From IMG/VR virus record IMGVR_UViG_3300030380_004098, positions 1 through 27,674 of that record: a DNA stretch of 27,674 nt. One strand, written 5' to 3'. This DNA is from a virus. This document shows positions 1 to 27,674 of this stretch, piece by piece. The number at the start of each line of letters is the position of its first letter. The first letter of the stretch is position 1. The notes below the pieces were generated by a model, which ran no database searches, was not told the DNA's origin, and saw only the letters and a program-made list of their open reading frames with translations. The position numbers were made by a program, and so were the translations under genes.

Positions 1-225
1 AAACTCGGCTACGGGGTGAGTGTTGCAAAGCTCAAGGTCGTCTACCAACGCGGGGTTGGTGCTTATCAAACGTCACACAGCCCCCGGGTAACGAGCCAAC
101 AGCAATGGGCGATGGCCCGGGTGAACGCATTTATGTACCTTGTCAAGAACGGTCGGCCTGAGAATGCCAAGTACGTTGGAGACAACGACCTGCTTCCCAA
201 AGGGCACCCCAAAAGCATCAAGTGA
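1..225 (+). CDS. DUF5824-like phage protein, C-terminal part (5' truncated by window edge)
   Basis: The frame is open from base 1, so the start lies outside the window. The 74 visible residues read KLGYGVSVAKLKVVYQRGVG at the start and carry a C-terminal LLPKGHPKS motif. The combination of a VVYxRGVGAxxTSHSP segment, SQQQWAMARVNAF and DxDLLPKGHP is what I associate with a small phage domain annotated DUF5824, whose function is unknown. The same segment appears at the extreme right end of the window (27568-27674) in the same reading frame with 29 of 35 residues identical. If the molecule is circular, this fragment is the C-terminus of the gene that starts at 27052. The stop codon overlaps the GTG start of the downstream ParB-methyltransferase gene (GTGA), indicating translational coupling. 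Function is not inferred. Confidence 0.75.
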   Translation, partial: KLGYGVSVAKLKVVYQRGVGAYQTSHSPRVTSQQQWAMARVNAFMYLVKNGRPENAKYVGDNDLLPKGHPKSIK

Positions 226-1355
226 AAGTATCCATTCATGACCTCCGGGAGAATCCGGAGAACCCCCGCAGCATCTCCGGGGAGAAATTTGAGAAGCTGG
301 TCAACTCCATCCGGCAGTTCCCCGAGATGATGGAGGCCCGGCCCATTGTGGTCGACGAGAATAACGTCATCCTCGGGGGGAACATGAGGTTCAAGGCAGC
401 CAAGGAAGCCGGCCTCCAAGAGGTGGATGTCTATGTGGCGTCGTGGGATGAAGCCAAAAACCCGGAGTTCATCATCAAGGACAACGTAGGCTTCGGCGAA
501 TGGGATTGGGATATGCTCGCCAACGAGTGGGATGCAGTCCTCTTGGATGATTGGGGTCTTGACGTATGGCAAGAGGAAGAAGAGAAGGAGGGGCTCACCG
601 ATGCGGACGAGGTTCCGGAGGTGCCTGCCGACCCTATCACCCAGCTCGGCGACTTGTGGATTCTTGGAGAGCACCGCCTGCTCTGTGGGGACTCGACCAA
701 GGCGGAGGACGTGGAGCGCCTCATGGACGGAGAGAAGGCGGACATGGTTTACACAGACCCGCCCTACGGCATGGATTTAGACACGGACTATACGAAAATG
801 ACTTCCACCTCGTTGAAGCACAACCGTGTTATTGGCGACGATGTGCAATTTCACGCAAGTTTAGTGCTCTCTTCTTTTGAGTATTGTGACGAGGTATTTT
901 TGTGGGGTGCCGACTACTACGTGGAGACATTAGGTAGAAATTACCCCAATTTGGGGAGCTGGATTGTCTGGGACAAACGAAGCAATGAAGAAAATATAGG
1001 GTTACTTGACAAAGCTTTTGGAAGTGACTTTGAATTGTGTTGGAGTAAAGCAAAGCACAAGCGAGAAATGTGCCGAATTTTGAGACAAACAGGGCATTTT
1101 GAAGCAAGGAGTGAAGACAAGCGTGTACACCCTACACAAAAGCCAGTCAAGTTGGCCGAGTGGTTTTTTGAACGTTGGGGAAAGGGTCGAACAAACATTG
1201 TGGACCTATTTCTAGGCTCAGGCTCCACCCTCATTGCAGCAGAGAAGACAGGGCGCAAATGCTACGGCATGGAGCTTGACCCCAAGTATTGTGATGTCAT
1301 TGTAAAGCGATGGGAGGACTTCACCGGCCAAAAAGCATCCAAAGCAAATGCCTGA
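222..1355 (+). CDS. ParB-like domain fused to DNA (N4/N6) methyltransferase
   Basis: A 377-residue fusion. Residues about 1-75 form a ParB/sulfiredoxin-type N-terminal domain (NPENPRSISGEKFEKLVNSI, GGNMRF at 52-57). It is followed by a beta-class amino-methyltransferase with catalytic motif IV DPPYG at 179-183, a HPTQKP element, and the SAM-binding motif FLGSGST at 330-336. Motif IV before motif I is the order of beta-class N6-adenine or N4-cytosine enzymes. Such fusions are common in phages and probably protect phage DNA from host restriction or act as orphan epigenetic regulators; the target site cannot be read from sequence. The GTG start overlaps the upstream stop (GTGA). Bases about 790-1200, which encode the central, probably target-recognition part, are much AT-richer than both flanks (about 41% GC at 841-1080), suggesting replacement of that segment by recombination. 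Confidence 0.9.
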   Translation: MKVSIHDLRENPENPRSISGEKFEKLVNSIRQFPEMMEARPIVVDENNVILGGNMRFKAAKEAGLQEVDVYVASWDEAKNPEFIIKDNVGFGEWDWDMLANEWDAVLLDDWGLDVWQEEEEKEGLTDADEVPEVPADPITQLGDLWILGEHRLLCGDSTKAEDVERLMDGEKADMVYTDPPYGMDLDTDYTKMTSTSLKHNRVIGDDVQFHASLVLSSFEYCDEVFLWGADYYVETLGRNYPNLGSWIVWDKRSNEENIGLLDKAFGSDFELCWSKAKHKREMCRILRQTGHFEARSEDKRVHPTQKPVKLAEWFFERWGKGRTNIVDLFLGSGSTLIAAEKTGRKCYGMELDPKYCDVIVKRWEDFTGQKASKANA

Positions 1356-1415
1356 TACGTTCTTTCTTTCAAACCTCAACGGGGGGTGCAGGCATCCCCT
1401 CAGACATTCGACAAG

Positions 1416-1505
1416 ATGAAGAGTAAAGACTTCGCATATGTGGCCACCTTCTTTGCCCTCATGGGGGTGGCTTTTACCTTCGCATGGATCCTCGCAAATG
1501 GCTGA
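1416..1505 (+). CDS. 29-residue single-span membrane peptide
   Basis: A short ORF, MKSKDF followed by a hydrophobic stretch (AYVATFFALMGVAFTFAWIL) and a short tail ANG. This is one predicted transmembrane helix with a basic N-terminus. Its stop codon lies in an 8-nt ATGGCTGA overlap with the start of the next gene, the same junction type seen twice more just downstream, which argues that it is translated. No family is recognised. It could be a small membrane regulator or a superinfection-exclusion-type peptide, but that is only a guess. Confidence 0.5.
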   Translation: MKSKDFAYVATFFALMGVAFTFAWILANG

Positions 1506-1719
1506 CGCGTACAAGGCCATCTTCACTTGCCCGGCATTGAAGGAGCGCAGGGTTTGGTGGGTATCCTCCCGGACGGAAGCCAAGAAGCACCTCTTCGCTC
1601 ACGTCAACAGCAGGAGCAACAGGAAGGCGGCGTACAGGGACAACGAGTGGGACTTCAAGGTTCGGCCCATATTTGCAAGTGGCAGCGACTCCGGCTGCGA
1701 CCACTCAACATTCGAATAG
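1498..1719 (+). CDS. Small hypothetical protein, 73 aa
   Basis: The ATG at 1498 is chosen because it forms an 8-nt ATGGCTGA overlap with the preceding peptide gene. An in-frame GTG farther upstream would overlap that gene heavily. The product is basic and aromatic (RRVWWVSSRTEAKKH near residues 18-32) with cysteines near both ends (TCPALK; GCDHSTFE). No family is recognised. The stop TAG directly abuts the ATG of the next gene. It lies in a run of small genes just before the terminase genes. Confidence 0.6.
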   Translation: MADAYKAIFTCPALKERRVWWVSSRTEAKKHLFAHVNSRSNRKAAYRDNEWDFKVRPIFASGSDSGCDHSTFE

Positions 1720-1860
1720 ATGCCCATCCCCAAGCCCCAGCCCAACGAAAAGCAGGAGGACTTCATGTCCCGTTGCATGGCAGACTACACCATGAGAGCC
1801 GAGTTCCCCGATGAGGTACAGCGCCTCGCCGTGTGCATTCAACAGGTGAAGGATGCCTGA
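1720..1860 (+). CDS. 46-aa free-standing Cys-containing phage domain
   Basis: The protein begins with a Lys/Pro-rich leader (MPIPKPQPNEKQEDF) and contains SRCMADYTMRAEFPD-QRLAVC, with cysteines at residues 19 and 39. This F-x-S-R-C-M ... EFPD..QR.AVC pattern is one I know as a short conserved segment that recurs in phage head-maturation protease and related structural proteins, where it is usually fused to larger domains. Here it stands alone. It starts immediately after the upstream TAG, and its TGA overlaps the next ATG by 8 nt (ATGCCTGA). Function unknown; family recall is from memory. Confidence 0.6.
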   Translation: MPIPKPQPNEKQEDFMSRCMADYTMRAEFPDEVQRLAVCIQQVKDA

Positions 1861-2074
1861 AGAGCTCACGGTGAATCCGCAGGCGTACGACATCCCCACT
1901 CAGGGGAATCCGCTCACACGTTGGAGAATGACGAGGGAAGCCCTCCACTATCACCTCGAGATGGCTGGGAAAAACATCGCCCATATCAGACCCCCAAAGG
2001 GAGAGATGCGCCGGATTGCCGACAACTTCCCCGACGGGCTGATGAGATTTGAAGTTTACTACACCAATGGCTGA
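1853..2074 (+). CDS. Hypothetical protein, 73 aa
   Basis: The ATG overlaps the previous stop in ATGCCTGA, and the gene's own stop overlaps the small terminase start in ATGGCTGA, so it is embedded in a coupled gene chain. The protein (NPLTRWRMTREALHYHLEMA, then PPKGEMRRIADNFPDGLMRF) is soluble and mixed alpha/beta in appearance, without a recognisable motif. No family is recognised. Position directly before the terminase subunit suggests a packaging or DNA-handling accessory role, but nothing in the sequence proves it. Confidence 0.65.
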   Translation: MPEELTVNPQAYDIPTQGNPLTRWRMTREALHYHLEMAGKNIAHIRPPKGEMRRIADNFPDGLMRFEVYYTNG

Positions 2075-2417
2075 CAGCATCGGACATACCAAAAAGGCGT
2101 TGGTCCAAGCCCTGGAGAAATCGCTCGGGGTGGTCTCGACCGCGTGCAAGGCTGCGGGCATCTCAAGGGACACCCATTACCGATGGCTCAAAGAAGACCC
2201 GGACTACAAGGCGCAGGTCGAGGAGCTGTCCGAGGTGGCCGTGGACTTCGCCGAGTCCCATCTCCACAAGCTCATCAAGGACGGCAACCCAGCCGCGACC
2301 ATCTTCTTCCTCAAGACCAAGGGCAAGGGCCGGGGGTATGTGGAGCGTCAGGAGATCACCGTGGCAGAGAAGAGGCCCCTTTCGTGGTTCACCGATGACA
2401 ATGCGGATGTTTCCTAA
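2067..2417 (+). CDS. terS: Terminase small subunit
   Basis: A 116-residue protein. The N-terminal helix-turn-helix (ALVQALEKSLGVVSTACKAA, then GISRDTHYRWLKEDPDY) is followed by a helical region with AESHLHKLIKDGNPAATIFF and a conserved-looking LKTKGKGRGYVER. This layout is that of small terminase subunits (phBC6A51-like), which recognise the packaging site and recruit the large subunit. The ATG at 2067 is preferred over an in-frame TTG at 2049 because it makes the ATGGCTGA overlap used at neighbouring junctions. Large terminase lies one gene downstream, separated only by a Mom-like gene. Confidence 0.8.
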   Translation: MADSIGHTKKALVQALEKSLGVVSTACKAAGISRDTHYRWLKEDPDYKAQVEELSEVAVDFAESHLHKLIKDGNPAATIFFLKTKGKGRGYVERQEITVAEKRPLSWFTDDNADVS

Positions 2418-2426
2418 TATTGGACC

Positions 2427-3098
2427 GTGCAGTCCTACAGCGTCCACCCCATAGCGTCCGAGCAATGCAAGCCGTGGTTATTGGGGAGGCATTACGCCCG
2501 GCGGATGTGTCCTATATCCTACGCCTTCGGATTGTATGATGGTGTTCAGCTTGTGGGGGTCTGCACGTTTGGAGTTCCCGCCTCTGCCCCTTTGCGAAAT
2601 AGCATCTGCGGACAAGACGAGATGTCCTATGTTCACGAGCTAAACAGGTTGGTTGTAGACAAGCAACCCCGCAACGTATTGAGCTGGTTCGTGGCTGAAT
2701 GTCTACGCCGTCTGCCGCCCATGATTGTCGTGAGCTTTGCCGACACCGAGCAAGGTCACCACGGGTATATCTACCAAGCCACGAACTGGATATATACCGG
2801 ACTTTCTGCCAAGCGTACCGATTGGAAAGTCAAGGGCAAGGAGCACCTGCACGGCGTGACGGTGGCGGATGAATTCCGGGGTCAACAGAACCGTGGCCAG
2901 CTTATGCGGGAGAAGTACGGAGACGACTTCTATCTCGAAGACCGTCCTCGCAAGCATCGGTACGTTTACCTCATCGGATCCAAGACCCAGCGCAAGCGTT
3001 GGCGCAAGGCGTTGAAGTATGGTGAGGAGCCGTATCCCAAGGGGGACAACTCCCGATATACTGAGGCCCCGATATACTCACAGGCCCAGCTATTTTGA
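2427..3098 (+). CDS. mom: Mom-like DNA adenine modification protein
   Basis: A 223-residue protein resembling phage Mu Mom, a GNAT-fold enzyme that converts adenine in DNA to N6-(methylcarbamoyl)adenine and thereby blocks many restriction enzymes. Visible hallmarks are GRHYARRMCPISYAFGLYDG at 20-39, a VGVCTFGVPAS strand, ELNRLVVD at 71-78, SFADT at 103-107, and GYIYQATNW at 113-121, followed by a Lys/Arg-rich C-terminus likely to contact DNA. The GTG start at 2427 follows the small terminase stop after a 9-nt gap. The TGA stop overlaps the TTG start of the large terminase, so Mom is made from the packaging operon, unlike Mu, where mom is a separate late gene. I see no Com-like zinc-finger activator beside it. 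Family recall is confident; chemistry and target motif here are inferred. Confidence 0.8.
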   Translation: MQSYSVHPIASEQCKPWLLGRHYARRMCPISYAFGLYDGVQLVGVCTFGVPASAPLRNSICGQDEMSYVHELNRLVVDKQPRNVLSWFVAECLRRLPPMIVVSFADTEQGHHGYIYQATNWIYTGLSAKRTDWKVKGKEHLHGVTVADEFRGQQNRGQLMREKYGDDFYLEDRPRKHRYVYLIGSKTQRKRWRKALKYGEEPYPKGDNSRYTEAPIYSQAQLF

Positions 3099-4231
3099 GG
3101 CAGCCCGCCACCTATTACCACGTAAAGGGGTGCGGCTCGCGAGTGCAAGTACACCAGGGCGGCACGCGATCGGGCAAGACATACTCCATCCTCCAGTGCA
3201 TCGTCGAGCTCTGCCACGCCAATCATAACGCAGGGGCGGTCATCACCATAGCCCGGAAGACATTCCCCGCGCTGAGGGCTACGGCCATGAGGGACTTCTT
3301 CGAGATTCTCGAGAGGGAGGACGCGTACGACGTCACCCTTCACAACAAGTCCGAGGCGACGTATGTCCTGTGGGGGAACCTCGTGGAGTTCATCAGCGTG
3401 GACCAACCCCAAAAAGTGAGAGGCCGGCGCCGCTCGACGCTCTACGTAAATGAGGCGAACGAGCTGAGCTTGGAGGACTGGAGGCAGCTCATGTTGAGGA
3501 CCACCGACCGAGCGATTATCGACTTTAACCCATCGGATGAATACCACTGGATCTACGAGGAGGTCATCCCCCGGGAGGACTGCTCATTCTTCCGCACCAC
3601 CTACAAGGACAACCCCTTCCTCGACAAGGCCACCATCGCGGAGATTGAGCGCCTCAAGGATGCAGACCCGAACTACTGGCGAATCTACGGCCTCGGAGAG
3701 CGGGGCGTGAACCAAGCCGCCGTCTTCACTTGGGAAGTAGGGGAGATAGCCGGAAAGCGCATCGGGACCGGCCTCGACTTCGGATTCACCAACGACCCCA
3801 CCGCGGTGATTGATGTCTACCAGGACGGTCATACCCTCATCCTCCACGAGCGGCTGTACTCCACCGGGCTCACGAATCCCGACATCGCCGAGGAGCTGGA
3901 GAAGCTCGACTGCCAGACCATCATCGCCGACAGCGCCGAGCCCAAGTCCATCGAGGAGCTGTTCCGGCTGGGGCACAACGTGAAGCCCGCGCGCAAGGGA
4001 CCGGATTCCGTACGGCAGGGAATCGACATCATGAGACGCCACAAGCTGCTGGTGACTGCGGAGAGCACCAACCTACAGAAGGAACTCAGGGCGTACCGAT
4101 GGGAGCAGGACAAGAACGGGCGCAACCTCAACCGGCCCGTGGACAAGGACAACCACGGCATCGACGCGGTGCGTTACGTCTGCCTCAATCTGCTCACCAC
4201 CCACCGCCGCGGGGTGTACCATTTGGCGTGA
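3095..4231 (+). CDS. terL: Terminase large subunit
   Basis: A 378-residue packaging motor. The ATPase half has Walker A GGTRSGKT at 22-29 and Walker B TLYVNEAN at 115-122. The nuclease half has the expected acidic residues in GLDFGFTNDP at 226-235 (Asp228), IIADSAEPKS (Asp279) and DNHGIDAVRY (Asp357). These give the RNase-H-like headful or site-specific nuclease that cuts concatemeric DNA. At 378 residues it is compact for the family. No ATG precedes the Walker A motif closely enough; the TTG at 3095 overlaps the Mom stop (TTGA) and is taken as the start. Confidence 0.93.
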   Translation: MRQPATYYHVKGCGSRVQVHQGGTRSGKTYSILQCIVELCHANHNAGAVITIARKTFPALRATAMRDFFEILEREDAYDVTLHNKSEATYVLWGNLVEFISVDQPQKVRGRRRSTLYVNEANELSLEDWRQLMLRTTDRAIIDFNPSDEYHWIYEEVIPREDCSFFRTTYKDNPFLDKATIAEIERLKDADPNYWRIYGLGERGVNQAAVFTWEVGEIAGKRIGTGLDFGFTNDPTAVIDVYQDGHTLILHERLYSTGLTNPDIAEELEKLDCQTIIADSAEPKSIEELFRLGHNVKPARKGPDSVRQGIDIMRRHKLLVTAESTNLQKELRAYRWEQDKNGRNLNRPVDKDNHGIDAVRYVCLNLLTTHRRGVYHLA

Positions 4232-4242
4232 ATGCAAAAAGA

Positions 4243-4274
4243 TTTGGTGGAATCGTTTGTTCACCATATCTTAG
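4243..4274 (+). promoter_or_regulatory. Candidate Bacteroidota-type promoter of a moron-like cassette
   Basis: TTTG at 4243-4246 and TATCTTAG at 4267-4274 (consensus TAnnTTTG with one mismatch), separated by 20 bp, fit the Bacteroidota primary sigma promoter. The site lies in an AT-rich gap (30 of 80 G/C at 4231-4310) just after the large terminase gene, about 32 bp before the next ATG. Confidence 0.45.
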
Positions 4275-4305
4275 CACCATCAGAAACGCACAAAACAAAG
4301 CAACC

Positions 4306-4473
4306 ATGAAATTCAACTACCACTTCCGCACTGTCGACGACATCAGCCTCACAAAGATTGCGGAACACTTTGACTGCACTGTGAAACAAGTGCAAGACTG
4401 GGCAAAGCTACAAGGGCCGGACATTTTCAACGCTGGCATCTTTGAGGTTCATGTTGGGCATTCAATTGGCTGA
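4306..4473 (+). CDS. 55-aa small protein with helix-turn-helix-like segment
   Basis: MKFNYHFRTVDDISLTKIAE begins the protein, and residues about 13-38 (SLTKIAEHFDCTVKQVQDWA) have the spacing of a helix-turn-helix, suggesting a small DNA-binding regulator. It lies in a low-GC island between a candidate promoter and a strong terminator, away from the surrounding coupled operon, which is typical of phage 'moron' genes expressed independently. No specific family is recognised. Confidence 0.6.
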   Translation: MKFNYHFRTVDDISLTKIAEHFDCTVKQVQDWAKLQGPDIFNAGIFEVHVGHSIG

Positions 4474-4476
4474 GAC

Positions 4477-4551
4477 ATGAAAGACTTCCTCCGCTCCCTT
4501 TGGATAATCGGGCTCTTCCTTCTGCCCTCCATCCTCCTCCAACTGCTCTAA
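4477..4551 (+). CDS. 24-residue hydrophobic peptide
   Basis: Reads MKDFLRSLWIIGLFLLPSIL then LQLL. It has a charged N-terminus followed by a single membrane-spanning stretch. It begins 3 nt after the stop of the 55-aa gene and ends 5 nt before a rho-independent terminator, so it would be the last ORF of a short transcript. A toxin-like or membrane-active peptide is possible, but there is no direct evidence. Confidence 0.4.
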   Translation: MKDFLRSLWIIGLFLLPSILLQLL

Positions 4552-4556
4552 GCAAC

Positions 4557-4578
4557 AGGCCCTCCGGGGCCTTTTTTT
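4557..4578 (+). terminator. Rho-independent terminator
   Basis: A perfect 6-bp stem AGGCCC / GGGCCT with loop TCCG (4557-4572), followed by six further T. It closes the small cassette 4243-4551 and would also insulate the tail operon from terminase transcription. Confidence 0.85.
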
Positions 4579-4607
4579 ATGGGCCAACCTTTCGTCTATT
4601 TACAGAC

Positions 4608-5318
4608 GTGAAGAAGACCATCACAATCCCCGAGGACCTGTACGACGTCACCATCGACCAATACAGGCGCGTCCAAGCCATCCCCGAAGGTGATGAGATG
4701 CGGCAGGTGGTGGAGACGATCTCCATCATGTGCCGCCTCACCACAGAGGAAATCATGGGCATGGAGAAGAAGGACATCCTTCACATCGGGAGCGTGCTGG
4801 GTGGCATCATCGACAAGTATGACGAGGAGTATCCCTTGGAGCGCATCGTGGAGCTGGACCAACGCTACGGATTCCATCCCAACCTCTCCCGCATCACGTT
4901 GGCCGAGTTCGCCGACATTGAGACCCTCTGCAAGGATTCCCTCGACAAGCACCTCCCCCAGGTCATGGGCATCCTATATCGGCCCATCGTGGAGGAACAC
5001 GGGGAGTTCTACCGAATCGAAGACTACGACGGGGAGGACCGCTCGGAATACTTCAAGGAGATGAAGATGGCCCACGCGCTGGGTGCCGCCGCTTTTTTTT
5101 TGCGTACCGGAAAGGCATTAGCCATCGCTTTGGACAGCTTTTCACAGGCGGTGAAGGATCCAAGCTATCCGAGAAATACGGATGGTTCGCCACGTTTGTA
5201 CATCTCGCAGGGGAGGACATTACTAAACTACCGGCGATCGAAAGGACTCACCTCGAAACGGCCTTGGCATGGCTCGCCTACGAACAAGACCGCGCCCTCC
5301 TCGAAAAGCAAAAAATGA
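4608..5318 (+). CDS. Tail assembly chaperone, zero-frame product (lambda G-like)
   Basis: The GTG at 4608 is the first start after the terminator; the open frame extends upstream through the terminator and is not used. The 236-residue product is acidic and helical (TITIPEDLYDVTIDQYRRVQ at the N-terminus) and includes MKMAHALGAAAFFLRTGKAL near residues 154-173, similar to a segment I associate with tail chaperones of Bacteroidota phages. A run of nine T at 5093-5101 lies in the codons for AFFL. Past it, the -1 frame is open to 5326 and encodes a better-looking C-terminal domain than the zero frame, whose tail is Ser/Pro/Arg-rich and low in complexity. In lambda the G protein is the unshifted product of an analogous gene. 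Its role would be to coat the tape measure and help polymerise the tail tube. Confidence 0.65.
   Translation: MKKTITIPEDLYDVTIDQYRRVQAIPEGDEMRQVVETISIMCRLTTEEIMGMEKKDILHIGSVLGGIIDKYDEEYPLERIVELDQRYGFHPNLSRITLAEFADIETLCKDSLDKHLPQVMGILYRPIVEEHGEFYRIEDYDGEDRSEYFKEMKMAHALGAAAFFLRTGKALAIALDSFSQAVKDPSYPRNTDGSPRLYISQGRTLLNYRRSKGLTSKRPWHGSPTNKTAPSSKSKK
5093..5101 (+). other. Candidate -1 ribosomal frameshift site (T9)
   Basis: Nine consecutive T give zero-frame codons GCT TTT TTT TTG. A -1 slip re-pairs on TTT and continues GCG TAC CGG into a 75-codon open extension. Contained T TTT TTT is a canonical slippery heptamer. A one-base sequencing error in the homopolymer is the main alternative. Confidence 0.6.
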
Positions 5319-5326
5319 ACCTATGA
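5099..5326 (+). CDS. -1 frame extension of the tail assembly chaperone (GT-like)
   Basis: After slipping at the T9 run, translation would add 75 residues to the first 164, giving a product of about 239. The extension begins FAYRKGISHRFGQLFTGGEG, then LSEKYGWFATFVHLAGEDIT, and ends with LETALAWLAYEQDRALLEKQ. It has sensible codon use, amphipathic helices and a natural C-terminus. Its TGA (5324-5326) overlaps the ATG of the next gene as ATGA, the junction style of the whole operon, whereas the zero-frame stop at 5318 does not. This strongly suggests that the -1 frame is coding and that both proteins are made, as for lambda G and GT. It is part of the gene starting at 4608, not an independent start. 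Confidence 0.65.
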   Translation, partial: FAYRKGISHRFGQLFTGGEGSKLSEKYGWFATFVHLAGEDITKLPAIERTHLETALAWLAYEQDRALLEKQKMNL

Positions 5327-5781
5327 GAACCGTCAATCAAATCCTCGATGAGCTTGAGACCATCGCCTTGGAGCACCGCTTCATCAACTCCTTCAAACAG
5401 GGGGAGCTCTCCGAGGTGGACATCCAGAAGCTCGCCGGCGACAAGTACCCCCTCTGCTACGCTGACATCTCCTCGGCCACCATCGACCGGGGCATCCTCA
5501 CCTATCAATTGGACATCATCGTCGCCGAGTTGATCCTCCCGGGACAGACCGACGCGCAGGAGCAGTATTCGGACACCCTGCGGACGTTGCTCGACATCGT
5601 GACCCAATACGCTCAGGTCCTGAGCGCCCAGAGCGACGTGGACCGTGACGTGCGGATTGAACTGCCGGTGGATTGTGAGCCATTCACGGCACGCTTTGAC
5701 AATCTGCTCACGGGGTGGGTGGGGTCCGTCTCCCTCCAGACCTCGAACAAGCTGGACCTCTGCGGGGCGGCCTTCGCATGA
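5323..5781 (+). CDS. Probable tail terminator/completion protein, 152 aa
   Basis: The ATG at 5323 overlaps the -1 frame chaperone stop (ATGA). The 152-residue protein contains YPLCYADISSATIDRGILTY followed by a strand-rich segment and an acidic helix (YSDTLRTLLDIVTQYAQVL). This pattern resembles the tail-terminator or neck proteins of Bacteroidota siphoviruses, and the position just before an HK97 gp10-like gene fits. The stop again overlaps the next start (ATGA). Family assignment is by resemblance and context, not by a diagnostic motif. Confidence 0.55.
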   Translation: MRTVNQILDELETIALEHRFINSFKQGELSEVDIQKLAGDKYPLCYADISSATIDRGILTYQLDIIVAELILPGQTDAQEQYSDTLRTLLDIVTQYAQVLSAQSDVDRDVRIELPVDCEPFTARFDNLLTGWVGSVSLQTSNKLDLCGAAFA

Positions 5782-6356
5782 AGCAACACATCACCATTGA
5801 CGGCACCCGGGTCCCGATGACCAACTCCATGAAGGAGCTGGGGCGCATCGGCAAGGAAGTCCGCCGGCGTGCTCGAATCTCCCTCAAGGCACGGGGCAAG
5901 GTCGTAACGGGCAAGCTCTACAACTCCATCCGCTACGAGCAGGGGGTGAGCAAAGACGAGAAGTCCCTGAACCTCCGCTTCTCCTTTCCCGGTGCCGATT
6001 ACGCCGGCTTCGTGGATGAGGGGGTCCGGGGTGCTATTTCCTCAGCCAAGGCCCCGCGCTCCCCGTTCCGGTTCGGTTCGGGCTCTGGGCCTTCCGGGGG
6101 GCTCCGTCCTGCAATCGACAAGTGGGTGGTGAAGAAGGGCATCGCGCCCCGTGGCCCTGGGGGGCAGTTCGCCGCACGGAAGAGCATGGTGTACGCCATC
6201 AGCCGCTCCATCTACCAAACCGGTATCCGACCCTCCTATTTCTTCACGAACGCCTACGACCGCACTCTCAAGAAGCACAACGCGAAACTGGAGAAGGCGG
6301 TAGCGGCTGACATTGGAAACGCAATAAAGACCCTCAGCGATGGCGGCACAATTTGA
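5778..6356 (+). CDS. HK97 gp10-like head-tail/tail completion protein
   Basis: 192 residues. The N-terminal region has basic helices (MKELGRIGKEVRRRARISLK), then TGKLYNSIRYE, then ADYAGFVDEGVRG, an order typical of the HK97 gp10-like family in which a 'V-D-E-G' segment follows the SLRY-like strand. These proteins act at the head-tail junction or in tail tube completion. A Gly/Pro-rich insertion (SGSGPSGGLRP) and a GIAPRGPGGQFAARKSM segment lie in the middle. The ATG at 5778 overlaps the upstream stop, and the end overlaps the next gene by 17 nt. Confidence 0.65.
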   Translation: MKQHITIDGTRVPMTNSMKELGRIGKEVRRRARISLKARGKVVTGKLYNSIRYEQGVSKDEKSLNLRFSFPGADYAGFVDEGVRGAISSAKAPRSPFRFGSGSGPSGGLRPAIDKWVVKKGIAPRGPGGQFAARKSMVYAISRSIYQTGIRPSYFFTNAYDRTLKKHNAKLEKAVAADIGNAIKTLSDGGTI

Positions 6357-7716
6357 ACTCATCCCATCAACGAGCAACTTCCAAAGCACGGCGGAGCCTC
6401 TGATTATTCAGGTCTCCGAATCCGTGGTGGACACCTACTTCAAGTATCGCTTCATCTTGGTCATCAAGGACCGTAGCGGAACCCAGCTCGCCAAGCTCAA
6501 GACGCACATGTTGAGCGCGTCCAATCAGGTCGCCGTGTTCGACATCTCCCGCGTTCTCGACGACTACATCGGGCCTAACATCGTCAACGGCAACAGCCCC
6601 GCCGGTACGGTCCTCACCTTGGGGCGGACAGGGTTCAGCCCGGCCAACATCGTATCGGAGTCGTATGAGCAATTCCCGGCCCGTCAGTTCGAATTGGAGT
6701 TGGGCCATGAGGAAGCTGCCTCACCAACGGGGGAGCCATCCGAGACGCTCAACGAAGCATCGACTACCCTCTTCGCGTTCCGGGATGAGTTCATCAATTA
6801 CGGCGACGCATACGCACGGGGGGACGGTAGCTTCCAGCCCTCTTCGTCCGCCGACAACTTCCTGAGCAGTGCGCCCAACCTTGGTACAGAATCCAAATTC
6901 GGGTCGGCGTGGGGCGAGGTGCGGGAGCATCGCATCGGCACCGCCCAAGGGTCCGTAATGGCTTACGGAGCAGAAGGCTCCACGGCTCAATATCTGCTGA
7001 TCCGGGGGTTCGAATCCGACGGCACCATCATTGCCACGGCCAACCTTGACCTCGACGCAGTAGGTGGAGACACCACCCCCACAACCGACGCGCAGGCCGT
7101 GCAATACATTGGGGTTGGCCCGCTTAACTTGCAACAGCACGCAAGCGCCGCGTCCAACACGGACCTGACCACGCTCATCACGGACGCAGACCTCGCCTAC
7201 TACGAGCTGTACCTGTCCAGCACCTCCACGGTCATACAGGCCAATCAGAAGAGCGTGGTCCACCGCTTCACCATCGACGAAGGCTGCACCAACTACCCCC
7301 GCAAACAGCTCATGTTCTTGAACCGCCACGGGGGTTGGGACTGCTTCAACTTCGACCAAAAGAGTGAGGAGCGCCTGACCGGTATCGAGCGGAGCAACTA
7401 CAACCGCCCCCGCGGGAACTGGGACGCCGTGACCACCACAACCGACTGGACGTATCACGCATGGGAACGGGGTGTGACCACCACCACCGTCAAGGCCGAG
7501 AAGCAAATCCGCGTATCCACCGACTACGTTGAGGAGGGCTACGTCGACCACCTGCGGGACATCGCCGTCTCTCGGGCTGTCTTCCTTGTGGATGGATCGA
7601 GCCTCATCCCCGTTGTAGTGACCGACTCGGAGTATCTGTTCAAGACGACGGCCAACGACAAGCTCATCTCCTACTCGTTCACCCTGCGCTTCAGCAACCG
7701 TCCCCGCCTCAAGTGA
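6340..7716 (+). CDS. Tail/baseplate structural protein, 458 aa
   Basis: A Thr/Ser/Asn-rich, beta-strand-rich protein without signal peptide or membrane segment. The N-terminal part (FKYRFILVIKDRSGTQLAKL, then NQVAVFDISRVLDDYIGPN) resembles the start of large tail proteins found beside the tape measure in Bacteroidota phages, where a strand pair is followed by 'DISRV..DY'. It overlaps both neighbours (17 nt upstream, 4 nt downstream as GTGA) and precedes a 990-residue partner, so the two probably form part of the tail tip or baseplate. No catalytic motif seen. Confidence 0.55.
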   Translation: MAAQFELIPSTSNFQSTAEPLIIQVSESVVDTYFKYRFILVIKDRSGTQLAKLKTHMLSASNQVAVFDISRVLDDYIGPNIVNGNSPAGTVLTLGRTGFSPANIVSESYEQFPARQFELELGHEEAASPTGEPSETLNEASTTLFAFRDEFINYGDAYARGDGSFQPSSSADNFLSSAPNLGTESKFGSAWGEVREHRIGTAQGSVMAYGAEGSTAQYLLIRGFESDGTIIATANLDLDAVGGDTTPTTDAQAVQYIGVGPLNLQQHASAASNTDLTTLITDADLAYYELYLSSTSTVIQANQKSVVHRFTIDEGCTNYPRKQLMFLNRHGGWDCFNFDQKSEERLTGIERSNYNRPRGNWDAVTTTTDWTYHAWERGVTTTTVKAEKQIRVSTDYVEEGYVDHLRDIAVSRAVFLVDGSSLIPVVVTDSEYLFKTTANDKLISYSFTLRFSNRPRLK

Positions 7717-10685
7717 TCCGCCTTGTAGCCCTCAGCCAGGAGACCAGCACACAGACCACCCTCGACCTCGAAGGTGCTCCGTCCATCTCTCTGAATCTCG
7801 CCGTGGCCAAGCCGGGGGAAACCATGCAACGGCACGCGCCGTATTCGCAGACGTTCCGGCTCCCGTTCACGGACCGCAACAACAAGTTCTTCTCCCACTT
7901 CTACGAGGTCACTTTGTCGGACGGGGACTTCAATCCCACGCAGAAGACGGAGGTGCTCATCTTCGAGGACGGGGTGCAAGTCATCCGTGGCGGCATGCAG
8001 CTCCGGGCCGTTCGGCTTATGGCTCAGGTGTACGAGGTCAACGTGTTGGGGGATGTGGCGGACCTCTTCGCGGAGATGGGCTCCAAGCTGGTTCGGGATG
8101 CGTTTAAATCAACCCCCTCGGCGTACATCACCTCCTATAACTACGCGAACACGGCGGCCAACGTCATCGACTCCCAAGACCTCGGGAACAACATCTGCCA
8201 GAACCCGGCAGCGATGGACGACGGGACGGTCATTATTCCGATAGCCGACCACGGCCTCCGTGCTGACACCCAGCCCTTGGTGGCCCAATCCGGCTACGGT
8301 CTCATGGATTCCAATGCGTTGGAGACGGGCCTCTTCCCTGACATGCTCAAGCCGGCCATCCGCCTCCACGAGGTGGTGGACCGAATCTTGATCTCGAACG
8401 GGTTTTATTACGAGTCTGACTTCCTGAACTCCGCCTACTTCAAGACCATCTACATGACCCTCGGCGGGGATACCGAACGGGTGGCAGCTACGGCAGCAGG
8501 GCAGATGAAGGCAGTCTGTCAGTTTGGATTGAACTCCTTCACCGATGCCGACGAAGACCAATGGAACAAGGTCCCCTTCAATAACGTGGTCAGCTTCGGC
8601 GGATTCGATACGGACTCCAACTTCAGCACGGCTTCCAATGCTTACATCTGTGCTGCGGCTGGGACGCACCACTTCGAGGCGAAGGTCCGCTTCCAACTGA
8701 TTGGAGCTGGGGCCGGGGAGAGCGTGGATATCATCGCTCGAATCTCCCGAGGTCCGACGAGTATCGGGTCCACCACGCTCACCCTCACCACGGCAGAAAA
8801 CGACCAGACCGTACAATGGGCGGTATCTGCTCCATGCCAACAGAACGACGCCGTACAGGTGGAGTTCTTCTTCCCTTCGGCGCAGCTTCAGAGCGGCACC
8901 ACCATCAGCGTTTTAGGGCAAGGCATCGAGGATCCTCAATTCGCGTATTCTCATTTCCTTTGCACCTTTGCCCCCGGTGGGGTGGTCGATATCCCACGGG
9001 CCATGCCACGGGTCAAGCAGAAGGAATTCTTCTCCGACCTCTGCCAGCGGTTCAACCTCGTCATCGAGTCCGTCCCAGACGATCCCAAGAAGCTCCTCAT
9101 TGAGCCGTATGTGGATTGGATAGCAGATGGCACCGATGCTTACTGGACCGAAAAGCTCGACCTCGACAAGGAGCGGACCCTATCGCCTACCTCCTCCCTG
9201 AAGTCCTCCCGCATCCAACTGGGTGACAAGGACAGCGGGGACGTAGGTAACGTCGACGCTTTGTCCCGACTGGGGCACGTTTTTGGTCAATACTCGCAGG
9301 AGATAGACGACGAATTCGCCACGGGTGAACTCAAGAACGCGCCCGTCTTCGCGCCCTTCTTTGTCTATCGGGTTCCGACCCTCCAGGGTGACCCAATCAC
9401 GGAGCTGTCAAACGTACTCATCCACCGCTCGTATGAGCTGGATGGGGTAGGCGTCAAGCCAAAGAGCCAGCCCCCGAAACTCTTCCACGCTACGGGCCTA
9501 CAGGACACCATCGAAACCCTCTATATCGGAGGGTCTGCCCTGACCCAATACCAGCTGTGCTCACCCTATGAGGACGCCCCCGCGGAGGACGATTCCCGGC
9601 ACCTATTCTGGAACAACAACGACCGCGTATATGAGGCCAACCACGCCCTCATTAATGGCAACCCACCCGGGGTGGGGGGCTATCATAAGACTTATTGGGC
9701 GTCCTATCTGGCCGACATCTACAATCCGGACGCGCGGATATTTGAGGCTCACCTATACCTGACCCCTTCCGACATTCGGGCGTTGCGGTTTAACAATCGC
9801 GTCCATATCCTCGGGGCAGCGTACAAGCTAACGGAGGTATCCGGCTACCAAATCGGCACGGGCGAGAGTACCCTGTGCAAGTTCCTGCGCGATCTCGGAC
9901 GGGAGAATACAGGCGGATGCGACCAGGTCCCCATCCAATCCAACGCAAATGGGACGGTCACCTTCGAGGACGCCAGCGGAGCCACCACCACGGACCCGGG
10001 CCTCGTATGCTGTGAGGCGTATGGGTACTATTACGACGAGGAGAATAGCGTCTGCCGCTGGCAGAACCCCGACTCCGATGAGGGCGACCCGGTGCCCCCA
10101 TACCCACCGACGGACCCACAGGACCCGGTGCCGAATACCAACGGCGACACCCCTGGGCCGGTCTCCCCATTTGGGGGTACCGTGGTCTCTACCGATGAGG
10201 GCAGCGGAACCCAAACCATCTACGACACATTCCCGCTCACGTCGGAAACCACAAACGCCGTTGCCACCGATGCCAAGCCTCCGTTGGGGAGCGTCATCAA
10301 GGTCGACAAGAATACCATCGCCACGGGCTTGGTGCGGGTGGCTACGACCACCGTGGGCGGTACATCGGGGACGGCTTTCGAGTCCAAGTTCGAGACGTGG
10401 CGATTCCTTGCCAATGGCAGGGCCGAGACGGTCACCTTCACCCTCACCTCGGGCACTACGTTGTCCAGCGGCTCGCCAGGAACCCGTGCGCCATCGGCGT
10501 CCATTTCGGGCGGGGTGCTCACCTTCCAAGTGACCGGAGAGGCGGACACCATCATCAACTGGACCATGGAGGTGGAGATGGTGCGGATGTACGCCACCAA
10601 CGAGGTGGAGTACCGGGATGCCATCTTGACCGAAGCCGGGGCACGCTTGGCGGGCATCAATGACCGCGTGCTGATTCAAGAATGA
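7713..10685 (+). CDS. Large tail tip/baseplate protein, 990 aa
   Basis: The longest gene of the window. Residues about 40-100 (YSQTFRLPFTDRNNKFFSHF, FNPTQKTEVLIFEDGVQVIR) match the N-terminal pattern of tail hub-like proteins I know from Bacteroidota phages: 'S.TF.LP.T..N..FF' followed by 'FNP..K..'. The middle is beta-rich. Near residues 760-790 a Cys-containing segment (CCEAYGYYYDEENSVCRW) leads into a Pro/Asp-rich linker (DPVPPYPPTDPQDPVPNTNG) and a separate C-terminal beta domain, which may be a carbohydrate- or surface-binding module. GTG start in a GTGA overlap. Role as tail hub or receptor-contacting protein is inferred. Confidence 0.55.
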   Translation: MIRLVALSQETSTQTTLDLEGAPSISLNLAVAKPGETMQRHAPYSQTFRLPFTDRNNKFFSHFYEVTLSDGDFNPTQKTEVLIFEDGVQVIRGGMQLRAVRLMAQVYEVNVLGDVADLFAEMGSKLVRDAFKSTPSAYITSYNYANTAANVIDSQDLGNNICQNPAAMDDGTVIIPIADHGLRADTQPLVAQSGYGLMDSNALETGLFPDMLKPAIRLHEVVDRILISNGFYYESDFLNSAYFKTIYMTLGGDTERVAATAAGQMKAVCQFGLNSFTDADEDQWNKVPFNNVVSFGGFDTDSNFSTASNAYICAAAGTHHFEAKVRFQLIGAGAGESVDIIARISRGPTSIGSTTLTLTTAENDQTVQWAVSAPCQQNDAVQVEFFFPSAQLQSGTTISVLGQGIEDPQFAYSHFLCTFAPGGVVDIPRAMPRVKQKEFFSDLCQRFNLVIESVPDDPKKLLIEPYVDWIADGTDAYWTEKLDLDKERTLSPTSSLKSSRIQLGDKDSGDVGNVDALSRLGHVFGQYSQEIDDEFATGELKNAPVFAPFFVYRVPTLQGDPITELSNVLIHRSYELDGVGVKPKSQPPKLFHATGLQDTIETLYIGGSALTQYQLCSPYEDAPAEDDSRHLFWNNNDRVYEANHALINGNPPGVGGYHKTYWASYLADIYNPDARIFEAHLYLTPSDIRALRFNNRVHILGAAYKLTEVSGYQIGTGESTLCKFLRDLGRENTGGCDQVPIQSNANGTVTFEDASGATTTDPGLVCCEAYGYYYDEENSVCRWQNPDSDEGDPVPPYPPTDPQDPVPNTNGDTPGPVSPFGGTVVSTDEGSGTQTIYDTFPLTSETTNAVATDAKPPLGSVIKVDKNTIATGLVRVATTTVGGTSGTAFESKFETWRFLANGRAETVTFTLTSGTTLSSGSPGTRAPSASISGGVLTFQVTGEADTIINWTMEVEMVRMYATNEVEYRDAILTEAGARLAGINDRVLIQE

Positions 10686-10873
10686 AGAACTACTTGGACG
10701 ACATCGGCAGAGCCATCCCCCGCGTGCTTGAGGTATCCGCCGCCTACGAGCTCAGGGGGAATCCGGATTGCCTTCAGTTATATGGTTACTATGAGTGGGG
10801 TCGCCCGTGGTGGCGGAAAGTCCTGCTCGGAGTAAGCAATGGCGCAGGACTACGAAATCAACGTAAAGGTTAA
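10682..10873 (+). CDS. Small hypothetical protein, 63 aa
   Basis: Begins in an ATGA overlap with the 990-residue tail gene and ends 35 nt inside the tape-measure gene. The product (LDDIGRAIPRVLEVSAAYEL, then QLYGYYEWGRPWWRKVLLG) is aromatic and basic. The overlap style supports translation. No family is recognised; small proteins in this position are often tail-tip accessory factors. Confidence 0.5.
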   Translation: MKNYLDDIGRAIPRVLEVSAAYELRGNPDCLQLYGYYEWGRPWWRKVLLGVSNGAGLRNQRKG

Positions 10874-12704
10874 AGGACTCGGCGAGGCCGCCAATCAGTT
10901 GGCCAACTTTACCGACGAACTTAATGCCGCCCGAGAAGACGGGGCCAGCGTGTCCGGGGCTCTGGACATGGCCACCGGTGGGGCCGTGTCCGGATTTAAG
11001 AAGGCGGCCCAGGGGACCAAGGCTTTTGTCACCGGGCTGAAGCTGACCCGAGCCGCGATCATTGCCACCGGCATTGGGGCGCTTGTGGTTGGGGTCACGG
11101 CACTGGTCGGAGCCTTCACGAAGACCCGCCGCGGGGCACGAATGCTCAAGACCATCATGGCCGGACTGGGTGCGGTGGTGGAGCAACTTACCGCACGCTT
11201 CCAAGCCGTTGGCGGTTTCATTGTGGACCTGTTCAGCAAGGGCCCACAGGCCGCCGTCAAGCAGTACCGCGAAACCCTCGACGAGTTGCCCGGCTCTCTT
11301 CAGGAGGCCGTCAACAAGGCGATGGAATTGGAGCGGGCCACCCAAGCCCTGACCGACTCCCAACGGGCGCTAACCGTTCAACGTGCCAAGGATCGCGCTG
11401 AAATCAAGGAGCTCAACATGGTGGCGGAGGACACGACCCGCACCTTAGAGGAGCGCGAGGCCGCCGCACAGAAAGCCATCGACATTGAGAAAGGGCTCAT
11501 GGCGGAACGGGAACGCATCGCCGCCGAGGAATTGCGCATCGCCCAAGAGAAGGCCGCAATGAGCGACAGCTCCGATGAGGACCTGCAACGCTTGGCCGAC
11601 CTTGAGGCCAACCTCATCAACATCCGCACTGAGTCGGTAGAGCTTCAGACCACGCTTAACAACAAGCTCAACACCATCCGCAACGAAGCGGCACGCAAGG
11701 CAGAGGAAGAAGCCCAGCGCATCGCAGATGCTGCCGCCGCGAAAAAGAAGGCAGAACGAGAGGCGGCCGATGCCATCATTCAAGCCCAGCAAGAGGTGGT
11801 GGACGCTCTCGACCAGCGCGAACGGGCCAGTCTTTCCGAAATGGAACGGGAGGTCCTTGCCATCGAAGACTTCTATAACGCACAGCTCGACAAGGCCGGA
11901 GAGAACGCCGAGCTCATCGCCGAGTTGGAGGCCCGCCGAGATGCGGAGTTGGAGGCGCTCTTCGCCAAGCACGCCGATGTGTCCCTTCAGCAACGCGAAC
12001 AGCTCAACAGCGACTTGGAGGCGCGTCGCATGACCGAGCGAGAGAAGGAGATGGCAGACCTGGACGCCACCTTTATGGCCTTGATGGACGCCGCAGGAAC
12101 AAACCACGAAATGCGCCTGTCGGTCCTTGACCAATACGCCAACGAGGTCGACGCATTGAATGACAAGTACCGGCAAGAAGACTTGGCAAAGGAGCGGGCG
12201 GCAGCGTTAGCCAAGAAAGAGATTCAAGTCCAGACGGCCACGCAGACCCTCAGCATTTTGGCGAACCTCAACGAAGCCTTTAGCCGAGGGGGTACTGCTG
12301 AGAACAAGAAAGCATTCGAAAGAAACAAGGCCATCAGCATCGCTGAGACCTTGGTGTCCACCTACATGGCCGCGCAGAAGGCGTTTACCTCACAGCTCAC
12401 CGCAACGCCGGACTCTCCCATTCGTGCGGCTTTGGCTGCCGCCGCCGCAACCGCTTCCGGATTGGCACGGGTGGCCGCCATCAAGAGAACCCAGTTCAAC
12501 ACCCCTGGAGGAACAGACCCCGGCGATGGTGGCGGTGGTGGCGATCTTGGCGGTGGCACCCAATCCATTGGGGTGGACGTGGGCACCCTCGTTCCGAGAG
12601 CCGGACAACCCACACCGGAACCCGTTCGGGCATATGTAGTCTCGAACGAGATTAGCAACAAACAAGCCCTCGACAGAGAGCTGCAAATTCAGACAACGCT
12701 ATGA
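10839..12704 (+). CDS. Tail tape measure protein
   Basis: 621 residues. The N-terminal segment contains a hydrophobic membrane-spanning-like stretch at about 71-93 (RAAIIATGIGALVVGVTALV). It is followed by a long Ala/Glu/Lys/Arg-rich coiled-coil region (about 150-480) and a Gly-rich C-terminal linker. This is the standard make-up of a tape measure protein, which sets tail length and enters the host envelope with the DNA. The protein is short for the family, implying a short tail. It overlaps the following protease gene by 4 nt (ATGA). Confidence 0.85.
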   Translation: MAQDYEINVKVKGLGEAANQLANFTDELNAAREDGASVSGALDMATGGAVSGFKKAAQGTKAFVTGLKLTRAAIIATGIGALVVGVTALVGAFTKTRRGARMLKTIMAGLGAVVEQLTARFQAVGGFIVDLFSKGPQAAVKQYRETLDELPGSLQEAVNKAMELERATQALTDSQRALTVQRAKDRAEIKELNMVAEDTTRTLEEREAAAQKAIDIEKGLMAERERIAAEELRIAQEKAAMSDSSDEDLQRLADLEANLINIRTESVELQTTLNNKLNTIRNEAARKAEEEAQRIADAAAAKKKAEREAADAIIQAQQEVVDALDQRERASLSEMEREVLAIEDFYNAQLDKAGENAELIAELEARRDAELEALFAKHADVSLQQREQLNSDLEARRMTEREKEMADLDATFMALMDAAGTNHEMRLSVLDQYANEVDALNDKYRQEDLAKERAAALAKKEIQVQTATQTLSILANLNEAFSRGGTAENKKAFERNKAISIAETLVSTYMAAQKAFTSQLTATPDSPIRAALAAAAATASGLARVAAIKRTQFNTPGGTDPGDGGGGGDLGGGTQSIGVDVGTLVPRAGQPTPEPVRAYVVSNEISNKQALDRELQIQTTL

Positions 12705-13447
12705 GAACCGTGGAGCTTTTGATTGACGAGGAACAGGAGGACTTCGGCGTGGAGGCCATCTCCTTGGTCAAGTTTCCCGCCATCGAGGAGAACTTCGTGT
12801 ACTTCAACAAGGAGCAGAAATTGACCCTCGCCCGTATCGACGAGGACCGGCAGATGCTCATCGGCCCGGCCTTGATTCCGGACAAGATGATCCCGCGCTA
12901 CGACGAGAAGAGCCAAGAGGAGTTCGAGGTGTACTTCTCCAAGGACACCGTGGCCAAGGCTGCCGAGCTGTTCATGCAACAGAAGCGGAACGATGAGTAC
13001 ACCGTGGAGCACCGCTCCAAGGTGGACGGACTCTCCATCTTTGAGTCTTGGATCGTGGCCGACAAGGACAAAGACAAGGCCGCCGTCTACGGGTTCAATG
13101 TCCCGGTCGGTACTTGGATGGTATCGGTGAAGGTCCACAATTCCGACGTCTGGATGGACGTCAAAGACAAGAAGTATCGGGGTTTCAGCATCGAGGGCTA
13201 CTTCATCGACAAGCTCATCAAGATGGAGGACGTCACGGTGGAGACCATCGCCGAAGCCCTGCGGGAGGTGTTGGAGCCGGCTGCATACCTCGACGGCAAG
13301 CCGCTCTTCGCAACCGCACTGGAGGCCAATCTCATGGCCGAGGCTTTGGGCTGTGAGGGACACCACGAGCACACGATTAACGACCGGGTTATGTACATGC
13401 CGTGCAAGACGCACGAAGCCCTTGACCCCCTACTTGCCAACGAATAA
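12701..13447 (+). CDS. XkdF-like prohead protease
   Basis: 248 residues. ISLVKFPAIEENFVYFNKEQ near the N-terminus, GPALIPDKMIPRYD, and the central H-R-S / S-W-I-V and GTWMVSVKV..VW..V elements (about 105-155), followed by RGFSIEGYF, are the pattern of XkdF-type phage serine proteases that cleave the scaffold and capsid during head maturation. The C-terminus has an extra Cys/His segment (ALGCEGHHEHTINDRVMYMP then CKTHEAL) that recurs in phage head proteins and may bind metal. The scaffold and capsid genes follow directly, which fits the function. The ATGA overlap with the tape measure couples the tail and head modules. Confidence 0.75.
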   Translation: MRTVELLIDEEQEDFGVEAISLVKFPAIEENFVYFNKEQKLTLARIDEDRQMLIGPALIPDKMIPRYDEKSQEEFEVYFSKDTVAKAAELFMQQKRNDEYTVEHRSKVDGLSIFESWIVADKDKDKAAVYGFNVPVGTWMVSVKVHNSDVWMDVKDKKYRGFSIEGYFIDKLIKMEDVTVETIAEALREVLEPAAYLDGKPLFATALEANLMAEALGCEGHHEHTINDRVMYMPCKTHEALDPLLANE

Positions 13448-13448
13448 A

Positions 13449-13466
13449 CGCGGGTTATATCCCCGC
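13449..13466 (+). promoter_or_regulatory. Short hairpin before the scaffold start
   Basis: In the 19-nt gap between protease stop and scaffold ATG, GCGGG and CCCGC can pair around TTATATC, placing a 5-bp stem directly against the ATG at 13467. It may tune initiation of scaffold translation, or favour the second ATG at 13482. No U-run follows, so it is not a terminator. Confidence 0.3.
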
Positions 13467-14150
13467 ATGAAAACTCGACCCATGTCCGTGATTGAAAAAC
13501 TCAAGGAGGCCGTCCGTTCCGTAGTTGATGCGGAGCGCCAGGACCTCTACGCCGAAGCCCGCCTCCAAGATGGTCGGGTCGTTGCAACCGAAGCCGAGCA
13601 GTTCTCCGCCGGTGTAGACGTCCGCGTGATGAGCGAGGACGGCGAAGCCGCACCCCTCGAAGCTGGCACCTACGAACTCGCCGACGGCGGTGAGCTCAAA
13701 GTCGACGATGACTCCAAGGTTGCCATGATGGAAGAAGAGGAGAAGAAAGAGGAGGAGATGCAGGAAGAAGAAGAGAAGGACGAGATGAGCGCGGTGAAGG
13801 CCGCCCTTGTCGACAAGTTCCAAATTTCCGAGGAGGTCGCCGAGCAAATCGTGGAGGTCGTCAAGGACGCCATGAAGCCGGCCAAGGCTGAAGAGGAGAT
13901 GGAAGAGGAGAAGAAGGAAGAAGAAATGGAGGAAGAGAAGAAGGACAAGGAAGAGATGTCCGCCCTGACCGACCTCACCCACGAGATGGCCGTGGCATTG
14001 GAAGCCATCAACAAGCGCCTGGCAAAGCTGGAGGACGAACCTGCCGCCCAGCCCGAGCGCGTGCTCCCCAAGCAGGAGTTCAAGAAAGAAGACAACCCCA
14101 ACTTGACCGGCGTCAACCGCGCCCTCAACCACATCAATCAGTTCTCATGA
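13467..14150 (+). CDS. Capsid scaffolding protein
   Basis: 227 residues from the ATG at 13467; an in-frame ATG at 13482 (MSVIEKLKEAV) is an equally plausible start. The middle holds two very acidic low-complexity blocks of Glu/Lys/Met repeats (bases about 13725-13960) separated by a helical segment (VDKFQISEEVAEQIVEVVKD). The C-terminal part is a coiled-coil helix and a basic tail (LPKQEFKKEDNPN). Highly charged helical protein between protease and major capsid protein is the classic position and make-up of a scaffold. It overlaps the capsid start by 4 nt (ATGA). Confidence 0.75.
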   Translation: MKTRPMSVIEKLKEAVRSVVDAERQDLYAEARLQDGRVVATEAEQFSAGVDVRVMSEDGEAAPLEAGTYELADGGELKVDDDSKVAMMEEEEKKEEEMQEEEEKDEMSAVKAALVDKFQISEEVAEQIVEVVKDAMKPAKAEEEMEEEKKEEEMEEEKKDKEEMSALTDLTHEMAVALEAINKRLAKLEDEPAAQPERVLPKQEFKKEDNPNLTGVNRALNHINQFS

Positions 14151-15121
14151 TCCCCGCAAAGTCCAAGAAGTACGACTTCGACATTACGGTAACCGACAAC
14201 ACCTATGCCGGTGAATTGGCCCTGCCGTACGTCACCGCTGCCATCACCGGCGCGGAGACCATCACCAACAACCGCTGCCGCCTCATCGAGGGCGTCGTCC
14301 ACAAGGCGGTCATCTCCAACCTCGGTTTCACCGACGTCATCCAAGCCGCTGACTGCGCTGGCACGGACGGTGCCGACCTCTCCCTTACGGAGCAGGTTGT
14401 GACCCTCAACGACTTGATGGTCAAGGAGGTCATCTGCCGCAAGACGATGTTCCCGACGTTCATCGCCGCGCAGGGTGCCATGCGCCGGGACGGAAACATC
14501 CCGCCGGAGTTCGGTGAGTTCGTTCTCGCCTCCACCGCCGCCCAAGCCGGTAAGTCCTTGGAGTCTCTCCTGTGGGCCGGTGACGCTGGCGCCGTGTGGG
14601 GCCTCGGTCTCCTCTCCAATGACGGAGTGATTGACGAGGCTGGCATCGACGCTTCCGCCATGGCTGACTTCACCGAGGCTGTGGTTGCCGCTGCCTTCAC
14701 CGCCGCCAACATCCTTGGCGAGATGGATAAGGTCTTCGCTGCTGCCGCCGCCATCCCCGGCATCCTCCAGAAGGAGGGCTGCGGGTTCTACGTCAGCTAC
14801 GAGGCCTACGCCTTCTTCCTGCAAGCTCAGGCCGCCCAGAACACGGGCCCAGGTTACAACCAAGCCCTGACGGGTGCAACCTACCTCGGCTACCCGGTCT
14901 ACCCGACTGCCGGTATCCCGAACTCTGCCGACGTGATCGCCTTCACCTACCCCGACAACATCGTGGTCGGAACGAACGCCTACACCGGCAACGAGGCCGC
15001 CGCCTTGATTCCCGTGTATCAGTACGACGGAAGCGACAACGTGAAGGTCACGATGAACTTCGCCGTTGGTTGTAACGTTGCCGTCCCCGCTGACGGTGTT
15101 GTTGGATTCGCATTCAGCTGA
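14147..15121 (+). CDS. Major capsid protein
   Basis: 324 residues, small-residue rich, Ala/Gly/Thr dominated, with no Lys/Glu-rich segments and strongly optimised GC-rich codons, as expected for the most abundant virion protein. Conserved-looking points are ITGAETITNNRCRLIEGVVH, FPTFIAAQGAMRRDGNIPPE, and a C-terminal FAVGCNVAVPADGVVGFAFS. An HK97-type fold is presumed from the protease-scaffold-capsid order, since I cannot demonstrate the fold from sequence. It is followed after 3 nt by the probable tail-tube gene. Confidence 0.8.
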   Translation: MIPAKSKKYDFDITVTDNTYAGELALPYVTAAITGAETITNNRCRLIEGVVHKAVISNLGFTDVIQAADCAGTDGADLSLTEQVVTLNDLMVKEVICRKTMFPTFIAAQGAMRRDGNIPPEFGEFVLASTAAQAGKSLESLLWAGDAGAVWGLGLLSNDGVIDEAGIDASAMADFTEAVVAAAFTAANILGEMDKVFAAAAAIPGILQKEGCGFYVSYEAYAFFLQAQAAQNTGPGYNQALTGATYLGYPVYPTAGIPNSADVIAFTYPDNIVVGTNAYTGNEAAALIPVYQYDGSDNVKVTMNFAVGCNVAVPADGVVGFAFS

Positions 15122-15124
15122 TAC

Positions 15125-15733
15125 ATGGCTTGTACAATCACCCTCGGCCGCGCGCTGGATTGCAAGGACGCCCTCGGAGGCTTGTCGAAGATTTTCTTCG
15201 TCAACAACTTCGCGGCTGGCCTTGTGACCGCCGCGGGGACGGGTGACGGTACGGCAGGATCCGCGACCGTTTCCACCTCTTCGGGGGAGACGTTCACGAT
15301 TACGGACCTTCCGACGATGACCGTACTCCAGTACGACCTTCGCCCGGACCTGTCGTCCTTCACCATCAACGTCCAGTCGGACCCCGCCACGGGCGCCTCT
15401 CTCTTCGAGCAGACGCTCAACGTGGTCCTTCAGAAGCACCAAGAAGCAGACCCCGAGCAACTCCGCCTCATCAGCCGGAACCGCTCTCAAATCTTTGTCT
15501 TGGACAACAACGACAACCTGTTCCTGTTTGGAGCCACCCACGGGATGGACCTAAACGGAGGCACGCTCACAAGCGGTGCCGCTCGCAACGAGATGTCGGG
15601 ACACACCCTGACCTTCGCCGGTCGGGAAGCTGCTCCTTACTACTTGGTTGAGCCCACCGCCGGAATCGGAACCGCGAAGTACCCCTTCGACGGAATCGCC
15701 ACCGACTCCAACATCACCATCACTACGGGCTAA
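15125..15733 (+). CDS. Probable major tail tube protein
   Basis: 202 residues. ACTITLGRALDCKDALGGLS at the N-terminus, YDLRPDLSSFTINVQSDPAT in the middle, then LFEQTLNVVLQKH, RNRSQIFVLDNNDNLFLFGA and GMDLNGGTLTSGAARNEMSG form a pattern I recognise from an abundant structural protein of Bacteroidota siphoviruses. The strand pattern ending in a 'G-x-x-L-T-F-x-G-x-E' segment is typical of tail-tube subunits. It is expressed with the capsid gene and ends just before a strong terminator, which suits a high-copy virion protein. A capsid-decoration role is the alternative. Confidence 0.55.
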   Translation: MACTITLGRALDCKDALGGLSKIFFVNNFAAGLVTAAGTGDGTAGSATVSTSSGETFTITDLPTMTVLQYDLRPDLSSFTINVQSDPATGASLFEQTLNVVLQKHQEADPEQLRLISRNRSQIFVLDNNDNLFLFGATHGMDLNGGTLTSGAARNEMSGHTLTFAGREAAPYYLVEPTAGIGTAKYPFDGIATDSNITITTG

Positions 15734-15761
15734 GGACCGTTATTCGTTCGTGTGTTTGTGG

Positions 15762-15790
15762 AAGGGTCGCCGAGAGGCGGCCCTTTCTTA
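15762..15790 (+). terminator. Rho-independent terminator after capsid/tube genes
   Basis: A 10-bp stem AAGGGTCGCC / GGCGGCCCTT with one G-U wobble and a GAGA tetraloop (15762-15785), followed by TCTTATAT. It lies in the only sizeable gap of the head module and would give the capsid and tube genes a separate, more abundant transcript than the portal genes. Confidence 0.75.
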
Positions 15791-15802
15791 TATCCTCCAT
15801 TG

Positions 15803-16252
15803 ATGATTGTGGTCGTTAAGAACAAGGCAAGCGACGTCGAGAACACGGTTTATATCACGCCCAAGGAAAAGCGTGGAGCCGCGAACGTGGCAGAGTATGG
15901 CGCGACCATTGCGGCCTTGGGGATGGAAATCAAGAGCCTCACCACGGACAAGACGGTCATGGTCAATGCCAAATCCATCACCGTGACGGACCGCTTTACC
16001 ACCTTCGTCTTCGATGCCTCTACCACTGCCGGAGATTCCAAGGTCGACCTGTCGGGCGCAAGCTGGCCGGAGGGGTTCATCCAATACCGCGTTGTCGAGC
16101 GGGCTTCCGTCAGCGACGTCGAGGACATCAGCGCCTCGGACGTGATTTTAGAAAAGGGCTTGGGGTATCTTACCACCGAGGATGGGGCATATCAGGAGAC
16201 CACCTTCACCAGCCACGTCGACGAGACTTCAACCTTCACCTACTATGAGTAA
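15803..16252 (+). CDS. Hypothetical structural protein, 149 aa
   Basis: The ATG at 15803 is used because the open frame upstream runs through the terminator. The protein (MIVVVKNKASDVENTVYITP, then a strand-rich middle and VILEKGLGYLTTEDGAYQET) is all-beta in appearance, without signal or membrane segment. It overlaps the portal start by 8 nt. Position between tail-tube and portal genes indicates a virion or neck protein. No family is recognised with certainty. Confidence 0.6.
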   Translation: MIVVVKNKASDVENTVYITPKEKRGAANVAEYGATIAALGMEIKSLTTDKTVMVNAKSITVTDRFTTFVFDASTTAGDSKVDLSGASWPEGFIQYRVVERASVSDVEDISASDVILEKGLGYLTTEDGAYQETTFTSHVDETSTFTYYE

Positions 16253-18011
16253 ACACGAGTTCAACGTCTTTGGGCTCCCGACCCACGAGTTGCCCCTGTT
16301 CAGGGAAAAGACCGGTCGGGACTGGGTGGACTATGGCTATGACAACGCCTACGGCGACTACCTCCGGGACCTGTACCTTGGTAGCGCCATCCAGAGCGCG
16401 GTGGTCAACGGCGTCTCTGAGATGATATACGGCGAGGGGTTGGATGCCACGGACCGGGAAGAGAAGCCGGACCAATGGATGAAGACCCAGCGCCTCTTCG
16501 AGAACTCCGACGAGGACATCCTGCGCCAACTGTCCTTCGACCTGAAGTTGTACGGTCAGTGCTACGTCCAAGTAATTTGGAACCGCGTCCGGACGGAGGT
16601 GGCCGAGCTTCGCTTCCTGCCGGCCCACACGGTGCGCTCCGGAATTGCCGATGCCCAGGGGAAGGTCGAATGCTACTACGTCTCCCCGGATTGGTCCCGA
16701 ATGCGGGAGCCACGGTACGCTCCGGTCAAGTACCCCGCATGGGATACGGAGGACCGCACCGAGCCGGCTTCCGTGTACCAAATCAAGGCATACCAGCCCG
16801 GCATCTTCTACTACGGCCTGCCGGATTATGTGGGTTCTACCAACTACATCGAGCTCGACAGGGAGGTATCTACCTTCCACCTCAACAACATCAAGAACGG
16901 CCTCTTCCCGTCCATGCTTTTGTCGTTCAACAACGGCATCCCAAGCGATGAGGAGCGGCGCACCATCGAGCGCCATGTGAACGAGAAGTTCAGCGGGTCT
17001 TCCAATGCGGGGCGACTCCTGATTTCGTTCAACGACGGGAGCGATTCCGCGCCCCAGTTGACCCCGGTCAACCCGAACGACAACGACGGGATGTATGAGT
17101 TCCTGGCCACGGAATGCACCACCAAGATTTTGGCCGGTCACCGCATCACGTCGCCCCTGCTCTTTGGCATCCGAGGAGAGGGGTCCGGCTTCGGCAACAA
17201 CGCCGACGAACTTCGGGACTCGTTCAGCCTGTTTCAGAATACGGTGGTCAAGCCGTTCCAACGCACCCTGTTGGACGGCCTGCAAGCCATCTTCTCGGTG
17301 AACGGCATCGACCTGGACTTCTACTTTAAGACCCTCAAGCCTGCCGACTTCATCGACGTGGAAACGGTCAAGGCGCAAAGCACAGACGAGCAGGAGAAGG
17401 AAGGATTGGAAAAGGAGGAGTTCAGCCGCCCCCACACCCCCGACGCATCCGCCGACATCCTGATTGCCTTTGGAGAGGATGAAGACGAAGACTACGAGCT
17501 CATCGACGAGCGGGAGGTGGACTACGACCTTGAAGAGCGATTCGATGCCATGTGGACCTTCGCACGGGTTCCGTCCTCCAACCCTGCCGGAAAGAGCGAC
17601 CAAGACACCGACCTCATCAAGGTCCGGTACAAGTATGCCCCGGACATTGTGGCCGACAACACCCGGGAGTTTTGTCGGAAGATGATCCGCGCCGGCAAGG
17701 TCTACCGAAAGGAGGACATCATGGCCGCGTCCGGGCGTGCCGTGAATCCCGGATGGGGACCGCGCGGAGCGGACACCTACGACATTTGGCTCTATAAGGG
17801 GGGCGGGTCCTGTCAACACTTCTGGCAGCGCCGGACGTACCTCAAGAAGAACAACAAGCGCATCTCCGTTGGCGAGGCTCAACGCATCATCCGCGCCGCT
17901 GGACCCGATGCCGAGCGACTCCAGACCAATGACCCCAAAGTGGCGCAGCGCCCCCGCGATATGGTCAACCGTGGCTTCCTTGAACCGAAAGACTTTACCA
18001 CCCCCCGATAA
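16245..18011 (+). CDS. Portal protein with C-terminal extension
   Basis: 588 residues. The first ~370 form a portal core: YDNAYGDYLRDLYLGSAIQS, ILRQLSFDLKLYGQCYVQVI, a FHLNNIKNGLFPSMLLSFNN clip-region-like segment, and the LAGHRITSPLLFGI.. stem-helix segment typical of dodecameric portals. Residues about 370-440 are acidic and linker-like. The last ~150 residues (FCRKMIRAGKVYRKEDIMAA, then YKGGGSCQHFWQRRTYLKKN) are a distinct domain known to me from the C-termini of Bacteroidota phage head proteins, function unclear. The ATG at 16245 overlaps the upstream gene by 8 nt. The portal lies about 12 kb from the large terminase, which is unusual. Confidence 0.8.
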   Translation: MSKHEFNVFGLPTHELPLFREKTGRDWVDYGYDNAYGDYLRDLYLGSAIQSAVVNGVSEMIYGEGLDATDREEKPDQWMKTQRLFENSDEDILRQLSFDLKLYGQCYVQVIWNRVRTEVAELRFLPAHTVRSGIADAQGKVECYYVSPDWSRMREPRYAPVKYPAWDTEDRTEPASVYQIKAYQPGIFYYGLPDYVGSTNYIELDREVSTFHLNNIKNGLFPSMLLSFNNGIPSDEERRTIERHVNEKFSGSSNAGRLLISFNDGSDSAPQLTPVNPNDNDGMYEFLATECTTKILAGHRITSPLLFGIRGEGSGFGNNADELRDSFSLFQNTVVKPFQRTLLDGLQAIFSVNGIDLDFYFKTLKPADFIDVETVKAQSTDEQEKEGLEKEEFSRPHTPDASADILIAFGEDEDEDYELIDEREVDYDLEERFDAMWTFARVPSSNPAGKSDQDTDLIKVRYKYAPDIVADNTREFCRKMIRAGKVYRKEDIMAASGRAVNPGWGPRGADTYDIWLYKGGGSCQHFWQRRTYLKKNNKRISVGEAQRIIRAAGPDAERLQTNDPKVAQRPRDMVNRGFLEPKDFTTPR

Positions 18012-18574
18012 TGGCGAACCTCATTCTCTTCATCTCCCCGGCGAAGCTCAAGAAGGAGACCGCCCTCGGCGGGTCTGTGGACGACGAAATCCTCGGACCC
18101 TACATCCGCCTTGCCCAGGAGCTTCACATCCTGCCCGCTTTGGGGCAGTCTCTGTATGACGACCTCCGTACCAAGATTGCGGCGGGGACGATTTCAGGAA
18201 ATGATGAAACCCTGATGGAGGACTACATCGCCCCGGCGTTGGTGCAGTTGGCCTTCACCGAAGCGTTGCCTTTCATCCGGGTCCGCATCGTCAACAATGG
18301 GGTGACGGTGATGGAGTCCGAGCAAAGTACCGCGGCAACGTACGGGGACATGAAGCCCCTGATGAACCGCTCCAAGGATTTGGGGCAGTTTCACATCGAG
18401 CGGCTCATGGAGTACATCGACAACAACACCACCCTCTTCTCTGCGCTGGATGCGGAGGGTCCGGGTGAGTTGTGCCGCACCCGCAGGAACTACACCCAAG
18501 GGCTCAACATCTACCCCAACACCGACGACAAACTTGTGGAGCGCATCCTCCGCGATTACGGTATCAAGTATTGA
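18011..18574 (+). CDS. Head-tail connector/adaptor (DUF6712-like)
   Basis: 187 residues, beginning MANLILFISPAKLKKETALG followed by GSVDDEILGPYIRLAQELHI and LGQSLYDDL. This pattern (LxxLGGxVDxxxLxPYIxxAQxxxIxPxLGxxLY) is that of a connector family I know as DUF6712 in Bacteroidota phages, related to the gp6-type head completion proteins. Its start shares one base with the portal stop, and it completes the head-tail neck. Confidence 0.7.
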   Translation: MANLILFISPAKLKKETALGGSVDDEILGPYIRLAQELHILPALGQSLYDDLRTKIAAGTISGNDETLMEDYIAPALVQLAFTEALPFIRVRIVNNGVTVMESEQSTAATYGDMKPLMNRSKDLGQFHIERLMEYIDNNTTLFSALDAEGPGELCRTRRNYTQGLNIYPNTDDKLVERILRDYGIKY

Positions 18575-18616
18575 TGACCAACGAAGAGAAGCTTCAGAAA
18601 TACATCGACGACAGAG

Positions 18617-19177
18617 ATGGCAAACAGCAAAATAACAGACCTTACCGAGTTGACTTCCGCCGCCAACGACGACGTGTTGGTCATTGTGGACGACTCGGCT
18701 TCCGAGACCAAGAAGATTACGGTCGCTAATCTGTCCAGCGGAATCAGCAACCCTAACGAGCTGGATGGTCAGGTGTTGGAGGTCATTACCCGGGATACGG
18801 CCTACACAAACGGGTCCTATGAGGGGCACGTCATGAAGTACCGCACGGATACCCTGGTGGAGTTGAAGTGGTACATTCTGGGCTCCCTTGGTTGGACTGC
18901 CACTGACGCGGACGAAGAGCCCAAGACCAAGGGCCTTTTGGGTTTGGCTTTGGGAACCAGTAGCGGCACCAACGGCCTACTGATTCGCGGAGTTCATCAA
19001 TCGACTTTGTGGTCCAGCTTTACCGTGGGGCAGACCCTCTACCTCAGCACCACCGAGGGCACAATCACGGCCACCGCGCCGACGGCAGCCGGCGACTTCG
19101 TGCGGGTCATTGGCTACGCGATGGGTAGCAACAACATCTACATCGACCCAGCGCAGGACTACATCGAGCTCAGCTAA
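18617..19177 (+). CDS. Tail fibre/virion appendage protein, 186 aa
   Basis: Begins MANSKITDLTELTSAANDDV followed by LVIVDDSASETKKITVANL. This N-terminal 'KI.DL.ELT....DD.L.IVDD......KKIT..NL' motif is very common at the N-termini of phage fibre and appendage proteins, where it attaches to the virion. The rest is beta-rich (GLALGTSSGTNGLLIRGVHQ, ending DPAQDYIELS). It overlaps the LamG-like gene by one base, so the two may form one receptor-binding complex. Confidence 0.65.
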   Translation: MANSKITDLTELTSAANDDVLVIVDDSASETKKITVANLSSGISNPNELDGQVLEVITRDTAYTNGSYEGHVMKYRTDTLVELKWYILGSLGWTATDADEEPKTKGLLGLALGTSSGTNGLLIRGVHQSTLWSSFTVGQTLYLSTTEGTITATAPTAAGDFVRVIGYAMGSNNIYIDPAQDYIELS

Positions 19178-20046
19178 TGGCCATCGAAAAGTACAGCGGC
19201 GTTGCGTGGAGCTCGGTGGCTAAGTTGTCCGGAGTGGCCAACGCCGACATCGCGAAGGTCAACGGTCAGGACACGCCTTCGAGTGCGTCAATCACCAGTG
19301 GGGCGTGGTATGACATCCGTCCTTGGGACAGTTCTTCCGACTCTGGTAGCGGAAACACCGTGACAAATATTGGTTCTCTTGGGGGCACCACGACGTTCTA
19401 CAACGGATACTCTACTGAAGGCATCACCAGGACAACTCAAGGAGGAGCAGACTGCTGGTTTATGGATGGGGCTAATGATGACTCTCGTCAGTATGTAAAC
19501 TACAGTGATGTAAGCAGCTTGGGTTACCCCTTTACCCAAGAGGCTTGGCTGTACAGAGAAACAAGGCCCACGGGAAACACTCAGCTTCGCCCTCACGTTG
19601 GCATGAGTATTACCTCAGAGCAATTTAAAAGAAGCAGAATGGCCATTTCAGCCGTATCTGCCACCTTTTCAAACTCAAGTATCCGAAATAGACTTGCCTT
19701 TGGTCAGAAATACGACACAACCAACATACAGCTAAACGTCATTGACTCTACTCCAGCCTATGGAGCCTGGTACCACTTGGCTGTTGTCTTTACGTCAACG
19801 CAGATGAAGGTCTACATTGATGGATCTCAGCATACTACCGGGTCTTTCACAATGGGGCTGTCCATATTCGATCAAGTGGCGTCATCGCAACAACTCATTA
19901 TTACTATGGGGGCGTGGGTTAGAGCCAACACTTCCAATGACATCCAGCGCGGTTATCATGGTGACTACCGAATTTACACGAGCGAACTAACGGCTCAGGA
20001 AATTCAGAACAACTTTGACGCAACAAAGTCTTACTATGGTAAATAA
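19177..20046 (+). CDS. LamG/concanavalin A-like lectin protein, probable receptor-binding protein
   Basis: 289 residues. A short N-terminal segment (IEKYSGVAWSSVAKLSGVAN) precedes a jelly-roll lectin domain with the hallmarks of the LamG-like fold: PFTQEAWLYRE, AWYHLAVVFTSTQMKVYIDG, and GDYRIYTSELTAQEIQNNFD at the C-terminus. Such domains bind glycans, so this is a good candidate for host recognition. Nucleotides 19621-19740 are only 49 of 120 G/C, far below the flanking genes, and the codon use shifts accordingly, pointing to recent acquisition of the lectin domain while the N-terminus stays GC-rich. Confidence 0.75.
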   Translation: MAIEKYSGVAWSSVAKLSGVANADIAKVNGQDTPSSASITSGAWYDIRPWDSSSDSGSGNTVTNIGSLGGTTTFYNGYSTEGITRTTQGGADCWFMDGANDDSRQYVNYSDVSSLGYPFTQEAWLYRETRPTGNTQLRPHVGMSITSEQFKRSRMAISAVSATFSNSSIRNRLAFGQKYDTTNIQLNVIDSTPAYGAWYHLAVVFTSTQMKVYIDGSQHTTGSFTMGLSIFDQVASSQQLIITMGAWVRANTSNDIQRGYHGDYRIYTSELTAQEIQNNFDATKSYYGK

Positions 20047-20272
20047 TCATTGGTATTATAAGGGTAGGGCTTCGGAGTATGATTCCTTCGACTTGACGGA
20101 TTACGTTACCCCTGTTCGTTGGAGCCACGACAACACGGAGTGGTTAGCTGAGCATTCTTCTCAGCCTTCAGATAAATCAGATCACCTCACGTCGGAAGAA
20201 ATAAAACTATTCATCATGGGCGCCGGCTGGGGGTACGACGAGGAGGGAAATAAGGTAACTATCAAGCCGTGA
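20036..20272 (+). CDS. Hypothetical protein, 78 aa, in low-GC block
   Basis: The ATG at 20036 overlaps the end of the lectin gene by 11 nt. The product begins MVNNHWYYKGRASEYDSFDL and ends in FIMGAGWGYDEEGNKVTIKP; it is acidic and aromatic. It shares the AT-rich composition of the lectin domain, so the two were probably acquired together. It might be a fibre chaperone or accessory, by position only. No family is recognised. Confidence 0.6.
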   Translation: MVNNHWYYKGRASEYDSFDLTDYVTPVRWSHDNTEWLAEHSSQPSDKSDHLTSEEIKLFIMGAGWGYDEEGNKVTIKP

Positions 20273-20475
20273 CTGATATTACCTTGTTTGAAATCTTGAC
20301 TCTTGGGGGCGGCTTGATTGGAGTGTACGTCAAGCTGTCCACGGATTTAGGCAAGCTCAAGAGCCGCGTGATTATGTTGGAACGCCGGGACGATGAGGTC
20401 AAGCAAATGCTTACTGGGTTGGTCGAAGCCGTGCAGGAAATCAAGCTCCTACTCGCCACAAAAGGTATGCGATGA
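20269..20475 (+). CDS. Small membrane/coiled-coil protein (lysis accessory candidate)
   Basis: 68 residues from a GTG start in a GTGA overlap. Residues about 6-24 form one hydrophobic span (LFEILTLGGGLIGVYVKLST), followed by a long amphipathic helix with heptad character (KSRVIMLERRDDEVKQMLTG). An N-terminal anchor with a coiled coil directly before the endolysin is the arrangement of holin accessories or i-spanin-like proteins. No lipoprotein partner is visible, so the spanin idea remains tentative. Confidence 0.6.
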   Translation: MTDITLFEILTLGGGLIGVYVKLSTDLGKLKSRVIMLERRDDEVKQMLTGLVEAVQEIKLLLATKGMR

Positions 20476-20825
20476 TCCACTTCACCTACGACGAATTCGA
20501 CAGCCCCGACCTGCCAGGCTCCGGGACGTACATGGAGGACGACTTCCTGCGCATGATTGACGCGGCCCGGGAGCTTGCGCAGATTCCCTTCATCGTGAAT
20601 TCGGGCTTCCGTACTGAGGCGCACAATCACGCCATCGGAGGCTCTGAGAACTCCGCCCACCTCCGGGGATGGGCTGCCGATATTCGGGCCACCAATTCCA
20701 CAACGCGATGGATTGTCATCGCCGCGTGCCTTCAGGCTGGGTTCACCCGCATCGGGGTGGCGGATACCTTCGTCCACGTCGATTGTGACCCCATGAAGGA
20801 CGAGAACGTGATGTGGTTATATTGA
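20472..20825 (+). CDS. Endolysin, peptidase M15 family
   Basis: 117 residues. The family's zinc site is intact: SGFRT at 44-48, SAHLRGWAAD at 61-70 (His63, Asp70), and FVHVD at 100-104 (His102), the S-x-H-x-x-G-x-A-x-D ... H-x-D pattern of M15A-type DD-carboxypeptidases/L,D-endopeptidases. It would cut peptide cross-links of the host peptidoglycan. There is no signal peptide, so export or access depends on the neighbouring holin-like proteins. Starts in an ATGA overlap with the upstream membrane protein gene. Confidence 0.9.
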   Translation: MIHFTYDEFDSPDLPGSGTYMEDDFLRMIDAARELAQIPFIVNSGFRTEAHNHAIGGSENSAHLRGWAADIRATNSTTRWIVIAACLQAGFTRIGVADTFVHVDCDPMKDENVMWLY

Positions 20826-20828
20826 GGG

Positions 20829-21068
20829 ATGATGATTGACTCCATCCTCCTCGCAGCGGATACCGTTGCCGTAGTTGAAACCGTAGTGGACCCGGTAGTG
20901 ATTGACCCCGCATCCCCGTGGTGGTCTGAGCACTTGGTCGAAATCGGCCTCGCCTTCTTCGCCTTCCTCAAGGTGGTGGTGAACCTGGTGCCCTCGGACA
21001 AGCCGCGCGACATCTTCGCCATCCTCGACCGCATTATCACCGCGCTCATTCCCGATCGCCGGAAGTGA
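20829..21068 (+). CDS. Small membrane-associated protein of the lysis cassette
   Basis: 79 residues: a hydrophobic Val/Ala-rich N-terminal region (ILLAADTVAVVETVVDPVVI), then WWSEHLVEIGLAFFAFLKVV and an amphipathic basic C-terminus (DRIITALIPDRRK). It could be a holin or holin partner. It starts 3 nt after the endolysin stop, and its end overlaps the next holin-like gene (GTGA). Confidence 0.6.
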   Translation: MMIDSILLAADTVAVVETVVDPVVIDPASPWWSEHLVEIGLAFFAFLKVVVNLVPSDKPRDIFAILDRIITALIPDRRK

Positions 21069-21277
21069 AGTTCGGCCAGCTCATACGCGGGCTGGACATA
21101 ACTGAAGCATTCAAGACCAAGGGCGACCTCAAGCGGTGGAGCGCAAAGCGCACCGTGGGGGGTGTCCTTGCCTTGACCGCTTCGGAGACCATATTGGTAC
21201 ACGGAATCAGCTGGGAAGCGGTGGCGCTGGCTGGAATTTCGGTGATTCCCATCACCGCATCTATGCTGGAAAAATGA
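21065..21277 (+). CDS. Holin-like protein, 70 aa
   Basis: GTG start in a GTGA overlap. After a charged N-terminus (residues 1-29) there are two hydrophobic spans, about 30-46 (RTVGGVLALTASETILVHG) and 49-67 (SWEAVALAGISVIPITASML), with a short charged tail. Two-span small proteins beside an endolysin are typical class II holins, which open the inner membrane. The sequence itself has no diagnostic motif. Confidence 0.55.
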   Translation: MKFGQLIRGLDITEAFKTKGDLKRWSAKRTVGGVLALTASETILVHGISWEAVALAGISVIPITASMLEK

Positions 21278-22104
21278 CGCCCGTCCAAGTCTACACCCTT
21301 GACTATGAAGCAGGGGACCACTACCGCTGCCTCCTTATGTCCGACCTCCACTGGGATAATCCCAAGTGCGACCGGGAGCGATTGAAACGGGACCTCGACT
21401 ACGCCCTCAAGGAGGACCTCGACATCTTCCTAAATGGGGACACTTTCTGTGCCATGCAGGGCCGGTACGATGGACGGCGAAGCAAGGACGACGTGAGGGA
21501 GGAGCACAACACCGCTCTCTATCTCGATGCCTTGGTGAATACCGCTATCGAATACTTCACGCCATATGCCCACCTCATCCGGGTGGTGGGGTATGGCAAC
21601 CACGAGACGAGCATCCTAAAGAACTGCGAGACCGACATCCTCGGACGGTTTGTGGAGGGCCTCAACGCACGCGGCGCGGAGATTGTCCTCGGCGGGTATG
21701 GGGGGTGGGTTGTGTGGTCCTTCCGTGCAGCCAATGGCAACGGAAACGGCATGGCGTACAAGATGAAATACTTCCACGGATCCGGCGGCGGTGGACCCGT
21801 GACGAAGGGTGCAATCCAGTTCCAGCGCATGAGCGCGTCGATCTCCAACGCGGATTGCATTTGGCAGGGCCACGTCCACGAGAGCATGACCAACATCCAC
21901 GTCGTCGAGCACCTGAACGCGAAGCACACCCAAGAGTTGAAGGAGGTCCTGCACGTTAGGACTCCAACGTACAAAGAGGAATACGCCAACGGAACAAAGG
22001 GGTGGCACGTCATGCGCGGCGCTCCCGCCAAGCCCCTGGGGTGCTATGTGCTAGACCTTGAGTTGAAGTCCAAGAAGGTCCGGGCGCGGGCGTTTCCCTT
22101 GTAA
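21274..22104 (+). CDS. Calcineurin-like metallophosphoesterase
   Basis: 276 residues with the full di-metal signature: SDLHWD at 23-28, NGDTF at 54-58, GNHE at 108-111, FHGSG at 168-172 and GHVHE at 199-203. This is the metallophosphoesterase superfamily that includes SbcD/Mre11-type nucleases and many phosphodiesterases. Substrate is unknown: it could process DNA ends, degrade a nucleotide signal, or act on RNA. It begins in an ATGA overlap with the holin-like gene and is the last + strand gene before a leftward terminator, so it is transcribed late with the lysis genes. Late timing argues against a role in early replication. Confidence 0.85.
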   Translation: MTPVQVYTLDYEAGDHYRCLLMSDLHWDNPKCDRERLKRDLDYALKEDLDIFLNGDTFCAMQGRYDGRRSKDDVREEHNTALYLDALVNTAIEYFTPYAHLIRVVGYGNHETSILKNCETDILGRFVEGLNARGAEIVLGGYGGWVVWSFRAANGNGNGMAYKMKYFHGSGGGGPVTKGAIQFQRMSASISNADCIWQGHVHESMTNIHVVEHLNAKHTQELKEVLHVRTPTYKEEYANGTKGWHVMRGAPAKPLGCYVLDLELKSKKVRARAFPL

Positions 22105-22138
22105 AAAAAAGAGAGGGCCACCATGGTCCGGCCCCCTC
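22103..22138 (-). terminator. Rho-independent terminator for leftward transcripts
   Basis: Read on the minus strand, GAGGGGGCC and GGCCCTCTC pair over 9 bp (one G-U) around a 10-nt loop (22111-22138), followed by eight T (A8 at 22103-22110 on +). It overlaps the stop codon of the phosphoesterase gene, so leftward RNA ends exactly at the rightward late operon. Confidence 0.75.
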
Positions 22139-22217
22139 CCGTTACCGCGTCCAAGGCGAAATCGGACGGCAACTCACTCACTTGGTCTTTGACCACTTGG
22201 AGATGCTGCAATATAGC

Positions 22218-22244
22218 AAAAAAAGACCCCCGACGTTTCGGGGG
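22218..22244 (-). terminator. Terminator for the leftward gene cluster (possibly bidirectional)
   Basis: CCCCCGA (22227-22233) and TCGGGGG (22238-22244) form a 7-bp stem with loop CGTT. On the minus strand it is followed by a run of seven T (A7 at 22218-22224). On the plus strand only CCTTCTT follows, so rightward termination would be weak. Confidence 0.85.
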
Positions 22245-22307
22245 CCTTCTTGACTAAACCAGTGTTGGGAACGACCCAATCATAAAACAAAACAGTGGCA
22301 AGATAGC

Positions 22308-22577
22308 CTATTTCTTGAACGGTGCAAGGAAGGTATCCATTCGGGATGCTCGGGCTTCGAGCTTGTCCAAGTCCTTGACCACAGCCACCCACAAGTCCGG
22401 GTTCCGGTGCTCGATTTCGTCACAGATGAGCAGGTACATCTCCCGGGTCTTGGCTCCGCACAATGAGCGCGGGGTGGAGGCGATGGGCTTGGCCAGCCCC
22501 AACAGCTCGGCGTTGGTCATCTTGCCCAATGCCTTGACCAAGGAATCCATTGGGAGCTTCTTGAGTTCGCGCATCAT
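22308..22577 (-). CDS. Leftward hypothetical protein, 89 aa
   Basis: The start is taken at the ATG on 22577 (MMRELKKLPMDSLVKALGKM), which overlaps the upstream gene's stop as ATGA; an upstream in-frame TTG is not needed. The protein is helical (ALGKMTNAELLGLAKPIAST, then EMYLLICDEIEHRNPDLWVA) and basic at its C-terminus. No family is recognised. It is the last gene of the leftward cluster, about 60 nt before a strong terminator. Confidence 0.65.
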   Translation of the reverse strand: MMRELKKLPMDSLVKALGKMTNAELLGLAKPIASTPRSLCGAKTREMYLLICDEIEHRNPDLWVAVVKDLDKLEARASRMDTFLAPFKK

Positions 22578-22768
22578 CCCTTTGCGTATTTGTACTCCCA
22601 CGCAACTTCCTGCCGGGAGAGGCGGGAATTGTCAGCGATGGCGTTGAGGAAGACCTGAGAGCCGGCGCGGAGCTGGCGCTCGAATTGGTCCCGGGTGATG
22701 CCTAGTGCCTGACAGCACTCATGCACCCCGCCGTATTGGGATCGAATCATGTCGTAGAATTCGTTCAT
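22574..22768 (-). CDS. Leftward small protein with possible helix-turn-helix
   Basis: 64 residues; starts and ends in ATGA overlaps with its neighbours. Residues about 11-34 (QYGGVHECCQALGITRDQFE) have the 'alpha-turn-alpha' look of a DNA-binding domain, followed by SQVFLNAIADNSRLSRQEVA. It may be a regulator made from the leftward promoter, which would fit a switch role, but the similarity is only structural in appearance. Confidence 0.55.
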   Translation of the reverse strand: MNEFYDMIRSQYGGVHECCQALGITRDQFERQLRAGSQVFLNAIADNSRLSRQEVAWEYKYAKG

Positions 22769-23031
22769 GCCTTGACCAGTTTGGTGATGATGTCGTTCAG
22801 CACGTTCTCGGTCTTGCGCAGTTGCACAAGCTGGGGGTCGTCCATAGAATAGTAGGTACCGGTCCCTTCGGGGAATGCTTTGAGGTGCTCCCGGATGGAG
22901 GACTCCCGCTCATCGGCTTGGTTGCGGATGTGCTCGGCGTAGGACTTGACAATCAGCACCGCGTCCCGGAGGGCTTCAGCGCGTCCGAGGTTGTGGTTGA
23001 CTTCTTCGAGGAGGTCGATTTGACTCTTCAT
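22765..23031 (-). CDS. First leftward gene, helical protein, 88 aa
   Basis: The ATG at 23031 (MKSQIDLLEEVNHNLGRAEA) lies just downstream of a consensus leftward promoter. The open frame continues upstream through the promoter, but that part is not used. The protein is mostly helical and charged (LRDAVLIVKSYAEHIRNQAD, and QLVQLRKTENVLNDIITKLV). No DNA-binding motif is obvious. As the gene nearest the divergent promoter it is expressed first on the left side. Confidence 0.65.
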   Translation of the reverse strand: MKSQIDLLEEVNHNLGRAEALRDAVLIVKSYAEHIRNQADERESSIREHLKAFPEGTGTYYSMDDPQLVQLRKTENVLNDIITKLVKA

Positions 23032-23048
23032 TGTGTGTTTGTTTGGGA

Positions 23049-23080
23049 CAAATCTAAGGCGCGTTTGTGATTCTGCCAAA
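23049..23080 (-). promoter_or_regulatory. Leftward Bacteroidota-type promoter
   Basis: On the minus strand TTTG (complement of 23077-23080), 20 bp, then TAGATTTG (complement of 23049-23056): a perfect match to TTTG-N19-21-TAnnTTTG, about 18 bp before the ATG at 23031. Confidence 0.75.
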
Positions 23081-23096
23081 TTAGGCCGTATCTTTG
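23064..23096 (+). promoter_or_regulatory. Rightward Bacteroidota-type early promoter
   Basis: TTTG at 23064-23067, 21 bp, then TATCTTTG at 23089-23096: a perfect consensus match, 22 bp before the ATG of the Cro-like gene. Its elements interleave with those of the leftward promoter, so the two cannot easily be occupied at once. Confidence 0.8.
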
Positions 23097-23118
23097 GAGG
23101 GTCAAATCACAATCACAC

Positions 23119-23346
23119 ATGAAGTACAACGATTGGTTCCGAGAAGCGAACCGCGCCATCATCGCAGAGATGGCCGTCCAAAAGGTCACCCAAAAGGAGC
23201 TGGCCGAAGCGGTGGGGGTAGACCCCGCCACCATCAACCGCAAGTTGAAGGATCCGGGCAAGTTCACCACCGTCGAATTCGGCAAGGTGTGCGACCGCCT
23301 CAGCATTAACATGAAAACCTTGAGCCATGCAGAAAGCGCAAATTGA
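23119..23346 (+). CDS. Cro/CI-type helix-turn-helix regulator, 75 aa
   Basis: Residues about 25-44 (QKELAEAVGVDPATINRKLK) are a classic lambda-repressor-like helix-turn-helix, followed by KFTTVEFGKVCDRLSINM. The protein has only the DNA-binding domain, with no peptidase or dimerisation domain as in CI, so it is Cro-like in size. It is the first gene of the rightward operon, 22 bp after a consensus promoter, and its stop overlaps the next start. It probably represses the divergent promoters that flank it. No separate CI-like repressor is seen in the window. Confidence 0.8.
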   Translation: MKYNDWFREANRAIIAEMAVQKVTQKELAEAVGVDPATINRKLKDPGKFTTVEFGKVCDRLSINMKTLSHAESAN

Positions 23347-23758
23347 ATCCATCCAAGGCAAAGGCGATTGGAAGGGGCAGTACGGAACGATGTACACCTT
23401 CGAGGTCACCTTCAACGATGGCACCGTCGGAGACGCCAACTGCAAAACGGAGGAGCCCCCGTACAAAGTGGGTGACGAGGTTTGGTATGAGGTCAAGTCC
23501 AACAACGAGCGATGGGGCAAGAAGCTGCGCATCACCAAGCAGGACCCAGCCCAGCAGGGCGGCTTCACCCCCCGCAGGTCTGACCCCAACAAGGACAAGC
23601 AAATAATCCGGGGGATGTGCTTCAAGGTGGCGGGGATGGCTTGGGCCAATCAGTACAAGCACAAGCAATTCGACACCCCTCACGAGGTCATGGTCAAGGA
23701 CGTGGTGGAGCTGGCCAAGAAGTACGAGCAAGCCTTCAACGAATGGATGGAGGAATGA
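23327..23758 (+). CDS. Probable OB-fold (ssDNA-binding-like) early protein
   Basis: 143 residues; the ATG overlaps the Cro-like gene by 20 nt. The N-terminal half (KGDWKGQYGTMYTFEVTFND, then KVGDEVWYEV and KKLRITK) has the five-strand rhythm of an OB fold. A flexible linker (RRSDPNKDKQIIRG) leads to a helical C-terminal domain (HEVMVKDVVELAKKYEQAFN). Proteins of this design in phage replication operons bind single-stranded DNA or assist annealing. Neighbours (initiator, loader) support a replication role. It overlaps the next gene by 4 nt (ATGA). Confidence 0.55.
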   Translation: MQKAQIESIQGKGDWKGQYGTMYTFEVTFNDGTVGDANCKTEEPPYKVGDEVWYEVKSNNERWGKKLRITKQDPAQQGGFTPRRSDPNKDKQIIRGMCFKVAGMAWANQYKHKQFDTPHEVMVKDVVELAKKYEQAFNEWMEE

Positions 23759-23934
23759 CGTACGAGGAGAAGATAGCTCGCATCATGTTCCTCCGGGAGC
23801 ATCGGCGGAACCTGCTCATCGAGCGGTGCAAGGAGGACATCCCCGCGAAGAAGAAGATTATCGTGGACCACGAGCTCAAGCAAATCAAGAAGACCTTGAG
23901 AAAGTTGGACCCGCATGGCATCTTTCCGCCATGA
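23755..23934 (+). CDS. Small basic helical protein, 59 aa
   Basis: A very basic, helical product (EKIARIMFLREHRRNLLIER, then HELKQIKKTLRKLDPHGIFP). Both ends overlap neighbours by 4 nt (ATGA), so it is coupled to the OB-fold and initiator genes. Charge and context suggest binding to nucleic acid or to the initiator, but no family is recognised. Confidence 0.6.
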   Translation: MTYEEKIARIMFLREHRRNLLIERCKEDIPAKKKIIVDHELKQIKKTLRKLDPHGIFPP

Positions 23935-24596
23935 AATTCTGGTTCGACAGCGAGGACGCGCAGCGGTATGGACTCCCAGCCGCTGCCGTTCTTGCCCACC
24001 TGCGCTACTGGATACAGCGCAACACCCACGCCGGGGAGGAGCCCTGCATGACCCAATCCATGAGGGAGATGCAGAGCTACCTTTCCTTCCTTACGGTCCC
24101 GCAAATCAAGCGGGCCCTAGCCAAACTCGAAGAGGGGGAGGCCATCTACCGTGCCCCGAATGGATTCGACCGGAGGCACACCTACTGCCTTGGGACGGAA
24201 TTGTCTCATGCAAGGGACGAAACGGTCTCATCGAAGGGACCAAATCGTACCATCGAAGGGACGGAATTGTCCCGTGTACATATAGAAACAATAACCTCTA
24301 AGAGAACAGAGAGTAGCGCGCGCGAATGGGATCGACCCAGAGAGGAGGAGGAAGTCGTTGAGTACCTCCGGGAGATAGGGGGAGCAGATTTGGCCCCTAC
24401 ATTGGGCCCGGCCTTCTTCAACTACTACCAAGCCAACGACTGGATGGTGAACGGCACACCCATCGCCCGCTGGAAATTCAAGGCCAAGCAATGGCTAACC
24501 AATGAACGAAACAAACGAAGCAATGCACGACGAAAAGGATTCAACCCCGACGGATTCACTCCGGATGGCCTCAAGGACTTCATCGCTAACGGTTAG
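23931..24596 (+). CDS. Replication initiator with internal origin (lambda O-like logic)
   Basis: 221 residues. The N-terminal domain (FWFDSEDAQRYGLPAAAVLA, then LSFLTVPQIKRALAKLEEG) looks like a winged helix as in DnaD/replication-initiator proteins. Residues about 88-116 are encoded by four 22-bp iterons, giving an irregular linker (GTELSHARDETVSSKGPNRT). The C-terminal domain (VVEYLREIGG then FFNYYQANDWMVNGTPIARW and KAKQWLTNE) resembles the helicase- or loader-contacting C-terminus of phage initiators. As with lambda O, the protein probably binds the iterons in its own gene and opens the adjacent AT-rich stretch. It starts in an ATGA overlap. Confidence 0.75.
   Translation: MKFWFDSEDAQRYGLPAAAVLAHLRYWIQRNTHAGEEPCMTQSMREMQSYLSFLTVPQIKRALAKLEEGEAIYRAPNGFDRRHTYCLGTELSHARDETVSSKGPNRTIEGTELSRVHIETITSKRTESSAREWDRPREEEEVVEYLREIGGADLAPTLGPAFFNYYQANDWMVNGTPIARWKFKAKQWLTNERNKRSNARRKGFNPDGFTPDGLKDFIANG
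24192..24279 (+). repeat. Four tandem 22-bp iterons: candidate replication origin
   Basis: Units start at 24192, 24214, 24236 and 24258, exactly 22 bp apart. The shared core is GGGACGGAATTGTCTC followed by a spacer near ATCGAA. Each unit is a dyad (GGGAC-N6-GTCTC; the fourth is a perfect GGGAC-N6-GTCCC). The period is close to two helical turns, so bound proteins line up on one face. An AT-rich stretch (24277-24305) follows and could be the unwinding element. Confidence 0.85.
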
Positions 24597-25086
24597 GACT
24601 CAGGGACTACTTCAAGGAGATAGTCGAAATTTGACCCCTCAAAATGCGTGGAGCGAGGGCACAAACATTCGGACGGCGCTCCGCCTCCAGCCTCATGCGG
24701 TCCGCGCGTGGTTTTTGGCAGAGCTTGGGAAGCTGATCAAATTCGTCGATGCAACCAAGACCATTCAAGACGACGAAGAGATGAAGGAAACCATCCGCGC
24801 CCTCATCGAGGAGTTCCCGGCTTTTAAGCTGGAGGAGTTCGCCTTGGTCTTCGAAGGCATCAAGCGCGACAAGTTCGGGCCCATGTACGGGCGGCTCAAG
24901 CTGGGGGAGATTATGGGGTGTTGCAGGAAGTGGGAAGAGACCCGAGCCGAGCGGATTTTGGAACGGCAGCACCGTCCGGAATACGACCCCCACACCCGGG
25001 GCTCCGTTGGAGAACCCAAACGAAAGGCTATATTGTTGACCGAGGAGGACCTGTTGGCCCTCGGACAAATCAAGCCCCGTGATTGA
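24565..25086 (+). CDS. Probable helicase loader (DUF6633-like)
   Basis: 173 residues from the ATG at 24565; the TTG at 24631 (NLTPQNAWSEG) is an alternative start that avoids overlap with the initiator and matches where similar proteins begin. The core is all helical: RAWFLAELGKLIKFVDATKT, then EEFPAFKLEEFALVFEGIKR and KFGPMYGRLKLGEIMGCCRK, a pattern I associate with DUF6633 proteins found right after initiators in Bacteroidota phages. Place and order (O-P) suggest it brings the host replicative helicase to the origin. No ATPase motif is present, so it is not an AAA+ DnaC-type loader. Its stop overlaps the methyltransferase start. Confidence 0.55.
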   Translation: MASRTSSLTVRTQGLLQGDSRNLTPQNAWSEGTNIRTALRLQPHAVRAWFLAELGKLIKFVDATKTIQDDEEMKETIRALIEEFPAFKLEEFALVFEGIKRDKFGPMYGRLKLGEIMGCCRKWEETRAERILERQHRPEYDPHTRGSVGEPKRKAILLTEEDLLALGQIKPRD

Positions 25087-25726
25087 CCTGCGCCACGCCG
25101 ACTGCATGGACTACCTCGCCACCTGCGAGGACAATGCCTTTGAACTTGCCATCGTAGACCCGCCATATGGGATAGGTGAATCTGGAGAAACAAACCACAC
25201 ACGAGGCAAACTCGCCAAGCCCAAAAAATACAAGGCGTTCGCCGGAGGCGACAAAAGCGCACCGAGCGAGCAATATTTTGCAGAGCTTGAGAGAGTAAGT
25301 AAAAACCAGATTTTATGGGGCGCCAATCACTACCGAGCGCGGGAAAGTAGCGCGTGGATTGTGTGGGACAAGCTGAACGCAGGAACGCACTTCGCAGACG
25401 CAGAACTGGCTTACACCAGCTTCAAAAAAGCCGTGAGAGTGTTTCGATTTAGGTGGAATGGAATGCTACAGGGGGACATGAAAAACAAAGAGGAGCGTAT
25501 CCACCCAACCCAAAAACCCGTCAAGCTCTACGAATGGCTTCTCATGAATTATGCCAAAGAGGGCGACCGCATTCTCGATACGCATCTTGGGAGTGGCTCC
25601 ATTGCCATCGCTTGTCACAACCTCGGCTTCGACCTTGTGGGTTGTGAGCTGGACGAAGACTATTTAAACGCGGCTCGCAAGCGCCTCCAGCAACACCAAA
25701 CGCAACTCCGAATCCCTGTATCATGA
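25079..25726 (+). CDS. DNA (N6-adenine/N4-cytosine) methyltransferase
   Basis: 215 residues, GTG start overlapping the upstream stop. Motif IV DPPYGIG at 27-33, WIVWDK, HPTQKPVKLYEWL, and motif I LGSGS at 170-174 followed by GCELDEDYL give a beta-class amino-methyltransferase without extra domains. It is related to, but clearly different from, the methyltransferase half of the gene at 222 (shared HPTQKPVKL and LGSGS). No cognate endonuclease is present, so it is an orphan enzyme that likely protects replicating phage DNA. Its location in the early operon fits immediate modification of new DNA. Confidence 0.88.
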   Translation: MIDLRHADCMDYLATCEDNAFELAIVDPPYGIGESGETNHTRGKLAKPKKYKAFAGGDKSAPSEQYFAELERVSKNQILWGANHYRARESSAWIVWDKLNAGTHFADAELAYTSFKKAVRVFRFRWNGMLQGDMKNKEERIHPTQKPVKLYEWLLMNYAKEGDRILDTHLGSGSIAIACHNLGFDLVGCELDEDYLNAARKRLQQHQTQLRIPVS

Positions 25727-25857
25727 CCTCCGGACTCCTCGCGGCCATCGCGGTCCTGAGCTTCGCACAGCTTGGCATCGAATACTTCCAAGAGAACCAG
25801 GTCCGTTTGTTCGGGCTCGTTATCCTCCTGCTTGCGTGCCTGGGATTGGTCGGGTGA
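25723..25857 (+). CDS. 44-aa two-span membrane protein
   Basis: MTSGLLAAIAVLSFAQLGIE is one hydrophobic span, and VRLFGLVILLLACLGLVG a second, joined by a short polar loop (YFQENQ). It overlaps both the methyltransferase stop (ATGA) and the NinG start (GTGA), so it is coupled. An early membrane protein could act in superinfection exclusion or host membrane remodelling, but there is no direct evidence. Confidence 0.55.
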   Translation: MTSGLLAAIAVLSFAQLGIEYFQENQVRLFGLVILLLACLGLVG

Positions 25858-26252
25858 ATCGGAAGAAGCTCATCGCCAAGCTCGACCGGGTGTTCTCTCA
25901 GTGGGTCCGGGCTAAGGATGCCGACCACCGCGGGTATGTGGAATGCTACACCTGCGGAGCAGTCAACCATTGGAAGCGCATGGACGCCGGCCACTTCCAA
26001 TCGCGGGGCAAGTTCTCGACTCGGTGGATGTGCGACCCCGAACAGGGGTTGGTCAATGTGGCCCCCCAGTGTAAGAGGTGCAACGGATTCCGGTCCGGTG
26101 AGCAATTCAAGTTCGCCCGCCGGTTGGACGCGGAGTATGGGGAGGGCACCGCGGAGAAGATTGAGCAGATGTCTAACCAAACGAGGAAGTACAGCTCGGA
26201 AGAGCTTGAGGCGCTGATTGAAGTCTACAACCGTCGAGTCCGCAAGCTGTGA
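25854..26252 (+). CDS. ninG: NinG/Rap-like recombination protein
   Basis: 132 residues from the GTG at 25854. KLIAKLDRVFSQWVRAKDAD, GYVECYTCG with Cys31/Cys34, HWKRMDAGHFQSRG (DAGHF at 44-48), and a second Cys pair in QCKRCNGF (Cys73/Cys76) are the hallmarks of lambda NinG (Rap), a structure-specific endonuclease that resolves D-loops and Holliday junctions. The zinc pair and HNH-like DAGHF are intact, so the protein is probably active. Its early-operon place mirrors lambda. Confidence 0.85.
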   Translation: MNRKKLIAKLDRVFSQWVRAKDADHRGYVECYTCGAVNHWKRMDAGHFQSRGKFSTRWMCDPEQGLVNVAPQCKRCNGFRSGEQFKFARRLDAEYGEGTAEKIEQMSNQTRKYSSEELEALIEVYNRRVRKL

Positions 26253-26785
26253 CCCTCTCCCGCTACCTCGAAAAGAACTACGCCGACCTTGAGCAGGCCG
26301 CGTACCGCATCGCCGGAAGGGATGGCCCCGACCTGCTTCACGAGGTAATCCTTCAACTCTACCAAACCAAGGAGGAAACCATCGCCGGGCTCTTGGACAG
26401 GGGGCAGATGAAGTACTGGGTCCTTCGGGTGATGGTCAACAACTACAACTCCAAGACTTCCCGGTACCACTACAAATGGCGGAAGGACATCGAGCGCCGC
26501 CGCAAGTTCTCGCGGCACATCGTGGAGTGGTGGGACGGGGACGGGGTAGCGGCCCACCGGGACGAACTCCTGACCCACATCGAGCAACAGCTCGCCGACC
26601 TCCCTTGGTTCGATGCGGAAGTCTTTGCCATATACTTTGAAGAGGGGCACACCCTGGACTCCTTCGCGGAGGCCACGGGCATCTCTCGCCACACCCTATA
26701 TACCACCATCAGACGTGTCCGAAAACGAATCCAAGGGACTGGGCGACAAGATCGCCAAGCTGACCAAAGCGACGGGAATCAATAA
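26249..26785 (+). CDS. Sigma-70-like protein, candidate late regulator
   Basis: 178 residues, GTG start in a GTGA overlap. The N-terminal half (RYLEKNYADLEQAAYRIAGR then PDLLHEVILQLYQ) matches sigma-70 region 2-type helices, the middle is basic (HYKWRKDIERRRKFSRH), and residues about 115-160 (FDAEVFAIYFEEGHTLDSFA, then EATGISRHTLYTTIRRVRKR) are a region 4-like helix-turn-helix. It may bind core RNA polymerase or a late promoter. It lies downstream of ninG, where lambda keeps its late antiterminator Q. The gene overlaps the next by 71 nt. Confidence 0.65.
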   Translation: MTLSRYLEKNYADLEQAAYRIAGRDGPDLLHEVILQLYQTKEETIAGLLDRGQMKYWVLRVMVNNYNSKTSRYHYKWRKDIERRRKFSRHIVEWWDGDGVAAHRDELLTHIEQQLADLPWFDAEVFAIYFEEGHTLDSFAEATGISRHTLYTTIRRVRKRIQGTGRQDRQADQSDGNQ

Positions 26786-27074
26786 GCTGGTCCACGCCGT
26801 CGTCGAGGACTGCGGTTGCGACGACCGGCAGAAGAAACTCAACGCAATGTTCCCCGGGCGCAACGTGGCCATGACCCAAAACGATGCCAACCGCTGGAAA
26901 GGGCTCCAACCCGAAATCGAGCGGGGCAGATTGAACCGCGCCCAGACCCGCATCATGTACGACATCTACAACCGGACCTTCAACGCCGCGGCCAAGCCCT
27001 GCAACTGCACGGGCAAGAACGCGCGTATGGTCGAGAAACTACAACGCGCCTATGAGCTTCGCTGCGAACTTTAA
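26715..27074 (+). CDS. Hypothetical Cys-containing protein, 119 aa
   Basis: The GTG at 26715 gives MSENESKGLGDKIAKLTKAT followed by GINKLVHAVVEDCGCDDRQK. A CGC motif in a 'DCGCDxRQxKLN' pattern and a later PCNCTGKNARMVEKLQ segment suggest a small metal or nucleic-acid-binding fold. The N-terminal GLGDxIxKxTKATGIxKLV pattern is common in Bacteroidota phages just before terminase genes, function unknown. The start is inside the sigma-like gene (71-nt overlap); no better start is visible downstream. Confidence 0.65.
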   Translation: MSENESKGLGDKIAKLTKATGINKLVHAVVEDCGCDDRQKKLNAMFPGRNVAMTQNDANRWKGLQPEIERGRLNRAQTRIMYDIYNRTFNAAAKPCNCTGKNARMVEKLQRAYELRCEL

Positions 27075-27674
27075 GACATACCGCGCCCCCGAAGGCGTGA
27101 GGAACAATGCCAAGCGCGGCATCGAGCTCAACGAGAAGGTGGGCAACAAGTGCGCCACCCAAACGGGAAAGGTCAGAGCTCAGCAAATCGCCAACGAGTC
27201 GATGTCCCTGGACACGGTAAAGCGGATGTATTCCTACCTCTCCCGGGCGGAGACCTACTACGACCCGAACGACACGAAAGCGTGCGGGACCATCTCGTAC
27301 CTGCTCTGGGGCGGTAAGGCTGGCCTCGCATGGGCTCGGAACATCCTGCGGGAGGAGGGAATGGACCTCGCCGAAATCGGCCCGAAGGGTGGCGTGAAGC
27401 GATCCAAGAAAGCCCCGAAGTCGGACACCCCCAATCCCAACCCCAAGAGAGGCAGCGACAAGAACAAGCCCGGAGCCGCAGCCAGTGAGGGCAAGGTGAA
27501 GGTCCCCGCCTCGGTCGAGAAGACCCTGAAGAAGAAGTCGGACGAATTTAACGAACGCTATAAGGACAAACTCGGGTATGGGGTGACCCTGCCGAAATTG
27601 AGGGTGGTGTATCAGCGGGGGGTGGGTGCCTTCCAGACCTCGCACTCACCGAATGTCACGAGCCAACAGCAATG
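27052..27674 (+). CDS. DUF5824-type phage protein, N-terminal part (3' truncated by window edge)
   Basis: ATG at 27052 overlaps the preceding gene by 23 nt. 207 residues are visible. The N-terminal domain (NNAKRGIELNEKVGNKCATQ, SLDTVKRMYSYLSRAETYYD, then YLLWGGKAGLAWARNIL) is one I know from phage head-associated proteins. A Lys/Pro/Ser-rich linker (about 125-165) follows, and then the DUF5824-like segment (KLGYGVTLPKLRVVYQRGVG) that is repeated in divergent form at the very start of the window. Reading on from base 27674 into base 108 keeps frame (the split TGG codon is restored) and gives a natural C-terminus, supporting circular closure. Function unknown. Confidence 0.7.
   Translation, partial: MSFAANFKTYRAPEGVRNNAKRGIELNEKVGNKCATQTGKVRAQQIANESMSLDTVKRMYSYLSRAETYYDPNDTKACGTISYLLWGGKAGLAWARNILREEGMDLAEIGPKGGVKRSKKAPKSDTPNPNPKRGSDKNKPGAAASEGKVKVPASVEKTLKKKSDEFNERYKDKLGYGVTLPKLRVVYQRGVGAFQTSHSPNVTSQQQ

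Follow-up and report, generated by a model that had tools for sequence, protein, structure and literature searches.

The window analyzed here, a 27,674-nt stretch of one strand from an IMG/VR virus record, contains a gene that carries two domains in different reading frames, which meet at an uninterrupted run of nine T. Both a run of at least nine T and the switch to the -1 frame are conserved among the relatives of this gene, and purifying selection acts on both domains. We favor, with moderate confidence and judging from comparison of the sequences, slippage of RNA polymerase as the mechanism of the switch. In a broader reading, to which we give an even chance, a large clade of tailed phages dominated by uncultured members would set the ratio of its tail chaperone forms by RNA polymerase slippage at T9 and not by ribosomal frameshifting, with a selected zero-frame tail and with the short and long forms coded over the same bases.

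Organization of the gene and conservation of the T run

The gene lies downstream of the large terminase subunit gene (positions 3095–4231; PF04466 and PF17288); both are on the plus strand, as are the next gene and the tape measure gene. Its N-terminal, G-like domain (4608–5099; 164 aa) is read in the zero frame from a GTG start and matches phrog_32199 with an E-value of 7e-9. It is further supported by relatives found with tblastn, by a pN/pS of 0.145 and by an AlphaFold2 model with a pLDDT of 93. The T9 run (5093–5101), read in the zero frame as GCT TTT TTT TTG, includes both T_TTT_TTT and T_TTT_TTG. The unshifted product, which starts at GTG 4608, has Ala-Phe-Phe at the run, goes on with TTG CGT and ends at the TGA of 5316–5318; it is 236 aa long, 71 aa of which form a zero-frame tail (5103–5318). 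The C-terminal, T-like domain (5102–5326; 74 aa) is read in the -1 frame, from GCG at 5102 to the TGA of 5324–5326. It is supported by its relatives and by a match to phrog_38404 (E-value 4e-4), and contains the motif EKYGWF in the window and EKWGWY in relatives. The stop codon of the -1 frame shares bases with the ATG (5323–5325) of the next gene (5323–5781; 152 aa) in an ATGA overlap. The preliminary description of this DNA had placed the run, both open frames and the overlap correctly, and likewise the distance of about 5.5 kb to the tape measure gene, which starts at 10839.

A similar arrangement occurs in two isolated Nonlabens phages, P12024S (gp38/gp39) and P12024L (gp40/gp41), which have a T9 run, a C-terminal domain encoded in the -1 frame and a position directly after the large terminase gene. 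They differ in sequence (about 30% identity), in the codon phase of the run and in a shorter zero-frame tail. In both phages the pair is annotated as two hypothetical proteins; in genomes of this kind, the C-terminal part is either annotated as an independent hypothetical protein (Nonlabens gp39, PHROG 38404) or missed, which is of use as a rule for annotation. The annotation of this part as an ORF of its own, with an ATG overlapping the zero-frame stop, agrees with a translational restart that would make the C-terminal domain alone, without any fusion. We consider this highly improbable: between the run and 5326, the -1 frame of the window holds no listed ORF of at least 60 aa with an ATG, GTG or TTG start, and the T run is kept although a restart would not require one.

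That both frames are open was rejected as evidence for a frameshift, since openness is expected by chance in about 60% of cases: upon synonymous resampling of the -1 frame, the zero frame stays open in about 0.59–0.65 of the draws. What lies above chance is that relatives conserve both the run of at least nine T and the -1 placement of the second domain, not the openness of the zero frame. These relatives were collected from IMG/VR contigs and the isolated Nonlabens phages. Viral contigs were first scanned with the N-terminal part, which kept 76 of 76 relatives (76–100% identity). Further scans kept 80 of 95 (first domain) and 80 of 190 and 80 of 191 (second domain), and the last, made with peptide patterns of the N-terminal domain that lie outside the site, kept 80 of at least 571 relatives. 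Together, the scans gave 291 sequences. They contain 202 distinct sites, a count that omits identical repeats and eight of 210 distinct N-domain sites with fewer than 60 bases after the domain. Scans of bacterial genomes returned 36 and 83 pattern stretches with no relative among them, and a capsid protein search of phage records gave no match.

At all 202 sites the T run is uninterrupted (T9 in 176, T10 in 25 and T12 in one) and the C-terminal domain lies in the -1 frame. Neither T8 nor T11 occurs among them, nor does an in-frame fusion or another slip motif or heptamer. The sites form 51 clusters at 60% identity, 28 at 50% and five at 40%. Across the 51 clusters the codon phase of the run varies (34 clusters have it at position 2, 14 at position 3 and two at position 1, and one is mixed), and the kept feature is thus the length of the run and not one phased heptamer. 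In the window group, every fully covered site reads GC-T9-GCG (74 relatives and the window, among them L015, whose sequence stops within the run; the partial query matches L076 and L077 were left out). Bases 5091–5106 are invariant in 64 distinct sequences of this group, while wobble bases of several preceding codons vary; this set leaves out two of 67 sequences, L008 and L012, with a run-on or a stop in the -1 frame.

A chance origin of the run was rejected on three grounds. The window holds a single T9 on both strands, with 0.16 expected; elsewhere in 143 loci of relatives there are 14 sense-strand T9 runs, and none longer, in 1.2 Mb (a 145-locus set from which L155, with T8 at the contig start, and L194, with no site, were set aside); and the run is conserved at every distinct site. 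Homopolymers are error-prone, and L155, a locus without the N-terminal domain, shows the sole shorter run seen, a T8 that lies only two bases into its contig. A sequencing or assembly error that hides a gene with a single frame is nevertheless refuted, and we give it virtually no credence: the 202 sites come from many samples and agree, the genomes of the isolates P12024S and P12024L carry T9, and substitutions obey the zero frame up to the run and the -1 frame beyond it.

Indels are the way in which long homopolymers mutate, and contingency loci have this same appearance. The run could accordingly be phase-variable, with replication slippage at T9 toggling the extension between virions, but we find this very improbable. 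The 202 sites include neither an in-frame variant nor a run of eight or eleven T, and the T10 of L102 reflects a substitution, with a T where the window group has its G right after the run, and not an insertion. Given that T9 should often gain or lose bases and so fuse the domains in frame, we infer from the lack of a fused variant at the 202 sites that the short product is likely needed too. Four BFVD viral protein models of 234–260 aa match both domains in one chain (A0A516L5A8 and A0A516L611, more weakly A0A6J5SVK3 and A0A6J7XA66); in-frame relatives may therefore exist, although these models may also reflect homopolymer errors. The preliminary description had named a comparison of homologues as one check on its reading, and both the run and the frame switch are conserved at all 202 sites. 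Of the findings that in its view would speak against it, a different T count was not seen in the window group, next to the T10 of L102 and the T8 of L155 described above, and in-frame homologues were absent from the 202 sites, with some of the BFVD proteins as candidates.

Selection on the two reading frames

We calculated pN/pS over 50 sequences. The N-terminal domain in the zero frame has a value of 0.145. The bases after the run give 0.132 when read in the -1 frame, close to the 0.151 of the next gene, and 1.6 when read in the zero frame. Selection thus moves to the -1 frame at the T run.

Just past the run, the -1 frame shows reduced synonymous variation: pS is 0.13–0.30 over 5102–5251, compared to about 0.50 before the run and 0.42–0.70 over 5252–5311. 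Seven other clusters were tested, and six have a clear or mild synonymous dip over the first 12–24 codons; in the cluster of L197, synonymous variation is low across the whole C-terminal domain. The dip suggests that the zero-frame tail may matter, as overlapping coding sequence, or that a nucleic-acid element is located there. Folded as a whole, the RNA of 5102–5251 has a z-score of -0.34. The zero-frame tail is between 17 and 84 aa long in relatives, and in L019, L030 and L032 the zero frame ends 14 codons early, at residue 222 instead of 236, just beyond the constrained part. By eye, the Arg codon shortly downstream of the run frequently has G as its third base, which gives Leu-Gly in the zero frame (L079, 4437–4522; L106, 6479–6600; and other relatives); this could belong to the zero-frame constraint.

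Slippage of the polymerase or of the ribosome

In the mechanism that we favor, the gene would give two proteins that share their N-terminal domain, the first being the templated zero-frame product and the second carrying the 74-residue C-terminal domain read in the -1 frame, with the switch located at the uninterrupted T run. The nascent RNA would realign on the A9 template, by which a share of the transcripts would gain one U (U10). Such a transcript would put the -1 frame in line, leaving the rest to ordinary translation, and one inserted U corresponds exactly to the -1 frame. Transcripts minus one U would give a product ending a few codons on. The resulting protein pair (G-like and GT-like) would probably be a tail assembly chaperone.

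An A/T run of about nine or more in any codon phase is the expectation for transcriptional slippage, and this is what the sites have. The E. coli polymerase is reported to slip preferentially on poly(T), with insertions exceeding deletions, and to need at least seven T (PMC6260861). Homopolymers of eight or more are described as a frequent form of programmed slippage site (PMC3711429). Selection against A/T runs is reported to be evident from nine in many bacteria (PMC1088944).

The main alternative is a ribosomal -1 frameshift in the style of lambda or P2, with the tRNAs on T_TTT_TTT or T_TTT_TTG slipping one base back and the run length only boosting the efficiency. We regard this as possible but rather unlikely. 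Any run of at least nine T contains a zero-phase T_TTT_TTN heptamer, as do all 202 sites, and the run of the window contains the exact T_TTT_TTG of P2 gpE, with no difference in codon phase; run length may also be maintained because it strengthens the slipping of the ribosome. A ribosomal -1 site, however, requires only X_XXY_YYZ, which amounts to T6 in one codon phase, and no homologue among the 202 sites has a different heptamer. In P2 gpE and seven relatives the site is TTTTTTG, with a longest T run of six, and the ninth sequence, of Mannheimia phage PHL101, is without the site (nine of 250 matching records were examined). Ribosomal shifts in G/GT genes are reported as widespread in tailed phages (PMC5009743).

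Silent changes carry this comparison further. We considered any T-to-C change that is silent in the frames reading that T and that retains a T_TTT_TTN heptamer. Such a change is open to 196 of the 202 loci and, judged by cluster representatives, to 48 of the 51 clusters, and it is seen in none. From the codon usage of each cluster, this absence has a crude log10 p of -8.2, to be read with the clusters being not fully independent (five at 40% identity) and the AT-rich ones having little power. The test was also made in a version with 27 clusters. In position-2 clusters, the free base change turns T_TTT_TTT into T_TTT_TTC. This heptamer belongs to the H_HH.U_UU.Y motifs, which are counted among the most efficient ones in E. 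coli (PMC4066793). The test says less about the 14 position-3 clusters, where the first T can change freely only when the slip uses the second heptamer. Runs of at least nine T in every phase and cluster, the lack of silent interruptions that would spare the heptamer and the T6 of the P2 relatives (8/9) together favor slippage of the polymerase over that of the ribosome, although both may act together.

The RNA next to the run does not point to a stimulator. An RNA pseudoknot or hairpin directly downstream is unsupported by the fold z-scores: the 60 bases after the run have a mean of -0.32 (32 representatives) vs -0.03 in 187 control windows. Upstream, the best match to AGGAGG as an SD stimulator is two to four of six bases in the 32 representatives. 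A missing stimulator does not separate the two mechanisms, because P2 has none; its shift is described as translational, at TTTTTTG and without a downstream hairpin (PMC3091744).

The G/GT switch of the lambda type, described as ribosomal, is the textbook example of a frameshift in phages. The preliminary description had proposed a programmed -1 frameshift of this type. A conserved and selected -1 switch in a tail-module gene, with an N-terminal and an extended product, agrees with it (202 of 202 sites, pN/pS), but a ribosomal, lambda-like slip is not established and the evidence fits transcriptional slippage better. If polymerase slippage is indeed at work, it would be the transcribing polymerase, and not the ribosome, that determines the ratio between the two forms. 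This would parallel dnaX, for which bacteria are reported to reach the same end through either transcription or translation (PMC1088944). Like our gene, Shigella mxiE and Thermus dnaX have a nine-base A/T run, and in mxiE a nucleotide inserted at a U run is described as joining two ORFs into a longer product (PMC1088944). Unlike our gene, these are bacterial genes outside phage tails, and their slippage was shown experimentally, whereas here it is inferred. In the mainly open-access literature searched, we found no report of this gene family or of a tail assembly chaperone that uses transcriptional slippage.

Relation to tail assembly chaperones

The gene probably acts like a tail assembly chaperone (G/GT), as suggested by its tail-module neighborhood and its profile links; we do not assign it to an established family. 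As in the G/GT and E/E+E' pairs, a predicted N-terminal product and a shifted-frame extension meet at a conserved slippery site in all 202 cases. Lambda G/GT likewise has two products with a common N-terminus, the longer one in the -1 frame, but its site is GGGAAAG, the longest T run nearby is four, and the gene lies between the major tail protein V and the tape measure H. P2 E/E+E' (PF10109, Phage_TAC_7) is similar in having a short N-terminal protein with a -1 extension at a T run (TTTTTTG in P2). It differs in its T6 and its position beside the tape measure gene, compared to T9–T12 and 5.5 kb here, and its sequence similarity to our gene family is marginal.

The profile links, on which an identity as tail assembly chaperone rests, are weak. 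All 37 family members match phrog_32199 in the N-terminal part. PHROG 166, annotated as a tail protein, matches this part in 12 of 37 members (best E-value 7.3e-5) and also matches P2 gpE (E-value 4e-7). The Pfam family with the most members matched is PF10109 (3 of 37; best E-value 0.0093, below the curated cut-off), the chaperone family of P2 E and Mu gp41. PF06894 (Phage_TAC_2) is not among the matches listed, and a profile comparison against Mu gp41 and P2 gpE as single sequences gave no significant match. A sequence search of solved structures found nothing below an E-value of 0.34. With the predicted N-terminal domain, the best Foldseek hit in the PDB has an E-value of 2.1, VIA-align gave a Z of at most 3.2 (a KorA chain; rmsd 9.5, 57 aligned), and BFVD entries named tail assembly chaperone reached E-values of 0.08 and 0.14 only. 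The second domain is predicted as mostly helical with a pLDDT of 75.5.

Tail assembly chaperones bind the tape measure and tail tube proteins and are absent from the virion, and their genes usually, but not essentially, sit directly upstream of the tape measure gene. Here the tape measure gene (10839–12704; phrog_3336 and other PHROG tape measure matches) lies 5.5 kb downstream in the window and about 6 kb away in the three relatives checked (L125, L161 and L166).

The order of the modules over 10839–18011 is unusual, with the tape measure followed by a protease (12701–13447), a capsid-like protein (14147–15121), a tube-like protein (15125–15733) and the portal (16182–18011). The tube-like assignment is our own reading of a protein that matches phrog_19091, of unknown function. 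A terminator-like hairpin followed by T7 (4557–4578), just 5' of GTG 4608, and a weak promoter-like match at 4599–4627 suggest that the tail operon may begin there; both score no better than shuffled sequences. Judged by eye, an ORF at 26249–26785 resembles a sigma-70-type factor, and Nonlabens phage P12024S encodes a Sigma-70 region 2 gene as gp33. Two further ORFs (222–1355 and 25079–25726) contain, also by eye, DPPYG motifs like those of DNA methyltransferases.

Follow-up and report, generated by a model that had tools for sequence, protein, structure and literature searches.

A probable replication origin inside the initiator gene of a small environmental phage, and its possible exchange as a specificity cassette

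Four tandem repeats and an adjoining AT-rich tract at about 24.2 kb of the virus record IMGVR_UViG_3300030380_004098 are very probably the replication origin of this phage, embedded in the phage's own initiator gene and similar in its working to lambda O/ori and to origins of the pSK41 type. We infer the origin function of the repeats and the tract from comparative analysis of the window (the whole stretch of 27,674 nucleotides that was analysed) and of related sequences. The phage is small and of a marine type, and the 24.2-kb site is the probable start of its DNA replication; as originally predicted, neither a polymerase nor a replicative helicase was found among the genes scanned against PHROGs in this possibly incomplete record. 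We would further give an even chance to the origin being a mobile specificity cassette, in which a recognition helix and its own iterons lie on a contiguous stretch of ~230 bp that has been repeatedly exchanged among related phages.

The initiator gene (23931–24596, + strand) encodes a protein of 221 amino acids and is supported by PHROG matches, an AF2 model and 31 homologues. The protein matched PHROG 11233, annotated as 'replication initiation protein', with an E-value of 1.9e-7, confined to residues 4–72, as well as the DnaD-like helicase loader phrog_6493 (E 1e-4). No Pfam family was found at E-values up to 1, phage replication protein O and PF06970 included, no NCBIfam family was matched, and a PDB sequence search with the profile of the initiator family gave no useful match. 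The AF2 model displays a winged-helix N-terminal domain, a disordered linker and a helical C-terminal domain. The recognition helix of the winged helix comprises residues 56–68 (24096–24134, + strand), as supported by the AF2 secondary structure, mutual information and a Mantel test, and is followed by wing strands at residues 72–75 and 83–87 and by an unstructured linker at residues 90–132. The C-terminal helical domain (24345–24593, + strand) is the putative replisome-recruiting part of the protein; a fold search with its model (pLDDT 80) returned weak, sigma-region-2-like helical matches with Z under 6 and no informative PDB match, and none of the matches listed was of the DnaD type.

The array inside the initiator gene consists of four 22-bp units on the + strand, GGGACGGAATTGTCTCATGCAA (24192–24213), GGGACGAAACGGTCTCATCGAA (24214–24235), GGGACCAAATCGTACCATCGAA (24236–24257) and GGGACGGAATTGTCCCGTGTAC (24258–24279), which bears out the exact 22-bp spacing that had been predicted. 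Neighbouring units are identical at 48/66 positions at a lag of 22, the top tandem signal of the whole 27.7-kb window, and TRF likewise scored the array (90) as the best in the window, where no other iteron array was present and no iteron copies stood out elsewhere. Each unit had been described as a dyad, GGGAC-N6-GTCTC or GTCCC, and this holds for units 1, 2 and 4 but not for unit 3; the right arms of units 1–4 read GTCTC, GTCTC, GTACC and GTCCC, respectively, and only unit 4 forms a perfect 5-bp dyad. The half-sites flip orientation every 11 bp throughout the array, and a second dyad, GTCYC-N6-GGGAC, spans the unit boundaries, giving two interleaved dyads per unit. The AT-rich stretch expected after the repeats was found at about 24276–24315 (+ strand; GTACATATAGAAACAATAACC...) and is a probable unwinding element, kept across the iteron classes described below. 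It peaks at 67.5% AT in a 40-nt window, a level which 0.2% of the windows in this GC-rich record reach, making its AT-richness rare in the record but not unique.

The iterons and the AT-rich tract together encode exactly the linker that is predicted to be disordered, as would suit repeats that matter only as the protein sequence of a flexible linker and have no role in the DNA. That reading can practically be dismissed, as the period of 22 or 23 bp is out of frame and the repeats are constrained at the level of codons. The original prediction had every unit read in a different frame: each step of 22 bp does shift the frame, but units 1 and 4, 66 bp apart, share a reading frame and both encode GTELS. 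When the codons of the initiator gene were shuffled synonymously, keeping the protein sequence fixed, none of 2000 shuffles matched the lag-22 identity of the array. Within a class, pairs with the same amino acid use the same codon 84–95% of the time in the iterons, and synonymous-codon identity is 0.85–0.95 in the AT tract, compared to about 0.5–0.65 for most of the gene (0.46–0.67 for codons 21–75 and 141–190) and about 0.35–0.4 expected from codon usage. Identity is likewise high in the first 20 codons and in the last 30, which overlap the next gene's open frame. Comparisons within a class often show higher conservation of the iteron DNA than of the encoded peptide (87–91% nucleotide versus 68–79% amino acid identity in several pairs). 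The synonymous constraint effectively refutes a purely protein-level origin of the repeats and, together with the shuffles, agrees with the prediction that they are kept for a DNA function; the comparison shows that strong purifying selection acts on the nucleotides of the iterons and the AT tract, and not on the encoded amino acids.

Two scans yielded 30 usable homologues, giving a set of 31 with the window. Close relatives lacking the repeats had been named beforehand as the observation that would refute the prediction; since 31/31 homologous initiators have tandem repeats at the same site, this test does not refute it. The spacing is conserved as well, with a period of 22 bp in four classes of repeats and of 23 bp in the fifth. 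By sequence, the repeats split into four to five classes (A, B, B2, C and D), which are recovered by k-mer clustering of the repeats alone: class A (GGGAC..GTCYC), to which the window belongs, class B (GGnaC..GnaCC) and the closely similar B2, class C (GTGGC..GCCAC) and the 23-bp class D (GACAAAAGG). The dyads of classes A, B, B2 and C were matched in 0/500 column shuffles each, whereas the repeats of class D are less dyadic (12/500). The encoded peptide varies between classes while the repeats stay at one position in the gene, and the AT tract is nearly unchanged across classes A–C and recognisable in D.

As a control, the repeat detector was applied at the same threshold to viral sites chosen by an exact match of 16–18 bp to the AT tract or an iteron junction; 0/55 unrelated sites were flagged, and the single positive, L103, is a member of the initiator family. 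Searches of viral contigs with two exact iteron patterns and, to reach the other classes, with the AT tract gave no iteron arrays outside this family, and a scan of a genome collection found no prophage or host copy. The remote homologues examined for PHROG 11233, from Vibrio and Psychrobacter phages, have no significant repeats inside the gene, and most distant relatives of the C-terminal domain are without significant out-of-frame repeats. Two such distant relatives, L069 (~190–330) and L072 (~3200–3340), have an AT-rich tract after repeats of their own in the same place; they share only the C-terminal domain (~30% identity) and their N-terminal domains are unrelated. The likeness of arrangement is suggestive only, and is less certain for L072, in which the repeat is in frame.

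In classes A–D the + strand folds better than shuffled sequences (z of -3.3 to -4.5 for the arrays), which would be in line with hairpins in the mRNA that control translation of the initiator or of the next gene. Any inverted repeats in DNA also fold as RNA, however, and the good folding in all classes is explained by the presence of the DNA dyads. Control through mRNA structure predicts neither the constant spacing of 22–23 bp nor a repeat class that tracks the recognition helix, and we consider it very improbable.

The tracking of the recognition helix was seen both by column and by distance. The protein columns that share most mutual information with the iteron class are residues 56, 57 and 64; all three are located in the recognition helix and distinguish classes A, B and C completely. 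In Mantel tests, iteron distance followed the distance between recognition helices (r=0.83, or 0.88 without class D), less closely that between wings (codons 69–86; 0.56, or 0.43 without class D) and not that between C-terminal domains (0.07, or 0.13 without class D). There is thus strong comparative evidence that the initiator protein binds the repeats, probably via its N-terminal domain. Were the repeats instead sites for another protein, such as a host factor or the HTH regulator encoded nearby, the coupling to the helix would have to be linkage only, and some linkage is to be expected given that helix and repeats are ~60–180 bp apart in one recombination block. Linkage alone nevertheless fails to explain the ranking of the couplings, because residues 69–86 are closer to the iterons than the helix and yet more weakly coupled; codons 118–140, on the other side of the iterons, show no coupling without class D, and the top three columns are all helix residues. 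Recognition by a different protein is accordingly a very unlikely explanation, and binding by the initiator itself is preferred.

Pairwise DNA profiles of cross-class pairs delimit a candidate specificity cassette at codons ~41–116 (24051–24279, + strand). Near-identical genomes of different class differ in one block of ~230 bp, which runs from the recognition helix across the repeats as far as the shared AT-rich tract, while the flanks are near-identical. L029 (class B) and L037 (class C), for example, are 92.5% identical over codons 1–40, 52% over codons 41–75, 67% over codons 76–86 and 62% in the iterons, but 100% in the AT tract, 98.2% from there to the end of the gene and 98.1% in the next gene. 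The same block pattern was found for L028/L033, L023/L031, L020/L025 and L024/L028, and between L020 (class A) and L035 (class D) the replaced block is larger and takes in the AT tract. The C-terminal domain comes in two types, which occur on several iteron classes, and it therefore recombines independently of the iterons. From these patterns we infer several exchange events, each moving the reading head and its target together; as the sites adjoin the codons of the reading head, one short recombination would swap both and keep them matched. If the cassette reading is true, a single exchange would switch replication specificity and leave the unwinding tract and the replisome-recruiting domain in place, and the cassette would provide a reason for origins being placed inside initiator genes; possible drivers would be conflict with competitors, satellites or origin-cutting nucleases.

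In the proposed working of the origin, the N-terminal winged helix would bind each iteron, probably as a dimer, and the four bound iterons, about two helical turns apart and on nearly the same helical face, would form an O-some-like nucleoprotein complex able to melt the adjoining AT-rich tract. Recruitment of the host replisome would fall to the C-terminal domain, perhaps together with the product of the next gene, and would account for the replication of a phage in which neither polymerase nor helicase is evident. Binding of the initiator to its own gene could also be autoregulatory, with the repeats acting as an intragenic operator at which transcription is blocked or slowed and with replication starting elsewhere. 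Many plasmid Rep proteins bind iterons and regulate themselves, and self-binding and coupling to the recognition helix would look identical in that case. The sites are, however, ~260 bp into the gene and have no promoter-like site according to a sigma-70 scan, a model that may not fit this host; the adjoining conserved AT-rich tract fits an origin and not an operator, and the window has no other iteron array. We therefore hold the operator to be unlikely and an origin to be the better reading. One check suggested for the origin went the other way, as the cumulative GC skew has its minimum at about 18–19 kb and not at 24.2 kb, which is weak evidence in a small phage.

The genes around the initiator form a module that is shared with the relatives, where the order is HTH regulator, conserved unknown gene, initiator/origin, conserved unknown gene, NinG and sigma-like factor. 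The module is headed in the window by a small CII/Cro-like HTH regulator (23119–23346, + strand), identified by profile matches and syntenic in relatives. The next gene after the initiator (24502–25086, + strand) has an open frame that overlaps the initiator's end and takes the position of lambda P; it has a weak match to DUF6633 and to a PHROG of unknown function, and is kept in relatives wherever downstream DNA is present. Further downstream, as in lambdoid nin regions, is a NinG/Rap-like nuclease (25836–26252, + strand; phrog_5034 E 1.7e-26, Pfam NinG 1.1e-13), also syntenic, and the module is closed by a sigma-factor-like protein (26249–26785; phrog_1740 E 2.9e-10), which is at the position of the lambda late regulator Q and strongly conserved in relatives (mostly 82–95%). 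A DNA methyltransferase gene (25079–25726) lies between the next gene and NinG; no match is found there in relatives, and the gene is likely a recent insertion into the replication module. Elsewhere in the window, a ParB-like domain fused to a DNA methyltransferase is encoded at the record start (222–1355), a Mom-like DNA modification protein (2427–3098; phrog_1384 E 1.3e-56) immediately upstream of the large terminase subunit, and a metallophosphoesterase-type DNA repair exonuclease at 21136–22104 (phrog_7339 E 5.5e-21). The nearest named relative of the portal protein is from a Nonlabens (Flavobacteriaceae) phage (37% identity).

The order of the module resembles cII-O-P-nin of lambda, with a cII-like regulator upstream of the initiator and NinG downstream. 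Lambda O has an N-terminal DNA-binding domain and a C-terminal partner domain, the latter recruiting the P-DnaB helicase complex. In lambda and Stx phages, four to six iterons (four in lambda) and an AT-rich tract are located in the middle of O (PMC7466680), similar to the four iterons and subsequent AT-rich tract inside the initiator gene here. In contrast to lambda, the iteron sequence is unrelated, the initiator has no match to the Pfam phage replication protein O family, and the next gene has no lambda P match despite its position. The predicted lambda O/ori arrangement thus stands as a description of how the segment would work, but not as one of sequence family.

The initiators of RepA_N plasmids resemble the phage system no less closely than lambda does. 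In pSK41, the N-terminal domain binds four Rep boxes located centrally in rep, and the linker is dispensable (PMC5703833); a typical RepA_N iteron consists of inverted repeats that converge on a poly-A tract (PMC7145576). As in pSK41 and pTZ2162, the phage gene contains four repeats and its linker is encoded by the probable ori, and its semi-palindromic iterons converge on an A-rich centre. The RepA_N initiators 4pql/4pt7 were also the best structural matches of the N-terminal domain (Z 10.2; rmsd 2.9 over 88 aligned residues for 4pql_B), although other, unrelated winged helices follow within one Z unit (Z 9.3). Unlike RepA_N proteins, the initiator has no PF06970 match, and the element that carries it is a phage and not a plasmid. 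Joint exchange has likewise been described: in the hybrid rep of pPR9 the whole N-terminal domain and the ori (~500 bp) were exchanged and the C-terminal domain kept (PMC5703833), and in PLE satellites the origin and the RepA N-terminal domain are exchanged together, with an origin-directed nuclease proposed as driver (PMC8263062). The PLE ori is outside repA, whereas the iterons here are inside the initiator gene, and compared to pPR9 the exchanged segment is a contiguous ~230 bp that covers only the recognition helix, the wing and the iterons. An embedded origin and the joint swapping of N-terminal domain and origin are hence of an already known kind (lambda, RepA_N, pPR9, PLE); what this case adds is a swap resolved to below the level of a domain, and an uncharacterised phage family, no description of which was found in the open-access literature.

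The family provides a natural experiment, in which four to five iteron specificities are set against backgrounds that hardly differ and the specificity residues are narrowed to one helix, so that a recognition code between winged helix and iteron is directly testable. The results support the idea that an origin stays within its initiator gene because reader and target are then passed on as one, and they point to where replication is likely to start in a group of ~28-kb environmental phages without evident replication enzymes.

Follow-up and report, generated by a model that had tools for sequence, protein, structure and literature searches.

Diverged ends of a tailed-phage contig suggest a foreign chimeric tip on a circularly mapping genome

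The window, by which we mean the whole 27,674-base virus record analysed here, begins and ends in homologous, in-frame coding sequence that is nevertheless clearly diverged, which raises the question of whether it holds two genes, two versions of one gene, or one gene with something foreign attached. The alignment of bases 1–107 with bases 27568–27674 is gapless, with 75 of 107 bases and 29 of 35 residues identical; most changes are silent (22 of the 32 mismatches lie at third codon positions), and the final 17 bases of the alignment are identical. On each of these counts, our recount agrees with the initial annotation of the record. Retroelement-type diversification of the ends was considered and set aside on account of the third-position bias. 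There is no exact terminal overlap of more than 3 bases in the window. Elsewhere in the window, the left 107-mer scores at best 47 (plus strand) or 50 (minus strand), and random 107-mers of the window (n = 400) gave non-self matches with a maximum of 60 and a mean of 49.3; set against these scores of 47–60 of 107, the 75 of 107 at the ends is, on sequence grounds, true homology as opposed to chance. The annotation had additionally argued from the exact placement of the two copies at the ends: the non-random homology stands, but the terminal position carries no information of its own, because the overlapping ends of a single circle always align end to end.

Both ends of the window lie in an open gene, of which the right end holds 207 codons and the left end the last 74; when base 27674 is joined to base 108, the reading frame remains open and encodes 246 amino acids, bearing out the proposal that this join restores a full-length protein. 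The parts of this gene and its neighbours are as follows:

27052–27674, plus strand: native 5′ part of a stand-alone DUF5824-type gene, comprising 207 codons and 2 further bases (88–94% amino acid identity to L003–L006)
108–225, plus strand: native 3′ portion of this gene, carrying on from 27674 across the circle join
222–1355, plus strand: gene with ParB_N and N6/N4 DNA methyltransferase matches (Pfam), downstream of the DUF5824-type gene and overlapping it by 4 bases
25836–26252, plus strand: NinG-like gene (PF05766, E 1.1e-13), upstream of the join and likewise upstream of the intact DUF5824-type gene in relatives
26249–26785, plus strand: sigma-70 region 4-like gene (PF08281, below cut-off), upstream of the join, in an order conserved in relatives

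With the right-end protein as query, 80 of 548 related viral-contig stretches were fetched, and 76 of the 80 loci have both parts of the window gene at one overlapping place; the remaining four (L070, L073, L077 and L080) carry a short form from which the C-terminal part is absent. In L003–L007, a single continuous gene lies where the window is cut. In L003, a ParB/methyltransferase gene comes next, overlapping it by 4 bases just as it does in the window, and in L004–L007 the NinG-like and sigma-like genes and the following ORFs lie upstream of the intact gene, with a terminase small-subunit-like gene downstream (and the large subunit also, in L004–L006). Moreover, the 29,687-base record behind L006 (G001) matches 33 of the 39 window ORFs and preserves their circular order, in permuted form: it starts and ends within the gene corresponding to that at window position 18617, and it crosses the window join within one gene and continues into the window's start. 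The six window ORFs lacking a match in G001 are those at 222, 1853, 2427, 19177, 20015 and 25079. To judge from gene order, the two ends of the window are, therefore, neighbours in a circular gene map of ~27,567 bp, and the circular genome of about 27.57 kb that had been suggested for this record is supported by both the continuous gene of the relatives and the permuted, colinear G001. The window is otherwise an ordinary tailed-phage genome, in which searches for Rfam families and tRNAs found none.

The interval that separates the DUF5824 gene from the terminase genes (window 222–3098) is variable in L003–L007, L070, L073, L077 and L080, with ParB/methyltransferase, Mom-like and other genes being gained or missing, such that it resembles a DNA-modification cassette. 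The short forms of the DUF5824-type gene (L070 1162–1518, L073 2611–2931, L077 1654–1998 and L080 9819–10160) are natural; they keep the N-terminal half, end in EEGVTLYET... and are without the C-terminal domain.

The presence of two homologous partial copies within one contig might be taken to indicate tandem or terminal paralogues, that is, a linear genome fragment with a DUF5824 gene at either end; this had been the annotation's alternative. Searching with the C-terminal part gave a single hit in 34 of 38 records and none at all in four, and a single hit in 149 of 153 loci (after dropping the duplicate L087, and with a few loci lying on shared contigs) and none at all in four; two copies were found in none of the 38 records and none of the 153 loci, and the relatives join both flanking gene sets through one gene. 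Relatives with two complete DUF5824-like copies, which the annotation had proposed to look for, were thus not encountered in this sample, and we rejected paralogues on these copy counts, regarding them as very improbable.

Which of the two ends belongs to this gene is indicated by comparison with the relatives. The right-end 107 bases are identical at 94 of 107 positions to L003 and L053, at 90–91 to L004 and L005, and at only 75 to L083, and bases 108–225 follow suit, with 100 of 118 identical to L053, 97 to L003, 94 to L004 and L005, and 77 to L083; the right end together with bases 108–225 thus forms the native version of the gene. A right-end 23-mer had no exact match in any contig. The left tip behaves quite differently, and the features needed to describe it are:

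1–107, plus strand: probable foreign (chimeric) tip, a fragment of the DUF5824 domain that forms the C-terminus of a head maturation protease in another phage
91–111, plus strand: putative switch point, a 21-base exact match common to the closed window phage and L083
27658–27674, plus strand: the first 17 of the 21 switch-point bases, with which the contig stops at its native right end
12701–13447, plus strand: the window's own head maturation protease (PHROGs matches), without the DUF5824 extension of the L083 protease

Bases 1–111 are identical at all 111 positions to L083 3009–3119 and 96.4% identical to L084, and the identity with L083 drops from base 112. Over bases 1–107, the agreement is 107 of 107 with L083 and 103 of 107 with L084, as against 72–75 of 107 with the stand-alone genes L003, L004, L005 and L053, and just 70% with the window's own right end. 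In both L083 and L084, the DUF5824 domain forms the C-terminus of the head maturation protease. L083 lies on contig IMGVR_UViG_3300030102_004070 (29,581 bases), which is a different phage: the DUF5824 domain apart, the homologues of window genes found there share only ~25–71% of residues. Close to each end of that record there is also a tape-measure-like match (L161 190–1668 and L162 13606–14580), and the two are mutually diverged. Across loci L003–L162, no window stretch besides 1–111 is at least 95% identical over more than 65 bases. The Mom-like gene (2427–3098) was examined as a second chimera and rejected: it shares 99% of residues with L080, yet the DNA identity is ~77–93% per 60-base block and shows no step, as in ordinary conservation.

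These comparisons bear directly on the reading favoured by the initial annotation, namely, that the population carries the stand-alone gene in two natural allelic forms, one at each end of the contig. The copies are indeed homologous and in frame, with mostly silent differences, as alleles would be; however, the left copy is a perfect match to the protease fusion, a different gene in a different phage, matches the stand-alone genes no better than given above, and gives way to native sequence directly after the 21-base match common to both phages. The allele claim is, therefore, probably wrong, and we attach hardly any likelihood to it.

When the window circle is closed from 27674 to 108, it shares exactly 21 identical bases with L083 at the switch. 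Between the window phage and L083 there are just four maximal exact matches that reach 21 bases (at window 466, 2292, 16884 and the switch point), and the 21-mer of the switch occurs, among 2.9 million viral contigs (a search that may leave out records of the window's own genome), only in the contigs of L083 and L084. Common assemblers use a minimum k of 21, and so a crossing at a 21-base match would be a natural accident. The right end halts after 17 of the 21 shared bases, four short, and no standard k-mer overlap fits this exactly; a chimeric library molecule would give the same appearance as a crossing made by the assembler.

Our preferred explanation, to which we assign a probability of roughly 0.87, is that the window represents one tailed-phage genome with a circular map of ~27,567 bp, cut inside its stand-alone DUF5824-type gene, and that bases 1 to ~107, about a read length, would have entered as a chimeric tip from another phage. 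This might have occurred by either of two routes, a k-mer assembler crossing between phages at the 21-base exact match, or the sequencing of a chimeric library molecule. Because the resulting end overlap is only 70% identical, the contig would not have been recognised as circular. As is characteristic of a chimera, the end piece matches another genome, and the switch falls where the two genomes share a short exact match.

A natural route to the same sequence would be homologous exchange, whereby part of the population took up an L083-type DUF5824 stretch and the assembler merged both versions at the ends. The domain is homologous in the two phages and occurs in several gene contexts, and the switch lies within the shared 21-base stretch, which natural homologous recombination, too, would favour. 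The foreign tract, however, is just 107–111 bases long and touches the contig end, the native version sits at the opposite end of the contig, and no comparable tract (at least 94% identity over more than 56 bases) to any of 147 other loci is present in six other stand-alone genes from the group. The position of the tip at a contig end, its read-like length, the native copy at the other end and the lack of any such tract in the six genes together strongly favour an artefact over a natural recombinant, which we regard as improbable. A broader conjecture, that DUF5824 is a natural exchange point at which stand-alone and protease-fused copies of unrelated phages are swapped at short identical stretches, and that the window caught both forms, seems to us decidedly improbable.

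The chimeric tip on a circular genome would also explain what is odd about the window among its relatives. In a comparison of the ends of 29 other records of at least 22 kb (the nine smaller of the 38 being left out), end-to-end homology was found in 12, of which five overlap exactly (41–136 bases) and seven near-exactly (96–100%), with G031 in the latter group having an additional stretch between two matching blocks. Homology at the termini is absent in 17 of the 29, and closure is thus not visible in most of the group. An overlap of ~100 bases is usual among the records that do close; the window is odd solely in its 70% identity, for which the foreign tip would account. Circular phage contigs retain end overlaps from de Bruijn assemblers, as the account of self-circular contigs given with COBRA (PMC10914622) has it; the window, with its ~100-base overlap, and the 12 related records with end homology resemble such contigs, the difference being that the window overlap is 70% identical, as opposed to 96–100%, with one end apparently foreign. 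Similarly, chimeric contigs arise at conserved regions longer than k according to the PenguiN report (PMC11443906), and joins at conserved stretches exceeding the k-mer are also covered in PMC10914622. The window is alike in switching genomes at a short exact match at a contig end, but it would involve different phages as opposed to strains.

The compared records are all classed as having ‘linear’ ends, though several overlap exactly or nearly so. G001 itself has ends that overlap by 98 identical bases, stopping one base short of the very end, and G021 and G036, also classed as linear, likewise have 98-base identical ends; in this set of three the last one or two bases are missing, so that a strict end-repeat test would miss them.

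The domain in which the window is cut matches PF19141 (DUF5824) over window 1–225 with 41.1 bits, above the curated gathering score of 25, although this match takes in the foreign bases 1–107; the right end alone reaches 16.9 bits and falls under the cut-off. The window gene differs from most carriers of the domain in being stand-alone: among the 153 loci, the domain is stand-alone in 17, in frame with a head maturation protease in 113, in frame with a portal in five, within other long frames in seven, and cut by a contig end in seven. An example of a two-part DUF5824 module in the protease frame is L083 1614–3236, and Roseobacter phage CRP-831 (L217 4473–7397) gives a weak match at the start of an ORF annotated as major capsid protein. 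The structure predicted for the related L005 protein is of moderate quality (mean pLDDT 74.2, pTM 0.46). Among the predicted structures matched by the N-terminal helical half are prohead proteases, XkdF-like proteins and portals. A fold search of the PDB returned nothing at E of 0.001 or better, nor did a profile search against PDB sequences give any match at E of 1 or better; accordingly, we propose no biochemical function for the domain. None of the papers searched names it.

The window thus offers a caution, in that diverged homologous contig ends may mimic alleles or paralogues while one of them is a read-length scrap of a foreign virus. Trimming the tip would allow the record to be handled as a genome with a circular map of ~27,567 bp. 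Moreover, the DUF5824 domain, being conserved and present in both stand-alone and fused forms across many phage contigs, is a spot where assemblies may cross from one genome to another.
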